Notes under the pieces: generated by a model | Database searches by the model: none | Seen by the model: the letters and a program-made list of their open reading frames with translations, nothing else | Told to the model about the DNA's origin: nothing | From: Gemmatimonas sp. | GTDB taxonomy: Bacteria > Gemmatimonadota > Gemmatimonadetes > Gemmatimonadales > Gemmatimonadaceae | Length of the DNA: 64,000 nt | Direction of reading: 5' to 3' | Assembly (NCBI GenBank): GCA_013822425.1 | Contig: PNKL01000010.1 | Span: 1 to 64,000, forward strand | Made by a program: the position numbers and the translations under genes | Shown here: positions 1 through 64,000 of the stretch, piece by piece | Layout: every line of letters begins with the position of its first letter | Position numbering within the stretch: position 1 is the stretch's first letter

Positions 1-36
1 CTGAGCTTCTTCACCACGGAGCCGCAGAAACCACGC
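1..36. repeat. Orphan arm of the TTCACCACGGAG palindrome family
   Basis: The first bases contain CTTCTTCACCACGGAG, the same arm that ends the long palindromic elements near 7.1 and 9.8 kb. It lies directly after the stop codon of the prephenate dehydratase gene. Only one arm is visible; a partner could lie outside the window. Confidence 0.5.
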
Positions 37-927
37 CTACTGAACGGGCGGAAGCGATCCGGATCGCCAGCCGATGGAGCCGCGACGTCCAGGGTTCCAA
101 CGCGGAAAGGTCCCAAGGATGCGCAGCTTGCGGGCCGCAGCGGTCATCTCCTTGAGAACGACATCCACCACCGGCTCTCCGTAGGCGTGGTCGAATTCGA
201 GGAAGAAGAGATACGACCACGGCTCCCCGGTGGGACGCGACTCGAGCCGGCGGATATCCATGCCGTGCCGGGCCAGCGGTTCCATGACGCGCAGGAGCGC
301 CCCGGGACGATCTTCGTGCGTGATGATCACACACGTGCGCACAGGAGTCCCGATCGGCCACGTCTGGGGGGTGCGAGAGATGACGAGGAACCGCGTCTGG
401 TTGTCCGCGCGATCCTCGATATCGGGCATGAGCACCGAGAGCTTGTATCGCTGCCCCGCGTTTCGGCTGGCGACGGCGGCAATCTCGGGATCACCGACAT
501 TCGAGACATCGAGGGCCGCGCCGCCGGTATCGTAGACCGAGTGCACTTCAAGGCGTGGGTGCTTGGCGAAGAAATTGCCGCACTGCGCCAGTGCAACCGG
601 ATGGCTCAGCACCATCTTCACGCCCTCGAACGTTGCCCCCGGCGGACCGAGCAGGCAGTGGTGCACGTTCACCACGGCCTCGGCGACGACGTGGATATCG
701 AGTGCGGCCATGATGGCGTCATGCGCGGCGGGAATGCCGCCCACGATGGTGTTTTCGATGGGGATTACGCCCCGGTCGGCCGCCCCGGTCTGCACGGCAC
801 GGATGACGTCGCTGAAATCGCGGTGCGGCAACGGCTCAGCGCCGTCCACCCAGACCTGCTGAATGGCTTCTTCCGAGAAGGCGCCCAGTTCACCCTGGAA
901 GGCGACGCGAAGCAAAGGAGCGTCCAT
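37..927 (-). CDS. pheA: Prephenate dehydratase (monofunctional, with ACT domain)
   Basis: Converts prephenate to phenylpyruvate, the committed step of phenylalanine synthesis, in the cytoplasm. The 296-aa protein has the dehydratase domain at about residues 5-182, with the GVIPIENT region (53-60) and the TRF catalytic motif (178-180). A regulatory ACT domain follows at about 195-275, with a GALL segment (209-212) and the ESRP motif (229-232) used for phenylalanine feedback. There is no N-terminal chorismate mutase domain, so it is the monofunctional type. The ATG lies one base after the stop of the upstream M16 gene, so it is probably the third gene of that operon. The C-terminal tail of about 20 residues after the ACT domain is unremarkable. 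Confidence 0.93.
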   Translation of the reverse strand: MDAPLLRVAFQGELGAFSEEAIQQVWVDGAEPLPHRDFSDVIRAVQTGAADRGVIPIENTIVGGIPAAHDAIMAALDIHVVAEAVVNVHHCLLGPPGATFEGVKMVLSHPVALAQCGNFFAKHPRLEVHSVYDTGGAALDVSNVGDPEIAAVASRNAGQRYKLSVLMPDIEDRADNQTRFLVISRTPQTWPIGTPVRTCVIITHEDRPGALLRVMEPLARHGMDIRRLESRPTGEPWSYLFFLEFDHAYGEPVVDVVLKEMTAAARKLRILGTFPRWNPGRRGSIGWRSGSLPPVQ

Positions 928-928
928 G

Positions 929-2377
929 TCAGCGTGCGACCTGCTGTGCGTCGAGCATGGTGATGGTGCCGAGCTTCAGGGCTTCAATGCCCTCGCGGAT
1001 CCTGGCAACATCACCCACGATGACAAGCGTGGCGGTGCTGGCCGGCAGGTACTGTCGTGCCACACGCTGGATATCAGCCGCCGTGACCTGGTTGACCTTC
1101 GCCACGAAATCACCGATAGATGCCAGCGGAAGGCCGAAGGTGCCGAGGTCCACAAGCTGCGCGGCCACCTGCGCATTGGTCTCAAGGCGCTGTGGCACCC
1201 CGAGCGCGACATACGCCTTCGCGCGTTCAAGTTCAGTGCCATCGACCGGCACGTCACGCAGCATGTTCACTTCCTTGAAGATCTCGACGAGGGCGCTGTC
1301 GGTGACGTTGGTGCGGACGCCACTCGAGATGGCAAAAGGCCCAGCCAGGGGCGCCCAGGTGAAGCGCGACGTGATGCCGTACGTATAGCCCTTGCTCTCG
1401 CGCAGGTTGGACATCAACCGCGACGAGAACGACCCGCCGAGGATGGTGTTCATCACCGTCAAGGCCGGATAGTCGGCGCTCAGGCGTTCGGCACCCGGGG
1501 CGCCGAGGTAGATCACCGACTGCGCCGCGTTAGGCTTGTCGACGAGGTAGACCTTGACGGCCATGTTGGTAACCGGCTTGGCGGTCACGGCGGCCATCGT
1601 ACGGGCCGGCGCCCCGCGCGTCCACGCGTCGAACCGCTTGGCGAGCAACCCGCGCATCTCGGGAACGGTCACGTCGCCGACGACGATGAACCTGGCGCGC
1701 TCAGGCACGAAGGTCTGCTCGTAGAAGGCGCGCACCATGGCCGAGTCGAGCATTGCCGTGGTCGCGGAGTCTCCGTCGGCCGGCTGATGGTACGGGTGGC
1801 CCTGGGGGAAGACGAGCTGGTTGAAGGCGAGTCCGGCGAGGACGTTGGCGTTGTCGCGGCGCTGGAGAATGCTGGCCAGCCGAAGGTCGCGCTGGCGGCG
1901 CACGTCCGCGGAGCGGAAGGTCGGGCGGAGCACGACATCGCCGAGCAGGTCGAGCGCTTCACCCAGGGTGCGCTTGGGAACGTTCAGCGAAATCGTGAAG
2001 GCATCAGTCCCCGCGCTCGCAAAGAGCTGAGCTCCGAGGAAGGCCAGTTCGCCCTGCAGGGCGTTGGCGTCGCGGGTGCCGGCGCCCTCGGTGAGCATGC
2101 GCGTCACGAACGACGCAAGGCCCGGTTGACTGGCGTCAAGCTTGGTGCCGCCGGCGATGACGAGGGTGACCTGGACGAGGGGGAGTTCGTGCTGCTGGAC
2201 GAGCTGCAGCGTCACGCCGTTGGGAAGCGACCCACGCTCAAGCGCGGGGAGCTTGAGCACCGGTGGCTTGTCGAGCGCCGGTACTTGCGTGCGATCGAAT
2301 TGCTGGGAGCGCGCTCCCGTCGGCGCGAACACCGCCGTCGGCGCGCACAGCAGGAGAAGGAGCGTAGAGCGTTTCAC
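929..2377 (-). CDS. M16-family peptidase homologue, probably non-catalytic subunit
   Basis: A 482-aa exported protein with a signal peptide (about residues 1-25) and the two-domain fold of M16B zinc peptidases. Where active members carry HxxEH, this protein reads ASFVTRML, so the zinc ligands are missing. It starts with a 4-base overlap (ATGA) on the stop of the upstream M16 gene, which keeps HLFEH. Paired genes of this kind in Gram-negative bacteria usually encode a heterodimer of one catalytic and one substrate-binding subunit, as in mitochondrial processing peptidase; that role is inferred. It probably acts in the periplasm on small unfolded peptides. Confidence 0.85.
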   Translation of the reverse strand: MKRSTLLLLLCAPTAVFAPTGARSQQFDRTQVPALDKPPVLKLPALERGSLPNGVTLQLVQQHELPLVQVTLVIAGGTKLDASQPGLASFVTRMLTEGAGTRDANALQGELAFLGAQLFASAGTDAFTISLNVPKRTLGEALDLLGDVVLRPTFRSADVRRQRDLRLASILQRRDNANVLAGLAFNQLVFPQGHPYHQPADGDSATTAMLDSAMVRAFYEQTFVPERARFIVVGDVTVPEMRGLLAKRFDAWTRGAPARTMAAVTAKPVTNMAVKVYLVDKPNAAQSVIYLGAPGAERLSADYPALTVMNTILGGSFSSRLMSNLRESKGYTYGITSRFTWAPLAGPFAISSGVRTNVTDSALVEIFKEVNMLRDVPVDGTELERAKAYVALGVPQRLETNAQVAAQLVDLGTFGLPLASIGDFVAKVNQVTAADIQRVARQYLPASTATLVIVGDVARIREGIEALKLGTITMLDAQQVAR

Positions 2378-3729
2378 TGGATCACCGCCTTCTTGGCCGC
2401 GAGGTCGAGCTTGCCTTGCGGGACGACGGAAACCATCACGCGGCTGGTGCGGAGGTACTGTCTGACAACTCGCTGGACGTCCGCGGCCGATACCGCCTTG
2501 TAGCGGTCGAGGTCGGCCTGGAAGGAGTCGGGATTCCCGGTCTGGTAGTAGTACGCGTTGAGGCGATCGGCCTTGCCGCCCACCTGCTGGATGCCGCGCA
2601 GGAATGAGGCTTCGATGGAATTCCTGGCTTCATCGAGTTCACGAGCCGTTGGCCCTTCTTTCGCCAGGCGCGCGAGCTCGGCGTCCACGACGGTGCGCAG
2701 GGTGTCGAGTCCGCGACCCGGGCGCGCGGTGGTCACGATGGAGAAGTCGCCGTCGAGCCGCTTGCCGTCCTGGTAGGCCTGCACGGAAGTGGCGATCTCC
2801 CCGGCGTAGACGAGTGCCTGCGTCAACCGGCTGGTGCGCGACCCGGCGAGAACGTACGACGCGATCTCGAGTGCCGCGTCGTCGGCATGCCAGCCCTTGA
2901 CCGTGTGCCAGTTGAGATACAGCCGCGGCAGCTGCACGCGATCCTCGAGCACGACGGCCGTGTCCTTGACCGTGAATGACGCGGGGGCCGGACGGTCAAT
3001 CGCCGGGCCACGCGGGATATCGGAGAAGTACTTGCGGACGAGCGCGCGCACGTCGTCGGGCTTCACATCGCCGGCGACCACGAGGGTGGCGTTGTTGGGG
3101 GCGTAGTAGCGGCGAAAGAAGTCCTTCACGTCTTCGAGCGACGCCGCGGAGAGGTCAGCCATCGAACCGATCACCGGCCACGAGTAGGGATGCCCCGGCG
3201 GATAGAGGAGCTTCGGAAGGTGGTCGCTGACCAGGCCATACGGCTGGTTCTCGTAGTTCTGCCGGCGCTCGTTCTTCACGACGTCGCGCTGGAGATCGAC
3301 CTTGGGCCTGTCCATCGGCGGCAGCAGCCACCCCATGCGGTCAGCCTCGAGCCAGAGCATCAAGGGCAGGGCGGAGACAGGCCCGTCTTCGTAGTAGTTG
3401 GTGCGATCCTCGGTGGTGGAGCCGTTGTTGTTGGCGCCAGCCGCCTCGAGAAGGCGGTCAAACTGCGGGTAGGGTGCGTTCTGCGAGCCCATGAACATCA
3501 GGTGCTCGAAGAGGTGGGCGAAGCCGGTCCGGCCCGGCTTCTCGTCGCCGGAGCCGACGTGGAACCAGACGTTGGCGGTGACAATCGGGACGGAGTGATC
3601 CTCGTGTATGATCAGGGTCAGTCCGTTCGGGAGCGTGTCGACGGTGACGGGAACGCGCAGCGGCGCGTTTTGCGCGGCGCCAAACGCCGGCGTTGCGGCG
3701 AGGGCGCACATGAGGAGAAAGTGTCGCAT
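2374..3729 (-). CDS. M16-family zinc metallopeptidase, catalytic subunit
   Basis: A 451-aa secreted or periplasmic zinc peptidase. The signal peptide is at residues 1-18. The inverted zinc motif HLFEH is at 72-76, and the distal glutamate is in VKNERRQNYENQPYG downstream, so the metal site looks complete. The frame stays open further upstream through the tRNA gene, but the start is placed at the ATG at 3729 because it begins the signal peptide and is preceded by AAGGG. It is the first gene of an apparent operon with the non-catalytic M16 partner (4-base overlap) and prephenate dehydratase. Confidence 0.88.
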   Translation of the reverse strand: MRHFLLMCALAATPAFGAAQNAPLRVPVTVDTLPNGLTLIIHEDHSVPIVTANVWFHVGSGDEKPGRTGFAHLFEHLMFMGSQNAPYPQFDRLLEAAGANNNGSTTEDRTNYYEDGPVSALPLMLWLEADRMGWLLPPMDRPKVDLQRDVVKNERRQNYENQPYGLVSDHLPKLLYPPGHPYSWPVIGSMADLSAASLEDVKDFFRRYYAPNNATLVVAGDVKPDDVRALVRKYFSDIPRGPAIDRPAPASFTVKDTAVVLEDRVQLPRLYLNWHTVKGWHADDAALEIASYVLAGSRTSRLTQALVYAGEIATSVQAYQDGKRLDGDFSIVTTARPGRGLDTLRTVVDAELARLAKEGPTARELDEARNSIEASFLRGIQQVGGKADRLNAYYYQTGNPDSFQADLDRYKAVSAADVQRVVRQYLRTSRVMVSVVPQGKLDLAAKKAVIQ

Positions 3730-3804
3730 CCCTTGATAATACGGCTTGGCGGGGATGGGGGCAGGGTGCGGTGCGAAGAAAGGGAGCGACACCGCCACTC
3801 CCCC

Positions 3805-3833
3805 TTGGCCCAAGGGCTTGGGGCGACTAAAAT
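3805..3833 (+). promoter_or_regulatory. Putative promoter of tRNA-Phe
   Basis: TTGGCC (3805-3810) and TAAAAT (3828-3833) are separated by 17 bases and end ten bases before the first base of tRNA-Phe. The spacing is that of a sigma-70-like promoter; the -35 match is four of six. Confidence 0.45.
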
Positions 3834-3843
3834 TACGGACTGC

Positions 3844-3916
3844 GGCCAGGTAGCTCAGTTGGTAGAGCAGCAGACTGAAAATCTGCGTGTCGGCAGTTCG
3901 ATTCTGCCCCTGGCCA
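3844..3916 (+). tRNA. tRNA-Phe (GAA)
   Basis: The 73-nt sequence folds as a complete cloverleaf. The acceptor arm GGCCAGG (3844-3850) pairs with CCTGGCC (3909-3915), with A as discriminator. The D arm is GCTC/GAGC. The anticodon stem GCAGA/TCTGC encloses loop CTGAAAA with anticodon GAA at 3877-3879. The T arm is GGCAG-TTCGATT-CTGCC. The 3' CCA is not encoded. There is no duplicated 3' end nearby, so no sign of an integration site. Confidence 0.97.
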
Positions 3917-3920
3917 TGGG

Positions 3921-3964
3921 CGACAGAGAACGACAGAACGACAGAACGACAGAACACGACAGAA
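3921..3964. repeat. 8-bp tandem repeat (CGACAGAA)
   Basis: Five imperfect copies of CGACAGAA follow the tRNA gene directly. The last copy pairs with TTCTGTC at 4001-4007, so the array is also part of a hairpin. Confidence 0.75.
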
Positions 3965-4007
3965 TGAGGCAGGGCGCCCGGACCGGGGATGGTTCGGGCG
4001 TTCTGTC
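3958..4007 (+). terminator. Possible terminator hairpin after tRNA-Phe
   Basis: A nested inverted repeat: outer GACAGAA (3958-3964) with TTCTGTC (4001-4007), inner CGCCCG (3975-3980) with CGGGCG (3995-4000). The bases after the inner stem are TTCTGTCTTC, only moderately T-rich. A second perfect hairpin, CGGAAGG/CCTTCCG, lies at 4121-4140. Confidence 0.35.
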
Positions 4008-4143
4008 TTCTGGACAGGCGCGTGTACGGGATGCGGGCTGGGGGTCAGGAGGTACCGCTCCAGGAGAGACGCGAAGCAACGCCTGCTGGTCCATGGGTGT
4101 CAGATACAGACTGGCGGTGGCGGAAGGTCCTGTCCTTCCGTAG

Positions 4144-4698
4144 CCACAGAGTCCAGCTAATCAGCTCACCAGTTTCGGGCTTGGCGCGATGGCGGTGAAG
4201 AGCGTGGGACTACACTGGTCGACCGGAGGCCGACTCTCGGCAAAGCGGTCTGACTACTACAACACGGATGCCGATGTAACGATCAGCGGCGGTATTGAGT
4301 GGGACTACTACCCGTACCAGGAGTTCACGCGGCGCAAGCTCACGGTGCTGTACTCGGTCGGCATGCAGCACTATCGATACCGCGAAACGACGATGTACGA
4401 CAAGGACAGCGAGGCGCGTCCGCTGCACTCGGTCAGCGTCGGCATCGCCCGTCGCCAACCGTGGGGATCGGCGAATGTCTCGATCAATGGGTCGCAGTAC
4501 CTCGACGAACTGAAGTACTACAACGCCGGTGTTTACGGCGGCGTGGATGTGCGCGTTGGCAAGGGATTCAGCGTGAACCTCTCAGGCAGCGTGTCGCGCG
4601 TGCGCGAGCAGATCTACCTGCCACGAGGCGAAGCGACGGACGAGGAAGTCATCGCGCGCCAACAGGCGCTGTCCACGAACTACCGCGAGTTTCTGAAC
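4144..4698 (+). pseudogene. Fragment of an outer-membrane beta-barrel protein gene
   Basis: An open frame running from a stop at 4141 (first ATG at 4189) encodes about 170 residues of alternating polar/aromatic strands, for example EWDYYPYQEFTRRKL and QPWGSANVSINGSQYL, ending in a segment like LPRGEATDEEVIARQQ. This looks like the C-terminal half of a DUF481-like outer-membrane barrel. No signal peptide is present. The final strand expected after STNYREF is missing: the frame instead enters an 11-bp tandem repeat and continues antisense through the next gene to 5376. Both ends are lost, so I call it a gene remnant; the family name is a judgement from sequence style. Confidence 0.6.
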
Positions 4699-4701
4699 CG
4701 A

Positions 4702-4778
4702 AGAGAAACAACAGAGAGACAACAGAGAGACAACAGAGAGACAACAGAAAAACAACAGAAAAACAACAGAAAAACAAC
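4702..4778. repeat. 11-bp minisatellite (AGAGAGACAAC), seven copies
   Basis: Seven head-to-tail units of 11 bp run from 4702 to 4778. The first is AGAGAAACAAC, the next three AGAGAGACAAC, the last three AGAAAAACAAC. They begin exactly where the barrel fragment loses similarity to its family. The same unit in reverse complement occurs three times at 53571-53603. Confidence 0.9.
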
Positions 4779-4815
4779 AGAGGGGCCACGCTTTTGCGGC
4801 CTCTTTGCCTTGTGG

Positions 4816-5508
4816 CTACCGCCGCAGGCGGAATTGCAGCGGGAACTCGACCAACTGGCGCACCTTTCCCTCGCCGATACGAGCGGGGGAGAAGCGCATC
4901 TGTGGAAGGACGGCCTGCACGGCGAGGGCGAACGCGGGGTGGGTGGATTCAACCACCTGCACGGTGCCTTTCTCGACGCGGCCGAGGGTGTCGACCACGA
5001 AGCGCAGGAGGGTGGCGCCCTCCACGCCGGCGTCTCTCAGGAACTGCGGATAGTGCGGCATGGGCGAACGCGCGTCGAGGGTCACCTGCACCTCGACCTG
5101 GCTGTCGAGAAAAGCGGTGCCGGGATCATTCGCCGCAACGGGAGCCACCGTTCCCGCGTGCGACGGAACACCCACGCGGAACACGAACGGCTTGTCCGTA
5201 TCTATGATGGGGCGCATGGGGTCCGCCGGCGGAATGATGTCGGGGACGGTCAAGGGGACATTGATGACACTGGGTGCGGTGGGGAACGGCGCGGTGCTGA
5301 GCGGCGTCTGGCTGGCAGGGCGCGACCGCACCTCAGGCGCCGTCACATACGTCAGTTGCACTGCGGTTCGACCTGATGGCTGCATCGGCGCGTGCGACGT
5401 GAGGAGCACGGCGCCAGACACGACAATGCCGTGCACGGTGATGCTGGCGGCGAAGCCGGCGGGAGAGCGGCGCCGGAGGGCGCGCGAGGCGATCAACTGC
5501 GCGAACAT
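4816..5508 (-). CDS. TonB-like energy transducer, C-terminal domain protein
   Basis: A 230-aa inner-membrane protein with one N-terminal transmembrane segment (about residues 15-40), a Pro-rich periplasmic linker, and a TonB C-terminal domain at about 150-228 with the typical YP..L...GVEG..LLRFVVDTLGRV pattern. It would couple the proton-motive force (via ExbB/ExbD, not in this window) to outer-membrane receptors such as the SusC protein at 50-53 kb. The frame can start at a GTG at 5520, but GGAGG sits just before the ATG at 5508, so that start is chosen. It has its own promoter space, divergent from the transaminase. Confidence 0.82.
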   Translation of the reverse strand: MFAQLIASRALRRRSPAGFAASITVHGIVVSGAVLLTSHAPMQPSGRTAVQLTYVTAPEVRSRPASQTPLSTAPFPTAPSVINVPLTVPDIIPPADPMRPIIDTDKPFVFRVGVPSHAGTVAPVAANDPGTAFLDSQVEVQVTLDARSPMPHYPQFLRDAGVEGATLLRFVVDTLGRVEKGTVQVVESTHPAFALAVQAVLPQMRFSPARIGEGKVRQLVEFPLQFRLRR

Positions 5509-5695
5509 GACGTCCTCCACGGTGGTGTCTGAGGAGATCGTACCCGCGGCGGATTGAGGGGCGCTGACGGGTGCATTACGGAACGGTGAAGGTAGGGTGA
5601 GCAGTCGATGGCGCTGGCAGAGTGTGCGCTACGCAACGACCGGGGTTGCCTCGACGCGTTCTTCTCGGCACGTTCCGCGCAAGAGGGTTTCCACC

Positions 5696-7030
5696 ATGAC
5701 ACCGACTGCTCTGCCACACGACCCGGCGCTTGAAGCGCTGTGGATGCCGTTCACCGCCAACAAGGCGTTCAAGGTCAAGCCGCGCCTGCTGGTGAGCGCC
5801 AAGGACATGCACTACCAGTCGGACGATGGCCGCCAGATCCTGGACGGCACCGCCGGGCTCTGGTGCGTGAATGCCGGCCACTGCCGCGCGCCGATTGTCG
5901 AGGCGATCAGCCGTGCCGCAGCCACGCTCGATTTCGCCCCCGGATTCCAGATGGGGCACCCGGCGAGCTTCCAGCTCGCCACCAAGCTCAAGGGCATCCT
6001 GCCGAACGGTATCGATCACGTCTTCTTCTCGAATTCGGGATCAGAGGCGGTCGACAGCGCGCTGAAGATCGCGATGGCATATCACATCGCATGCGGCGAA
6101 CCGCAACGCACGCGCTTCGTGGGCCGCCTGCGCGGCTACCACGGCGTCGGTTTCGGGGGCATCTCCGTCGGGGGCATCGAACCCAACAAGAAGCCGTTCG
6201 CCGCGCAGTTGCTGCCGCAGGTGGATCACCTGCCGCATACGCACGACCTGTCGCACAACGCCTTCGCGAAGGGACAGCCCGCTTGGGGAGCGCATCTGGC
6301 CGATGCGCTCGAGCAGATCGTTGCCGACCGGGGCGCTGGCACGATCGCGGCCGTGATCGTGGAGCCGATGGCCGGGTCCACCGGCGTGCTGATTCCCCCC
6401 GTGGGTTACCTCGAGCGACTGCGCGCGCTGTGCGACCAGCACGGCATCCTGCTGATCTTCGACGAGGTGATCACGGGGTTCGGGCGCCTCGGCACCCCGT
6501 TCGCCGCGCAGTACTTCCACGTGACACCCGACATGATCACGGTGGCGAAGGGCGTGACGAATGCCGCGGTGCCGATGGGCGCCACCTGCGTGCGGGGGAA
6601 GATCTACGACACGGTGATCAACGCCACCGGGCAGGGGATCGAGTTCTTCCACGGCTACACCTACAGCGGCCACCCGCTGGCCGCCGCCGCCGGCCTGGCG
6701 ACGCTGGATCTTTACGCCGCCGAGGGAACCTTTGCGCGCGCCGCGGCGATGGCGCCGGTCTGGGAACAGGCGGTCCACTCGCTGCGCGGCGCTCCGCATG
6801 TGATCGACGTACGCAACCTGGGCCTCGTGGCGGGCATCGAGCTCGAGTCGCGCGTCGGCCGGCCGGGGACGCGGGCGTACGACGCCTTCGTGGACTGTTT
6901 CTTCAACCAGAACCTGCTGGTGCGCACGACGGGCGACATCATCGCGCTGTCGCCACCGCTGATCATCAGCGAAGTGCAGATCGAGGAGCTGGTGACGAAG
7001 GTGCGGCGTTCGCTGGAAACGACAGATTAG
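5696..7030 (+). CDS. Omega-amino acid:pyruvate transaminase (class III, PLP)
   Basis: A 444-aa class III aminotransferase. It would move an omega-amino group, for example from beta-alanine, to pyruvate, giving malonate semialdehyde and alanine. Visible motifs are the FSNSGSEA phosphate-binding loop (111-118), the FDEVITGFGRLG segment with the PLP-contacting Asp256, and the catalytic lysine in ITVAKG (Lys285). The ATG at 5696 is preceded by AAGAGGG; the frame is open further upstream but without similarity. The next gene, on the opposite strand, is the remnant of methylmalonate-semialdehyde dehydrogenase, the enzyme that would use its product, which supports the beta-alanine assignment. Exact substrate remains uncertain. 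Confidence 0.88.
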   Translation: MTPTALPHDPALEALWMPFTANKAFKVKPRLLVSAKDMHYQSDDGRQILDGTAGLWCVNAGHCRAPIVEAISRAAATLDFAPGFQMGHPASFQLATKLKGILPNGIDHVFFSNSGSEAVDSALKIAMAYHIACGEPQRTRFVGRLRGYHGVGFGGISVGGIEPNKKPFAAQLLPQVDHLPHTHDLSHNAFAKGQPAWGAHLADALEQIVADRGAGTIAAVIVEPMAGSTGVLIPPVGYLERLRALCDQHGILLIFDEVITGFGRLGTPFAAQYFHVTPDMITVAKGVTNAAVPMGATCVRGKIYDTVINATGQGIEFFHGYTYSGHPLAAAAGLATLDLYAAEGTFARAAAMAPVWEQAVHSLRGAPHVIDVRNLGLVAGIELESRVGRPGTRAYDAFVDCFFNQNLLVRTTGDIIALSPPLIISEVQIEELVTKVRRSLETTD

Positions 7031-7061
7031 TGTCAATCTGATACTAAATGCGCAATTTGGG

Positions 7062-7236
7062 CTTTTTCACCACGGAGCACACGGAGAACTGCTGGAGGGC
7101 CACAGAGTACTACAATACCTGGGGTTAACGACATCGCGCCACGCTGAGATCAGCGTGGCGCGCGCTGTTCCCCCAAGTCGTTGTCCTACTCCGTGGCCCT
7201 CAGGCAGTTCTCCGTGTGCTCTGTGGTGAAAAAAGG
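7062..7236. repeat. Long palindromic intergenic element A
   Basis: A 175-bp almost perfect inverted repeat. The left arm, from CTTTTTCACCACGG to about 7110, matches the reverse complement of the right arm (about 7188-7236) at roughly nine of ten positions. The centre is a perfect 12-bp hairpin, GCGCCACGCTGA (7136-7147) and TCAGCGTGGCGC (7150-7161). Between arm and centre lie ACCTGGGGTTAACGACATC and CTGTTCCCCCAAG, both shared with element B near 9.8 kb. It sits between the convergent transaminase and dehydrogenase-remnant genes, where it could also act as a bidirectional terminator. Confidence 0.88.
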
Positions 7237-7243
7237 GCCGGCG

Positions 7244-7519
7244 TTATCGCAACAGAGGCATCGTGAACGACGCGGTGTCGGTGCTGGCCGGCCAGCGCGA
7301 CGTGACGGTCTTGAGTGGCGTGAAGAACCGCACGCCGTCCATGCCGTGCTGGTTATGGTCGCCGAACGCGGATTCCTTCCAGCCGCCGAACGAATAGAAC
7401 GCGAGCGGCACATCCGCGACGTGCCGACCGGACGCCGGATCATAGACCGGGGCCGTGCGCCGTGTGCGTGCGTCCATGCGCGCGCCGCCGGCGAAATGCG
7501 CCAGCCGAGTGGGTGTCAT
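7244..7519 (-). pseudogene. mmsA: Methylmalonate-semialdehyde dehydrogenase with deleted core
   Basis: This 91-codon open frame joins the two ends of a CoA-acylating methylmalonate-semialdehyde dehydrogenase, normally about 490-500 aa. Residues 1-35 resemble the N-terminus ([20 protein letters not shown]). Residues from about 39 on are the family's C-terminus ([19 protein letters not shown], then [17 protein letters not shown]). The roughly 400 residues between, including the whole catalytic core, are missing in frame. The join falls in VPLA, a tetrapeptide expected both after the N-terminal segment and just before FYSFGGW, which suggests deletion between short direct repeats. The product cannot be an active dehydrogenase. 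The first 35 residues are short, so the N-terminal match is less certain than the C-terminal one. Confidence 0.75.
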
Positions 7520-7584
7520 TTGTGGAACCCGCCCATGACATCGAGACGAGGGTTGACGATCGCACTGTCGATGGACATGACGTC

Positions 7585-8595
7585 TCAGGCCCTCTGCCGA
7601 AGTCCCAGGCGCAGGATGCGTTCGAGGAGGTCGGGATACGCCACGCCCGCGTGACGCGCCGAGGACGCGAACTCCTCGCGCTCGGCGATTTCCGGGTTCG
7701 GATTGGCCTCGAGGAAATACAGGTCGCCGTGCGCATCGAGCCGGAAGTCGAGCCGGGCGTATCCGCCGAGTTCCAGGATACGGTAGATGCGCTTGCTGAC
7801 GTGCGCCGCCTCGGCGACCAGGTCGGGCGGGAGATCAGCCGGCCGGATGTCGATGCCGTGCCGCTCCTGGTATTCGAGGTCGTGCTTGGCGCGCGCGGTG
7901 GCAATGAGCGGTTCGTCCGCCGGCTGTTTTTCCGCCACGAGTTCGAACGCCGGGAACGCCACCAGGCGCTCGTTTCCCATGACGCTCACGTACAGTTCAC
8001 GCCCGTCGATGAACTGCTCGGCGATGGCATCGGTGCCGATGCGCTCGTGCACGAAACGGACGCGCTCGGCGAGCTTCTCGTCGGAATCCACCACGGACGC
8101 CTTGGCGATACCAACGGAGGAGTGCTCGATGAGTGACTTCACGATGAGCGGATAGGCGAGGTGCGTGGAGCGACGCACCTTGCGGCCCATCGGGAAGACG
8201 CCGAACTCCGGCACGCGAATGCGATGGTAGGCGCAGAGCTTCTTGGAGAGCGCCTTGCCGCGCGAGAGGATCATGCCGCGCGGATTGCATCCCGTGTACG
8301 GAATCTTGAGCAGCTCCAGGTAGCTGACGACGTTGTGGTCGAAGACCACCTCGCCGTGGAACTCCTCGAGCAGGTTGAAAACCACGTGGGGCTGGAACTG
8401 CTCTGCGGCCTCGCGCACCGGCGCCAATTCGTACTGGACGCCCAGCGGGCGCACCTCGTGGCCGCAGCCGCGCAGATGGCTGACGACGTCGAACTCGGTC
8501 TTCCATCTGTTGATGTCCTTGTCGCTCTGTCCCTCGAGCGAATCAGGCGGCACTAGCTGCGGGTGCATCAAGGCAAGCACGCGGAGCTTCTTCAT
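7585..8595 (-). CDS. ATP-grasp ligase of the D-Ala-D-Ala ligase type
   Basis: A 336-aa cytoplasmic ATP-grasp protein. The C-terminal part carries the metal/ATP site, [25 protein letters not shown], split here as [11 protein letters not shown] and [10 protein letters not shown] (about 275-305); the middle has the nucleotide lysines in YPLIVKSL and the ELYVSVMG strand. The N-terminal domain, with [11 protein letters not shown] and IPYTGCNP, is D-alanine ligase-like. No mur or ddl neighbours are present. Instead it overlaps by 4 bases (ATGA) the upstream metallopeptidase gene, so the two are translated together. I infer that it joins an amino acid or peptide to a carboxylate that the peptidase handles; substrate unknown. 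A housekeeping Ddl role is less likely. Confidence 0.82.
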
Positions 8596-9626
8596 ACGGC
8601 GATCCAGTCGCGCCGGCCGTGCTTGGAGAGGAATTCCATGGTCCGGGCCGTGAGCAGGACCATGAAATCCATGAGGAGCTGCCGCTCGCGACCGACGACA
8701 CGCAGCTTGAGTTCGCGGCAGCGGCCAATCATGTCGTGCAGGACCTGGTCGAGGGTGAACTGGTACTCACCCGTCCAGCGGGACACGACTCGGCGAATCT
8801 CCTTGCGATGCCGGCGCAGGAAGCTGCCGGCCGCTTCATGGTCGCGGTTGCGCGGAGCGTCGGAAAAGAGGCGCAGCAGATCCTCATCGTACGTCGTGGG
8901 ATGTTCCACCGAGTAGAGCGCACGCCGGTAAGTGTAATGCTCAAAGAGCGTTCGGGTGAGCGTGCGCGCCGGGTCGATGACGATGCGCGTGGTGACACGC
9001 GGCTTGTCAGCGGCGAGCTCACCCATGAGGCGGTCCACATACTGCAGCTTCTGCAGCGCGGGCCAGCCGGCGTACCGGCGGCGCCAGTCGGAGCGCGGGG
9101 CGAGCCAGACCGCGAACGTCTCCGCGAAATCCTCGTCCGGGTGACTCTGCGCATACCACCGGCGCAGGTGCTGCACGTATTTCTTGCTGGCCGGATTGGG
9201 CCGGTACGATTCCGGGTACTTCGTGGAGGACTTGCCGAAGAGACGTTGCCACTCGCGGCGGCGGTGGACCTGGTACGCATGCTGCACTGCGTGCCCACAC
9301 TCATGCCGCAGGATCTGCATGCACTCGGTGTACGTGCCGCCCTCGACCTCGAGCAGCTGCGACCGCTCGAGCTTCATCAGGCGTGGATGCGCGAGGTAGA
9401 ACGGAATGGCGATGCCGGGCACGTTGCCCGGGGAGAACCATTCGTCGCTGATCCAGACGTGCGGGCGGACCCGCAGCTTGCGTGCGTCGAGCTCCGCATA
9501 GAGGTCATTGACGCAGCCCTCCAGCCAGGTGCCCTCGATACTGACCCCGAGGTCCTTGAGGCGCAGCTGGAGCAGTTCCTTGGTGGGCCATGTGGCCCAC
9601 GGGAAGCGACGGGAGCGGGAAGGCAT
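8592..9626 (-). CDS. Putative zincin metallopeptidase (Peptidase_Mx-like)
   Basis: A 344-aa protein without signal peptide or membrane segment. The zinc motif HECGH is at residues 108-112 in ILRHECGHAVQHAY. Downstream lies HPDEDFAETFAVWL (about 165-180), where the third ligand of this type of putative zinc-binding peptidase is expected. The C-terminal 150 residues are basic and helical. It is the first gene of a two-gene unit with the ATP-grasp ligase. The ATG at 9626 is used; a TTG at 9650 would add eight residues and has GAGG nearby but too close. Function is not established; a protease that trims what the ligase builds is an inference from the pairing. Confidence 0.72.
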   Translation of the reverse strand: MPSRSRRFPWATWPTKELLQLRLKDLGVSIEGTWLEGCVNDLYAELDARKLRVRPHVWISDEWFSPGNVPGIAIPFYLAHPRLMKLERSQLLEVEGGTYTECMQILRHECGHAVQHAYQVHRRREWQRLFGKSSTKYPESYRPNPASKKYVQHLRRWYAQSHPDEDFAETFAVWLAPRSDWRRRYAGWPALQKLQYVDRLMGELAADKPRVTTRIVIDPARTLTRTLFEHYTYRRALYSVEHPTTYDEDLLRLFSDAPRNRDHEAAGSFLRRHRKEIRRVVSRWTGEYQFTLDQVLHDMIGRCRELKLRVVGRERQLLMDFMVLLTARTMEFLSKHGRRDWIAV

Positions 9627-9705
9627 GCGGGGCAGAGCGTACGACGCCAAACCTCAGAGTGCAAGGGAAGGGAGTGTTGCAGGCCGGTCTCCTGAGTGCA
9701 CGCCG

Positions 9706-9950
9706 GGCTTTTTCACCACGGGACTCACTCTGGACTTCTTCACCACGGAGCACACGGAACGGCTGAGGGCCACGGAGGACCCATCAGCCCGGCCGTACAG
9801 TACTGCAAAACCTGGGGTTAAAGACATCATGCCATGCTGAATCCTTCGTGTCGCTCGCTGTTCCCCCAAGAAGTTGCAGTCCTCCGTGGCCCTCCGTTTC
9901 CTTCGTGAGCTCCGTGGTGAAAGAGGCCAGCTGTGTGGTGAAAAAGGCCA
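9706..9950. repeat. Long palindromic intergenic element B
   Basis: A 245-bp nested inverted repeat related to element A. The outer arm GGCTTTTTCACCACG (9706-9720) pairs with the region ending at 9949. The inner arm (about 9735-9780, from CTTCTTCACCACGGAG) pairs with about 9879-9926. The central part shares ACCTGGGGTTAAAGACATC (one mismatch with element A) and CTGTTCCCCCAAG with element A. It separates the divergent metallopeptidase and MFS genes and may therefore lie within their leader regions. Confidence 0.82.
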
Positions 9951-9996
9951 GCAGGGTGTGATGCAGGGGGATGAGGGGAGCGGCTATTCTTCTTCC

Positions 9997-11271
9997 ATGC
10001 CAGCCATCCCCACCGGCCCGTATGCGGCGCTGCAGCACCCGAACTTCCGCCGCTATATCGTGGGGCTGTTTGCCTTCACGCTGGCGGTGCAGATCCAGGG
10101 AACGGTGGTCGGCTGGCAGATCTACGAACTGACCCGCGACAAGCTGGCGCTGGGGCTCATCGGGCTGGCGGAAGCGCTGCCCTTCATCGGCTTCGCGCTG
10201 TACGCCGGCCATGTGGCGGATCGCCATGACCGCCAGCGAATTGCAGTCACGGCGTTGGTCGTGCTTGTGTTCTGCTCGGTGGCACTGTTGGTCCTGCCGC
10301 TGGTGCTGCCGCACGCTCCGCGCCGGGTGACGACGCTGATCTACGTCACGATCGTGGTGAGCGGCGTGGCGCGCAGTTTCCTGCAGCCGGCGCGCCAGGC
10401 GCTTGGCCAGGAGCTCGTACCGCGCGCCCTGTTTCACAACGCGGTGACGTGGCGCAGCGGCGCGTGGCAACTGGCGGCCGTCATCGGCCCCGCTCTCGGC
10501 GGGGCGCTCTACGCCCTCGGCGGCACCTTGTACGCGTACGCCGGCGATGCACTGCTGGTGGTCATCGGACTCCTAGCCATCGCATCCATCGACCATCGCA
10601 GCACGAACACCAGCGACCACACCGAGGACATCGGCGAGAGCCTGGCCGGGGGCCTCCGCTTTGTCTTCAAGCAGCCGATCCTGCTCAGCGCCTTGTCACT
10701 CGACCTGTTTTCGGTGTTCTTCGGTGGCGCCACCGCGCTGTTGCCGATCTTCGCGGCCGAGATCCTGCATGTCGGGCCACAAGGACTTGGCCTGTTGCGC
10801 GCGGCGCCGGCCGTCGGCGCCGTGGTGACCTCGCTGATCATCGTGCACCGTCCCCCGTTTGCCCGCGCCGGTCGCACCCTGGCGTTCGCGGTCTGCGGCT
10901 TCGGGTTGTTCACGATCGCATTCGGGCTGTCCACGTCGTTCTGGCTGTCCGTGGCGATGCTCGCACTCGCGGGTGCTTCCGACATGGTGAGCGTCTCGAT
11001 TCGCTCGAACCTGCTGCAGACGGTGACGCCGACGCACCTGTTCGGACGAGTGTCATCCGTGAACAGCGTCTTCGTCGGATCCTCGAACGAGATTGGAATG
11101 TTCGAGTCGGGCGTCACGGCGCAACTGCTTGGAACGGTCACGTCGGTGGTGCTGGGTGGCGTAGCGACGCTGGGCGTGGTCGCCGTCATCTTCCGCCGCA
11201 ATCGCGCCCTTTGGCGTCTCGGGCGCATTCAGGACCTGAGCGAGTTGCCAGCCGAACGCCCTGCAGCATGA
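9997..11271 (+). CDS. MFS transporter, EntS/DHA3-like exporter
   Basis: A 424-aa inner-membrane protein with about ten to twelve hydrophobic helices. It resembles the MFS_3 (enterobactin exporter-like, DHA3) family: the loop 2-3 motif appears as GHVADRHDRQRI (about 68-79), and SVNSVFVGSSNEIG occurs in the C-terminal half. It probably exports a small molecule by proton antiport; the substrate cannot be read from the sequence. The start is placed at MPAIPTG because the preceding in-frame residues are translated from palindromic element B; an ATG at 9961 is a possible alternative. It converges on the transketolase gene with 27 bases between. Confidence 0.82.
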   Translation: MPAIPTGPYAALQHPNFRRYIVGLFAFTLAVQIQGTVVGWQIYELTRDKLALGLIGLAEALPFIGFALYAGHVADRHDRQRIAVTALVVLVFCSVALLVLPLVLPHAPRRVTTLIYVTIVVSGVARSFLQPARQALGQELVPRALFHNAVTWRSGAWQLAAVIGPALGGALYALGGTLYAYAGDALLVVIGLLAIASIDHRSTNTSDHTEDIGESLAGGLRFVFKQPILLSALSLDLFSVFFGGATALLPIFAAEILHVGPQGLGLLRAAPAVGAVVTSLIIVHRPPFARAGRTLAFAVCGFGLFTIAFGLSTSFWLSVAMLALAGASDMVSVSIRSNLLQTVTPTHLFGRVSSVNSVFVGSSNEIGMFESGVTAQLLGTVTSVVLGGVATLGVVAVIFRRNRALWRLGRIQDLSELPAERPAA

Positions 11272-11298
11272 CGCTTCCGCTGTGACGTTGAGGCGAGT

Positions 11299-13311
11299 CT
11301 AGCCGACCAGCCCTTTGACGGCCTCGCAAATGCGCTCCGCCGTGATGCCGTATTCGGCGTAGAGCCTGGGGGCGGGCGCGGAGGCACCGAACATCTCGAT
11401 GCCGATGACCGTACCGCGGTCTCCGACCCAGCGGTACCAACTCATGGGATGACCGGCTTCAATGGCGACGCGCGGAATTCCCGACGGGAGCACGGCATCG
11501 CGCCATTTCCTGTCCTGCCGTGCAAAGAGCTCAAGCGATGGGGCGCTCACGACGCGGGTGGCAACGCCGTCGTCGGCGAGCAGCTGCTGCGCTGCCAGGG
11601 CGATGGACACCTCGGACCCCGTCGCGAGAATGATGGCCTTCGGGGTCGTGCCGTCGAGCGTATTGCCGAGCACGTACGCGCCGCGGGCGAGATGCACGGC
11701 GGCGCTTCGCGACGTCCGATCGATGAATGGCAGCTTCTGGCGCGAAAGAACGAGGGCCACGGGGCCCGTCTTGTGCTCGAGTGCGACGCGCCAGGCCTCC
11801 ACGACCTCGCTGGCATCGGCGGGACGGAGCACGAGCACGTTCGGAATGACGCGCAACGCCGAGATGTGCTCGATGGGCTGGTGCGTGGGCCCGTCCTCGC
11901 CAAGCCCGATCGAGTCGTGGGTAAAAACGTAGATCACATGCTGCTTCATGAGCGCCGCCAACCGGATGGCAGGACGCATGTAGTCGGCGAAGACCAGGAA
12001 CGTACCGCCGTACGGAATGAAGCCGCCGTGCAGCGCCATGCCGTTCAGGATGGCGCCCATCGCATGCTCGCGAATGCCGAAGAAGATGTTGCGTCCTTCG
12101 GGATGTTCGGCGGAACAGGCGGCAGCTCCCTTCACCATCGTCAGGTTGGACCCAGCGAGGTCGGCCGATCCGCCGATGAGTTCCGGGATGTGCGGAGCCA
12201 GGGCGTTGATGACCACACCGCTGGCAGCGCGACTTGCCACGCTGCCGTTGGTGGCGTCGAAGGTGGGAAGATGACTGCCCCAGTTGGCAGGCAGGTCCCC
12301 ATGCCAACGCCGCCCGAGTTCCTTGGCGGCGTCAGGGTTGGCCTTGGTGAATGCCATGAATCGCTGCATCCACTCCTTCTGCGCGGCCTCGCCGTTGGCC
12401 GCTACCTGCGCACGCCAGTGCGCCACGGCGTCGTCAGGTACGACGAACGGCTCCATGTTCGCCCAACCGAGAGCCTTCTTGGTGAGTGCGATCTCGTCCT
12501 TCCCGAGCGGCTCGCCGTGCGCCTTGGACGAACCCGCCCGATTGGGAGACCCGTAGCCAATGACACTCGTCGTGATGACGAGCGTGGGACGCTGCGTGTC
12601 GGCCTTGGCTTCGGCAACGGCGCGATCAATGGCCGCCAGATCGTTGACGTCGGCGACATGGAGCACCTGCCACCCGTACGACTCAAAACGTCTTGCCGCG
12701 TCGTCGCTGCAGGTCAGATCCGTACGGCCATCAATGGAGATTCCGTTGTTGTCGAAGAAGCCAATGAGCTTGCCGAGCTTCTGGTGGCCGGCAAATGACG
12801 CGGCCTCGTGTGAAATCCCTTCCATCAGGCACCCGTCGCCGGCGATGAACCACGTGTAGTGATCGATGATCTTGTGGTCCGGCATGTTGAACGCGGCAGC
12901 AAGGGTCCGTTCAGCGAGTGCGAGCCCGACGGCGTTGGCGATGCCCTGGCCCAGAGGACCGGTGGTCGTCTCCACTCCCGGGGTGTGACCGACTTCAGGG
13001 TGCCCGGGCGTCTTGCTGTTCCACTGACGGAACTGCTTGAGGTCGTGGAGCGTGAGTTCGTAGCCCGACATGAACAGGGTGCCGTAGAGGAGCATGGACG
13101 CGTGCCCGGCGGACAGCACAAACCGGTCGCGGTCCTGCCACCGCGGGTTGGACGGCGCGTGGCGCACGTGCCGCGTGAACAACGCGTAGGTGAGCGGGGC
13201 GAGCGCCATGGGCGTGCCCGGATGCCCGGACTCGGCGGCCTGGACCGCGTCCATGGCGAGGGTGCGGACCGTGTTAATGGCGAGGAGGTCGAGGGCGTCG
13301 GAAGCGGCCAC
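11299..13311 (-). CDS. tkt: Transketolase
   Basis: A 670-aa thiamine-diphosphate enzyme of the pentose phosphate and Calvin-type carbon rearrangements, transferring two-carbon ketol units between sugar phosphates. Full family length. The ThDP motif begins at GDGCLMEGISHEA (about 153-165) and ends near FFDNNGISIDG. The pyrimidine-domain segments GIREHAMGAILNG and DSIGLGEDGPTHQP are intact, as is the N-terminal SGHPGTPMALAPL. It stands alone: MFS gene convergent downstream, diguanylate-cyclase-like gene divergent upstream. Confidence 0.96.
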   Translation of the reverse strand: MAASDALDLLAINTVRTLAMDAVQAAESGHPGTPMALAPLTYALFTRHVRHAPSNPRWQDRDRFVLSAGHASMLLYGTLFMSGYELTLHDLKQFRQWNSKTPGHPEVGHTPGVETTTGPLGQGIANAVGLALAERTLAAAFNMPDHKIIDHYTWFIAGDGCLMEGISHEAASFAGHQKLGKLIGFFDNNGISIDGRTDLTCSDDAARRFESYGWQVLHVADVNDLAAIDRAVAEAKADTQRPTLVITTSVIGYGSPNRAGSSKAHGEPLGKDEIALTKKALGWANMEPFVVPDDAVAHWRAQVAANGEAAQKEWMQRFMAFTKANPDAAKELGRRWHGDLPANWGSHLPTFDATNGSVASRAASGVVINALAPHIPELIGGSADLAGSNLTMVKGAAACSAEHPEGRNIFFGIREHAMGAILNGMALHGGFIPYGGTFLVFADYMRPAIRLAALMKQHVIYVFTHDSIGLGEDGPTHQPIEHISALRVIPNVLVLRPADASEVVEAWRVALEHKTGPVALVLSRQKLPFIDRTSRSAAVHLARGAYVLGNTLDGTTPKAIILATGSEVSIALAAQQLLADDGVATRVVSAPSLELFARQDRKWRDAVLPSGIPRVAIEAGHPMSWYRWVGDRGTVIGIEMFGASAPAPRLYAEYGITAERICEAVKGLVG

Positions 13312-13620
13312 GGGCCGAAACTCCGGCTATCTGGGGTGAGGGCGCGCGACCGGGCGTGACGCGCCGAATAAAACTAGTCCGGCGCCACGCGCGGTGCGAT
13401 GCGGGACCGACTGCAATGGCTGAACGCGCACGGCACGTGAAGCGGCGGGGCGAGTCCTTACATGCCCTCTGGCGGGGGGCCATGTTCCGAATGGAATGAA
13501 CCGCCTCACGACGGTTGGCGAAGCTGCGGTGTCCGCGGCCGCGTCCGCCGCGACGTCGGCGGATGCGCGGCCTCCCGCCACGGCGCCAGCGGTGCCAGAT
13601 TCTCCATCAGCACCCGCCCC
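13312..13620. other. Intergenic region between transketolase and GGDEF gene
   Basis: About 310 bases between divergent starts. The frame of the GGDEF gene is open back to 13462, but those codons show no similarity or usable start, so the region is taken as a double promoter. I see no convincing -10/-35 pair, repeat or RNA structure. Confidence 0.4.
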
Positions 13621-14505
13621 ATGAAAACCCCTGCAAGACCCTCGCCACGCTTCAGGTCGCTGAAGCATCCCGGCGCGCTGACCGCGCTGATGGAGAACCT
13701 GCGCGAGGCGTTCTACATCACGAGCGCCCGCGGGGTGGTGGTTGACGCCAATCCGGCATTCCTGTCGATACTCGGCGTGCGCACCATGCACGATCTGCGG
13801 TCGTATTCGCTGTCGGACATGATCGCCGACCCGAAACGGCGGATGGAAGAGCTGGATATCCTCGACAAGAAGGGCACGGTGCGCGATTTCGAGATTGAGA
13901 TCGTGCGTCCGGACGGGGCCGTGCGCACGGTGCTCGACAGCTGCTACGTCTGTGTCGACGACGCAACGGGGGAGACGTTCTACCACGGTGTCCTGGTGGA
14001 CATCACCGACCGCAAGCGCCAGGAAGACGCGCTGCGCGAGCAGAGTGTCCGGGATCCGCTCACCGGCTGCTACAACCGCCGCTATCTCGAACAGATCGAG
14101 CCCGAGCTGGAGAGCGCCGAGTCGCCCTTCGGCTGCATCTTCATCGACATCGACCACGCGATTTCAAGCAGTACAACGACACGCATGGCCATGGGTGACA
14201 CGACGCTCGTGCGGATGAGTCGCTTCCTGATGCGGCAGGTGCGCGCGGAAGAGCCGGTGATCCGCCTGGGCGGCGACGAGTTCCTGCTGGTGCTGAACCC
14301 GGCAGACGAGGACGCCGTGGAGATGGTAGCGCGCCGCCTTCAGCTGGCGGCCATGCGCACGGCTCCGGTGCCGTTCTCGCTGGGGTGGAGTACGCGGCGA
14401 CCCGGCGAATCGGTGCAGGACACAGTCAACCGGGCAGACCAGCGGCTGCTCTCCGTACGGGTGATGGAACGCGCCGGCACCCGGAATCCGGGTGCCTCGG
14501 AATAG
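13621..14505 (+). CDS. PAS-GGDEF protein with an internally frameshifted GGDEF domain
   Basis: A 294-aa cytoplasmic protein: a PAS domain at about residues 20-130 (ending in the VDITDRKRQED linker) and a GGDEF domain at about 135-285. The RLGGDEFLL active-site loop is intact. However, after DIDH the protein reads AISSSTTTRMAM where the family has FKQYNDTHGH. That canonical stretch is present in another frame at 14163-14192. An extra GCGAT (14158-14162) shifts the frame, and about five bases missing near 14193 restore it before GDTTLVRMS. The replaced residues include the Lys and Asn/Asp that hold GTP in PleD-type enzymes, so cyclase activity is doubtful. RAEE replaces the usual RxxD inhibitory site. 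Confidence 0.8.
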   Translation: MKTPARPSPRFRSLKHPGALTALMENLREAFYITSARGVVVDANPAFLSILGVRTMHDLRSYSLSDMIADPKRRMEELDILDKKGTVRDFEIEIVRPDGAVRTVLDSCYVCVDDATGETFYHGVLVDITDRKRQEDALREQSVRDPLTGCYNRRYLEQIEPELESAESPFGCIFIDIDHAISSSTTTRMAMGDTTLVRMSRFLMRQVRAEEPVIRLGGDEFLLVLNPADEDAVEMVARRLQLAAMRTAPVPFSLGWSTRRPGESVQDTVNRADQRLLSVRVMERAGTRNPGASE

Positions 14506-14528
14506 AGCTGAGCTCAGCGGCAGGAGCT

Positions 14529-14550
14529 GGCCTTTTTCACCACGAAGCAC
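14529..14550. repeat. Orphan arm of the TTCACCACGGAG palindrome family
   Basis: CCTTTTTCACCACGAAGCAC lies between the GGDEF and VWA genes. It matches the outer arm of palindromic elements A and B. I see no opposing arm nearby. Confidence 0.55.
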
Positions 14551-14622
14551 AGGAAAGCAGGGGAGGTGTGCAAGAAAGACGGCGGCGGCCGTCTCCCCGG
14601 GAACCAACATATGGAGGAGATC

Positions 14623-16821
14623 GTGCGTCGCCTCGTGTCTTCCATGGCCTTCTGCCTGCCGCTGACGGCGACCGCCACGCCACAGACCGATCGCATTGAC
14701 CGTTCGGTCCCCTGCGTCGACTGTCCAACCTGCGAAACACGGCTGCCCTGCGTCCGTGCCGCACAGGTCGTTCGTACGTCGAGCCGCGCCGTGCTGACCA
14801 TTGACGGTCGCGTGGTGCGCTACGAGATCACCGAGCGCTTCGTGAATCGCGGCGCCGTGGTGGGAGAGACCGACTACCTGCTGCCGTTGCCGGCGCGCGC
14901 GGCCTTCGAGGACCTTGCACTCTCGATTGACGGCGAGATGGTGACCGGGGAGACCCTGCGAGCCGACCGTGCGCGGTCGATCTACGAGGAAATCGTGCGC
15001 CGTCAGCGCGATCCGGCGCTCGTGGAATGGATGGGACAGGGCCTGCTGCGCACACGCATCTTCCCCATCGCGCCCGGGGAAGAGAAAACGGTGATCGTGC
15101 GTTTCCGGGCCATCGTCGAGCGGGAGGGCGACGCGCTTCGCCTGGATTACCGGCCGCCCATGCGCACCGGCGACGACGGCGCACGCAGCACCCTTGAGGT
15201 GCGCTACCCCGCGCGCGGCGAGTTCGGGCGCGCCTTCTCCCCGACGCACGACCTCGACATTGGCGAACAGGGAAGCCTGCGCCATGCACGGGCCGAGCGT
15301 GTTCGCGGTGTTGCCACCATCCTGGTACCGGTGCGCGCCGAACGTTCGGCGTCGGTGCACATGCTGACCCACGCCAGAAGCGGAGAGGACGGCTTCGTGA
15401 TGATCACCATTGCGCCTCCCGCGGTCAGCCGAACGGTGACCCCGCGGGACGTGACGTTCGTGCTGGACGTATCGGGATCAATGGCCGGCGCGAAGATCGA
15501 GCAGGCGCGGCAGGCCGGACGAGCGCTGCTGGCCGGGCTGAACCCGATCGACCGATTCCGCGTGATCGCGTTCAGCAGCGAGGTGAGCGGGTTTCGCGAC
15601 GGTTGGCAGGCGACGACAGGGCCCAACGTGCGCGCCGCCCATCGGTATCTCGACGGGCTGAAGGCTGAGGGATCAACCAACATCTCCGGGGCGCTCGAAG
15701 CGGCGCTGGAGGAGGCACACGGCACCGGTCGCCTCGCCGTGATCCTGTTCCTGACCGATGGTGCACCGACCGTAGGCGAGCGCAATCCGGATCGCATCGC
15801 GGCGCTGGCCCGGCGCCTGCGCGGACGCCAGCGACTCTTCACGTTTGGCGTGGGTGTCGACGTGAACGCAGCGCTCCTCGAACAGCTGGCGTTGAGCGGA
15901 CGCGGCACGGCGCAGTTCGTGCGCCCGGAAGAGGATGTGGAGCGCGCGGTGAGCGTGGTTGCCCAGCGGCTGACGGATCCTGTGGCCACCGACCTGCGGG
16001 TTCGCGTGAACGGCGTGCGCCTTGAGCGCATGCAGCCCACGGATGCGGTTGACCTCTTTGCCGGGCAGGAAGTCACGCTCCTTGCGCGCTATCGCGGAAG
16101 CGCCGGCGCCGCGACGCTGACGGTCGAAGGATCGAGCGTTGATGGTCCCGTGCGCTGGACGACCACGGGCGAGTTTGCGGCGCGGGCACCGGGCAACGCC
16201 TTCATTGCGCGGCTCTGGGCGGTGCAGCGGGTCGGCTGGTTGAGCGCCGAGCGACGACGCAACGGAGCCACAGCCGAGCTCGACGAGGAACTGCGGACCC
16301 TTGGCATGCAATACGGGATTCCCACCGAGCTGACCTCGTATCTCGTGGTCGAACCAGGCATGCAGACGGGACGGCCGACGAACATGCCGCGCCGGGACCG
16401 CGGGACGCCCGCCGGGTCGGTCATTGGAGGCGCGGGTGCGGCCGCTCCGGCGCCCGTGCAGATGTTCGAGGCGGCAAAGGCCGCCGCAGACCAGCGCGCG
16501 GTGCAGAACATGTCGCAGCTGGATGCCGCGCAGGCAGGGCTCGCGGGTCGTCAGCAGTTCGCGATGGGGCGGATGTTCACGCAGGTGGACGGCGAGTGGC
16601 AGGATGCGATGCCAGCGGGACAGGCGACACGCGTCGTCCGCGTTGCAGCCTACTCTGCGGCGTACTTTGCGCTGCTCGACCGGCTGCCGGCGCTCAAGGA
16701 AGCCTTTGCAATAGGCGAGCGCGTGGCGGTGCAGGGACGCGCTGTCCGCCTCGTGCTCGACCCGAAGGGCGACAGCACGCTGGCGGTGGGTGCACTCGAC
16801 GCGATCGTGCGAGATTGGTAA
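14623..16821 (+). CDS. Exported VIT and von Willebrand factor A domain protein
   Basis: A 732-aa protein. A GTG start at 14623 is chosen: it follows GGAGGAG at ideal spacing and begins a signal peptide, VRRLVSSMAFCLPLTATATP. A cysteine-rich stretch (CVDCPTCETRLPC) comes next, then a VIT domain (about 45-180; YEEIVRRQRDPALVE is typical) and a VWA domain (about 275-450). The MIDAS metal site is complete: DVSGS, the T of GSTN, and the D of LTDGA. The C-terminal 200 residues have no recognised domain. It is followed after 4 bases by an ECF sigma gene and its anti-sigma gene, so it probably works in or is sensed by that envelope-stress circuit. It resembles inter-alpha-trypsin-inhibitor-like bacterial proteins. 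Confidence 0.85.
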   Translation: MRRLVSSMAFCLPLTATATPQTDRIDRSVPCVDCPTCETRLPCVRAAQVVRTSSRAVLTIDGRVVRYEITERFVNRGAVVGETDYLLPLPARAAFEDLALSIDGEMVTGETLRADRARSIYEEIVRRQRDPALVEWMGQGLLRTRIFPIAPGEEKTVIVRFRAIVEREGDALRLDYRPPMRTGDDGARSTLEVRYPARGEFGRAFSPTHDLDIGEQGSLRHARAERVRGVATILVPVRAERSASVHMLTHARSGEDGFVMITIAPPAVSRTVTPRDVTFVLDVSGSMAGAKIEQARQAGRALLAGLNPIDRFRVIAFSSEVSGFRDGWQATTGPNVRAAHRYLDGLKAEGSTNISGALEAALEEAHGTGRLAVILFLTDGAPTVGERNPDRIAALARRLRGRQRLFTFGVGVDVNAALLEQLALSGRGTAQFVRPEEDVERAVSVVAQRLTDPVATDLRVRVNGVRLERMQPTDAVDLFAGQEVTLLARYRGSAGAATLTVEGSSVDGPVRWTTTGEFAARAPGNAFIARLWAVQRVGWLSAERRRNGATAELDEELRTLGMQYGIPTELTSYLVVEPGMQTGRPTNMPRRDRGTPAGSVIGGAGAAAPAPVQMFEAAKAAADQRAVQNMSQLDAAQAGLAGRQQFAMGRMFTQVDGEWQDAMPAGQATRVVRVAAYSAAYFALLDRLPALKEAFAIGERVAVQGRAVRLVLDPKGDSTLAVGALDAIVRDW

Positions 16822-16825
16822 CGAC

Positions 16826-17344
16826 ATGTCCGACACCGAACGTCTCTTCACGACCTACCATGCCGCGCTTGTGCGCTACCTCACGCGCCGCCTGGGAGAC
16901 CGTGACTGGGCAGAAGACATCGCCCAGGAGACGTTCGTGCGGGCGCTGCGACAGGAGCACCTGGTGAACGAACGGTCATGGCTGTTTGCCGTTGCGAGCA
17001 ACCTGGTGCGGGACGCGGGGCGCAAGGCGATCCGCCACCGCCGGCACCTGGAACTGCTCGCCGCGGAGCAGCGAGAGGCACACGTCGAGGCGCCGGACAC
17101 GGCACTCGAACGCGCGCAGGATGCGGCTGATGCGCGGCACGCGCTCGACACACTGGCCGAGCGTGACCGGCAGGCGCTCCTGCTGCGCGAGGAAGGGCTC
17201 GACTACCCGGAACTCGCGGAGATTCTCGGCATCGCCGTCGGGTCCGTGGGAACGACACTATCGCGCGCGCGCCGGCGCCTGGCGGAATCGCATGAAGCGC
17301 AGACAGCGGCGCGGGCACAGCGAGGGCACCATGCCGCGTCCTGA
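16826..17344 (+). CDS. ECF-family RNA polymerase sigma factor
   Basis: A 172-aa sigma-70 family protein with region 2 at about residues 6-70 (FTTYHAALVRYLTRRLGDRD, then AEDIAQETFVRA) and region 4 at about 105-160 (LAERDRQALLLREEGLDYPE, then LAEILGIAVGSVGTTLSRAR). It lacks region 3, as ECF factors do. It starts 4 bases after the VWA gene, and its last 14 bases overlap the start of the putative anti-sigma gene. The set probably reads an envelope or periplasmic signal. Targets are not visible. Confidence 0.92.
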   Translation: MSDTERLFTTYHAALVRYLTRRLGDRDWAEDIAQETFVRALRQEHLVNERSWLFAVASNLVRDAGRKAIRHRRHLELLAAEQREAHVEAPDTALERAQDAADARHALDTLAERDRQALLLREEGLDYPELAEILGIAVGSVGTTLSRARRRLAESHEAQTAARAQRGHHAAS

Positions 17345-18305
17345 TGATGGATTGATTCACGCCTGGATTGATGGGCAGCTGCCGCCTGATGAAGCCGCGC
17401 GCATCGAGGCACTCGCAGCGGCTGATCCCGAGTGGGCCGCAGCGGTGGCCGAGGCGCGCGGGCTCGTGGCCGCGTCCTCGCGCATTCTCTCGGCGCTCGA
17501 TCATGTGCCGGCAGGCGTGGTGCCGACAGGCACTACCGCGCGCACGGGGCAGCGCCTGCCGTGGTGGACGAAGGCTGCCGCCGCCGTGGTGGTGGTCGGC
17601 GGAAGCGTCTTGGTGATGCAGAACGCTCCCGACGGGCGTATGTCTGCGCCGTCCACCGAACAGAGCTCAGCGCAGCCGGCGCCGGACGCGCCGAAGCCGG
17701 TAGCCCAGGCGCCCGGCACCTCGTCGCCAGTGCTGGCGACACCGGTTCCAGCGCCGGCGGCGGTTGCGACTGTACGCGAGACTGTCGCCGCTCCTGTCGC
17801 CGCTCCTGTCGCCGCTCCTGTCGCCGCTCCTGTCGCCGCTCCTGTCGCCGCTCCCGTCGCCGGCGCGCAGGCCGATGCTGCGGCAGGGAGAAGCGATGCT
17901 CCTGAGTTGCGGAGAGAGGCGCTCGCGATGCAGCCTATCACGTCCCCTGCAGTGCGCGCACGGTCGGCCAACACAATTGTTGCCGAGGAACGGAAGGCCG
18001 TGCAGGACGCGGATCGCGTGGTTGCCGAAGTGTCTGGGGCGAAGTCGCTGGTAGCAAAGGCCGCGCCGAGTACTGTACCGAGTACTGTACCGAGTGCACG
18101 CCGAGTGCTGTGCCGAGTGCTGTGCCGAGTGCTGTGCCGCAGGCACAGCAAGCATCCACCCAGGGTTTCGCACAGACGCAAACCGCCGTGCCAGCGCAGC
18201 GTGTGGTGGCAGGGGTCTCCGCGGCAAGGAACGCAAAGGCACCGCAGGAGAGTCTATGCTATCGGCTCGTGCCCGACAGTTCGCGTGTCGGTGTTGCCAT
18301 CATAA
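17331..18305 (+). CDS. Anti-sigma factor-like membrane protein, frameshifted
   Basis: Overlaps the ECF sigma gene by 14 bases. The N-terminal cytoplasmic part (1-75) begins DGLIHAWIDGQLPPDEAARI, the usual look of an anti-sigma domain but without the zinc-binding HCxxC. One transmembrane helix is at about 82-102 (AAAAVVVVGGSVLVM). The periplasmic part is low in complexity: a seven-fold APVA repeat coded by a 12-bp minisatellite (17784-17855), then a second repeat region (18066-18136). In the second, one unit is 11 bp instead of 12, so the frame shifts at 18090-18100 and ends at 18305 with an arginine/cysteine-rich tail. The original C-terminus continues in the other frame to 18481. Confidence 0.7.
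   Translation: MPRPDDGLIHAWIDGQLPPDEAARIEALAAADPEWAAAVAEARGLVAASSRILSALDHVPAGVVPTGTTARTGQRLPWWTKAAAAVVVVGGSVLVMQNAPDGRMSAPSTEQSSAQPAPDAPKPVAQAPGTSSPVLATPVPAPAAVATVRETVAAPVAAPVAAPVAAPVAAPVAAPVAGAQADAAAGRSDAPELRREALAMQPITSPAVRARSANTIVAEERKAVQDADRVVAEVSGAKSLVAKAAPSTVPSTVPSARRVLCRVLCRVLCRRHSKHPPRVSHRRKPPCQRSVWWQGSPRQGTQRHRRRVYAIGSCPTVRVSVLPS
17784..17855 (+). repeat. 12-bp minisatellite GTCGCCGCTCCT, six copies
   Basis: Six exact or near-exact 12-bp units (the last ends CCC) followed by a partial unit. Read in frame they code for repeated Val-Ala-Ala-Pro in the periplasmic linker of the anti-sigma protein. Because the unit is a multiple of three, copy-number changes would alter linker length but not frame. 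Confidence 0.92.
18066..18136 (+). repeat. 12-bp minisatellite with one 11-bp unit
   Basis: Units: two CCGAGTACTGTA (18066-18089), one CCGAGTGCACG of 11 bp (18090-18100), three CCGAGTGCTGTG (18101-18136). The short unit is what breaks the anti-sigma reading frame. Confidence 0.9.
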
Positions 18306-18481
18306 TGCGCACCATGCGCGCCGACGGAGATACGCTGCGCCTCGTTCCGGTGGAGCCCAACGTGTCGCAGCGCGCCTGGCTCGTGTTGGGTGACGGAATG
18401 AAGGGGGTCATGACGACGAACGGTGATCTGCGGAGTGCGGTGCGGGTCGTCGCGGCACCGACAGCGTGTCCCGAACCGTAG
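18101..18481 (+). pseudogene. Out-of-frame C-terminus of the anti-sigma protein
   Basis: In the frame set by the last three repeat units (Pro-Ser-Ala-Val), about 126 codons run to a stop at 18481. Their second half has ordinary protein character (ESLCYRLVPDSSRVGVAII and RAWLVLGDGMKGVMTTNGDL) and looks like a folded domain of about 75 residues. Restoring one base in the 11-bp unit would give a single 383-aa protein. The region has no good ribosome site of its own, so it is probably not translated independently; an ATG at 18110 opens the frame. Confidence 0.65.
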
Positions 18482-18494
18482 ACCGGACTCGCGG

Positions 18495-18920
18495 TCAGCC
18501 GGACTCGTCGGGAAAGTGCGTGGGCACGGTGCGGGCACAGGCGATGAGGGCCTTCGCCGCGCCGGCGTGGAGCATCAGTGTGCCCAGCGAGCCGTGCAGC
18601 CGGACCTGACGCAGGGCGACGGCCATCACCGGATCCAACGCGCCGCGCACGATGCGCTTCCAGGCGGCGTATTGTGCGCGTAGCACGAACGGCGCCGTCG
18701 CAGCGGAAGGGTCGAGCACCCTGGCCGCCGTGCACGTGCCCCTGTCGAGGTCGAATTCGACGGCGGTGTCCACGGGATACCCGAGTGCCGGCGCCGCTTC
18801 GAGCACCAACGCAACCGGCCAGGTCCACGTCCTGGCGGCTACGCGATACGCCTGGTCGGCGTTGATCGCATCACGAAGGGCGTCCGCCCACGGCTGAGAG
18901 AAGGGGCGCAGATGGGTCAC
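18495..18920 (-). CDS. SCP2 sterol-binding-like domain protein
   Basis: A 141-aa protein. From the GTG at 18920 it reads VTHLRPFSQPWADALRDAIN, the usual opening of small bacterial SCP2-fold proteins. The C-terminal half, with VRGALDPVMAVALRQVRLHG and LMLHAGAAKALI, fits the SCP2 lipid-binding fold. It has no signal peptide. The open frame extends upstream into the end of the phosphoesterase gene without similarity; a TTG just after that gene's stop is another possible start. It follows the phosphoesterase gene on the same strand and converges on the anti-sigma gene. It probably binds a hydrophobic ligand; the ligand is unknown. Confidence 0.68.
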   Translation of the reverse strand: MTHLRPFSQPWADALRDAINADQAYRVAARTWTWPVALVLEAAPALGYPVDTAVEFDLDRGTCTAARVLDPSAATAPFVLRAQYAAWKRIVRGALDPVMAVALRQVRLHGSLGTLMLHAGAAKALIACARTVPTHFPDESG

Positions 18921-18981
18921 GAAGAGTCGATGCGGTTGCGTTGACGATGCGAGGGCAGCGCTGCGCGGTGGCTGCGACAAT

Positions 18982-21448
18982 CTACCTGGCACGCGCGAGT
19001 TCGAGCAGCGGGATCCGGCGCGTGCCGGGATATGGCACGACACTCCCCTTGATCGTGCGCCAGAGGATGTGGTTGAACAACTCCTCCTCGGCGACGTCCT
19101 CGAAGCGCAGGTCGAGCCGTGCTGATTCCCGTGCTTCGCGCGTGCTGGCCGGGTTCACCTCGTCGAGGTTCACCGCTGGCAGCAGTGCCACGTACGGCCG
19201 CAGGTCGGGGTTCTTCCGCCAGATCTCGCGCAAGGGCTGGCCGAAGTAGTCGAACTGCGAGAGCGACGCGAGGCCGAGAATCTCCTCGATGGTCAGGAGG
19301 ACGTCGGTCGTGTTGGCAAAACGGTGCACCACCCCGCCCGCCGAGTATGGCGAGATGACGAACAACGGCGACCGATGGGAATCCACATGATCAGGTCCGT
19401 TCTGCGCATCGTCCTCGAGCACGAAGACCGCAGTGCTCCGCCAGAACGGCGACCTGGAGAGCGCCTCGATCATGCGACCCAGCGCGAGGTCGTTGTCTGC
19501 CATATGTGCCCGCGGGGTAGGGGCGCCGGCGCGAGCGCCGGACGTATGGTCGTTGGGGAGCCGCACGATCTGCAGACGCGGCATGCTGCCGCGTCGCACC
19601 CATTCGTTGAACTCCCCGAGCCATGCATCCACCCGCACCTGGTCGCGGATCTTGAGGTCGTACGACGGAAACGCCGCGCTCGTATGGGCGCGCAGGAACG
19701 GCTTGTTGCCCTTGTAGCCGGCGGGCATCGGGTCGTTGCGATCAACCTCGGCGGGAATCACGAATTCGCCGAAGTTCCGGAACGAAATCCCCGCCCGCTG
19801 GGCAAGATTCCAGAGGTACCCGTTGGCCGGCTCGGAGACGTCGTCGTCATCCACCGGCTCGCGGCCGCGATTGGTGCCTTCGTAGTCGTAGGTGCGGCCA
19901 CGATTCGAGTAGTTGGACGGCACCGTCTTCTGCAGGTAGTCCGTGGTGTAGGCGGCCATCGACCAGTTATGACCGTCCGGGCTCACGTCGGCGTTCACGA
20001 AGAAGCGATCGAAGAGACCGAAGCGCTCGGCGAGGGCGTGGTGGTTTGGCGAGACAGGGCGGGGGAAGAAGAGCAGTGAGGTGTCGCCGTCGCCCTGCGG
20101 CAGGTCGCCGAGGATCTGGTCGTAGGTGCGGTTCTCCTTGATGATGTAGATGACGTGCTCGATGGGCGGGTAGGAGAACTTCTCGCGGGTCTCGCCCCAT
20201 CGGTTGGCGCGGGCGACCCGCGAGGAGAACGGGACGAGCGTCGCGGCGCTGGCACGGGCCGCGAGCGTGGTGATGATCGAGCCGGTGGTCTGGCCGAGCG
20301 TGTACTGATACGGGTCGAACCCCTCGTCAGCCCGGCCCCGTCCCGGCGTCGGGCCATTGATGTTGGGTCCGGTGCCGCGGCCCTTGCCCGTCAGCGTGAT
20401 GAGCGTGTCACCGCGTGCAATCACGGACGTTGGATACCACTCCACCGGAATGCGGCCCGTCACGACGTCGGTGCCGGCAGCTCCTGGCACGCCGGAGGTC
20501 TCCGCCGCAAGGTCCACGATGGCGACGGCGTTGTTGTCTGCTTCGGCGACGAAGAGCCGGCGGCCGTCCTCGGATAGTGCAAGCGCGTTCGGCGTGGAGC
20601 CCTCACCAGGACCTCCGGGCGGCGTCACGACGATGCTGGTGATGACACGCCGCTGCCGTGGGTCAAGCACCGTGATGCGATCGGTGGATCCCGAGGTGAC
20701 GAAGAGGCGCGACCCGTCATGATTCAGCAGCAGGGCCGACGGATGCCGTCCGCCCGCCATGCGGCCGGCCGGCGCAAGACGGCCGCCGGTGGGCGTGAAC
20801 ACCGCCACGGTAGATCCCCCCCACGACGACACGTAAACCGCGCCCTGTCCGTCAACCACCACGCCGTAGGGATACCGGTCCACCCCGAACCGCTGCACCA
20901 CCTGGGCCGTCGCCACGTCCACCACGGCGAGCGAATCGGTCAGGTTCTCCGCGACGTACAATCGTGCACCGTCGGGTGAGAGTGCGAGGCCCGCGGGATA
21001 GCGCTTGCCGTTCTTGCCTCTGCCTTGGTCTCGATGACGATGGAGTCGGTACGCGTTGCACGCCCGTTTGTCCACGCATAGCGATAGACCACATCCTGAT
21101 TTCCACCACTCACGTAGAGTGTGCGGCCATCAGGGGAGAACGCGATCCCAAGAAAGGCGGCCGCCTGCGGCAGCGTCTGGAGAATGCGTCCCGATTCCCG
21201 ATCAACCACCTGCACGCCTTGTTCACGCCAGCCGTTGAGAAGAACCACGACCTCCCGCTGCTCGGCGAGAGCGTCATGGCGAGCGGCATGGATCCGACGG
21301 GCCACACTGTCCCGGCCGGATCAAGCGTGCGTCCGGTCGGCAGGCGCCGGGGTCCCGCGTCGAGTGAGGCGGCGGCTGGTTTCGAGACCGGCGACTGACT
21401 GCACGCGGCGGCGAAGGACAGCAGGGCGATCAGGCTGGAGTGGCGCAT
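18982..21448 (-). pseudogene. YncE-propeller/phosphoesterase gene with two frameshifts
   Basis: One gene broken into three frames. The start (ATG at 21448) gives a lipoprotein signal (MRHSSLIALLSFAAACSQ) and runs to about 21265. There the sense passes to the frame reading VVVLLNGWREQGVQVVDRES until about 21020, then to the third frame, which continues to the stop at 18982 (an uninterrupted 697 codons from a GTG at 21075). The N-terminal half is a YVTN/YncE-type propeller (YPAGLALSPDGARLYVAENL). The C-terminal half is a phosphoesterase domain with IYIIKENRTYDQILGDLP, NDHTSGAR and EDDAQNGPDHVDSHRSP. Such proteins are exported and resemble acid phosphatase/phospholipase C. The large ORF alone would lack the signal peptide and first blades. 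Confidence 0.78.
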
Positions 21449-21458
21449 CAGAACCAGA

Positions 21459-21486
21459 CGGGAGACGGGAGATGGGAGATGGGAGA
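21459..21486. repeat. 7-bp tandem repeat (GGGAGAY), four copies
   Basis: GGGAGAC, GGGAGAT, GGGAGAT, GGGAGAG stand head to tail in the gap just upstream of the phosphoesterase start and after the SMP-30 gene stop. It is another short purine-rich repeat placed between genes. Confidence 0.7.
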
Positions 21487-21528
21487 GGCGAGGGGGTTGA
21501 CGACACCGGCTGGCTTGCAGACGGCGTC

Positions 21529-22467
21529 CTACTTGGTACGCCCGAGTGCTATGAAGACAACCTTGCCATCGTTGAACAGTGGCACGGCCAGGCGCTGACG
21601 CTTGGTGTCGTAGCCGATATCTGCCGGACTGGGTAGACCCTTCACCAGGGTGGACGACGTGCCGTTGGCGAACACGCTCAGCGACGAATCAGCCCAGCTC
21701 GTGTAGACCGCCCGACCGTCGGCAAGAATCTCGAAACCATCACCGCCACCGGCGCCAACGCCGATGGAGTCTGCGGTTGCCATGCCGGGCTTCCAGGCAA
21801 AGACGTTCGTGCTGGCGAACGCGTTGACGAGAAATCGCTGTCCGCTTGCGTCGTATGCAATGCCGTTTGGCCCCGGCTGACCGGCAAAGGTGACCACCCG
21901 CTTGTACTGGCGGCCGATCACCTGCACGATGCAGTCAGGTCCTGGGTGCGTCATCTGACCCTTGTCGTCAAAGCGCACGCCGGTATCGGTGATGTAGACG
22001 GAACCATCCGGCCCTGCCACGACGTCATTGAGGAACGCCGATCCCTTGATCTCCAGGGATGCGATAGGCGCTCCGGTCCGTGCATTGAATGCGCGCACTG
22101 CGTCGATATCGGCCACCCACAGTGTATCGCCGACGAGGGCCATGCCCTTCGGGGCGTTGAGCGTCACCGCGTTCCTTCCGCCTTCGATGAACGGCGTGGA
22201 GTCCATGGCGGCACCCTCTGCGGTGAGGCGGACGATGAATCCGTTGCCGTCCTTCTGTGACGGGTTGCCATTGATGTTCGACACGAACCAGAGATCCTGC
22301 GCCGCGTCGTAGCGTGCGGACTCCGGGGTCTTCAATCCGGATGCCTCGCCGACCTGTTGCGGTTCAGCGGGAGCGGCGGCCTCATCCGCTGGCTGCTGTT
22401 CGGGCTTTCCACACGCGACAGCGACAACGGCGATGGCAATGGCGAGGTAGCGCGAAGGGGTGGTCAT
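21529..22467 (-). CDS. SMP-30/gluconolactonase-like lipoprotein
   Basis: A 312-aa exported lipoprotein: signal peptide with lipobox VAVAC at about residues 15-19, a charged linker, then a six-bladed propeller of the SMP-30/gluconolactonase/LRE type (about 45-308). Blade motifs include LNAPKGMALVGDTLWVADID, NDVVAGPDGSVYITDTG and GPNGIAYDASGQRFLVN. The position of Asp and Asn residues fits a calcium-bound lactonase site, but no substrate can be given. It precedes the phosphoesterase gene on the same strand (80-base gap) and is divergent from the BNR-propeller gene. Confidence 0.82.
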   Translation of the reverse strand: MTTPSRYLAIAIAVVAVACGKPEQQPADEAAAPAEPQQVGEASGLKTPESARYDAAQDLWFVSNINGNPSQKDGNGFIVRLTAEGAAMDSTPFIEGGRNAVTLNAPKGMALVGDTLWVADIDAVRAFNARTGAPIASLEIKGSAFLNDVVAGPDGSVYITDTGVRFDDKGQMTHPGPDCIVQVIGRQYKRVVTFAGQPGPNGIAYDASGQRFLVNAFASTNVFAWKPGMATADSIGVGAGGGDGFEILADGRAVYTSWADSSLSVFANGTSSTLVKGLPSPADIGYDTKRQRLAVPLFNDGKVVFIALGRTK

Positions 22468-22610
22468 GGGACGATGGAGTTGATGGGTGGCGGGGGACTC
22501 TCGCCGATCGTGGCGCGAGCGACCAACTTTCCTGAATGTACGATGACTCGCCGAGGTGCGCTGTCAGGCGCATGACTCGGACCAGCAGGACCGACCCTCG
22601 AGAGGTATCC

Positions 22611-25600
22611 ATGTCGTCGCTCTCCCGCCGGATGATCACCGCGTTCGCCCTGTTCCTGCTGCCGACACTGTCGGCCGCACAGTCGTTTGACACCTCCGCA
22701 TTCGCCGCGCTGCGATGGCGTGAAATCGGGCCGTACCGCGGCGGTCGCTCTGTCGCGGTCGCCGGGTCGAACAAGCGCCCGTACGAGTACTGGATGGGGA
22801 CGACCGGTGGAGGCGTCTTCAAGACGGTTGACGGCGGCATGAGCTGGCAGCCGGCGACCGACAAGTACTTCGGCGGCACTATCGGCGCGCTGGCGGTCGC
22901 CGAGTCGAATCCGGATATCGTGTGGGCGGCGGGCGGCGAGACTCCCATCCGCGGCAACACCGCTCCCGGAGACGGCGTCTGGGTGTCGCGCGACGCGGGA
23001 AAGACCTGGACGCGCATCGCGTTCTTTGACCCAAGGAACCACTCGCCGCGCATCCGCATCCATCCCACGAACCCCGACATCGTATGGATCGGCGTGCTTG
23101 GGCATGTCTTTGGCCGGAATGAGCAGCGCGGGGTCTTCAAGACGACAGATGGCGGCCAGACGTGGCGCAAGGTGTTGTACCGCGACGCTTCAACCGGCAT
23201 CTCCGACCTTGCCATTGATCCCGGCAACCCGAATGTGCTGTACGCCGCCTTCTGGCATGCGTACCGGACGCCGTGGTCGCTGAACTCCGGTGGTCCCGGC
23301 GGCGGCATCTTCAAGAGCACCGACGGCGGCGAGACGTGGACGGAACTGACCAGCAATCCCGGGCTTCCGAAGGGCGTGCTTGGCAAGATCGGCCTGACCG
23401 TATCCGGCGCCAAGTCGAGCCGCGTATGGGCGCTCATCGAAGCCGAGGATGGCGGTGTGTACCGCTCCGACGACGACGGCGCGACGTGGGCCCGGCTGAA
23501 TGACGAACGCAAGCTGCGCCAGCGCGCGTGGTACTACTCGCGCATCGTGGCCGATCCCAGGGATTCCAACGTCGTCTACGCGCTGAATGTGCAGTGGTTC
23601 CGTTCCCGCGACGGCGGCAGGACCTTCCCGCAGAACATTCCGGTTCCGCACGGCGACAATCACGACCTCTGGATCGCGTCGAACGATCCGGAACGAATGG
23701 TCCAGGGCAATGACGGCGGCGCCAATGTGTCGTTCAACGGCGGCCGTTCGTGGACCAACCAGGCGTACGCCACGGCGCAGATGTACCACGTGACGACGAC
23801 CAATCATTTTCCCTACCAGGTGTGTGGTGCGCAGCAGGACAACTCGACGCTGTGCGGCCCGTCGCGCAAGGAAGGCGGCATGACGATGGCCGACTTCCGC
23901 GAGACAGCAGGCGGCGAATCCGGGTATCTCGCGTCGAATCCGGCCAAACCCGATATCATTTTTGGCGGCAGCTACGGCGGCCTGCTGACGCGCAAGGACA
24001 TGGCGACCGACCTCGAACGCAACGTCAGCCCGTGGCCGGACAACCCCATGGGCTACTCGTCGGAGGACATTCAGTACCGTTTCCAGTGGACCTTTCCGAT
24101 CGTCTTCTCGCCACACAACCCCGGCGTGCTGTACGCCGCCGGGAGCCAGCTGTTCAAGACGACCACGGAAGGCGAAAGCTGGACGATCATCTCGCCTCCG
24201 CTCGCGCGCCGCGATCCCAAGACCATGGGCGCCTCGGGCGGGCCGATCACGAAGGACCAGACGGGCGTCGAGACGTATGGCGTGATCTTTGCGCTCAGCG
24301 AGTCGCCCATCACCCCGGGACTGATCTGGGCGGGCACCGACGACGGTCTCGTCTGGGTGACGCGCAATGGTGGCGTCACCTGGACGAACGTGACGCCGCC
24401 GGACATCGGCGATTTCACGCGCGTGTCGATGATCGATGCCGGCCATTTCAATGCCGGCACGGCGTACGTGGCGGCGAACCGCTTCCAGCAGGACGACTTC
24501 TCGCCGATTCTCTACAAGACCGCCGACTACGGCAAGACGTGGACGAAGATCATGACGGGCATTCCCGCGGAGGAGTTCACGCGCGCCATCCGGGAGGACC
24601 CGAAAAAGGCGGGGCTGCTGTACGCCGCAACGGAAAGAGGGGTCTGGGTATCGTTCGACGATGGCAGCCGTTGGCAGTCGCTGCGCCGCAACATGCCATC
24701 GGTGCCGGTGCACGATCTGGTCGTGAAGGACAACGACATCGTGCTGGGCACGCACGGCCGGTCGTTCTGGATCATGGACGACATCGCGCCGCTGCGGCAG
24801 CTCACGGCGTCCGTGACCACCAAGTCGGCGCACTTGTACAAGCCGTCGGACGCCTATCGCATCGACTGGGGCGGCGGCTTCCAGATTCCGGGCGCCGGCT
24901 ATGGCGGCGCCACGCCCGTGGGGCAGAACCCACCGTCAGGCTCCGTGGTCTACTATCACCTCAAGGATGCGGACACCCGCGTGACGCTCGAGTTCCTCGA
25001 TGCCAAGGGGAATCTCATCAAGTCGTATACCAGTGATTCCGTTGCCTCGCCAGCCCCGGCTGCCGGAGGCGAGAGCGGACGCGGCGTGCCGCGCGTTGTC
25101 CGCGCGCCGAACAGGGCCGGGTTGAACCAGTTCAACTGGAACCTGCGCTATCCAGACGCCACGCGGTTTGACGGCATGATCCTCTGGGCCGCCGGCGTCA
25201 CAGGGCCGCTCGCGCTGCCCGGAACGTACACGGTGAAACTGACGGCGAACGGTGAGTCGCAAAGCCAGACCTTCACGGTGAAGGCCGATCCGCGGTGGAA
25301 GGTGCCGATGGCCGATCTCGTGGCGCAGTTCGACTTCCTCATCCAGGTGCGCGACCGCGTGAGCGAAGCCAACGAAGCCGTGATTGCCGCACGCGACGTG
25401 AAAGCGCAGGTTGAGGACCGTCTCAAGCAGGCGCCGCAGCTCGGCGACCAAGGGAAGGCGCTCAATGGCAAGGTGACGAGCGTCGAGGGGGAGATCTACC
25501 AGATCAAGAACGAGAGCTCGCAAGACCCGCTGAACTACCCCATCAAGCTGAACAACAAGATCGCCGCACTGCTTGGCATGGCTGGATCGTCACCAGGCCG

Positions 25601-25778
25601 GCCGCCGGCACAGGCCGTGCAGGTGTTCAAGGAGTTGAGTGGCAAGCTCGAGGTGCAGACCAAGCGCATGGGCAAGGTCTACGCCGAGGACCTCAAGGCG
25701 TTCAATGAACAGCTCAAGAAACTGGGGTTGCCCGAGGTGACGCCGAAGAAGAAGGCGCCGAAGGTCGCGGCGGACTAG
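22611..25778 (+). CDS. Secreted BNR/sortilin-like propeller protein
   Basis: A 1055-aa exported protein. The ATG at 22611 follows GAGAGG and starts a signal peptide (MSSLSRRMITAFALFLLPTL). The bulk is a large BNR/VPS10-type propeller: repeated signatures of the form GG.F.S.DGG.TW, such as GGGVFKTVDGGMSWQ, RGVFKTTDGGQTW, GGIFKSTDGGETW and VYRSDDDGATW. A conserved NDGGANVSFNGG segment lies near 370. The last 180 residues form an alpha-helical region after an immunoglobulin-like segment (LPGTYTVKLTANGES). Homologues are common in Gemmatimonadota, Acidobacteriota and Bacteroidota and are annotated only as WD40/YVTN/BNR-like; a secreted hydrolase role is often guessed but is not proven. Confidence 0.85.
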   Translation: MSSLSRRMITAFALFLLPTLSAAQSFDTSAFAALRWREIGPYRGGRSVAVAGSNKRPYEYWMGTTGGGVFKTVDGGMSWQPATDKYFGGTIGALAVAESNPDIVWAAGGETPIRGNTAPGDGVWVSRDAGKTWTRIAFFDPRNHSPRIRIHPTNPDIVWIGVLGHVFGRNEQRGVFKTTDGGQTWRKVLYRDASTGISDLAIDPGNPNVLYAAFWHAYRTPWSLNSGGPGGGIFKSTDGGETWTELTSNPGLPKGVLGKIGLTVSGAKSSRVWALIEAEDGGVYRSDDDGATWARLNDERKLRQRAWYYSRIVADPRDSNVVYALNVQWFRSRDGGRTFPQNIPVPHGDNHDLWIASNDPERMVQGNDGGANVSFNGGRSWTNQAYATAQMYHVTTTNHFPYQVCGAQQDNSTLCGPSRKEGGMTMADFRETAGGESGYLASNPAKPDIIFGGSYGGLLTRKDMATDLERNVSPWPDNPMGYSSEDIQYRFQWTFPIVFSPHNPGVLYAAGSQLFKTTTEGESWTIISPPLARRDPKTMGASGGPITKDQTGVETYGVIFALSESPITPGLIWAGTDDGLVWVTRNGGVTWTNVTPPDIGDFTRVSMIDAGHFNAGTAYVAANRFQQDDFSPILYKTADYGKTWTKIMTGIPAEEFTRAIREDPKKAGLLYAATERGVWVSFDDGSRWQSLRRNMPSVPVHDLVVKDNDIVLGTHGRSFWIMDDIAPLRQLTASVTTKSAHLYKPSDAYRIDWGGGFQIPGAGYGGATPVGQNPPSGSVVYYHLKDADTRVTLEFLDAKGNLIKSYTSDSVASPAPAAGGESGRGVPRVVRAPNRAGLNQFNWNLRYPDATRFDGMILWAAGVTGPLALPGTYTVKLTANGESQSQTFTVKADPRWKVPMADLVAQFDFLIQVRDRVSEANEAVIAARDVKAQVEDRLKQAPQLGDQGKALNGKVTSVEGEIYQIKNESSQDPLNYPIKLNNKIAALLGMAGSSPGRPPAQAVQVFKELSGKLEVQTKRMGKVYAEDLKAFNEQLKKLGLPEVTPKKKAPKVAAD

Positions 25779-25805
25779 CATCGCCGCAATACGGGGGCGG
25801 ATACA

Positions 25806-25835
25806 CGAAGGGAGCAGCCTCGGTCGCTCCCTTCG
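25806..25835. terminator. Bidirectional terminator-like hairpin
   Basis: A perfect 10-bp stem, CGAAGGGAGC (25806-25815) and GCTCCCTTCG (25826-25835), with a 10-base loop. It lies between the convergent BNR and lipoprotein genes. No long T-run follows on either side. Confidence 0.6.
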
Positions 25836-25849
25836 CTGCTGCTGTCCGA

Positions 25850-26455
25850 CTACCTGGCGCCCTTCTTTGCGGGCTGGTCCGGCTTGAGGTAATCCTCGAG
25901 AATCACCCACTTGGTGATGTCCGTGCGGGCGCGCCACGTCGCGGCATACCGACCACGCTCGAGCACCGAGTCCTTGGGTGACCGCCGCAGGGTCATGACA
26001 TATGTGCCGCTGTCCAGCAACGTCGAGTCATCGAGAATCCGCGTGCCCAGCGAAAGCCGCTGGAAATCGGCCAGCGACTTCGACCGTGCGAGCGAGAGGA
26101 GCTGGCGCACGACTGCCGGCATTCCGGTGACCGTGGAGTCCGGGACTCGCAGCACGGCATGTGGGGCGTAAATCTGGCCGAGCACTCGGGCATCGTTCAT
26201 GAGCATGGTTGCCGTCACCAGACTGTAGCCCGCGCTCACCGGGGTCATGCGCTGTACGAGATCCTCCGGAATGATCGCGGCCTTCGGGGCCTCCGAGGCA
26301 GCGAGCGCAGTGGCCTGTGCCGGCGACGGCATGCGGATGACTCCGGGCTCCAGTGCGGGCGCCTTCGGGTCTTGCGGGGCAGCGTCCTGGCTGGCTGGTG
26401 TGCCGCAGGCGGCGATTCCAACGAGAACAGCGAGAGGCAAGTACAAACGTCGCAT
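25850..26455 (-). CDS. Lipoprotein with SnoaL/NTF2-like domain
   Basis: A 201-aa lipoprotein: signal peptide with lipobox GIAAC (about 13-17), a Pro/Ala-rich linker to about 70, then a domain of about 120 residues with the cone-shaped NTF2-like (DUF4440/SnoaL) pattern: helix, NDARVLGQIYAPHAVLRVPD, a TGMPAVVRQLLSL helix, and strands ending in TDITKWVILEDYLKP. No catalytic assignment is possible. It follows fabI by 10 bases on the same strand and so is probably the last gene of that operon. Confidence 0.62.
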   Translation of the reverse strand: MRRLYLPLAVLVGIAACGTPASQDAAPQDPKAPALEPGVIRMPSPAQATALAASEAPKAAIIPEDLVQRMTPVSAGYSLVTATMLMNDARVLGQIYAPHAVLRVPDSTVTGMPAVVRQLLSLARSKSLADFQRLSLGTRILDDSTLLDSGTYVMTLRRSPKDSVLERGRYAATWRARTDITKWVILEDYLKPDQPAKKGAR

Positions 26456-26465
26456 GGGCTTCGAT

Positions 26466-27389
26466 TTATGTTCGTGACGTGAGGTCTGGGAAGTTCGGGG
26501 GCATCGCCACCGCCATGCCCATGGCGTTGTACCCCTTGTCGACGTATGTGGTCGAGCCGGTGATACCGCTGCTCAACGGGGAGCAGAGGAACGCAGCCGC
26601 GAGGGCGACCTCGGTGGCGGTCAGCGCCTCGGGAAGGGGCGAGTTGAGCTTGTAGTAATCGACGAGCGTCTCCACGATGCCGATGGCGCTGGCGGCACGC
26701 GAGGCGAGTGGCCCGGCGGAGATGGTGTTTACGCGAATGCCAAACCGTCGGCCGGCCTCGAATGCCAAGGTGCGGGTGTCGCTCTCGAGTGCACCCTTGG
26801 CCGTTGACATGCCGCCGCCGTAGCCCGGGATGACCCGCTGGCCTGCGAGGTACGAGAGCGAAATGACCGCACCTTCCCGGCGCATCATCGGTCCGAGCCT
26901 GGCCAGCATGGAAACCAACGAATACGAGGAGACGCTCAGTGCCGCGAGGTAGCCCGCGCGACTCGTGTCGAGCAACTGCCGCTTCACCTCGGGGCCGTTG
27001 GCCAGCGAGTGCACCAGAACGTCGAGCGACTGATCGCCGAAATCGGCGCGCCACGCGGCAGCGAGGCCGCCGATGGAGAAGTCGCCGCAGTCCTTGTACC
27101 GCTTGCTGGTCCGCAGTTCTTCCGACGCCTCATCCATCGTGTCGAACTCCGCATCGAGCGCGTAGATGCGTTCGAACGTCAGCAGCGAGCCATCGCTCAG
27201 CTGGCGCGCCTCATCGAGTTTGCCGCGTTCGAGCAGGTTCTTGAAGATGTTCAGCGCCGGCGGCCACGTGGCCACGCTGACCGTGGCTCCCGCTTCCGCG
27301 AGCGCCTTGGCAATGGCGAAGCCAAACCCGTGGTCGTCGGAAACGCCGGCCACGAGTGCCCGCTTCCCGCGAAGGTCAATGTTCAGCAT
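26466..27389 (-). CDS. fabI: Enoyl-[acyl-carrier-protein] reductase, plant-type FabI
   Basis: A 307-aa short-chain dehydrogenase that reduces enoyl-ACP with NADH in fatty acid synthesis. It is longer than the E. coli FabI (262 aa), and the extra residues at about 45-95 match the chloroplast-type enzymes. The catalytic region reads LAGQRVIPGYGGGMSTAKGA, with the Tyr-x7-Lys spacing of the plant type. The N-terminal cofactor segment is AGVSDDHGFGFAIAKAL. It is placed 30 bases after etfA, so fatty acid synthesis and oxidation genes share an apparent operon. Confidence 0.93.
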   Translation of the reverse strand: MLNIDLRGKRALVAGVSDDHGFGFAIAKALAEAGATVSVATWPPALNIFKNLLERGKLDEARQLSDGSLLTFERIYALDAEFDTMDEASEELRTSKRYKDCGDFSIGGLAAAWRADFGDQSLDVLVHSLANGPEVKRQLLDTSRAGYLAALSVSSYSLVSMLARLGPMMRREGAVISLSYLAGQRVIPGYGGGMSTAKGALESDTRTLAFEAGRRFGIRVNTISAGPLASRAASAIGIVETLVDYYKLNSPLPEALTATEVALAAAFLCSPLSSGITGSTTYVDKGYNAMGMAVAMPPNFPDLTSRT

Positions 27390-27419
27390 ACAGGGAACAG
27401 TAGGGGGCTCTGCTGGTCC

Positions 27420-28451
27420 CTACAAGAGTTCTGTTACCTTCCTGACCAGTTCGAAGGCATCCGCCACGTACAGGACGTCTGCCTTGCCCTGCGCCCAGCC
27501 GCAGTTCGTGTCGAGGTTGATGGCGCGCCGTTCCCCGATGAACCGCCAGCCTACCACGTGCGGTTCCTCGCCGTGGCAACAGGTCGAAAGCCCCTTGGGG
27601 TGACGCGGCGTTGAGCCAGTCTGGCCGACCTGGTTCAGGTGGCTCATGAAGGAGAAGACGTTGTGTCCCTCGCTGGACTGGTCCACCAGCGACTTGCTGC
27701 TGCCCAGCGAGGCGCCGGCCTTGTCGACGAAACCCATGATGGTCTTGGCGGCGTCATCGAGGTGCACCTGGCCGTCTGACTGCTTCTTGGTCCAGCCCAC
27801 CCCGGCCACGAAGAGCAACTTGGCGTCGGGGCGAATCGTCTGTGCGTTGGCCTGTGGTGCCTGGTATCCCACCACTCGGGTCCGATGCAGTTCATCACCG
27901 ACGGCTACGCCGAGCGACTCGAACTGCATGGCTGCGGCAGCACCTTCCCACGTACTGAAGACCCCGCCATCCAGCGTCAGGAACCAGGGACGTGCGGCAC
28001 GCGTGAGCGTGGCGATCATCCGCTGGCGATAGTACCCGCGCTGGATCCGGAGCTCTGCGCCGGTCACGCTGAATCCGCCCACGTGCGTGTCGATGCGTCC
28101 ACCGAGGCGCTGGGCGACTCCCGGCATGACTCGGTTGAAGCGAGAGGTAGCGGGCGCAACCACGACGGTCGCGCCGGAGGCACGGCAGATTGCCTCGAGC
28201 GCCGCTGCATCGGATGCATACCGGGAGACAGCGAAGTCAGGGCCTGAAATGGCGTACGACTTGTCCGCTCCGCACCCGGACACTGCGGTCGCCGCCGCGG
28301 CGACATCCCCGCCGATCAGGCCGACGGTGAATGTGGCGCCGGCGAGCTGCCGATGCAGTTCCTTCGCTCCCGTCAACGCTTCAAGCGCCGAACGGCCCAG
28401 CGAACCGTCGTCTTCGGCATGCGCGAGATACAGAATGGTTTCGATGGTCAT
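27420..28451 (-). CDS. etfA: Electron transfer flavoprotein, alpha subunit
   Basis: A 343-aa FAD-binding subunit. With EtfB it collects electrons from acyl-CoA dehydrogenases and passes them to the ETF-quinone oxidoreductase two genes upstream. The C-terminal FAD domain shows GASLGSSKSLVDQ and HLNQVGQTGSTP. After that the sequence departs from textbook EtfA: PKGLSTCCHGEEPHVVGWR adds two adjacent cysteines where most EtfA proteins have a short glycine-rich ISG loop. It starts 5 bases after etfB. The assignment rests on context and FAD-domain similarity and is firm; the cysteine pair is an oddity. Confidence 0.85.
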   Translation of the reverse strand: MTIETILYLAHAEDDGSLGRSALEALTGAKELHRQLAGATFTVGLIGGDVAAAATAVSGCGADKSYAISGPDFAVSRYASDAAALEAICRASGATVVVAPATSRFNRVMPGVAQRLGGRIDTHVGGFSVTGAELRIQRGYYRQRMIATLTRAARPWFLTLDGGVFSTWEGAAAAMQFESLGVAVGDELHRTRVVGYQAPQANAQTIRPDAKLLFVAGVGWTKKQSDGQVHLDDAAKTIMGFVDKAGASLGSSKSLVDQSSEGHNVFSFMSHLNQVGQTGSTPRHPKGLSTCCHGEEPHVVGWRFIGERRAINLDTNCGWAQGKADVLYVADAFELVRKVTELL

Positions 28452-28456
28452 TGTCC

Positions 28457-29266
28457 CTAACCCTTGATCCAGTCGGCGATTTCCCGGGCCATCTCATCCA
28501 GGGGAACGTCTCTTACGATCCGCGTGCGGCGTTCCTGTTTCGGGAGCTCGACGCTTTGGAACACGGTTCCCTGCGAAGCGAACTGGATGGCCGGCGCCTT
28601 CTGCAGCGCCGGCATGATGGTACGCATGTTCATCATGCCGACCTGCGGATTGTTGGGCGGCTCCGGCAGGTTGCCGGTGGCCCATGCGATGGCACACGGC
28701 GGACCCGCCACCTCCGACACGAGATACCGTCCGCCTTCCACCCGTTCGAGCACCGTCAGAACCCCCTCTGCGCTGACGGTCAATTCATCGGCAGCGAGGA
28801 ATTGGTCGGTGATGCCGAGCCGCTCGCCGACCAGTTGCACCGTCACCCCGGCATCGCGGGACGCTGATGCGCAGCCGCCAAACAGGAGCAGGCGCGACCG
28901 ATCGAGCGATGGGATCTTCTCAATGGCCCCAGCCAGCGCCTCCGCCACGTCCACCGGATCGGTGAAACCGCTCGCCGATCCATCCACCGCGACCAACTCG
29001 AACGGCACCTTCTGCGCGATGCTCATCATGAGCTGCTGCAGCTTGGCCTTGGGGCCGAGACTTACGAGCCAGACCTTGCTGCCCGGCGTGGCGGCGGCAA
29101 CGTGTGCCGCCTCGAAGAGTGCGTGCGCCGCCCACGGGTCGAGCACCGCCGGCAGCATCAGCTCGTTCTTGAGGGCAGGGCCCGACGGTCCCTGCACCGG
29201 CTCCAGCGTCTGCAGGAGATCGGGCACGAGACTGCCGAGGACGACGACATGGAAACCCGTGGACAT
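28457..29266 (-). CDS. etfB: Electron transfer flavoprotein, beta subunit
   Basis: A 269-aa partner of EtfA, binding AMP in the canonical family. The EtfB core is visible in DPWAAHALFEAAHVAA, the segment ASRDAGVTVQLVGERLG, the LPAVLDPW entry and NPQVGMMNMRTIMPAL, which corresponds to the alpha-subunit contact region. It is a divergent EtfB: the usual N-terminal VKRV start is replaced by HVVVLGSLVPDLLQT. The gene stands between the ETF-quinone oxidoreductase (27 bases upstream) and etfA. Confidence 0.82.
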   Translation of the reverse strand: MSTGFHVVVLGSLVPDLLQTLEPVQGPSGPALKNELMLPAVLDPWAAHALFEAAHVAAATPGSKVWLVSLGPKAKLQQLMMSIAQKVPFELVAVDGSASGFTDPVDVAEALAGAIEKIPSLDRSRLLLFGGCASASRDAGVTVQLVGERLGITDQFLAADELTVSAEGVLTVLERVEGGRYLVSEVAGPPCAIAWATGNLPEPPNNPQVGMMNMRTIMPALQKAPAIQFASQGTVFQSVELPKQERRTRIVRDVPLDEMAREIADWIKG

Positions 29267-29293
29267 CGCTTCGCGCTCCCGGTGCGGCGTGGT

Positions 29294-31141
29294 CTAGTTG
29301 ATGGGGGAATGCAGGCCGCCTGAACCGGCGGCAAATCCGACATTGGTGCGTTCAGGATCGGTCGCGTGCGGCTTGGAGCAGTTCCACAGACAGACGCCGC
29401 AGTGAATGCACTTCTCCCGGTCGAACTGGGGAATGCCATCCGGTCCGGGCATGATGGCCTGTCCGGAGCATCCGTCAATGCAGACCTGTTCGCCGCATCC
29501 CGCGCACGTGCCGGTATCGAGGAACGTGACGTGATCGGCGAATCCAGCGGCAGCCTTCACCTTGCCGCCCATCAGCAGGGCGTCCTGGTGTGAGACGAGC
29601 AACGCGCCGTCGAAGTCGATCTTCGGCCAGCCAGAGCGGTCCATGAGCGCGTCGTGCAGCGGCGTACCGGCGGCCTGACATTGACGGCGAATCTCGCGGA
29701 TCTCCGCAAGCGGAATGCGATCGCCGAAGTACTGCTCGATGGACGGAAAGCGCTCGTGCGCGCGCCGGACGCGTCCGGGCATGTTGACGAGCCCGCGCGT
29801 CATTCCCGTGACGCCCATGCCGATCAAGCCGCGCAGGAAACTCTCGTTGAATCCATCGCGCGCCTTCGCCGCGACCTTCGACTCCTGCTCCCCCCAGCTG
29901 GCGCGACGACGCGTAACGTACGTCGCGTTGAGGTTCGCCTTCGTGAACGGCTTGCCGGCCTTGGCGAGTTCGATCACCGCGTCAGCAAGCTGCACGCCCG
30001 TGGCCCACGCTTCGTCCACGCCCGAGCCGGTGAGCACATTCGTGCTGCCCGAGCCTTCGCCGATGCGCGCATAGCCGTCGCCCACGAGATGCGGCTCGCC
30101 CCGCCGACCACTCTCCTGGAGCGTTCTGGCGCCCCACGAGCGCATCGTGCTCCCCTTGAGATGCTTCCAGAGGCGGGGATGCGTCATCCAGTGCTGCAAA
30201 TAGCGGTAGGCCGTGCGCGCTGGGTTGTCGAACCACGACGGGATGAAGATTCCCGCGGACGCCATCCGGTCGGGATGCACGTAGAGGAAGCCGAAGATCT
30301 CCGGCTCGGGATAGCCGAAGGTGTGCAGCACCGCGCCCGGCTCGAGTCCGCAATCCGGGGCCAGCTCCACGACGGCCTTCATGCCGATGGCCCACTCCTG
30401 CTGGTGGTGCCCCTCGGGGAGCCCGAACCGCTGGTTCAGCTTCTGACCCACCGGCCCAACAGGGCCGTCGCCGACGACGGTCAACGCGGCGTGCACATCC
30501 ATGCCTGGCATGTAGGTGCCACCTGGGGCGCCATGCCTGTCCACGCCCTGGTCAACCAGCCGCACGCCGATCACGGCATCGCCGTCGAATAACGGTTCGC
30601 TCACCGGCATGCCGGACCAGACCTGCACGAGTCCGGTGCCCATGAGCTGCTGGCCGACCCACTGATTCAGCTGGCCGATGGAGAAGACCATGCCGTCGTA
30701 CTTCTGCAGGAACGGCGGGATCCACGGGAGCTGCACTGCGTGGTCGCTCCACGGAAGCGCTGCCTTGAGCGCGTCAACGACGGCGTCGAGTGCACGCACG
30801 CCGGTGGACCGGCGGCTCGCGCCGATGGGATCCTGCAGGTACAGGACCTCCTCGTGCGTCACCGGCGTTGCCATCGGCACGCCTGCCAGTTGTTCTGCGG
30901 AGAACGAGGCCCGAATACTGCGGGCTTTCGTCACTACGCCCGAGATACCGAACGAGATGTCGTCAGCCCGTTCATAGCACAGCACCTGCAGCGGCATCCC
31001 CGGCATCACGCGGCTCTCGAGCACCGTGTTGCCCTCGGCGTCCACGAGCGCGCGCGACAGCGTGGTCAGGAATCCGCCCATGGCGGGGCCAAACCCCACA
31101 CAGACGATGTCGGCATCCATCGTGCTGCGCAGGTCGCTCAT
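29294..31141 (-). CDS. ETF-quinone oxidoreductase-like, FixC-FixX fusion with 8-Cys ferredoxin domain
   Basis: A 615-aa flavoprotein that should pass electrons from EtfAB to quinone at the membrane surface. The FAD-binding GFGPAMGG motif is near residue 12. The body follows FixC/ETF-QO. The C-terminal domain holds two cysteine sets: CAGCGEQVCIDGC and CIHCGVCLWNC. Classical ETF-QO has four cysteines for one [4Fe-4S] cluster. Here eight are arranged as in a two-cluster ferredoxin, so two clusters are likely. It lies 16 bases after the acyl-CoA dehydrogenase gene, in the same transcription unit as etfBA. Confidence 0.86.
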   Translation of the reverse strand: MSDLRSTMDADIVCVGFGPAMGGFLTTLSRALVDAEGNTVLESRVMPGMPLQVLCYERADDISFGISGVVTKARSIRASFSAEQLAGVPMATPVTHEEVLYLQDPIGASRRSTGVRALDAVVDALKAALPWSDHAVQLPWIPPFLQKYDGMVFSIGQLNQWVGQQLMGTGLVQVWSGMPVSEPLFDGDAVIGVRLVDQGVDRHGAPGGTYMPGMDVHAALTVVGDGPVGPVGQKLNQRFGLPEGHHQQEWAIGMKAVVELAPDCGLEPGAVLHTFGYPEPEIFGFLYVHPDRMASAGIFIPSWFDNPARTAYRYLQHWMTHPRLWKHLKGSTMRSWGARTLQESGRRGEPHLVGDGYARIGEGSGSTNVLTGSGVDEAWATGVQLADAVIELAKAGKPFTKANLNATYVTRRRASWGEQESKVAAKARDGFNESFLRGLIGMGVTGMTRGLVNMPGRVRRAHERFPSIEQYFGDRIPLAEIREIRRQCQAAGTPLHDALMDRSGWPKIDFDGALLVSHQDALLMGGKVKAAAGFADHVTFLDTGTCAGCGEQVCIDGCSGQAIMPGPDGIPQFDREKCIHCGVCLWNCSKPHATDPERTNVGFAAGSGGLHSPIN

Positions 31142-31157
31142 TGCAGCACTCCGTCGC

Positions 31158-33290
31158 TCATACCGGATAGTCCAGCACTTCCGGAATCATGACGTGCGAC
31201 AGCGACTCCGCCGCGCGATCCTTGGCGAGCTTCGATCCGGCGAGCGAGGCGTCCACCTTCGTGCGCAGGGCGTTGAACGGCGCCACATCCTTGAACACGT
31301 CGACGGTGCTCGCCAGCACCTCAAGTGCCGGATCGGACTCGGCGCGGTACCCGAACACGAGCTCGGCGCAGATCCTCGTGGCCTCGCCGGCCGCCGTCGC
31401 CGCGTGGATGTGCGTGAGGTCCGTGTAGAAGCTGACCAGCCCCTCGATGCCTTCGGCGAGCGCCGGGTTCTCCGGCCCCTTCCGCTTGAGCTCGAGCACG
31501 TCGAGCACCAGATGGTACGTCGCGACGAGCCAGGCCAGCGCGTCCGCGAGCGGATACGTCACGCCGTGCCGCTGATTCGAGTACAGGTCGCGACCGTACG
31601 CGTCCTTGGCCGTCGAGAGGTATTCGCGCGACCAGAACCAGAGTTCCATGGCCGATGCGAGGGTACCGGCCCCCATCGCCGGGTGTTCCCTGGAGATGGC
31701 GTTCAGGTGCGCAATCCACGCCTGGAATTGCCGCAGGAAGATCGGCCGTGACATCGTCACGGAGAGCTGCCGACGCTGGACGACCTCCGGTCCTTCGTAG
31801 GTGGCCTCGAGCTGTCCGTCGATCCACTTGAGCCCGAGGAAGCCCGGGCAATCCTCGGTGATCCCGTAGCCGCCCATCATGCTGACGGCTTCGCGCATCA
31901 TGTTCACGCCGTGGCCGGTGTTCCAGAGCTTGGCCGCGGGGATGAGCACGCTCGACAGCGACTCCGTCACGATGAACTTGACGACGGGGTCCGCATCAAG
32001 CATTGCCAGTCGCGCCGATTCCTCGGGACTTGGTGTGCGCCTGGCGGCCAGCGCGACATACTCCGTCGCATCCTTCTCGCGGGCGCGCAGCGCCTTGAGT
32101 TCCGCCCGGCCACCGGCAATGCCCTGCTGCGCGAGCACCGCGGCCTTGGCCTTCTCGATGGCGTCGTAGGTATCGAGGAGCCGCGCCGTCTCGAAGCCGA
32201 GGGACGCCCCCGCCTCACCCGCGGCCCAAACGTCAAGCAGGCGGTGCAGGGCGTCCTCCTTCTGCTGCAACCCCATGTCGAAGCGCGGCGTACCCTCATT
32301 GATGCCCGCCGCGCCGCGGAACCGACGTCGGTGATACCGAATGACCGGCTCGACGGCCGACAGCAGCTTCGCCGATGTCATGATGGCCGGTGTGGCGCGC
32401 GTGCGCGTGAAGACCGCCTCGATGACATCGGCGTGGCTGTAGTTGGGGATGATGACGCCGTCTTTCACGGTGTAGCCGCCGATGATGCGGCTGGCGGGAA
32501 CCTGCAGGCTGAAGATGGGATCGCGCGTGGACGAGAGCTGGTGGGCCAGTTTCCTGGTGGGGATGCCGCGATCGAAGGTGCCGGGATCCGTCTCCTCGAG
32601 GATCACCATGCAGCTGCCCTTGATGCGCGGATCACCCGAATCCACCGCCGCCGTGACGAAGTTGGCCGATCCCATGTTGGTGATGAACCGGCCACGCTTG
32701 TCCACGTGGAGCAGCGGTTCCTCGCTGTCGTTCCACTCAGCCACCCGCACCCGGCCACTGAGCACGCCCGTATCCACGCCCACGTACGGAATGGACTCGG
32801 TCAGTGCGAACGCGCCGCGCCATATCTTGCGACTGTCGCCGGGCAGCGGCGGGACGGAGCGCGACATGTATGTCTGCTTCTGCTCGGGCGTCCCGCGCTC
32901 ATGGATGGGGGCGAGGGCCAGCGTGTTGGCCATGCTGGAGGTGCCGGCGCCCGCGTCCACCCATGCCAACTCATACGCGAGCAGGCCGAGGACGAAATTC
33001 TTTGGTCCCTCGATGTATCCACCATACTCGGGATCGACGGCCGCCGACGTGATGCCCGCGGCATCGAACTCGTGGAGCAGGGCCGCCTTGTCCTCGGTCC
33101 ATTCATGGGAGTTCCTGGCGCCCTTCGCCACGGCGCGCGCCACCGGACCTCGCGCCACCGCCCGCGCTGACTGGACGACCATCTGGTAGTCGAAACGGTC
33201 GGCAAAGCGCCACATGATCTGCCGAACGTCATCTCCGGGCAGCGTTCTCAGTCGTGCCGGAAGTTGTTTCGACGAGTCGTCCTTCACCAT
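31158..33290 (-). CDS. Large acyl-CoA dehydrogenase
   Basis: A 710-aa flavoenzyme catalysing the first step of fatty acid beta-oxidation. It is nearly twice the length of the classic enzyme (about 380 aa) and belongs to the long type with extra N- and C-terminal helical regions. The FAD/acyl pocket shows FALTESIPYVGVDTG and GGYGITEDCPG; the catalytic glutamate is expected in LEATYEGPEVVQRR (about 505-520). A charged helix at about 385-430 (KAKAAVLAQQG and REKDATEYVALAARR) interrupts the core. As first gene of the ETF operon it is the likely electron source for EtfAB. Chain length preference cannot be read. Confidence 0.9.
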   Translation of the reverse strand: MVKDDSSKQLPARLRTLPGDDVRQIMWRFADRFDYQMVVQSARAVARGPVARAVAKGARNSHEWTEDKAALLHEFDAAGITSAAVDPEYGGYIEGPKNFVLGLLAYELAWVDAGAGTSSMANTLALAPIHERGTPEQKQTYMSRSVPPLPGDSRKIWRGAFALTESIPYVGVDTGVLSGRVRVAEWNDSEEPLLHVDKRGRFITNMGSANFVTAAVDSGDPRIKGSCMVILEETDPGTFDRGIPTRKLAHQLSSTRDPIFSLQVPASRIIGGYTVKDGVIIPNYSHADVIEAVFTRTRATPAIMTSAKLLSAVEPVIRYHRRRFRGAAGINEGTPRFDMGLQQKEDALHRLLDVWAAGEAGASLGFETARLLDTYDAIEKAKAAVLAQQGIAGGRAELKALRAREKDATEYVALAARRTPSPEESARLAMLDADPVVKFIVTESLSSVLIPAAKLWNTGHGVNMMREAVSMMGGYGITEDCPGFLGLKWIDGQLEATYEGPEVVQRRQLSVTMSRPIFLRQFQAWIAHLNAISREHPAMGAGTLASAMELWFWSREYLSTAKDAYGRDLYSNQRHGVTYPLADALAWLVATYHLVLDVLELKRKGPENPALAEGIEGLVSFYTDLTHIHAATAAGEATRICAELVFGYRAESDPALEVLASTVDVFKDVAPFNALRTKVDASLAGSKLAKDRAAESLSHVMIPEVLDYPV

Positions 33291-33522
33291 AAATGCCGTT
33301 CCCCGTGTGGAATTCGTTGGTCCAGACGCAGACAGCTTCCGCTGGACACGACGACGGAAAGCGGCGTCGTGACAGGACTGGACGGCTTGGCGGGGGGCGG
33401 CGATGCACTGCGAGCGATGCGGCAGGAAAGATGCCGTCGGGGCACGCTCCGAGCCAGCGGGTCCTGTTGTATGCCTCCTGTTGTATGCGGCTTACTTGCG
33501 GCCTGCCTGACGCACAGCTTCC
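33291..33522. promoter_or_regulatory. Divergent control region with a 13-bp direct repeat
   Basis: This 232-base gap separates the beta-oxidation operon from cardiolipin synthase. It contains TCCTGTTGTATGC twice, at 33462-33474 and 33476-33488, a 14-bp period that could be an operator. No palindrome of FadR or PsrA type is evident. Otherwise nothing recognisable. Confidence 0.35.
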
Positions 33523-34752
33523 ATGAGCATGCCGATACCCCCTGAATCTCCCGGCTACTCCCAACTGCCAAGTCCACCCGGACCATCTGCGGCCGTGAGC
33601 TTCGCCCGCGGGCTTTGGCGGGTTGCCGCGGCCGACGTGTCGGCCGGCAACCGTCCCCTCCTCCTGCGCGACGGAGCGGCGGCCTTTGACGCGATGATCG
33701 CGGTTATCGACGGAGCTCACCACACGCTGGACTTCGAGTGCTACATCTTCCGAGGCCACGACGAGGTGGGGCAGCGGTTCGTTCGCGGGCTGCTCGACGC
33801 GGCACATCGGGGCGTCCGGGTGCGACTGCTGGTCGACTGGGTTGGGGGTCGCGATACCCCCGGCCGCGTGTGGAAAGCGCTTCGCGCCGGTGGCGTAGAC
33901 GTTCGCATCTTCAGTCCGCCGGGCTTCCGCGCGTGGCTGGGCCTGCTACCCCGCGATCATCGCAAGTTGCTGGTGGCCGACGGCAAGGTGGGCCTCACCG
34001 GCGGCATCGGTATCGGCGAGGAGTGGCGTCTGGGGACACTCGGCCCCAAGCGCACCCCGTGGCGCGACACCGCCGTGCAGATTCATGGGCCCGCCGCAGA
34101 GGCCATGGAGCGGGCGTTCGACGCCATGTGGCTGCGCGCCGCCGGACAGGGGCCTACGCGCCGGGAACAACGCCGCATGGTGCGAGCGGCACGCAATTCA
34201 TGGATTGATTTTTCCGACGCGCCGCCGGCGTTGGTCGGCATCGTGGAGGGGGAGCCGGCCCGTTTCCGCATTTCGCGTGCGCTCGAAGTGCAGGCCGCCG
34301 CCGCCCGCGAGCGGCTCTGGATTGCCACCGCGTACTTCATCCCGGCATTCGGCGTGGTCGAGTCGCTCAAGGGAGCGGCGCGCGATGGCGTGGATGTGCG
34401 CGTCCTGGTCCCGGGGCGCAACGATCACCCGTGGGTCAACCGCTACGCGGCGAGCTTCTATCCCGCGTTGCTGCGCAACGGTGTGCGCATCTGGGAGTGG
34501 CAGGGCGAGATGATGCACGCCAAGTCCACCGTGATGGACGGCGTGATCACGCGCATCGGGTCCACGGACTTCAATCCGCTCGGCGCCGCCATCAATTATG
34601 AGCTTGACGCGATTATCGGTGATCGCACGTTTGGCGCGCAGGCCGAGGAGATGTTCCTCGCCGACCTGGAGCAGTCGCGTGAAGTGACCCGCAAGTCATC
34701 GCGCGCTATTCGCGCTCCGGTGGGTGCGCCGCACGACGCAACCGATCGTTGA
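33523..34752 (+). CDS. cls: Cardiolipin synthase (phospholipase D superfamily)
   Basis: A 409-aa PLD-superfamily enzyme that joins phosphatidyl groups to make cardiolipin at the membrane. Both HKD motifs are present: RDHRKLLVADGKVGLTGG (about 145-162) and MMHAKSTVMDGVITRIGSTD (about 328-347), the latter followed by N and P as usual. It has no clear N-terminal transmembrane helices, unlike E. coli ClsA, and is more like the soluble ClsB-type proteins. Its last 47 bases overlap the 3' end of the convergent Sua5 gene. Confidence 0.88.
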   Translation: MSMPIPPESPGYSQLPSPPGPSAAVSFARGLWRVAAADVSAGNRPLLLRDGAAAFDAMIAVIDGAHHTLDFECYIFRGHDEVGQRFVRGLLDAAHRGVRVRLLVDWVGGRDTPGRVWKALRAGGVDVRIFSPPGFRAWLGLLPRDHRKLLVADGKVGLTGGIGIGEEWRLGTLGPKRTPWRDTAVQIHGPAAEAMERAFDAMWLRAAGQGPTRREQRRMVRAARNSWIDFSDAPPALVGIVEGEPARFRISRALEVQAAAARERLWIATAYFIPAFGVVESLKGAARDGVDVRVLVPGRNDHPWVNRYAASFYPALLRNGVRIWEWQGEMMHAKSTVMDGVITRIGSTDFNPLGAAINYELDAIIGDRTFGAQAEEMFLADLEQSREVTRKSSRAIRAPVGAPHDATDR

Positions 34753-35713
34753 CGCCCGCCCACTCCGGAGCATCCGGCGGCAACTCGACGCAGGCGACAT
34801 CACATCCCGCATCGTCCACGGCGTGCATGGCCGCATACAGTCCGTGGGCATAGCCCGCGGCGTCGGCGGGAAGCCGCTGCAGTGCCACCGCACCCGAGGC
34901 ACGTGCGCCGATGATGATGGCCCCGACGCGCAATCCAGTGGCGGTTTCGCGAGTGACGACGGCGGCGACGTCGGACGCTGGCGCCAGCACGACGCGGGCG
35001 CGTGGCGCGTAGTGGCGATCCGTCATTCCCGGAGCCGGGCGCGCTTCGGTGGCATGCGCGGCCGGCACCGGATCACCCAACGACGTGCCCAGCACGCGCT
35101 CAAGGGCAGTGCGGGAAAGCGTGCCGGGACGCAACAGCACCGGGGACGCGCCCGAGAGATCCACGACCGTGCTTTCGATGCCCACTGGCGTGGGACCGCC
35201 GTCCAGGATCATGTCCACGCGCGCGCCAAGTCCCCGTTCGACATGATCGGCAGTGGTCGGACTGAGTTCGGTGAATCGATTGGCGCTCGGTGCGGCGATC
35301 GGGCGGTCCGCTGCCCTGATCAGCGCGAGGGCGACGGGGTGCACCGGCATGCGCACCGCCACGGTATCGCGTCCGGCGGTGAGCGCCAGGGGGACATGCG
35401 GCGCCTTCGGCAGAACCAAGGTGAGTGGCCCGGGCCAAAACGTCGCCGCAAGTTGTCCGGCAGAATCCGGCCAGTGCGTCACGAGTGTCCGTGCATGATC
35501 CACGCTCGCCACGTGCGCGATGATCGGGTTGTACGACGGTCGTCCCTTGGCGGCGAAGATGCCGAGCACGGCGGCCTCGCTGAGCGCATCGGCGCCGAGC
35601 CCATAGACGGTTTCCGTGGGGAAGGCGACGAGCCGGCCGCGCCGGATCACCTCGGCGGCGGCGGCGATGACTTGCGGCGACGGGTGCTCAGGATCAACGC
35701 AATGCCGAATCAC
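34706..35713 (-). CDS. L-threonylcarbamoyladenylate synthase (Sua5 type)
   Basis: A 335-aa cytoplasmic enzyme that makes threonylcarbamoyl-AMP for the t6A37 modification of tRNA. The YrdC domain (about 10-200) has the KGRPSYNPI motif, the PTETVYGLGADA loop and SANRFTELSPTTADHV. A linker with HYAPRA leads to the C-terminal Sua5 domain (about 235-330), so it is the long Sua5 type rather than short TsaC. The GTG at 35713 overlaps by 4 bases the end of the M20 gene. A GTG further upstream (35737) is possible but lacks a better ribosome site. Confidence 0.9.
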   Translation of the reverse strand: MIRHCVDPEHPSPQVIAAAAEVIRRGRLVAFPTETVYGLGADALSEAAVLGIFAAKGRPSYNPIIAHVASVDHARTLVTHWPDSAGQLAATFWPGPLTLVLPKAPHVPLALTAGRDTVAVRMPVHPVALALIRAADRPIAAPSANRFTELSPTTADHVERGLGARVDMILDGGPTPVGIESTVVDLSGASPVLLRPGTLSRTALERVLGTSLGDPVPAAHATEARPAPGMTDRHYAPRARVVLAPASDVAAVVTRETATGLRVGAIIIGARASGAVALQRLPADAAGYAHGLYAAMHAVDDAGCDVACVELPPDAPEWAGVNDRLRRAAHPPERE

Positions 35714-36897
35714 GTTTTGCTCGCCACTCTGGCACACTCGGCGAGCACTGCGGCGCCAATGAACAGGGCTTCCTCCGCTGGTTGGAAACGGGGCGAGTGT
35801 GCGGCTATCACGTCGCCTCCCGGTTCACGGGCACCGATTCGCAAGAAGCAACCGGGAAGACGCTCGAGATAGAACGCGAAATCTTCACCACCCATGTTAG
35901 TGGTCCCCAACGGGACCACCGCGTCGGCACCCAGCACGTGCGTTGCCGCGGTGACGGCCCACTGTGCACCGTCGGGTGAGTTGACGACGGGCGGCGTGCG
36001 GTCGCCCCACTCGACGACGGCCTCGAGGCGATAGGCGGCCGCGACGCTGAAGGCGAGGCGATCCACCTCGCCGACGATGAGGTCGCGGGCGGCACCGGTG
36101 GTGGCGCGCACCGTGCCGCGGAGCGAGGCGAATTCCGGGATGATGTTGGGTGCGGTGCCGCCGTGCACCATGCCGACGGTGACAACGCCGGGCTGTGCCG
36201 GGTCGAGGCGCCGTGAGACGATGGTCTGGAGAGCGGTGACGAGCGCAGCGAGTCCCACCACGGGATCAGCCGCCTCGTGCGGGCGCGCCCCATGCGCGCC
36301 GGCGCCGGTGAGCGTGATGGTGAAGGAATCCGTGGATGCGGCAAGCGGGCCCGGCTGGGCGACGACTTGCCCTACCTCGAATCGGCGGTCAACATGCGCG
36401 CCGAAGATGGCCCGTGCGTCGTCGAGCGCGCCGCTGTCGAGCACCCGCGAGGCGCCCTGTCCGACTTCCTCGGCGGGTTGAAGCACGACGAGCACGTCGC
36501 CTCGCGCGGGCGTTCGATGAAGGAGCAGTGCCGCACCAACCGCCCAGCTTGCATGCACGTCGTGCCCGCAGGCGTGCATTACGCCGTCGTGATGCGACGC
36601 ATACGGCAGTCCCGTGGCCTCGTGCATCGCTAAGGCATCAATGTCACCGCGCAGCACGATGACCGGGGCGCCGGGCTCGGTGCCCGGGATGCGCGCGACG
36701 AGGCCGGTCTCGGCAACCCGGCGGATATCCGTGATGCCGGCGCCGCGGAGCACGTCCTCGAGTCGTGTCTGGGTGCGCACTTCCTTCCACGCGAGCTCGG
36801 GGTGGGCGTGCAAGTCGCGGCGCAACTCCACGAGCAACGCCGCCTCGGCGTCGGTGAACAACGCGCGCACGACGACTGGCACCGCGGCCGGGCTCAC
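35710..36897 (-). CDS. M20 amidohydrolase, probable N-acyl-L-amino acid deacylase
   Basis: A 395-aa M20D-type zinc amidohydrolase. The metal residues lie in RGDIDALAMHE, MHACGHDVHAS (about 108-118), QPAEEVGQGASR and the final MGGEDFAFYL with NSPDGAQ context; the lid domain is at about 185-300. Homologues hydrolyse N-acetyl, N-succinyl or hippuryl amino acids. GTG start at 36897 overlaps by 4 bases (GTGA) the stop of the enolase-superfamily gene. With the upstream racemase-like and GNAT genes it fits a pathway in which a D-amino acid is N-acylated, epimerised and deacylated to the L form. Confidence 0.87.
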   Translation of the reverse strand: MSPAAVPVVVRALFTDAEAALLVELRRDLHAHPELAWKEVRTQTRLEDVLRGAGITDIRRVAETGLVARIPGTEPGAPVIVLRGDIDALAMHEATGLPYASHHDGVMHACGHDVHASWAVGAALLLHRTPARGDVLVVLQPAEEVGQGASRVLDSGALDDARAIFGAHVDRRFEVGQVVAQPGPLAASTDSFTITLTGAGAHGARPHEAADPVVGLAALVTALQTIVSRRLDPAQPGVVTVGMVHGGTAPNIIPEFASLRGTVRATTGAARDLIVGEVDRLAFSVAAAYRLEAVVEWGDRTPPVVNSPDGAQWAVTAATHVLGADAVVPLGTTNMGGEDFAFYLERLPGCFLRIGAREPGGDVIAAHSPRFQPAEEALFIGAAVLAECARVASKT

Positions 36898-38021
36898 GAA
36901 GGAAGCCTCATGACGGCACGGCGCACGGTGAGCGCATCAACGCGCGCCGTGTCGACGTCCACGCCGATCCCGGGGCGGTCGAGCGGCACGGCCATCGTGC
37001 CGTCGGGTGCCATGGTCCATTCGGGCGTCACGATGTCCTGCTCCCAGTACCGGCGGCTCGGCGAGAGATCGCCGGGGAGGGTGAAGTTTGGGAGCGAGGC
37101 AAGCGCCACGTTGTACGCGCGGCCAATGCCGCTTTCGAGCATGCCACCGCACCAGACCGGGATTCCCTGCTGCTGGCAGTAATCGTGGATGGCCAGCGAG
37201 GGAGTGAACCCGCCCACGCGCCCCGGCTTGATGTTGATGATGCGCCCAGCGCCGAGCGTCACCATGTCCTGCGCCCGCTCGAGCGAGGTGATGGACTCGT
37301 CGAGGCAGAGCGCGGTACGCAGCGACCGCTGCAACTGGGCATGGCGCACCAGGTCGTCGTGGGCGAGCGGTTGCTCGATCATCATGAGGTTGAGCTCGTC
37401 GAGCTCGGCCAGCACCGCGGCGTCGGCGAGCGTGTACGCGTTGTTGGCGTCCGCCATCAGTTCCGCGCTCGGCAGCGCCTCGCGCGCCGCGCGCACGAAA
37501 TCAATGTCGTGCCCCGGCCCGATCTTGATCTTGACCTTGTGGTATCCCTCGGCGAACGCGGCGCTCGCCCGGTCAACCAGCGCCTGCGGCGATGGCTGGA
37601 TGCCGAGCGAAATGCCGACGGCGATGCGGTCGCGCACGCCGCCGATGAGCTGGGCGAGCGGCACGCCCTCCTGCGCGGCGGCGACCCCCCAGATTCCCAT
37701 CTCCACCGCGGCCTTGGCCATCTGGTGACCGCGGAAGTCCCGCTCGAGCACGGCGTGCACCGCGCCAGGGGCGTCAAAGCGGACGCCGAGCACGCGTGGT
37801 GCCACGTAGGCCTCGATGGCGAGCCAGGCGGTGTCGATGGTCTCGGACGAGTAGTTGGGCCATTCGCCGGCGACGCACTCGCTCCAGGCGACGGCGCCGC
37901 TGGCGTCGTGCAGCTCAAGCAGGCAGATGCGGCGCTGGGAGACCGTGCCGGACGAAATGCGGAATGGTTCACGCAGCGGGAGATGGATCTCGCGCAGGGT
38001 GATCTGGTCGAGGCGGATCAT
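36894..38021 (-). CDS. Enolase-superfamily N-succinylamino acid racemase / OSBS-like
   Basis: A 375-aa muconate lactonising subgroup protein. The first catalytic lysine pair is in YHKVKIKIGPG (about 160-170); metal ligands are in LMADANNAY, MIEQPL and LCLDESI; the second lysine is in IINIKPGRVGG (about 263-273), followed by VWCGGMLESGIGR. These fit OSBS/N-succinylamino acid racemase enzymes. No menaquinone genes are nearby; the neighbours are a GNAT acyltransferase and an M20 deacylase with 4-base overlaps on each side, so the racemase role is preferred. The frame is open far upstream, but the ATG at 38021 begins the conserved MIRLDQITLREIHLPL. Confidence 0.88.
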   Translation of the reverse strand: MIRLDQITLREIHLPLREPFRISSGTVSQRRICLLELHDASGAVAWSECVAGEWPNYSSETIDTAWLAIEAYVAPRVLGVRFDAPGAVHAVLERDFRGHQMAKAAVEMGIWGVAAAQEGVPLAQLIGGVRDRIAVGISLGIQPSPQALVDRASAAFAEGYHKVKIKIGPGHDIDFVRAAREALPSAELMADANNAYTLADAAVLAELDELNLMMIEQPLAHDDLVRHAQLQRSLRTALCLDESITSLERAQDMVTLGAGRIINIKPGRVGGFTPSLAIHDYCQQQGIPVWCGGMLESGIGRAYNVALASLPNFTLPGDLSPSRRYWEQDIVTPEWTMAPDGTMAVPLDRPGIGVDVDTARVDALTVRRAVMRLPS

Positions 38022-38848
38022 GGCAGGGGCCTCGTGAGCACGTAGGATCCGTCGCCGTCGGGCGCCGGGTGGAAGGAACTGATTTGGTAGCCAAGTGCGA
38101 AATAATGCGTGAACGCCGCGTGCGAGTGGCGGCGGTACGCGGCTGCGGCCGCCGGATTGTCGTCGAGCAGCGTGGGGAAGTCGCGCGGGATGTCGACGCG
38201 GACTGCGGGCGCATCCGGCCAGGTCGCTGGTGGCCGCACCGCGGGGCCACCGGCGACGAGCGGCAGCGCCTGCAGCTGCGGGGCATCGGCGGCGCGTGCG
38301 GAAAGGCGCCGGGCAATGATGACGTCGTCGAGCTCCCACGCCGCCACGAACCGGTCGGTGGGAAGCGCGCCCATCAGCGTGCTGTCGGTGACGCCGTACA
38401 TGTTCTCCACGAACTCGTCGACGCGCGCGCCCAGCTTGTTGAGGTTCAGGTGCGAATTGCGCGAGACGAGCGGATCCCAGGTCCAGTACATGACGCGGAC
38501 GCCCATTGCCTCGCATCGCGCGCGCTGCCAGGCCTTCAGCCGTCCGCCCAGCCCGCTGCCGCGCAGTTCCGGAACGACGGCCAGCATATCGCTCCAGTGG
38601 GCGAGCACGCCGTGGCGGATGCCTGTCAGCCCGAAGACAAAGCCGACAAGACGTCCGGACGCATCGAAGGCGCCGGCCGTGATCCCGCCAATCTTGGGAC
38701 CGACCTGGAGGATGGCCGACGGGACGAGCTCGGTGAATCCCGCTCCCCAGGTCGCCTCCTGGAGGGCCACGCATTGCCAGCGATCCTCGTGGCTGACGAG
38801 GTCGCGAATGGGCAGGTCGGCAGTGGGCGCGATCGCGGCGGGGTCCAT
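38018..38848 (-). CDS. GNAT-family N-acyltransferase
   Basis: About 276 aa, first gene of the racemase operon. The acetyl-CoA binding region lies in VPELRGSGLGGRLKAWQR (about 110-127). The C-terminal half, with GVTDSTLMGALPTDRFVAAW, is typical of the larger acyltransferases found beside N-succinylamino acid racemase genes. It probably acylates the amino group of D-amino acids, with succinyl-CoA as a plausible donor by analogy. An ATG at 38878 would add ten residues but would overlap the divergent PAP2 gene; the ATG at 38848 has AAGGAT before it and is chosen. Its stop overlaps the racemase start by 4 bases. Confidence 0.78.
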   Translation of the reverse strand: MDPAAIAPTADLPIRDLVSHEDRWQCVALQEATWGAGFTELVPSAILQVGPKIGGITAGAFDASGRLVGFVFGLTGIRHGVLAHWSDMLAVVPELRGSGLGGRLKAWQRARCEAMGVRVMYWTWDPLVSRNSHLNLNKLGARVDEFVENMYGVTDSTLMGALPTDRFVAAWELDDVIIARRLSARAADAPQLQALPLVAGGPAVRPPATWPDAPAVRVDIPRDFPTLLDDNPAAAAAYRRHSHAAFTHYFALGYQISSFHPAPDGDGSYVLTRPLP

Positions 38849-38860
38849 ATCCTTAATCTG

Positions 38861-39637
38861 ATGCCAGACCTCCGTCATTACCAACGCGGTGTGCTTCTTG
38901 CCGCGAGCCTCCTCGTGGCCCTTGCCCTGCCCGCGCAGGACAAGGAGCCTCCGGTACGCGCGCCGTTCCCAGTCTCGTGGAAGGATGCCGAGCGGCTTGG
39001 CGTGTTCACGCTGGCCGCGGTGGCGGCGATGCCTCTCGACCGCGACGGTCAACGGTTGATGCAGCGACGGTGGGTGCAGGACTCGCCCGTCTTTTCGTCC
39101 ACTGCGGACGTGTTTAATGCCTACGGAAGTCCCGGAGTTCTGGCAGGTTCGGCGGCCCTGTACGCGGCCGGATGGGCCACGGGCCGTCCCGACCTGGCGC
39201 GACTCGGCATGCGTGCGGGGGAGGCAATTGCCGTGAGCGGCATGCTGACCGGGAGCATCAAGGGAGTCGCGGGGCGTGCACGGCCGTATGCCAGCCCGGG
39301 GGAGTCGGGTGATTTCCGGTTGATGTCGGGGGTAAATGACGGCGCCCGGCAGTCATTCCCCTCGGGGCACGCGACCGCGGCGTTTGCGTTCGCGGCTGCT
39401 ATGGACCGTGAACTGCGCCGGTCGCATCCCAAGGTGGCGCGCTGGGCAGGCCCGTCGCTGTATGCGGCGGCCGCGCTCACCAGCCTCGCGCGCATGCACT
39501 CAGATAATCACTGGGCGAGTGATGTCGTCATGGGGGCCGGCATCGGGACCGTGTCGGGGCTGATGGTGGCGCGCTTTCATGCCAATCGTCCGCTGCACTG
39601 GATTGACCGGCGGTTCCTGCCGCGCGCGCGCCGATGA
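38861..39637 (+). CDS. PAP2-family phosphatase
   Basis: A 258-aa membrane or periplasmic phosphatase. After a signal peptide (MPDLRHYQRGVLLAASLLVA) come the three PAP2 motifs: KGVAGRARP (about 128-136), FPSGHATAAFAF (about 164-175) and ARMHSDNHWASDV (about 210-222). Such enzymes remove phosphate from lipid or isoprenyl phosphates. It shares a short divergent promoter with the GNAT gene and ends with a 4-base overlap on the LigT-like gene. Confidence 0.85.
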   Translation: MPDLRHYQRGVLLAASLLVALALPAQDKEPPVRAPFPVSWKDAERLGVFTLAAVAAMPLDRDGQRLMQRRWVQDSPVFSSTADVFNAYGSPGVLAGSAALYAAGWATGRPDLARLGMRAGEAIAVSGMLTGSIKGVAGRARPYASPGESGDFRLMSGVNDGARQSFPSGHATAAFAFAAAMDRELRRSHPKVARWAGPSLYAAAALTSLARMHSDNHWASDVVMGAGIGTVSGLMVARFHANRPLHWIDRRFLPRARR

Positions 39638-40167
39638 GCACGAACGGGATCTTCATCACCGCCGAGCTCACGGGGCCCGTGTGCGTGCAGGTACGCGACC
39701 TCCAGCGCCGGTTCGATCCCAAGCTGGCCAATGAACTGCCGCCGCACATCACGCTGCTGGGCTCGTCAGGCGCCGGTCCCATTGCGCCGGACACCCCCAT
39801 GGCAACCCTACGTACCGCACTTGAGACGGTAGGGGCCACGACGACGCCGCTGCTCCTCACGTTTCAGCCGCCGATGCGGTTCATCGGGCGCGAACTCGTG
39901 GTCCTGCCGATCGATCCGCATGGGCCGGTGCGCACGCTGCACGAGCGATTGAAAACGGCTGGGCTGTCCTATGCAATCGCTCGCTACCCGTTCACGCCCC
40001 ACTGTACGCTCAGCTTCTATCCGCAACTGACGGCGGAAGCGCTGCGGGTGCTGCTTGCGGTACGCATCGAGGAGCCGTTCCTGATTGACCGGCTGCGCGT
40101 GTACCACACGCGAGCACCGCAGGCGCCGATGCACCTGTTCGACCTTCCGCTGACCGGGATGGACTGA
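39634..40167 (+). CDS. 2H phosphoesterase, 2'-5' RNA ligase-like
   Basis: A 177-aa cytoplasmic protein of the 2H superfamily. The two HxT-type motifs are PPHITLLG (about 36-43) and TPHCTLSF (about 126-133). Homologues act as cyclic phosphodiesterases or RNA 2'-5' ligases; which applies cannot be said. It is translationally coupled to the PAP2 gene (ATGA overlap). Confidence 0.78.
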   Translation: MSTNGIFITAELTGPVCVQVRDLQRRFDPKLANELPPHITLLGSSGAGPIAPDTPMATLRTALETVGATTTPLLLTFQPPMRFIGRELVVLPIDPHGPVRTLHERLKTAGLSYAIARYPFTPHCTLSFYPQLTAEALRVLLAVRIEEPFLIDRLRVYHTRAPQAPMHLFDLPLTGMD

Positions 40168-40174
40168 GGCGACT

Positions 40175-40199
40175 GCACCACGTGTTGGCACGCTGGTGC
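40175..40199. terminator. Short hairpin between convergent genes
   Basis: GCACCA (40175-40180) and TGGTGC (40194-40199) form a 6-bp stem with a 13-base loop between the LigT-like and hydrolase genes. No T-run follows. Confidence 0.25.
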
Positions 40200-40219
40200 G
40201 GCGTGATGCGCGTGAAACC

Positions 40220-41110
40220 CTAGCGTGCTGGCGGCGGCGACTCGGCGACCGGCAAGTCAGAGCGCAGGCGCTCGACGAAACCACGGGCGCGTCCCCAGAA
40301 ATGCGCACTGTCCCGCAGGAAGGCGTTCATGTGTCCGCCCTTGAGTTCCACCCACTCCTTGGGCGCGCGCGCGGCCTCATAGAGCCGCTGTCCATGGGCG
40401 AACGGGACGATCGAATCGTCGCTGGCGTGCATGATCAGCTTGGGCATCGCCACCCGGCCGATCTTCTCGATGCTCTCGAAGCGCTGCCGCGCGATCACGC
40501 GCACGGGAACCCACGGGTAGATCTCCGCGCCGAGGTCGGGGACGGACGTGAACGCCCCCTCGACGATCAGCCCTGCGGCCTGCACGCGCAGGGCAAGCTC
40601 GGTGGCGATGCCGGCGCCCAGCGAATGGCCGTAGAGAATGATGCGCTCCGCCGGCACGCCTCTCGTCGCACGGAGCCACTCGTATGCAGCGCGCGCGTCC
40701 GCGTACGTGCCCTTCTCGTCCGGCGCGCGTGACTCGCTTTCGCCGAAGCCGCGGTAATCGATGGCCAGGATGTTCAGGCCGAGGGCATGCCACCGGGCAT
40801 AGAATGGCGGCAGCACCGATGACGTGACGTTGCCGGCGTTGCCGTGCAGGTAGAGCAGCCATTGCGCCGCCGTGTCGGCAGCCGGGATGACAATCCCGGT
40901 GATCCTGGCGCCGTCACCGCTGGTGAGCGACACGCGATTCGCGACGAGTCCGAGCGAGTCAGGAAACGGCACGACGACCCGCCCGCCGAACTGGTCCGGC
41001 TGGAAGATCATGCGCTTCTCGTTCGTCATCAGGTACACGACCGGGGTGAGATAGCCCACCCCGACGAGCACGGCCACCGCAATCAGTCCACGGCGCACGG
41101 CCTTTGCCAT
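40220..41110 (-). CDS. Alpha/beta hydrolase, membrane-anchored
   Basis: A 296-aa serine hydrolase with an N-terminal membrane helix (about 10-28). The fold markers are LYLHGNAGN (oxyanion region, about 92-100), the nucleophile elbow GHSLGAG (about 160-166), the acid in MHASDDSIVPF and the base in KGGHMNAFL. It resembles YfhR/Bem46-type hydrolases; substrate unknown. The ATG at 41110 overlaps the TGA of the TlpA gene (TGATG), so it is the last gene of a unit ccdA-tlpA-hydrolase. A GTG three bases earlier is also possible. Confidence 0.82.
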   Translation of the reverse strand: MAKAVRRGLIAVAVLVGVGYLTPVVYLMTNEKRMIFQPDQFGGRVVVPFPDSLGLVANRVSLTSGDGARITGIVIPAADTAAQWLLYLHGNAGNVTSSVLPPFYARWHALGLNILAIDYRGFGESESRAPDEKGTYADARAAYEWLRATRGVPAERIILYGHSLGAGIATELALRVQAAGLIVEGAFTSVPDLGAEIYPWVPVRVIARQRFESIEKIGRVAMPKLIMHASDDSIVPFAHGQRLYEAARAPKEWVELKGGHMNAFLRDSAHFWGRARGFVERLRSDLPVAESPPPAR

Positions 41111-41619
41111 CACATCGCCTTCTTGATGGCGGCGTCGATGTTTTGCTGGCTGCCCAGTCCGGTGTAGACCACGGTGCCTGCCTTGTTCACGATCACGACG
41201 AATCCCGTCGCCGGCACCTCATAGGCATCCACCGCCTTGCCGCGCCGGTCGAAAAAGTGCGTCATCCTGGGCGAGTGCTTCTCGCTGTACGCCTGCACGG
41301 CGCGGGGGCTCTGGTTCACGCTCACGGCAACGCCCACGAAGGACACCTTGCCGGCGTACTTCTGCTGCGCGGCCTGCATGGCAGGCTCGAGCGCCTTGCA
41401 GGTGGGACACCACGTCGCCCAAAACTGGATGACGACTGGACCCTTGCCGAAGACCGACGACAACTCGGCAGGGTTGCCGTCGAGCGTCTCAACGGCAGCA
41501 CCCAGCGCCTTTGAGCCCACCTCAATGCCACTGTCCTGTGCCTGTGCCCCCAGCGCGGCGAATGCGATCACCGCTGTCAATGCATACGACCCAAGCCGCG
41601 TCCCGCAGTTCAAAACCAT
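41110..41619 (-). CDS. TlpA/ResA-type thiol-disulfide oxidoreductase
   Basis: A 169-aa exported thioredoxin-fold protein. The signal peptide covers about 1-27 (GSYALTAVIAFAALGAQAQ). The redox motif is in FWATWCPTCKALEP (CPTC at about 78-81). It overlaps the 3' end of the CcdA gene, which would supply reducing electrons through the membrane. The ATG at 41619 is chosen because it begins the signal peptide; upstream codons belong to the CcdA gene. It probably reduces periplasmic disulfides. Confidence 0.85.
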   Translation of the reverse strand: MVLNCGTRLGSYALTAVIAFAALGAQAQDSGIEVGSKALGAAVETLDGNPAELSSVFGKGPVVIQFWATWCPTCKALEPAMQAAQQKYAGKVSFVGVAVSVNQSPRAVQAYSEKHSPRMTHFFDRRGKAVDAYEVPATGFVVIVNKAGTVVYTGLGSQQNIDAAIKKAM

Positions 41620-42323
41620 CCCTGACCTGCCTTGATGAGGTAGTACTCGGCCACGCCGACCATCGCGAGGGCGAAGAAGCGCTTGACCCAGAGCATCCAG
41701 GCGCCGGCGCGCGGCAGGCGGCTCACGGAGCCGCTGAAGAGTCCGACGACGACGAGCAGGGTGCACATGCCGAGCGAGAACACGAACAGGTAGGTAAACC
41801 CCAATGCCGCCGACTTCGTTCGCAAGACCCAGGTGAGCACTGCGGCCATGACCGGGGCGGAGCAGGGGGCCGCCACCAGTCCCGAGGCGGCGCCCATCAG
41901 GAAGGCGCCCCCGGCCCGGCCGCCTTCACCGACACTTGCGGACCTTGCGGCGACGGAAGCCGGCAAGCGCACCGGAATGACGTCGAGCATGGCAAGGGCG
42001 GCCACAAGGAGCAGGTTGGCCATGCCGAAGGCGAGCCACGGGTTGGCGCTGACCGTGCCGAAGAGCGTGCCCGACAGCCCGGCGAGCAAGCCGAGCAGGG
42101 AGTAGACCAGCGCGAGCCCGATGACGTAGGAGAAGGTCAGCAGGACCGTTCTTCCCCGCCGCGGTGGCGCCCCCGTGGCCGATCCCCCGACGATGGCTGC
42201 CGTGATGGGGATCATCGGGTAGATGCACGGCGTCAGGCTCGTGAGCACGCCGGCGGCAAAGAGCACCGGAATGGCGGTTACGGGGCTCTGGGAGAGGCGA
42301 TCGGCGATGCCTGAAAAATCCAT
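41610..42323 (-). CDS. ccdA: CcdA/DsbD-type transmembrane electron carrier
   Basis: A 237-aa inner-membrane protein with six predicted helices. The two conserved cysteines are in LTSLTPCIYPMIP (about residue 33) and GLVAAPCSAPVMA (about residue 150); these carry electrons from cytoplasmic thioredoxin to periplasmic partners. The adjacent TlpA protein is the natural partner. It lacks the N- and C-terminal periplasmic domains of full DsbD. Confidence 0.87.
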   Translation of the reverse strand: MDFSGIADRLSQSPVTAIPVLFAAGVLTSLTPCIYPMIPITAAIVGGSATGAPPRRGRTVLLTFSYVIGLALVYSLLGLLAGLSGTLFGTVSANPWLAFGMANLLLVAALAMLDVIPVRLPASVAARSASVGEGGRAGGAFLMGAASGLVAAPCSAPVMAAVLTWVLRTKSAALGFTYLFVFSLGMCTLLVVVGLFSGSVSRLPRAGAWMLWVKRFFALAMVGVAEYYLIKAGQGWF

Positions 42324-42446
42324 GAGGGATGAGTGCGGGGTGCGGGGGGTGCTTGTACGGTAAGGCCCAACGAGGCAATTACGCGAGCGCGAAAGGGTTA
42401 TTTTTCATGATTGCCCCTGTACCCCCCATACGCTGAGCATACGCCC

Positions 42447-44120
<1,674 letters not shown>

Positions 44121-44171
44121 CATCCACCGATGGCGGCCCCTCGGCTGACGTACCGGCTGGCAGGGCGCGGC

Positions 44172-44208
44172 GATCAGACGCCGGGGCGCCGCGCCGCGCT
44201 GTTTGATC
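44172..44208. terminator. GC-rich hairpin between convergent ettA and arginase
   Basis: GATCAGAC (44172-44179) pairs with GTTTGATC (44201-44208), one mismatch, around a GC-rich centre. It lies between convergent genes and may end both transcripts. Confidence 0.4.
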
Positions 44209-44212
44209 CGGG

Positions 44213-45115
44213 CTAGAGAATCCGCTTCCCCAGCGCGCTCGCGACCAACCCGATGGCCAACTCGGCTGTCCGGTTCGAGACATCGAGAATCGGGTTCACC
44301 TCGACGAGGTCGAGTCCGACGAGCCGGCCGGAATCGGCGACCATCTCCATTACGAGATGTCCCTCGCGCCACGAGAAGCCCCCTGCCACCGGTGTGCCGA
44401 CGCCCGGCGCATGCACCGGGTCCTGCACGTCCACATCGTACGACACCCAGACCCCCGCCGTGCCGACGCTGGCGAAGACGAGCGCCTCTTCCATCACGTC
44501 CGACAACCCGCGGCGGTCAACGTCGTGCATGGTGAACGCGTGCACGCCGTAGGCGCGAAGGTGCGCCCGTTCACCGGGATCAAGGTCGCGGAGCCCCACG
44601 AGCACGGTATGCTCGGCACGCACCGCTGCCCTATCGGTGAAACGGAGCCGCGGGTCACCGTACCCAAGCAGGTGCGCGACCGGCATGCCGTGCACGTTTC
44701 CCGACGGACTCGTTTCCGGCGTATTGATGTCGCCGTGTGCGTCCACCCACACGAGGCCCAGCTGTTCGCCGCGCGCGTGAAGGGCGCGTGCGGCGCCGGC
44801 CACCGAGCCGGCGGCGAGGGAATGATCCCCGCCCAGGACGACCGGGAAACGGCGCGCGCGCACGGATTCCTCGGTACGCGCGGCCAGTTCGATGCACACC
44901 CCGGCGATGGTCGGCAGGAAATCACCGCCGCGCGCGTCCGGCGGGAACGTGCCGCGGTCTGGCACCGTGAGATTGCCATGGTCGAGCACGTCGTGGCCGA
45001 GGGCGACCAGCGCACTCCGCAGGCCCGCCGCTCGCACGGCATACGGTCCCATGTCAACGCCACGGCGGCTCGCGCCGAGGTCGAGGGGAACGCCGATGAT
45101 ATCAACTTGAGTCAT
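44213..45115 (-). CDS. rocF: Arginase
   Basis: A 300-aa binuclear manganese hydrolase that cleaves arginine to ornithine and urea. Metal ligands are in LGGDHSLA (about 96-103), WVDAHGDINTPE (about 121-132) and VSYDVDVQDPVHAPG (about 218-232); the substrate-site glutamate is in LVEVNP. Length and motifs are those of Bacillus-type arginases rather than agmatinases, where HxDxH differs. The ATG at 45115 begins MTQVDIIGVPLDLGASRRG; upstream codons have no similarity. Confidence 0.92.
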   Translation of the reverse strand: MTQVDIIGVPLDLGASRRGVDMGPYAVRAAGLRSALVALGHDVLDHGNLTVPDRGTFPPDARGGDFLPTIAGVCIELAARTEESVRARRFPVVLGGDHSLAAGSVAGAARALHARGEQLGLVWVDAHGDINTPETSPSGNVHGMPVAHLLGYGDPRLRFTDRAAVRAEHTVLVGLRDLDPGERAHLRAYGVHAFTMHDVDRRGLSDVMEEALVFASVGTAGVWVSYDVDVQDPVHAPGVGTPVAGGFSWREGHLVMEMVADSGRLVGLDLVEVNPILDVSNRTAELAIGLVASALGKRIL

Positions 45116-45253
45116 GAGGGCGGGGTACAGGGATAGATGAATTGAGGCTCCGGGCCCACCGAATGACAAGCGGCAAGCGCTGCGTGTAGATGCGCACTCG
45201 CTGCATGATGATGCGCGCGCCACGGCAGCGCGCGCATCGGGCGCTATGCAGTC

Positions 45254-46914
45254 CTACTCGCCGGTACCGAACTGCCGCGTGAACTTGAACGTCAGTGAGC
45301 GCGCCATGGGACGCTGCCAGTTGAAGAAGCCGTCCGCCTGTTCGCCGTCGTTGAGCACGATGAACAGGCCCGTTGCGGCCGTGTTTAGCCAGCCGAATCG
45401 CACGTTGGCCGTCCAGACCTGCGCCTGCTGGTTGAACTGCGCGAGCGACTGTATGAAGACCCGGGGCGTGAACGAGTAGCCGAGGCGGGCACCGACAATG
45501 GACCGAATGAAGTTCCCCTGGTCCAGGCGCACGTCGTTGTAATCCACCAGGAGCGATGACGTAATGGACGCACCCCGGCGATAGGTCACGGTGACGGTGC
45601 CGCCGCGCCGCGTGCCGTTGTAGAACGAGCCGACGTCACCGCGCACCAGCATGGACAGCGGAGCACTCGGGTTCGTCTGCCAATCGAGGCCCCAGGTCGG
45701 AAAGTCATATGAGCCCACCGGAAGCACCACGTTCTTCGCGATCTGGAACGGACGCTGCAGTCCTTCGTGATAGACGTTGAGCTCCGGCCCGAACCGGCCG
45801 CCGGAGTTGAACGTCACTTCGGTGAAGTCGAGGTGCAGCTGGCCGGATTGGTAGAATCCGTCCAGTCCGTAGTACTGGCGCCACGTGAAATGGGGGTTCC
45901 ACTCGCGGACGCGCGTCCAGTTGGGATTGCGGACTACCCGCATGAACTGAAGTTCGTGATGTCGGTACCCGGGCGTGCGGGCGAGGAAGCCGACCTCTGG
46001 ATTGAAGGCCTCGCCGATACGCATCAGGCGCACGCTGTTGCTCCAGTCGTGCGTCAGGAACGATCCGCGCAGGCTGGCGGCCGCGTTGTCGCCGGCGCGG
46101 CCCGGGGTCTCGGTCAGTGCGCTCCACCAGTCGAAGGTCTACTTCTCGCCGAAGCCGAGGCGGCCGTCCACGCCGAGGGTGCGGTTGACGTCATCGGGGC
46201 GGGAGCCGCCGCACAGCGTGGGCGAGGCGCACGCGTCCAAGGCACGTTCGCCGATGCCCCTCTCATTCTCGCCCGTGAAGATCTGCAGCATGCCGATAGT
46301 CGTGCCGCCCACGCGACCGGTCAGGCGTCCGCCGCCGCGGATCTCCACCGGCTGGCCCATGGTGTCGATGCCGATGCGGCGGGTGAAGAAGAGGTCCGCC
46401 GCCTGCGGCGTGCCGGCAGCAAAGACGCCGGCGTTCTCGAGGAAGAACGGACGCTTCTCGGGGAAGAAGAGCGGAAAGCGCGTGAGGTTGGTGCGCTGCT
46501 CATCCACCTCCACCTGCGCGAAGTCGGTGTTGTATGTGAGGTCGAGCGTCAGACTCGGCGTCAGGCCGTACTTGGCGTCAATGCCGAACTCCCTGGGATA
46601 CGTGGCGTCGGTGCCGGCGGCAAAGTTGCGCGTGGCGGATCCCAGCACATATGGCGTCACCGTGGCCACGCGCCGCGCCGGGACCTGCAGGCCGGTCAAC
46701 TCTCCGGCCATCGAGAACCGATAGAGGTTGAACTGGCGGGAGATCGGCGACCAGAAGGACTCCTCGGCGGGCGTGGTGGCAAAGAGGAATCCGTTCTGCC
46801 GGTCGCGATAGGTGTCGAGCAGGATGCCACGGTAGCCGCTCCGGTGCGACCGGCACGCGCCTGGGCCTGCAGGCCAAAGGGGGCACAGGCCATCGCCGGC
46901 GTGAGCATCTTCAT
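45254..46914 (-). pseudogene. Decayed DUF5916 outer-membrane protein gene
   Basis: Remains of a DUF5916 protein (normally about 700-850 aa, with an N-terminal CBM9-like domain). The ATG at 46914 gives a signal-like start (MKMLTPAMACAPFGLQAQ). The frame then changes, and most of the CBM9-like domain is gone: the text resumes at GYRGILLDTYRDRQNGFLF. It then jumps to ESFWSPISRQFNLYRFSMAG, losing perhaps 80-90 residues. The body is good (FFPEKRPFFLENAGVF) until GRLGFGEK, where TAG (46139-46141) stands for the Trp expected before TFDWWSALTETPG. The same frame continues intact to the stop at 45254. At least three separate lesions. Confidence 0.78.
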
Positions 46915-46979
46915 CGTGAACCGGGGTGGGGATGATGCGTCGCGGGCCCGACAATCGGCCAAGCCCGCGGGGGCATCTA

Positions 46980-48416
46980 TCAGGGCACCGGAACGCTCGA
47001 CGACAGCAGGCGCGTGAGCTGGTACAGGAACTCCTGCGCCTTGAAGTACCACTCGATGCGCACCCGCTCATCGCGGCCGTGGGCGCGCGCGTCCACGGTC
47101 GGGTCGCTGAACAACCCCGACACGCCGAAGGCCGGAATGCCCAGCGCGCGGAAGTAGCGCGAGTCGGTGGCGCCGGTGGACATGGTCGGCACGACGGGGA
47201 TGTCGCCGAACATCTCGCGCGTGAGCTTCTCCACGGCGCCGATCACTTCGGGACGCATCTCCGAGGGCGGGGAGGCGCGGTCTTCGGTGGTCGTGTCGAA
47301 GACGGCGATGGCGGAGTCGTTCAGGACGTTCACGAGCGTGGCCTGCACGGAGGTCTTTGCCGCCGTAGGCACCATGCGGCAGTTCACGTTGGCTTCGGCC
47401 AGTTGCGGCAGGGCGTTCGGCGCATGGCCGCCCTTGAGCAGCGTGGCCACGCAGGTCGTGCGCATCATCGAGTTGTAGCGCGGATCCCTGGCGATCACCT
47501 CGGCGGCACCCACGTCAGCAGGGTTCCTGACCAGGGCCGTCATGGCCGCTGCCATCTCCGGCTTCTCCCCCCTGGCGGTCTGCTCGAAGAAGGCGCGCGA
47601 GACGGGATTGAGCTCCACGGGGAACTGGAACTTCGAGAGTTTCACCAGGCCCTCGGCCAGCTGGTAGATGGCATTGTCGGCGCGCGGCACGGACGAGTGA
47701 CCGCCGGCATTGGTGACGCGGAGCGTGAAATCGGCGTAGACCTTTTCCGCCGCCTGCACCGACTGCAGCAACGGCTTGCCGTCGCGCAGCGCACCGCCGC
47801 CCCCTTCGTTGATCACCCATGCCGCGTCCACGAGGGTGCGGTGGTTCTTGAGCAGCCAGTCAACGCCGTTGTAGTCGCCGCCCTCCTCATCGGCAGTCAA
47901 TGCGATGATGATGTCGCGCTGCGGTACGTAGCCTTCCTGCTTCAGTCGAATGGCGGCCGCCACGAAGAGCGACGCCATTGCCTTGTCGTCGGCCGTGCCG
48001 CGGCCGTAGTAGAAGCCGTCCCGTTCGGTGAACTTGAACGGGTCGAGGTCGTCGGACCAGTCGGTCTTCAGCGCCTCGACGACATCGAGGTGCGCGAGCA
48101 GCAGCACCGGCTTGGGCGCACCGGGCCCGCCCCTGCCGCGATAGCGCAGTACGACGTTGTGCTTCTTCTCCGTCGGCCCACCGACGAAGATGTCCCGCGC
48201 GGGAAACCCGGCGTCGCGAAACCGTCTGGCCATGGCGTTCGCGGCGGGCGTGATGTTCCCCGTCCGCACCGACGTGTTGATCTCGACGAGTTCCTTGTAG
48301 ATGTCGCGGGCGAGCAACTGATGGGGCGTCAGCGGTTTCTGCTGGGCGCCCAGCGCGGCGGCGACCACGAGGGACGAGGCAACGATCCGAACGGCCTGAC
48401 GAAGCGGGGTGGTCAT
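46980..48416 (-). CDS. Secreted M20-family metallopeptidase
   Basis: A 478-aa exported zinc peptidase. The ATG at 48416 follows AGGAGAG and starts a signal peptide (about 1-24). Metal residues are in LLAHLDVVEA (about 108-117), GRGTADDKAMA (about 139-149), ADEEGGDYNG (about 178-187) and the late STGATDSRYF; the dimerisation domain is at about 220-350. It resembles carboxypeptidase/aminoacylase members of M20/M25/M40. A long leader with two inverted repeats precedes it. Confidence 0.87.
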   Translation of the reverse strand: MTTPLRQAVRIVASSLVVAAALGAQQKPLTPHQLLARDIYKELVEINTSVRTGNITPAANAMARRFRDAGFPARDIFVGGPTEKKHNVVLRYRGRGGPGAPKPVLLLAHLDVVEALKTDWSDDLDPFKFTERDGFYYGRGTADDKAMASLFVAAAIRLKQEGYVPQRDIIIALTADEEGGDYNGVDWLLKNHRTLVDAAWVINEGGGGALRDGKPLLQSVQAAEKVYADFTLRVTNAGGHSSVPRADNAIYQLAEGLVKLSKFQFPVELNPVSRAFFEQTARGEKPEMAAAMTALVRNPADVGAAEVIARDPRYNSMMRTTCVATLLKGGHAPNALPQLAEANVNCRMVPTAAKTSVQATLVNVLNDSAIAVFDTTTEDRASPPSEMRPEVIGAVEKLTREMFGDIPVVPTMSTGATDSRYFRALGIPAFGVSGLFSDPTVDARAHGRDERVRIEWYFKAQEFLYQLTRLLSSSVPVP

Positions 48417-48441
48417 GCGCAGCGCTCTCCTGAAGGACCGA

Positions 48442-48481
48442 ACACGCGCCTGCGGGCAAAGGGGTTGCCCGAAGCGCGTGT
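48442..48481 (-). promoter_or_regulatory. Stem-loop in the leader of the M20 peptidase gene
   Basis: An outer stem ACACGCGC (48442-48449) with GCGCGTGT (48474-48481) and an inner stem CGGGCAA (48453-48459) with TTGCCCG (48465-48471). It ends about 25 bases before the start codon, near the ribosome site. A second perfect inverted repeat, AACGAGCG-T-CGCTCGTT, lies at 48501-48517. They could be an RNA control element and an operator. Confidence 0.4.
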
Positions 48482-48596
48482 CGTACGATTCATTACGATA
48501 AACGAGCGTCGCTCGTTGACTAGGTGCGGGGCAGGGCCGCTGCGGTGTCATTCCGCTCTGCGGTGATGTCCCCATCACGACAACGCGCGCAGAAGA

Positions 48597-48635
48597 CCCG
48601 GGCGCCGGCGAGCATTGCGCTCACCGACGCCCGGG
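48597..48635 (-). terminator. Terminator-like hairpin after the SusD gene
   Basis: A 17-bp stem with two mismatches: the arm starting CCCGGGCG (48597-48613) and the arm ending CGCCCGGG (48619-48635), loop ATTGC. It lies 33 bases after the SusD stop in the direction of transcription. No T-tract follows. Confidence 0.5.
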
Positions 48636-48667
48636 CTCTCATCGTAGCCTACCGCAACCTCATGCCA

Positions 48668-50074
48668 TCACGGCAGGCGATCGGTGCATCCCTTGAAGTT
48701 CGGGTTGTTCCGTTCGTCGGTCACCACCGGCAGGTTCACGTCCTTGCCGTAGCTGCCGCCCTTGTAGTGCACCCCCTGCGGGAACGTGTTCGCCTCGGTG
48801 CGACCGTACTGCTTGATCAACCGCCGCATGTCGCCGAGCCGCTGACCACGGCTGAATGTCCAGAACGCCTTCTCACGGAAGTGCAGGGAGACCCGTCCCT
48901 CGGTCGTTCCTGGATCGACGAGTGCCGGCATCGCGGTCGGCTGGATTTCGCCCAACTTGGGCGGCGCGGCGCGCAGTGCGTTGTGAATCGCCAGCCACTG
49001 CGTCACGTTGCCGGCCTTGAGCGCGACCTCAGCCTCGATCATCCGTGCGTCGATGCCGTTCACCACGTCCACTGGCGTGAACTGCTGCCACATGCCGGTG
49101 GTGCGGGTGTAGGTCAGGCCATCCTGCCCGTTGATCGAGCCGCTGGTCGGGATGGTAACTGGTAGCCGCGGATCCCTCGCCGACGAGAACGGAATGGCGT
49201 TGGCCACGCGGATGTCCCGACGGTTCCCCTCGACGCTGTCGCCCACGCTGAAACGGCGCGCGCTGAGCCCCTGCGTCCACAGCGTGTTGTTGCTGGTGGT
49301 TGCCGAGAAAGTATGCATGTAGGCAAAGGCCGTGGGCAGACCGGCAACGAGTGTTCCCGCCGTGCCGTAGTCGTTCAGCGACAGCGCCACACGAGCCCGC
49401 ACCACCTTGGCCGAGCGATTCATCAGGACACTCTGCGCATCGGTGCCGTTGGCATACTGGATCGCCGTGTCGAGCGAGGCCGCCGCCAGGGCGAAGACCT
49501 GCTGCGTCGACAGTGGCGGCCCAGGCTCGGGCGGGAACACGTTGCCGTTGCTGATGGGAATGCCGTTGCAGAAGTCAGATGCCAATTGCATTTCCGCAAA
49601 GCCACGGGCCAGGTACATCTCGGCGATCAACGAGCGCAGGCTCGGCTGAAACTGGACCAGTGCCGCAATAGACTCATTGGCCCGCGTGCGCGTGCGGTAG
49701 AGATTGCGCAGCTCGGTGGTGATGGTTCCGTTGTCCTCCTTGATCACCCGCTGGTCGGTTTCGTCGTTCTGGATGAACGTCGAACTGGTGCTCCATTCGT
49801 CCGCCAACAGGCCACCGAAGAGCCACGTGCTCTCTCCGCCTCCCGTGATGGAGCGGAAGGTCGCGATCGTGCCGTTGGCGATCGCCACCGCGGACGGCGC
49901 GCCAGCCGCCGGTGTCACAAGGTTCTGCGGGTCGATGATATCCGGATCAGTAACCGCCAGCAGCCGGTCGTTTGCGGACTGGCACGAGGCCGCAAGGAGG
50001 GTGGCCGCACAGGCGAGGGTCGTGCCGATACGCCACGGCGTGAAGAAGCGACCCGAAGTATTCGTTGTCGTCAT
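48668..50074 (-). CDS. SusD/RagB-type surface lipoprotein
   Basis: A 468-aa lipoprotein: signal peptide with lipobox LAASC (about 27-31), then a largely helical SusD/RagB-like fold with repeat-like pairs such as NLYRTRTRANESIAALVQF and IAEMYLARGFAEMQLASDFC. It acts as the lid of the SusC channel at the cell surface, catching oligosaccharides or peptides. It follows the SusC gene after 12 bases with a good GGAGA site. No glycoside hydrolase is close by, so the ligand is open. Confidence 0.85.
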   Translation of the reverse strand: MTTTNTSGRFFTPWRIGTTLACAATLLAASCQSANDRLLAVTDPDIIDPQNLVTPAAGAPSAVAIANGTIATFRSITGGGESTWLFGGLLADEWSTSSTFIQNDETDQRVIKEDNGTITTELRNLYRTRTRANESIAALVQFQPSLRSLIAEMYLARGFAEMQLASDFCNGIPISNGNVFPPEPGPPLSTQQVFALAAASLDTAIQYANGTDAQSVLMNRSAKVVRARVALSLNDYGTAGTLVAGLPTAFAYMHTFSATTSNNTLWTQGLSARRFSVGDSVEGNRRDIRVANAIPFSSARDPRLPVTIPTSGSINGQDGLTYTRTTGMWQQFTPVDVVNGIDARMIEAEVALKAGNVTQWLAIHNALRAAPPKLGEIQPTAMPALVDPGTTEGRVSLHFREKAFWTFSRGQRLGDMRRLIKQYGRTEANTFPQGVHYKGGSYGKDVNLPVVTDERNNPNFKGCTDRLP

Positions 50075-50086
50075 GGATCGAGTCTC

Positions 50087-53000
50087 CTAGAAGCCGATGT
50101 TGAAGCGGAACACAAACGCCGTGGGCGGCCCGATCGTCTGGAACTCGTTGGGCGCGTCGGTACCCTCGGTGGTATTGAAACCAGATTCCGGATCGGTACC
50201 GCGGTATTTCGTCCAGAGCTTGAGATTGCGCCCCGTGACGACGACCGAAAGGGACTGTGCGCGAACCAACTTGGCCGCCAGCGCGCTGGAGAAGGTGTAC
50301 TGCACGGAGGCCTCGCGGAGCTTGACGAACGCGCCGGGCTGGAAGTAGCCGTCGAGCGTACGCGCCGAGTGTTCGTTGGCCGCGATGTTCGTCGCCTGGT
50401 CGACGAAATTCGCCTTCAGGTTCATGCGGCCGGAGCAGTTGGGACGCGTGCAGCGAATGCGCTCGGTGTTGTTGTACCAGCGGTTGCCGCCGCGATAGTC
50501 CAGCATCGTGCTGACGCGCAGCTTGCGGTCGAGGAACTCGAAGCCGTTGACCAGTGAGAGCTGATACGGCGGCGTGGAGTACCCGCGGAAGATCACCGAG
50601 TCGCCGACGAACACCTCGTTCTTGGCAGTGTCGGCCCAGTACGTCAGCAGGCCATCGCCATTCTTGTCCTTCCAGCCGGTGATGGGACGGGCCCAGAGGC
50701 CGGAAATCGGATAGCCGGCCTTGATGCGCGTGGTCGTGCCGATCTGGTCGGGCGTGCCACCGAGCGAGACAACCTTGTTGTCATTCGCCGAGCCGGCGAG
50801 CGTCACGTCCCAGCTGACAAACCGGTTCTGGACCGGCTGCGCCGTGATGGAGGCTTCCACTCCAGCGTTCTTGACGGCACCGAGGTTGCGCAACTGAGTG
50901 GCCACCGAACCGTACGACGGCGGCATAATGGCGCTGATCAGCGCGTCTTTCGTGATCTTGCTGTAGTACGTGAAGTCCACGCTCAGGCGCTGGTCGAACA
51001 TCTGCATCTCGAACCCCGTCTCGTGTTCGGCGGACCGCTCCGGCTTGAGGTCCGGATAGCCGAGCGCGGCCAGCGTCACCGTCGGCTGGTCAGCACCGGC
51101 AACGCTCGTGGTGTTCGAGGTGTAATACCGAAGCGCATCATTGGGGCCGGGCTGGACGCCCGACTGCCCGTACGCGTAGCGCAGCCGGACGGAATTCACG
51201 AAGGCAGGAGCCTTCCACCAGTCTTCCTGTGAAATCAGGTACGACGCCGAGGCCTTGGGATAGACGATGCTCTGGAAGTTCGTGCCGAAGGCGGAGTTCT
51301 GGTCGCTGCGTACCGCCGCAGTGAGAAACAGTCGGTCGCGCCAGGCGACGGACTGCTCGACGAAGACACCGAACGTCTTCTGCCGCGTCGTGGTCTCGGA
51401 GACGGTCGGCTGGGTACCCGAAGCCACCGAGCTGGAGCCGGGGGCGAGAATGATAGATCCCGTTCCGGCGCCCATCAAGCGAAAGCCGACATACTGCGCG
51501 CCGAGCGTCGTCTTGAGATTGAAGTCGTTGTACGTGTACTGGGCCGTGGAGGCAGCGTCAACGGTTATGTTGTTGATGCTGACGCTGTTGATGCCGCGCG
51601 AGCCTAGGCGGGTATTCGCGCCCAGCGGCGGTCCGTCCCCGCGATAAAGCAGGTTCTCGTCCACCCGCCCAGTCCAGTCGTTCCCGATCGTCATGCGGTT
51701 GGCCAGCCAGCCGAGCGGCCGCCAGTCGGCCTGCATCGACCAGATGAAGCGGTTGACCGCCTGCGCACTCTTCTCCGCGAAGGAGTAGTAGGGCGTCCAG
51801 GCGCGATAGCCCATGAGCGGCGTGCCGACAGTGCTGACCGTGCCATTGTCGGTCGTGCCGGGACCGCCAAACACCTGCGAGCCCAGCCCAGCGGTCGAGT
51901 TGGACTCGAGGGCGTAGCGTGCCGCGACGTTGGTGATGCTCGTGTTCATCGCGACGTCGAGCTTCGGATTGACCGTCGCGTTGAGGTTCATGCGCAGCGT
52001 CTTGCGGTCCACCGCATTCGGTCGGCTCATCCACGGGCGCAGCGGAAGGTTGAGCGAGTCAACGCGCTCGCGTTCGAATTTGGGAAGGGAGAGCACGCCC
52101 AGTTCCTTTTCGTTCGACGCGACGAGGAGGTAGCGCAGCACATCCGTGCCGCCTGAAACTTGGGCGGTTAGCTTCTGCCGGTTGCCCGTGCCGAGCGGGG
52201 TGAGGTCCTTCCGCTTGAAGATATTCAGAGTGCTGGCCGAGTCGGCCGTGCACTCGCTGGTGCCGACGCGCTGCAGATTGCAGAAGCCGCGCGTGGAGAC
52301 CGTTTCGCCCGGACGCTTGCCCCAGGTAGTGTACGCCGCCGGGTAGTAGTTCCGGTCTTCCAGGATGCCGCTCTCGCCGGAAACGGTCCAACGCGCCGCG
52401 CCGGCCCGTCCCCGCTTGGTGGTGACCAGGATGACCCCGTTGGCCGCATCCGTGCCGTAGAGCGTGGCCGCCGACGGCCCCTTCACGACCTCGATGTTCT
52501 CGATATCATCCGGGTTGAGGTCGCCAATGCGGCTGGCGTTGTTACCGCCCGTATTGCCGCCCGCGCCGTTGCCGGTCACCGTGGAGAAGGACGAGTTGTT
52601 GCTCGTCATGCGGATGCCGTCGATGATCCAGATGGGCTCGTTCGACAGGCTGACCGAGTTCATGCCGCGGACGCGGATGCGGGCGCCGGTCCCCGTTTGC
52701 GATCCGCTCGTGACGGTGACGCCGGGAGCGCGCGCGTTCAGCACGTCTTGGAAGCTGGCAATGGGCGCCGTCTGCAGGACCTTGGTTGCCTGGATGTCCG
52801 CGGTGGCGTTGCCGATCTCGATGCGTCGCTGCTCGCCGGTGGCGGTGGTGACGACGGCCGCCAGGTTCACCGCGGCCGCGTCGAGGGCAATGTCAATGGT
52901 TCCCGGTCGGCCGGCAGTGATGCTCACGGGCTTGGTCTGCTCGCGATAGCCGATGCGCAGGACGCGCAGCGTGTAGTTGCCCGCGGGGACCGCACGAATC

Positions 53001-53218
53001 GTCAACCGCCCGTCAGGGGCGGTAGACCCACCGTAGTTGGTCCCGACGAAGAACACCCGGGCTGCTTCGACGGGGCGTTTGGTCGCGGCATCGGTAACGG
53101 TCACCGTGAGCCCGCCCGAAGTCGCTTGCGCGCGAGCATCGCTCGCTGGCCACGCGAACGCCAGCATGGCCAGTAATGCGCCAGCCAATGGCACGCTGGA
53201 GCGCATGAAGTGGATCAT
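50087..53218 (-). CDS. SusC/RagA-type TonB-linked outer-membrane receptor
   Basis: A 1043-aa TonB-dependent transporter. The ATG at 53218 follows GGAGG and begins the signal peptide (about 1-30). A carboxypeptidase-like regulatory domain (about 33-112) is followed by the plug (about 120-245; QDVLNARAPGVTVTSGSQ, RVRGMNSVSLSNEPIWIIDG, IENIEVVKGPSAATLYGTDA) and the 22-strand barrel ending in TAFVFRFNIGF with the terminal Phe. It imports an unknown nutrient with the SusD partner, energised by a TonB protein such as that at 4.8 kb. Confidence 0.9.
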   Translation of the reverse strand: MIHFMRSSVPLAGALLAMLAFAWPASDARAQATSGGLTVTVTDAATKRPVEAARVFFVGTNYGGSTAPDGRLTIRAVPAGNYTLRVLRIGYREQTKPVSITAGRPGTIDIALDAAAVNLAAVVTTATGEQRRIEIGNATADIQATKVLQTAPIASFQDVLNARAPGVTVTSGSQTGTGARIRVRGMNSVSLSNEPIWIIDGIRMTSNNSSFSTVTGNGAGGNTGGNNASRIGDLNPDDIENIEVVKGPSAATLYGTDAANGVILVTTKRGRAGAARWTVSGESGILEDRNYYPAAYTTWGKRPGETVSTRGFCNLQRVGTSECTADSASTLNIFKRKDLTPLGTGNRQKLTAQVSGGTDVLRYLLVASNEKELGVLSLPKFERERVDSLNLPLRPWMSRPNAVDRKTLRMNLNATVNPKLDVAMNTSITNVAARYALESNSTAGLGSQVFGGPGTTDNGTVSTVGTPLMGYRAWTPYYSFAEKSAQAVNRFIWSMQADWRPLGWLANRMTIGNDWTGRVDENLLYRGDGPPLGANTRLGSRGINSVSINNITVDAASTAQYTYNDFNLKTTLGAQYVGFRLMGAGTGSIILAPGSSSVASGTQPTVSETTTRQKTFGVFVEQSVAWRDRLFLTAAVRSDQNSAFGTNFQSIVYPKASASYLISQEDWWKAPAFVNSVRLRYAYGQSGVQPGPNDALRYYTSNTTSVAGADQPTVTLAALGYPDLKPERSAEHETGFEMQMFDQRLSVDFTYYSKITKDALISAIMPPSYGSVATQLRNLGAVKNAGVEASITAQPVQNRFVSWDVTLAGSANDNKVVSLGGTPDQIGTTTRIKAGYPISGLWARPITGWKDKNGDGLLTYWADTAKNEVFVGDSVIFRGYSTPPYQLSLVNGFEFLDRKLRVSTMLDYRGGNRWYNNTERIRCTRPNCSGRMNLKANFVDQATNIAANEHSARTLDGYFQPGAFVKLREASVQYTFSSALAAKLVRAQSLSVVVTGRNLKLWTKYRGTDPESGFNTTEGTDAPNEFQTIGPPTAFVFRFNIGF

Positions 53219-53669
53219 GAACCTGCCTCCTCGATCTGTGAATGGCATGAAACCGAGCGACCGAACGTCGAGATCGGGCCACTCGGGGCTACAGGTAGGA
53301 ATACTCGCCGCGACCTGCGATCGTCACCTTGATTCCGGCGCATGGAGCGACGCCTCGCGAATGGAGAGGGAACCACCAGCCAATCATCGGCACGGGGTCC
53401 CACGGTGTGGCGCGAGCTCCAGCCGCCACGATCAAGCTCGCATGCGTTGGCATGCGCGGCAACTGCTTGGCAATGGCTCGGCGAAAGGTATGGACCCTCT
53501 CGGTGGCTGGCGCGTCACCGTTGTCAGGCGACGCGCGTGGAGGTCCTGCGGTCCAGGTCGCCACACGTCTGTTGTCTCTCTGTTGTTTCTCTGTTGTCTC
53601 TCTGCTTCAGACTCGCAGGTCGGGACTAAACCGACGGCCGCTCGCAGTGGACGTGGCTAGATTTCCGGC
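53219..53669. other. Intergenic region upstream of SusC
   Basis: About 450 bases between divergent genes. A minus-strand frame of 91 codons (53289-53564) is open, but I do not recognise it and it may be chance. Three copies of the 11-bp minisatellite are at 53571-53603. No promoter could be assigned with confidence. Confidence 0.4.
53571..53603. repeat. 11-bp minisatellite (GTTGTCTCTCT), three copies
   Basis: GTTGTCTCTCT, GTTGTTTCTCT, GTTGTCTCTCT. This is the exact reverse complement of the unit at 4702-4778, including the same single-base variant (AGAGAAACAAC). Confidence 0.9.
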
Positions 53670-54260
53670 GTGACCAATCCCGCACCGACACCGACACCCG
53701 CACCGATACGTTCGCGCCTTCGCCGCTGGCTCACGCCCTGGAACATCGCCACCATCCTGGTGGTGCTCTGGCTGGGGCCGCGGTTCCTGCCACACATCGG
53801 TGCCGTCATTGGCGTCGAAAGCGGCGACCGCCAGCAGCCGGCGTTCGCCGTGACGACGCTCGACGGCCGCCCGATGAGCGACAGCACGCTGCGCGGCCGT
53901 GTGGTGCTGGTGAACTTCTGGGCCACGTGGTGCCTTCCGTGCCGCGCGGAAATGCCGCTCCTTCAGGCCATGGCGTACCGGCACGACTCAGCCGGGCTCG
54001 TCGTCCTTGGCCTGTCGGTGGACCGCACCGGCCCGGAAACCGTGCGCCAGTTCCTGACGGAGCGCAGCATCACCTATCCGGTGGCGATGGTCGGCCGTGA
54101 GATCGAGACGGCCTTCGGCGGCGTGCAGGGCTACCCGACCTCGGTGCTGCTCGATCGCACCGGACGAGTGCGCTACAAAGTGCTCGGCCCGCTCGCGATG
54201 GCGTCACTCGAGCCGGCGGTACGCCGTTTGCTCAACGAAACGTCCGCCGCACCGCGCTGA
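53670..54260 (+). CDS. TlpA-family thiol-disulfide oxidoreductase
   Basis: A 196-aa protein anchored by one N-terminal helix (about 24-42) with a periplasmic thioredoxin fold. The redox motif is in NFWATWCLPCRAEMPLLQAM (CLPC at about 89-92); GYPTSVLLDRTGRV holds the cis-proline segment. GTG start at 53670, taken because the frame opens there with residues that lead directly into the membrane helix. Likely maintains thiols in the periplasm, possibly for the copper locus downstream; that link is only positional. Confidence 0.82.
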   Translation: MTNPAPTPTPAPIRSRLRRWLTPWNIATILVVLWLGPRFLPHIGAVIGVESGDRQQPAFAVTTLDGRPMSDSTLRGRVVLVNFWATWCLPCRAEMPLLQAMAYRHDSAGLVVLGLSVDRTGPETVRQFLTERSITYPVAMVGREIETAFGGVQGYPTSVLLDRTGRVRYKVLGPLAMASLEPAVRRLLNETSAAPR

Positions 54261-54284
54261 TTGGCGGGCGGCAGTGCCGGTTGC

Positions 54285-54800
54285 CTATTTCTTGAACGTC
54301 ATCCGGAACGGGCTTGTCTCGGCGATGAGCTCCATCATCATCTGGTCCACCCGCAGCGTGGATGCCGTGCCCACGGGATACGGGCTCTTCGTGACGATCG
54401 ACCAGGTGTAGACCTCGCCCTCACGCTCGGCGAACACCTTTGCGACCTTGCCCTGGGAGTCACGCACCTTTTCCCACGCCGGCTTCTTGAACGCGCGAAT
54501 CACCATCAGGAGACGCGGCGGCACGCCGGATGCGGTGTCGGCGGTGTAGTGGAACTCGATGGCCCGATGGCCGCCAAAGGTGGTGTCGGGCCGGTCAATC
54601 AGGCGATAGCCGTACTTCCACACGCCGGGGAGCGTGACCTCCGCCTTCATGGACGCGAGCTCCTGCTGAAACGGCGGGAGCACTGCCACCGGCGCGGCTG
54701 TCATCCCCACTTCTGCCTTCTGCTCGGGCGTACCGCAGCCGGCGACGATCAACAGGGCGATGGGCGCGAGCAATCTGGAGCGGCGCGGGGAAGCAGGCAT
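54285..54800 (-). CDS. Lipoprotein of unknown function
   Basis: A 171-aa lipoprotein with signal peptide and lipobox IVAGC (about 18-22). The mature part has a helix, then strands such as TFGGHRAIEFHYTADT and GEVYTWSIVTKSPYPVGTAS. I recognise no family. It converges on the TlpA gene and is divergent from the copper-locus genes. Confidence 0.6.
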   Translation of the reverse strand: MPASPRRSRLLAPIALLIVAGCGTPEQKAEVGMTAAPVAVLPPFQQELASMKAEVTLPGVWKYGYRLIDRPDTTFGGHRAIEFHYTADTASGVPPRLLMVIRAFKKPAWEKVRDSQGKVAKVFAEREGEVYTWSIVTKSPYPVGTASTLRVDQMMMELIAETSPFRMTFKK

Positions 54801-55119
54801 TTAATGTAGTGGCCAAAAGGGAGATGGCGGCCCAGCGACCGCCGTGGCATGAAGATAACTCGCTGCGCAAGCAGCCTTCAACGCATGAGATTCCAGGATA
54901 CGGCGCGGCTTGGCGCAAAGGCCGAATGTCGTTTGCCGCCGCCTTCCATGATCACTGGACAGGAGAAGGTCAAGCAGACAGATTTTACCTTACATAAAAT
55001 AGGGTAATTGACGGCTTGGTTCCACGACGGATGCTGGCGAGCATTACTGGCAAGGCGAGGTGTCGCATTGACCACGCAAGACCTTGCATCACTCGAACTA
55101 CTCGAGGACGGACTTCCTG
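54801..55119. promoter_or_regulatory. Leader of the metal locus, with AT-rich inverted repeat
   Basis: A 319-base gap before the Met-rich protein gene. At 54983-55010 the composition drops sharply to A/T in otherwise GC-rich DNA. Within it TTACCTT (54985-54991) and AGGGTAA (55001-55007) form an imperfect inverted repeat (six of seven) around ACATAAAAT. TTGACG follows at 55008-55013, and TAAAAT is at 54995-55000. This would suit an operator over a promoter for the resistance genes, but no known metal-regulator site is matched. Confidence 0.4.
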
Positions 55120-55620
55120 ATGAAGAGACTCTCGTTAGCAACCTATGCCGCCGGAACCGTGCTCCTGCTTGGATTGGGCGGCGCGCGCGCTGAAGCGCAG
55201 GGACAACCGATGGGCGGGATGGCGGGGCATCAAGGCATGAGCCATCAGGGCATGACGCAGCAGGGCATGTCGACGGCGATGGTGGCCCAGATGCAGACCA
55301 TGATGCAACGCACCGATCTGATGGTGCAGCGGACGCAGCAGATGACGCAGTTTGCGCAGACCATGCCGATGAGCATTCCGGGTGTGCATGCGATGCACAT
55401 GATGACCGAGAATTTCTCGGCGATGTCGGGGCAGATGAAAGGACTGACGTCCCAGATGCATGACCTGATGATGAACGAGCCGTTGATGGCGAGCGGAACC
55501 ATGCGCAGTGAAATGGGTACGATGCAGAAGTCGCTCACGGAGATGCTGGGCAACATGGATCGCATGCTGAAATCGATGGAGAAGATGCAGCAGAACGTGC
55601 CGACGCCGCCCAAACCGTAG
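55120..55620 (+). CDS. Methionine/histidine-rich periplasmic protein
   Basis: A 166-aa exported protein. The signal peptide is at about 1-27. The mature part is very rich in Met, His and Gln: GGMAGHQGMSHQGMTQQGMS, then helices with HAMHMMTENF and SQMHDLMMNEP. It has no cysteine. The Met-x-x-Met and His patterns suit binding of Cu(I) or Ag(I) in the periplasm, by analogy with CusF, CopC or PcoE-type proteins, but it is homologous to none that I can name. It starts the resistance cluster; GAGG lies 12 bases before the ATG. A coiled-coil-like helix (about 50-160) is likely. Confidence 0.7.
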   Translation: MKRLSLATYAAGTVLLLGLGGARAEAQGQPMGGMAGHQGMSHQGMTQQGMSTAMVAQMQTMMQRTDLMVQRTQQMTQFAQTMPMSIPGVHAMHMMTENFSAMSGQMKGLTSQMHDLMMNEPLMASGTMRSEMGTMQKSLTEMLGNMDRMLKSMEKMQQNVPTPPKP

Positions 55621-55632
55621 CCTAGAGCGCTC

Positions 55633-56475
55633 GTGAGACGCCCTCTGCTGGTACTCGGGTTCGCTGGCGGCATCGCGGCGACGGGGTCCGCCCAGGACTC
55701 CTTCGCCGTGTTTGGCGGCTCCCAGTTCACCGCCGGTCGTTACGGTGGCGACCGCGCGGTGAGCACGGCGAACTTTGCAGTGGGTGCGATGGCGACCTTC
55801 GGGCGGTGGCGCTGGTGGGCAACGGTGCCGTACATCTTTCAGGACGCGGCGACCGTACGCACGGTCGGTGCTGGCATGCTGCCGGTCGGCGGAATTGCGC
55901 ACTCCGAGCGAAACAGCAGGTCCAGCGGGATGATGGGCAACTTTGGCATAGCCGGGATGAACGACGGAGGCTCCGGCATGACCGGCCACGCCGGGTACGG
56001 CGATCCGGTGCTGCGCGTTGATGCCACCGTGTGGGGATCAGCCGCGTCCACGAGGAGCCTCGCACTCTACTCGTCGGTCAAGCTTCCCTTCGCGAGCGCG
56101 TCGAATGGCTTCGGGACTGGCAAGTGGGACGAAGCCGTCGGCGCGACACTTGCACGGCGGTCGACGACTTGGGCCGTCCTCGCCGATGTCGCGTACTGGC
56201 GCGTGGGACGGTCGTCGGGTGATCCGTATCGCGATGTCATGACCGGCACCATTACGGCTGCACGGCCACTGGGGTGGGTAGGGCAGCAGGTCTATGGCTC
56301 GCTGCTCGCCACGACTCCGTTTGTTGCCGGTGCGAAAGGACCGGTGCAACTTGGGGCGGGATGGAGCCGCGTTGGCGCAAGCCGCCGAACGCTTTCCGTG
56401 ACGGCAGGCGTTGGCATGACGCCGACAGCACCGGCGTTCTCTCTTTCGGCCGGCTGGTCGAGGGGGCTCCGGTGA
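55633..56475 (+). CDS. Outer-membrane beta-barrel protein of the metal locus
   Basis: A 280-aa exported protein with a signal peptide (about 1-20) and regularly spaced aromatic strands (WRWWATVPYIFQD, STRSLALYSSVKLPF, RTLSVTAGVGMTPTAPAF) ending in aromatic-rich SLSAGWSRGLR. It looks like a small porin or transporter barrel of the phenol_MetA_deg/DUF3078 style. A flexible loop at about 85-120 is rich in Met, Gly and His (SGMMGNFGIAGMNDGGSGM). GTG start at 55633. It begins 12 bases after the Met-rich protein gene and overlaps the next gene by 4 bases. Confidence 0.66.
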   Translation: MRRPLLVLGFAGGIAATGSAQDSFAVFGGSQFTAGRYGGDRAVSTANFAVGAMATFGRWRWWATVPYIFQDAATVRTVGAGMLPVGGIAHSERNSRSSGMMGNFGIAGMNDGGSGMTGHAGYGDPVLRVDATVWGSAASTRSLALYSSVKLPFASASNGFGTGKWDEAVGATLARRSTTWAVLADVAYWRVGRSSGDPYRDVMTGTITAARPLGWVGQQVYGSLLATTPFVAGAKGPVQLGAGWSRVGASRRTLSVTAGVGMTPTAPAFSLSAGWSRGLR

Positions 56476-56987
56476 CGCCGCGGCGACTGCTTGTGCCTTT
56501 GCGGGCGCTGATTGCGGCCTTGATCGCCTGCGCGCTTTCGGCGATGCCGCTTGGCGCACAGCAGTGTGCGGATCATTCGGCGAAGCCGGCCACGGCATCA
56601 GTCCCGGCTTCCGCGACGACTCCGACCCGCAGCACAGACGCGGTTGCGGTGGTCGCCCCCCCGCAGCTCGCGCCGCCGCCGATGCATCATCCTACGATGA
56701 CCAGCGGTCACCATACGAGTGGGCGTCAGCCGGTCACGGAGCACGTCGCTACGGTCCAGGCGACGGTCAGGAGCGCCGACTGCTGCACTACACCTGACGG
56801 GAAGACCCCGTCGTGTCTGTCCTGTTCCTCCGGCATGGGGTGCGCGAGTTCCGCGCCTCCAACCATCGTCGCACCGGTCGTGGCTACGCCGATGCCAGAC
56901 GTTATCGCGACTTCGCTGCCGCGCAGTGGCTCCGCGCCACCCGCCGAGTGGTCGCGCCCGCTTGACACACCGCCTCCGAGAGACTGA
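56472..56987 (+). CDS. His/Cys-rich exported protein of unknown function
   Basis: A 171-aa protein. GTG start at 56472, overlapping the previous stop (GTGA). The signal peptide is at about 1-32. The mature chain is Pro/Ala-rich and disordered, with a histidine cluster (MHHPTMTSGHH) and a cysteine cluster (CCTTPDGKTPSCLSCSSGMGC). I know no family. Its metal-ligand-rich make-up and place in the operon suggest a metal-binding or shuttling role. Confidence 0.55.
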   Translation: MTPRRLLVPLRALIAALIACALSAMPLGAQQCADHSAKPATASVPASATTPTRSTDAVAVVAPPQLAPPPMHHPTMTSGHHTSGRQPVTEHVATVQATVRSADCCTTPDGKTPSCLSCSSGMGCASSAPPTIVAPVVATPMPDVIATSLPRSGSAPPAEWSRPLDTPPPRD

Positions 56988-57087
56988 ATCTAGTCCATCG
57001 ACGCACCGCGTCGATACCTGACCGTGTGGTCTGCCCGACGGCGAGTCGTTCGCCGCGGGGCTCCCTCTCCGTCTCTCGAGGACGCTC

Positions 57088-58482
57088 GTGTTCCAACACA
57101 CTCCGCCCATGCCGCATACCGGCATGGAGCTCTCGTCAACGCGTGCTCACGCACCGCGGCGTCGTTTCGCGCCTTTCGTGTGGCTTCGGCGCATCTCCGT
57201 CTTGGCGGGCCTCGCAGCTCTTGGCACGCCTGGCGCGGCGCAGGTCGCGTCACCCACACCTCGCAGGCTTACCCTTGGCGAACTATACGCCGCTGCGGAT
57301 CGTGCCAATCCCCGACTGTCGGCGGCGAAGGCGCTGGTGGTCGCCGCGGAGGCGCGGGTGCCCGGCACCCGACGGCCCCCCGATCCGCAGGTGCAGCTCG
57401 GCTTCATGAATCGTGCCCTGCCCGGGCTCGGTCCCATGGATCCCCTCAGCATGACGCAACTGCAGGTCATGCAGATGCTGCCGACTGCAGGGAAGCTGGG
57501 ACTGGCCGGCGCGGCGGCGGACGCGAGGGTTGGAGGTGCCCGCGCACGGGCGGTAGACCTTCGATGGCAAGTGCGGAGCCAGGTCGCGGCGGCCTTCTAT
57601 GAGGTGTACCGCACGGAACGCAGCATCGATATTGCCATCCGCACACGTCGCCTGATGGAAGACGTGGCTGCGACGTCGGAAGCGATGTATCGCGTCGGCG
57701 AAACGGCGCAGGCCGATGTGCTCAAGGCGCAGGTGGAAATTGGCCGCATGACGGAGGAGATCACGGCGATGCGTGCGATGCGCGCAGTGAATCTCGCCCG
57801 GCTGGGTGGACTGCTCAACCAGCGAGTGGACTCGGGCCTGGCTGCCGTGTTGCCGTTCTTCCCAGATCGACTGCCGTCGCCAGACAGCCTGATGGAGCAG
57901 GCGGCAACGACGCGCCCGATGGTGCAGGGAGGCGAGGCCGACCTGCGCGCGGCGGAAGCGGAGGTCAAACGCGCCATTCGTGAAATCTGGCCGGACCTGC
58001 AGGTTGGCGTGCAGTACGGGCAGCGCGGCGGGATGACCGGCGTCGAGCGCATGGGCAGTCTGATGCTCGGCGCCAGCGTCCCGATCTTCGCGAAGAGCCG
58101 CCAGTACCGCATGCGCGACGAAACCGAGGCAATGCGGGCAATGGCGGCCGCCGACCTGACGGCCATGCGATCCGAGACACGCGCCAACGTGGGTGTCGCC
58201 TACGCGGAGTGGATGCGCGCGCGAAACCTCCGCACGCTCTATCAGACGTCCGTTCTGCCGCAGGCAAGGGCCGCGGTCACGGCCGCGGTAGCCGCCTATC
58301 GCGTTGGACGCGTGAACATCATGACGCTGCTGGATAACCAGGCCACGGTGAACCGGTACGAGCAGGAAGTTGCGGCGCTGGACGCCGCCGCGGGAATGGC
58401 CCTGGCCGACCTGGAAATGTTGCTTGGCCGCGAACTCTTTGACTCCAACGCCGGCCGAGCGACGCCGGGAGGTAACGAATAA
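57088..58482 (+). CDS. TolC/CusC-family outer-membrane efflux protein
   Basis: A 464-aa efflux duct of the TolC family. A GTG at 57088 has GAGGAC before it; an ATG at 57109 would also serve. After the signal sequence (through GTPGAAQ) come the two paired helical hairpins of the tunnel: RLTLGELYAAADRANPRL, VAAFYEVYRTERSIDIAIRT, and in the second half the TRANVGVAYAEWMRARNLRT segment. Forms the outer part of the CusCBA-type pump with the next two genes; its last base overlaps the CusB start. Confidence 0.88.
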   Translation: MFQHTPPMPHTGMELSSTRAHAPRRRFAPFVWLRRISVLAGLAALGTPGAAQVASPTPRRLTLGELYAAADRANPRLSAAKALVVAAEARVPGTRRPPDPQVQLGFMNRALPGLGPMDPLSMTQLQVMQMLPTAGKLGLAGAAADARVGGARARAVDLRWQVRSQVAAAFYEVYRTERSIDIAIRTRRLMEDVAATSEAMYRVGETAQADVLKAQVEIGRMTEEITAMRAMRAVNLARLGGLLNQRVDSGLAAVLPFFPDRLPSPDSLMEQAATTRPMVQGGEADLRAAEAEVKRAIREIWPDLQVGVQYGQRGGMTGVERMGSLMLGASVPIFAKSRQYRMRDETEAMRAMAAADLTAMRSETRANVGVAYAEWMRARNLRTLYQTSVLPQARAAVTAAVAAYRVGRVNIMTLLDNQATVNRYEQEVAALDAAAGMALADLEMLLGRELFDSNAGRATPGGNE

Positions 58483-59894
58483 TGCGCGACGAACAGCAGA
58501 ACACTGCGAATAGCCCGAGCGACACCTCGATGTTTGGCGTTCGTGCGAAGAGCGCGAGCGGCCGGTTCCGCGCGGTCATCCTCGGCGTTGCCGTCATTGG
58601 CGGGGCCGTTGCGCTGGCCATCTACGCGTCGCGCGACAAGGCGCCCGCTGCCGATGCGGCCGGTCATGCTCACGGCGCGGCGGCCGCCGCCAACGCGGCG
58701 CAGCCGGTGATGTTGACGGCTGAACAGGCACGACGCATTGGCGTCACCTACGCAAGCGTGGAACGCAGCGCGTTGAACCCTGAAGTGCGAACGGTCGCCC
58801 AGGTCACGTTGGATGAGACGCGCGTGCGTTCGGTGTCGCTGAAGTTCGACGGCTGGATCGACCGGCTCTTCGTCGATTTCACCGGACGCGAGGTCCAAGC
58901 CGGGGAACCGCTCGTCTCCATGTATGCTCCGATGTTGTTGACGGCCGCAGAGGAGCTGGTGATCGCTGCCAGGCTCGCGCGAGACGTCGCCGACACGGAC
59001 ACTTCGGCTGCGGCAAACGCGCAGTCGCTCCTGCGCGGCGCGCGCCAACGCCTGCTCTACTGGGACGTCCCCACTGCAGAAGTCGATCGGGTCGAGCGCA
59101 CGGGTGAGATGCAGAAATCACTGATGATTCGCGCCCCCTACAACGGGGTCGTCGTTGAGAAACTCGTGGTGCTAGGCCAGCGCGTCATGGCAGGCGATGC
59201 GCTCTTCCGACTCGCCGATCTGTCGGTCGTGTGGGTGGAAGGGGAAGTATTTGAGCAGAACCTTCCCTTCGTTCACAAGGGTCAGTTGGTGGACGTGGAG
59301 CTTGAGGCGATGCCGGGCAACGTGCGGCAGGGACGCATCGTCTTTATTCAACCCACGGTCAGCAACGAGACCCGAACTGTCCGCGTTCGTGTGGAAATGG
59401 ACAACCAGAATGGCGTGCTGAAGCCGGGGATGTACGCGACGATTCTCATTCGGACGACCGGTCGTGCGCAGGTGCTCCACGTGCCACGGTCTGCCGTGCT
59501 TTCAACCGGACGGCGAGACTTGGTGTTCGTGCAGCGTGCCGACGGCATGTTGGAGCCGCGAGACATCGTGCGCGGCATCGCCACGGACGACCGGGTGGAG
59601 GTGAAGGCTGGTTTGCGCCTGGGTGAAATCGTCGTGAGGTCCGCCACATTCCTCGTGGACGCGGAGTCAAACCTCGGTTCGATGTTGGGTGGCATGGCTG
59701 GAATGCCAGGGATGGACATGTCGGCGCCGGCGCCAAAGGGCGCTACCGCAGCGCCGATGGATCCGGCGATGGACCACTCGAAGATGCCGGGTGTGGCGAC
59801 GCCGGCAGCTCCCGCCGAGACGAAGAAGGGGCAGAAACCGGCGAAGCCGGACACAATGCCGCCCATGGCCGGCATGAAACACAACAACGACTGA
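58482..59894 (+). CDS. cusB: CusB-type periplasmic adaptor of the RND pump
   Basis: A 470-aa membrane-fusion protein: one N-terminal helix (about 27-48), a short His-containing segment (HAHG), then barrel-sandwich, alpha-hairpin and beta-barrel domains (VRSVSLKFDGWIDRLFVDFT, MIRAPYNGVVVEKLVVLGQR, GMYATILIRTTGRAQVLHVP). The C-terminal 65 residues are an unusual Met/Pro/His-rich tail (GGMAGMPGMDMS; MDPAMDHSKMPG). CusB passes Cu(I)/Ag(I) to the pump through Met triads; the tail may add binding sites. Start ATG overlaps the TolC stop (TAATG). Confidence 0.9.
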   Translation: MRDEQQNTANSPSDTSMFGVRAKSASGRFRAVILGVAVIGGAVALAIYASRDKAPAADAAGHAHGAAAAANAAQPVMLTAEQARRIGVTYASVERSALNPEVRTVAQVTLDETRVRSVSLKFDGWIDRLFVDFTGREVQAGEPLVSMYAPMLLTAAEELVIAARLARDVADTDTSAAANAQSLLRGARQRLLYWDVPTAEVDRVERTGEMQKSLMIRAPYNGVVVEKLVVLGQRVMAGDALFRLADLSVVWVEGEVFEQNLPFVHKGQLVDVELEAMPGNVRQGRIVFIQPTVSNETRTVRVRVEMDNQNGVLKPGMYATILIRTTGRAQVLHVPRSAVLSTGRRDLVFVQRADGMLEPRDIVRGIATDDRVEVKAGLRLGEIVVRSATFLVDAESNLGSMLGGMAGMPGMDMSAPAPKGATAAPMDPAMDHSKMPGVATPAAPAETKKGQKPAKPDTMPPMAGMKHNND

Positions 59895-59905
59895 GGAACC
59901 CTTCC

Positions 59906-62900
59906 ATGCTCAAGCAAGTCATTGCGTGGTCGGCAAATAACAAGTTCCTCGTCATCCTGTTCACCGTGGCGGCGATGCTGGCGGGCGTCATCGCGGTGCG
60001 CAACACGCCGCTGGAAGCGTTGCCGGACCTTTCGGATGTACAGGTCATTGTCCAGACGGAGTACAACGAGCAGGCCCCGCGCATCGTCGAAGATCAGGTC
60101 ACCTATCCGATTGCGGCGGAGATGCTCAAGGTGCCGGGCGCGCGCACCGTGCGCGGCTATTCGTACTTTGGCATCTCCTTCGTCTACATCATCTTTGACG
60201 ACGGCACCGACCTGTACTGGGCGCGCAGCCGCGTGCTGGAGTACCTGAACGGACTCAAGGGTCGTCTGCCCGCGAGTGTGTCTCCGACCCTCGGTCCCGA
60301 CGCGACAGGTCTAGGCTGGGTGTATCAGTACGCGCTCGAAGACACCACCGGCAAGATGAGCCTGGCGGATCTGCGGGCGCTCCAGGACTGGTATCTCCGC
60401 TACCAGTTGACGTCCGTGTCCGGGGTCTCCGAAGTCGCCACCATCGGCGGATTCGAGAAGCAGTATCAGATCAACATCGATCCGGCGAAGCTCCTTGCCT
60501 ATCGCATCCCGGTCACTCGGGTGATGCAGGCGGTACAGAACGCGAATGCCGATATCGGCGCGATGGTGGTGGAGCTGTCCGAGCGGGAGTACATGGTGCG
60601 CGGGCTCGGCTACCTGAAGTCCCTCGAGGACATCGAAAACGTGGTGGTCGGGGCAACCGCGGCAGGCACCCCCATCCGGGTGGCAGAACTCGGCCGTGTA
60701 AATGTCGGCCCCGCTATCCGACGCGGCGTCGCCGAACTCGACGGACGCGGCGACGCGGTCGGGGCAATTGTCATCATGCGTTTCGGGCAGAACGCGCTGA
60801 CCACGATCGAGCGCGTGAAGGAGCGCTTGAAGGCCATCGCGCCGGGGCTACCGCCCGGCGTGGTCGTTCGCCCCGTGTACGACCGCAGCGATCTGATCGA
60901 GCGGGCCATCGAGACGCTGCGCACCAAGCTGCTTGAAGAGAGTCTCGTCGTGGCGCTGGTCTGCATCGTCTTCCTGCTTCATGCGCGCTCCGCGCTGGTC
61001 GCGATCCTCACGCTCCCCATCGGCATCCTCATGGCGTTTGTGGCCATGCGAGGCGTGCGGGTCGGCGCGGATATCATGTCACTGGGTGGCATCGCGATTG
61101 CCATCGGGGCCATGATCGACGCTGCGATCGTGATGATCGAGAATCTGCACAAGCATCTGGAGCGTGCGATCACCGAAAAGGAGCGTGCCGCCGGCAAGGA
61201 CGTCGGATCATCGCGGTGGCTCGAGACGAAGATTCTCTCTTCAGAGGAGCGATGGCGCGTTGTAGTCGAGGCGGCGCAGGAAGTGGGCCCCGCCCTGTTC
61301 TTCTCGCTGCTGATCATCACGGTCTCGTTCCTGCCGGTCTTTGCCCTTGAGGGACAGGAAGGGCGGCTCTTCCGTCCGCTTGCGTTCACCAAGACGTTTG
61401 CGATGGCGGCCGCGAGCCTCCTCTCGGTCACGCTTGTGCCGGTGACCATGGGTCTGTTCGTGCGCGGCCGGATATTCCGGGAGTCGGCCAATCCCGTCAA
61501 TCGCGTGCTCATTCGCTGGTACCGGCCGATGATCACGTTCGTGTTGCGGCACCGGTGGCCGGTGATCGCGGCATCGGTGGTTGTCGTCATTCTCACCTGG
61601 GTGCCGTGGTCGCGCATCGGCAGCGAGTTCATGCCGCCGCTCGGTGAAGGCACGATTCTGTACATGCCGACCACCCTGCCCGGCGTCAGTGTCGCCAGGG
61701 CGCGCGAGATCCTGCGAATGCAGAACCAGATCCTGAAGAAGTTCCCCGAGGTGGAGCATGTCTGGGGGAAGGGTGGGCGCGCGAACACGGCCACGGACCC
61801 GGCAGGGCTCGACATGTTCGAGACGACGATCTCGCTGAAACCCCAAGAGACGTGGCGTCGCGGCATGACGTACGATCAGCTGGTTGCCGAGATGGACTCG
61901 GCGGTGCGGATGCCGGGGGTCACGAATGCCTGGACGATGCCCATCAAGGGGCGCATCGACATGCTGGCGACGGGCATTCGTACGCCCGTGGGCATCAAGG
62001 TCTTTGGGCCGGACTTGGCGGAACTGGAGCGGATCGGCCGCGAAGTTGAACGCGCGGTCAAGATGGTACCGGGGACGCGCAGCGCGTTCGCCGAGCGCGC
62101 GGTGAGCGGCTACTACCTCGACATCGACATCGACCGGAAGGCGGCGGCGCGGCACGGACTGAATGTGGGTGACGTACAGGCCGTGATTGCCACTGCCATC
62201 GGTGGCATGACCATCACGCAGACGGTCGAAGGGCGACAGCGGTTCGGCGTGCGCATTCGTTATCCGCAGGAACTGCGGGATACGCCGGAACGTCTGGCGT
62301 CGGTGCTGGTGCCTGTTTTGCACTCGGCCGCCGGCGGCGCCGGCGCGTCGGCGGGCATGGGCGGAATGGGCGGGGCCAGCTCTGCTCTCAGCGGCAATGC
62401 AGCGCAGGTTCCCCTCGGGCAGATTGCGACCATTCGCTCGGTAGCCGGCCCGATGGTGGTCCGCACGGAAGGAGCGATGCCCACCGCGTGGGTGTACGTG
62501 GACGTCGCGGGCCGCGACATTGGCGGATATGTCGCCGACGCGCAGCGGGAGGTCGCCGCGCGCGTGAAGATGCCTCCTGGCTACTCGATCGTGTGGAGCG
62601 GTCAGTACGAGTACATGCAGCGCGCCAAGGAGACGATGAAGCTCGTCATTCCGGCAACGCTCGCGCTGATCTTCCTGCTGCTCTACTTCAACTTCAAGAG
62701 CGTGGGCGAGACGCTGATCGTGATGCTCTCGCTCCCGTTTGCGCTGGTTGGCGGCATCTGGTTCCTCTGGGCCCTCAGCTTCAACTGGTCGGTGGCGGTC
62801 GCCATCGGCTTCATTGCCCTCGGCGGCGTGGCGGCAGAAACCGGCGTGGTCATGCTCATTTATCTCGATCACGCCTGGGCGGCGCGAAGTGCCGAGGGAC

Positions 62901-63208
62901 GCCAGCCGACGTTGCGCGATCTCTACGAAGCGGTGATGGAAGGCGCCGTGGAGCGTGTGCGCCCCAAGATGATGACGGTCATCGCCATCATGGCCGGCCT
63001 GCTTCCGCTGCTGTGGGGCAGCGGCGCCGGCGCGAGCGTGATGCGCCGCATCGCCGCGCCGATGATTGGCGGCATGGTCTCGAGCACGGTGCTCACACTG
63101 CTGGTCATCCCGGCGATCTATTCGCTGTGGAAGGAGCGGACGCTGGCGCTCGCCCCTGCAGCCATGCCCGACACGTCAGCGGATGCACGTGCAGTACCGA
63201 ACCCATAA
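59906..63208 (+). CDS. cusA: CusA-type heavy-metal RND efflux pump
   Basis: An 1100-aa inner-membrane proton/metal antiporter with 12 helices. The relay residues are present: Asp in GAMIDAAIVMIEN, Glu in GVAAETGVVML, Lys in RPKMMTVIAIM. The three methionines that bind Cu/Ag in E. coli CusA are conserved: YMPTTLPG, LDMFETTI and RIDMLATG. This points to Cu(I)/Ag(I) rather than Co/Zn/Cd. Odd is a Gly/Met-rich insert of about 25-30 residues at about 806-832 (GGAGASAGMGGMGGASS) in the second periplasmic loop. It completes the pump with the two preceding genes. Confidence 0.93.
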   Translation: MLKQVIAWSANNKFLVILFTVAAMLAGVIAVRNTPLEALPDLSDVQVIVQTEYNEQAPRIVEDQVTYPIAAEMLKVPGARTVRGYSYFGISFVYIIFDDGTDLYWARSRVLEYLNGLKGRLPASVSPTLGPDATGLGWVYQYALEDTTGKMSLADLRALQDWYLRYQLTSVSGVSEVATIGGFEKQYQINIDPAKLLAYRIPVTRVMQAVQNANADIGAMVVELSEREYMVRGLGYLKSLEDIENVVVGATAAGTPIRVAELGRVNVGPAIRRGVAELDGRGDAVGAIVIMRFGQNALTTIERVKERLKAIAPGLPPGVVVRPVYDRSDLIERAIETLRTKLLEESLVVALVCIVFLLHARSALVAILTLPIGILMAFVAMRGVRVGADIMSLGGIAIAIGAMIDAAIVMIENLHKHLERAITEKERAAGKDVGSSRWLETKILSSEERWRVVVEAAQEVGPALFFSLLIITVSFLPVFALEGQEGRLFRPLAFTKTFAMAAASLLSVTLVPVTMGLFVRGRIFRESANPVNRVLIRWYRPMITFVLRHRWPVIAASVVVVILTWVPWSRIGSEFMPPLGEGTILYMPTTLPGVSVARAREILRMQNQILKKFPEVEHVWGKGGRANTATDPAGLDMFETTISLKPQETWRRGMTYDQLVAEMDSAVRMPGVTNAWTMPIKGRIDMLATGIRTPVGIKVFGPDLAELERIGREVERAVKMVPGTRSAFAERAVSGYYLDIDIDRKAAARHGLNVGDVQAVIATAIGGMTITQTVEGRQRFGVRIRYPQELRDTPERLASVLVPVLHSAAGGAGASAGMGGMGGASSALSGNAAQVPLGQIATIRSVAGPMVVRTEGAMPTAWVYVDVAGRDIGGYVADAQREVAARVKMPPGYSIVWSGQYEYMQRAKETMKLVIPATLALIFLLLYFNFKSVGETLIVMLSLPFALVGGIWFLWALSFNWSVAVAIGFIALGGVAAETGVVMLIYLDHAWAARSAEGRQPTLRDLYEAVMEGAVERVRPKMMTVIAIMAGLLPLLWGSGAGASVMRRIAAPMIGGMVSSTVLTLLVIPAIYSLWKERTLALAPAAMPDTSADARAVPNP

Positions 63209-63241
63209 CCAAGCGCCGGCCACGGCCGGTAGGGAGTACCA

Positions 63242-63790
63242 ATGAGATACTACGATACACGCGATCCGCATCGCAGCGGCGATGTCGCACCACGAGACGG
63301 GCATGTCCTTCATGCACCGCTGTCCCGGCGGGACTGGGTGCGCATGGCATCGGGCGGCTCTGCGGTACTCGCGGGGCTTGCCGTGCTCGGCGCCACAGGC
63401 TGCAAGGACGCAGCAGCCCGCTCGGTTGAGGTCACGCTCTACGCAGCCAAAGAGTGCGGATGCTGCCACAAGTGGGCCGACCACATGACGACCGCGGGTT
63501 TCAAAGTGGAGAAGCGCTTGATGCAGGATGTCAGTCCCCAGAAGGATGCCCTTTTGGTGCCAGTCGAGTTACGCTCGTGCCACACGGCGGTGATCAGCGG
63601 CTACGTCTTCGAAGGACACGTGCCGGTGGATCAGATCCGGAAGTTCCTGGCTGAACGCTCGGACTTCCGTGGACTTGCCGCGCCTGGAATGCCCGGCGGC
63701 TCTCCGGGCATGGAGGATTCGCCCAAGGTGGCGTACGAGGTGCTGGCCTTTCGTGCCGACGGCACCACGCGCGTATACGCGCGCGTCTAG
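63242..63790 (+). CDS. DUF411 metal-binding lipoprotein, Tat-exported
   Basis: A 182-aa protein. The leader has a twin-arginine motif (SRRDWVRMA) and a lipobox (LGATGC), so it should be exported folded and lipidated. The mature domain is DUF411: AAKECGCCHKWADHM with the CxCC thiol set (about 75-78), then LRSCHTAVISGYVFEGHVPV. DUF411 proteins are often found with copper resistance genes and are thought to bind copper. It lies 33 bases downstream of cusA. Confidence 0.88.
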   Translation: MRYYDTRDPHRSGDVAPRDGHVLHAPLSRRDWVRMASGGSAVLAGLAVLGATGCKDAAARSVEVTLYAAKECGCCHKWADHMTTAGFKVEKRLMQDVSPQKDALLVPVELRSCHTAVISGYVFEGHVPVDQIRKFLAERSDFRGLAAPGMPGGSPGMEDSPKVAYEVLAFRADGTTRVYARV

Positions 63791-63799
63791 GGAATCGTA

Positions 63800-64000
63800 A
63801 TGTCGTCCGGCCACACCGGCCACACCGGCCACACCGGCCACACCGGCCACACCGGCCACGCCTCACGCAGACCGCGCGTGATAATGCTCGCGGCGCTGAT
63901 CGCGGCAGTCGCGCTGCTTCACTATGGCGTTCCAACCACATCACATGGTTTGCACCAGCTGCATATCGTGTTGCGGAAGGGGTACTTCCTTCCGCCGGTA
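63800..64000 (+). CDS. Membrane protein, probable sensor kinase, with GHT-repeat N-terminus (partial)
   Basis: The ATG at 63800 opens a frame that runs to the end of the window (67 codons). It begins Met-Ser-Ser followed by six Gly-His units spaced by Thr, coded by a 9-bp tandem repeat. A basic linker (ASRRPRVI) leads into a membrane helix (MLAALIAAVALLHYGV). The next residues, TSHGLHQLHIVLRKGYFLPP, resemble the opening of membrane histidine kinases with several N-terminal helices. The His-rich tail would lie in the cytoplasm or at the membrane face. The kinase part is outside the window, so the class is provisional. Confidence 0.55.
   Translation, partial: MSSGHTGHTGHTGHTGHTGHASRRPRVIMLAALIAAVALLHYGVPTTSHGLHQLHIVLRKGYFLPPV
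63808..63858 (+). repeat. 9-bp tandem repeat CCACACCGG coding Gly-His-Thr
   Basis: Five exact CCACACCGG units (about 63811-63855) plus partial copies. Nine bases keep the frame, so copy-number changes would add or remove Gly-His-Thr triplets. Confidence 0.9.

Follow-up and report, generated by a model that had tools for sequence, protein, structure and literature searches.

An apparent 5-bp displacement within the GGDEF coding sequence of a single Gemmatimonas assembly

A PAS-GGDEF gene in the window analyzed here (the first 64,000 nucleotides of contig PNKL01000010.1 of Gemmatimonas sp., assembly GCA_013822425.1) carries a 5-bp insertion and, 30 nucleotides further on, a 5-bp deletion, which together rewrite 10 residues of the GGDEF domain. 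The best explanation, to which we give about an even chance, is that a 5-bp block was moved very recently in a single lineage, yielding a probably catalytically dead cyclase allele. The features of the gene, all on the forward strand, are as follows.

13621 to 14505, +: PAS-GGDEF gene, 294 amino acids, with the ATG at 13621 and the stop codon ending at 14505 (list of open reading frames)
13705 to 14010, +: PAS domain, residues 29 to 130 (Pfam PAS_9, PF13426, 37.4 bits)
14047 to 14457, +: GGDEF domain, residues 143 to 279 (Pfam PF00990)
14158 to 14162, +: inserted GCGAT, from the DNA alignment with five congeners and the enumeration of placements
14163 to 14192, +: 30 nucleotides, TTCAAGCAGTACAACGACACGCATGGCCAT, encoding FKQYNDTHGH in the ancestral frame and presently read out of frame
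14192 to 14193, +: point of the 5-bp deletion, where relatives have a GCGAT-type block ahead of GGTGAC
14158 to 14187, +: rewritten residues 180 to 189, AISSSTTTRM
14269 to 14283, +: intact GGDEF loop, residues 217 to 221

A compensated +5/-5 frameshift relative to congeneric orthologs

The DNA at the site runs ATC GAC CAC, GCGAT (14158 to 14162), TTCAAGCAGTACAACGACACGCATGGCCAT (14163 to 14192), the deletion point, and GGGTGAC, and the protein reads CIFIDIDH-AISSSTTTRM-AMGDTTLV. Five congeneric orthologs, which are 80 to 86% identical to it, read DIDHFKQYNDxHGHAMGDTTLV at this place, where x is L, V, or Q. Alignment with these five congeners positions a gain of 5 bp just after DIDH and a loss of 5 bp just ahead of GGTGAC, and the DNA between the two breaks is 90 to 93% identical to that of the congeners. 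A compensated +5/-5 frameshift, with an extra GCGAT after DIDH and with FKQYNDTHGH spelled in the other frame opposite AISSSTTTRM, had been proposed in a first-pass annotation made from this sequence alone, and the DNA alignment bears this out, the insertion lying at 14158 to 14162 and FKQYNDTHGH being read in the +5 frame at 14163 to 14192. The missing block, which had been described as GCCAT-like, is instead of the GCGAT type (ATGCG, GCGAT, or CGCGA, depending on the ancestral His codon). As annotated, 12 codons (180 to 191) lie off the ancestral frame before it is regained; however, only 10 residues are rewritten and nine of these differ, as codons 190 and 191 are shifted yet still encode the ancestral AM.

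The family alignment (A2) contains 19 relatives, the PAS-GGDEF protein itself being left out, and all 19 keep F-K-x-Y-N-D-x-x-G-H where the studied protein has AISSSTTTRM. F180, K181, Y183, N184, D185, G188, and H189 are invariant in every one of these relatives and are all lost here; because seven such residues were lost together, the frameshift is not a matter of chance. An AISSS-like segment was present in none of the five congeners or 19 relatives, which is the ortholog comparison that had been proposed as a check. With two indels of lengths not divisible by three, in one lineage and with the frame restored, the site has the makeup of a compensated frameshift pair, found in the host genome (G000) only. 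Rather than several genomes, or reads or transcripts, it is a single assembly of the species that carries the AISSSTTTRM form and underlies the evidence for the frameshift.

Apparent identity of the gained and lost 5-mers

To compare what was gained with what was lost, all equivalent placements of both indels were enumerated. Given CAT as the ancestral His codon, the insert can equally be placed as CGCGA at 14157 to 14161 or as ACGCG at 14156 to 14160; the context of the missing block in relatives is CA(T/C)-GCG-ATG-GGT. If the upstream His codon was originally CAC and the downstream one CAT, GCGAT would have been both gained and lost; with CAT upstream and CAC downstream, the same holds for CGCGA/ACGCG. 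Under either of these pairs base composition is conserved, while under the remaining two pairs the inserted and deleted 5-mers share four of five nucleotides. Full identity of the moved block would hinge on which His codons the ancestor had; four of the five congeners have a pair that gives exact identity. Only 2 to 5 of the 1,024 possible 5-mers (0.2 to 0.5%) would match at random. On this comparison the event looks like, and is best described as, the shift of a 5-bp block upstream by about 30 bp that leaves the base composition unchanged.

Either indel alone leads to a stop codon shortly downstream, which favors one event, or two in quick succession. Since the 5-mer gained is apparently the one lost, a single event could account for both indels and avoid a truncated intermediate. 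A DNA hairpin as the driver was considered and rejected, as the folding of the two strands was unremarkable (z of 0.55 and 0.98).

In the sequence of events that we propose, a 5-bp block (GCGAT/CGCGA) would have been displaced about 30 bp upstream inside the GGDEF coding sequence, in one lineage and very recently. A single multi-jump template switch may have done this as the DNA was replicated; alternatively, a templated insertion may have come first, with the source copy deleted by slippage soon afterwards. The frame would have been lost over 12 codons and afterwards regained, so that FKQYNDTHGH, with which the GTP-binding helix makes its opening turns, became AISSSTTTRM. The resulting protein would still fold as a PAS-GGDEF protein, with productive GTP binding gone.

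Predicted effect on the GGDEF enzyme

The GGDEF domain still matches its profile, with a score of 59 to 61 bits (cutoff, 23.8) versus 94 to 96 bits in the congeners, and the GGDEF loop at residues 217 to 221 is intact, as the first-pass annotation had stated. D176 and D193, the equivalents of PleD Asp327 and Asp344, are invariant, and motif spacing indicates that the equivalents of Asp370 and Arg446 are kept as well. Within the DxDxFKxxND motif, K181 has become Ile and N184 has become Ser; by motif spacing these are the equivalents of PleD Lys332 and Asn335, which are among the active residues of that enzyme (PMC6629876). In GacA, this Asn contacts the nucleobase (PMC6456294). The earlier proposal that the GTP-binding stretch is rewritten agrees with the loss of these two putative equivalents.

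In the AlphaFold model both the PAS and GGDEF folds are retained, the helix formed by residues 180 to 187 of the ortholog is gone, and the pLDDT over residues 181 to 190 drops from 91 in the ortholog to 51, with values below 50 at residues 181 to 184. The patch is accordingly predicted to be disordered, in a model that, with an input of 20 sequences, tests a local change only weakly. The structures nearest to the model are PAS-GGDEF and GGDEF structures, and the nearest solved sequence is 7e6g (SiaD). The protein shares with PAS-linked cyclases of the PleD/WspR/SiaD type the domain order, the fold, the metal-binding Asp, the GGDEF loop, the Asp of G-D, and the Arg at the C-terminal phosphate site. 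Unlike them, it has the FKxYND..GH segment replaced and is without the Lys332 and Asn335 equivalents; it also has Arg at the Lys442 position, as do the aligned relatives, and RxxE in place of RxxD. Judged from the motif and the model, cyclase activity has most likely been lost.

Uniqueness and age of the change

The 28-nt junction GACCACGCGATTTCAAGCAGTACAACGA was absent from the other 178 of 179 family genomes with up to two mismatches allowed, and a copy of the junction elsewhere in the family was rejected on this result. An ortholog of the PAS-GGDEF gene was found in five of 10 congeners, some of the assemblies of the remaining five being incomplete. No second intact copy of the gene was found in the host genome, which retains three other canonical GGDEF proteins, its other GGDEF proteins being distant from this one. 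As the gene was found in only half of the congeners and these three other proteins are present, its loss should be tolerable. A PilZ domain scoring above the cutoff was identified at G000:C6:78156-78446, and none was found in congeners G001, G002, and G004.

Outside the patch, the GGDEF domain has accumulated one private amino acid change versus 12 private synonymous changes, in line with the intact congeners, which range from 0 to 3 amino acid and from 5 to 19 synonymous changes. Inside the patch, the residues of the old frame are all preserved relative to the relatives. From these two observations we infer that the event took place very recently, if it took place at all; more amino acid change would be expected in a domain that had long been dead or was free to evolve. 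The suggestion of a dead enzyme retained on account of its PAS domain may be right, but there is no sign of its being kept, and selection seems to have had too little time to act since the event.

To place the site in its genomic background, a total of 495 kb from contigs 1, 2, 3, and 10 of the assembly was compared with the syntenic parts of congener G001. Across approximately 102,600 aligned residues, the PAS-GGDEF site was the only clear internal compensated frameshift; a weak candidate match of 7 to 8 residues was found at C1:68120. Uncompensated frame breaks were about equally few in G000 and G001. Because these 495 kb contained few frame breaks and no further clear compensated frameshift, an error-ridden genome was rejected as a general explanation.

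Neighboring genes

Genes for a VIT/VWA protein, an ECF sigma factor, and anti-sigma proteins separate the GGDEF gene from its neighbors (14485 to 18489). They are also present in G004 and are missing from the syntenic place in G001 (G001:C21). The anti-sigma-like gene (17330 to 18560, +), which follows the ECF sigma gene, is split by a frame change that falls in a 12-bp tandem array, within 18065 to 18139, and its ortholog in G004 is one open frame. A 12-bp tandem array at 17782 to 17862 is nearly perfect, with 6.8 copies, and encodes VAAP repeats of the anti-sigma-like protein. A beta-propeller/phosphoesterase gene (approximately 18985 to 21320, -) has two single-base deletions relative to G001 and G004, at approximately 21018 and 21258. 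Its downstream part of 676 amino acids is well conserved, implying a recent pseudogene or a sequence error. A compensated pair was suspected at approximately 21.0 kb and was rejected, as the break proved uncompensated.

Alternative explanations

An assembly or consensus artifact, in which the organism has a normal FKQYND and the displacement comes from assembly, indel polishing, or the merging of strain variants, is quite possible, though we lean against it. The change is present in one assembly, of 206 contigs, among 179 family genomes, and the remainder of the gene matches intact congeners in conservation, as do the patch residues when read in the old frame. Genes that are otherwise conserved contain, within 4 to 7 kb of the site, three uncompensated single-base frameshifts (at approximately 18.07 to 18.14, 21.02, and 21.26 kb), making local indel error conceivable. 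A systematic survey of compensatory frameshift pairs in animals likewise fell from 624 candidate genes to six after quality filtering (PMC8935012). An artifact is, however, harder to reconcile with a frame that is restored exactly and with frame breaks that, over the 495 kb surveyed, are about as few as in G001. Moreover, a displaced 5-bp block is not known as a usual error of any sequencing platform.

That two unrelated indels were fixed in turn, with a frameshift tolerated in a dispensable gene and a compensating deletion arising later by chance, is unlikely. The deletion falls where slippage would naturally occur (ATGCGATG to ATG), the gene was found in only half of the congeners, and compensating pairs are known, most of which had been assumed to arise by way of an uncompensated stage (PMC8935012). 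This sequence of events nevertheless leaves the match between the inserted and deleted 5-mers to a coincidence of 0.2 to 0.5%, and the relaxed constraint expected after a frameshift is not seen.

Very improbable is the reading, put forward in the first-pass annotation as a c-di-GMP/GTP sensor, that the altered domain is a functional sensor or some other degenerate GGDEF output. The open frame, the GGDEF loop, the PleD Asp344 equivalent, and the predicted fold are all retained, and degenerate GGDEF receptors exist (PMC3032553 and PMC6637768). Against this, the AISSSTTTRM segment occurs in no ortholog and in one genome only among 179, is predicted to be disordered, and has no relatives in which it could be under selection. 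The gene likewise shows no sign of time for selection. The inhibitory site of c-di-GMP receptors needs RxxD five residues before GGDEF, where the studied protein and its congeners have RxxE (RAEE). Receptors such as LapD (PMC3032553) similarly have a GGDEF fold without the expected catalysis, but the known ones are inherited families, whereas the change here is confined to a single genome with no sign of retained function. It is just as hard to credit that a single replication accident transposed five bases and so produced in one step, with no truncated intermediate, a PAS-GGDEF protein that is stable and has a new ligand- or partner-binding segment.

Significance of the apparently displaced block

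The proposed recent move of a 5-bp block resembles the pairs described by Biba et al. in 2022 (PMC8935012), in which a new peptide segment is exposed by two close frame-breaking indels that jointly repair the frame. The high-confidence cases in that study are indels of 1 to 2 nt in less conserved regions of vertebrate and insect genes, whereas the present case is a +5/-5 pair in a bacterial active-site motif, with the same 5-mer seemingly lost and gained. It adds a single case to a known type of mutation, the main point being that the lost and gained 5-mers appear identical. Going by domain annotation alone, one would take this protein for an active cyclase, given the intact GGDEF loop and the good Pfam score. 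The event probably reflects either a newly arisen loss of function or a mistake in the assembly, rather than a new kind of sensor; if real, it would be a clean bacterial compensated frameshift within a catalytic motif, in which the block lost and the block gained are apparently the same.
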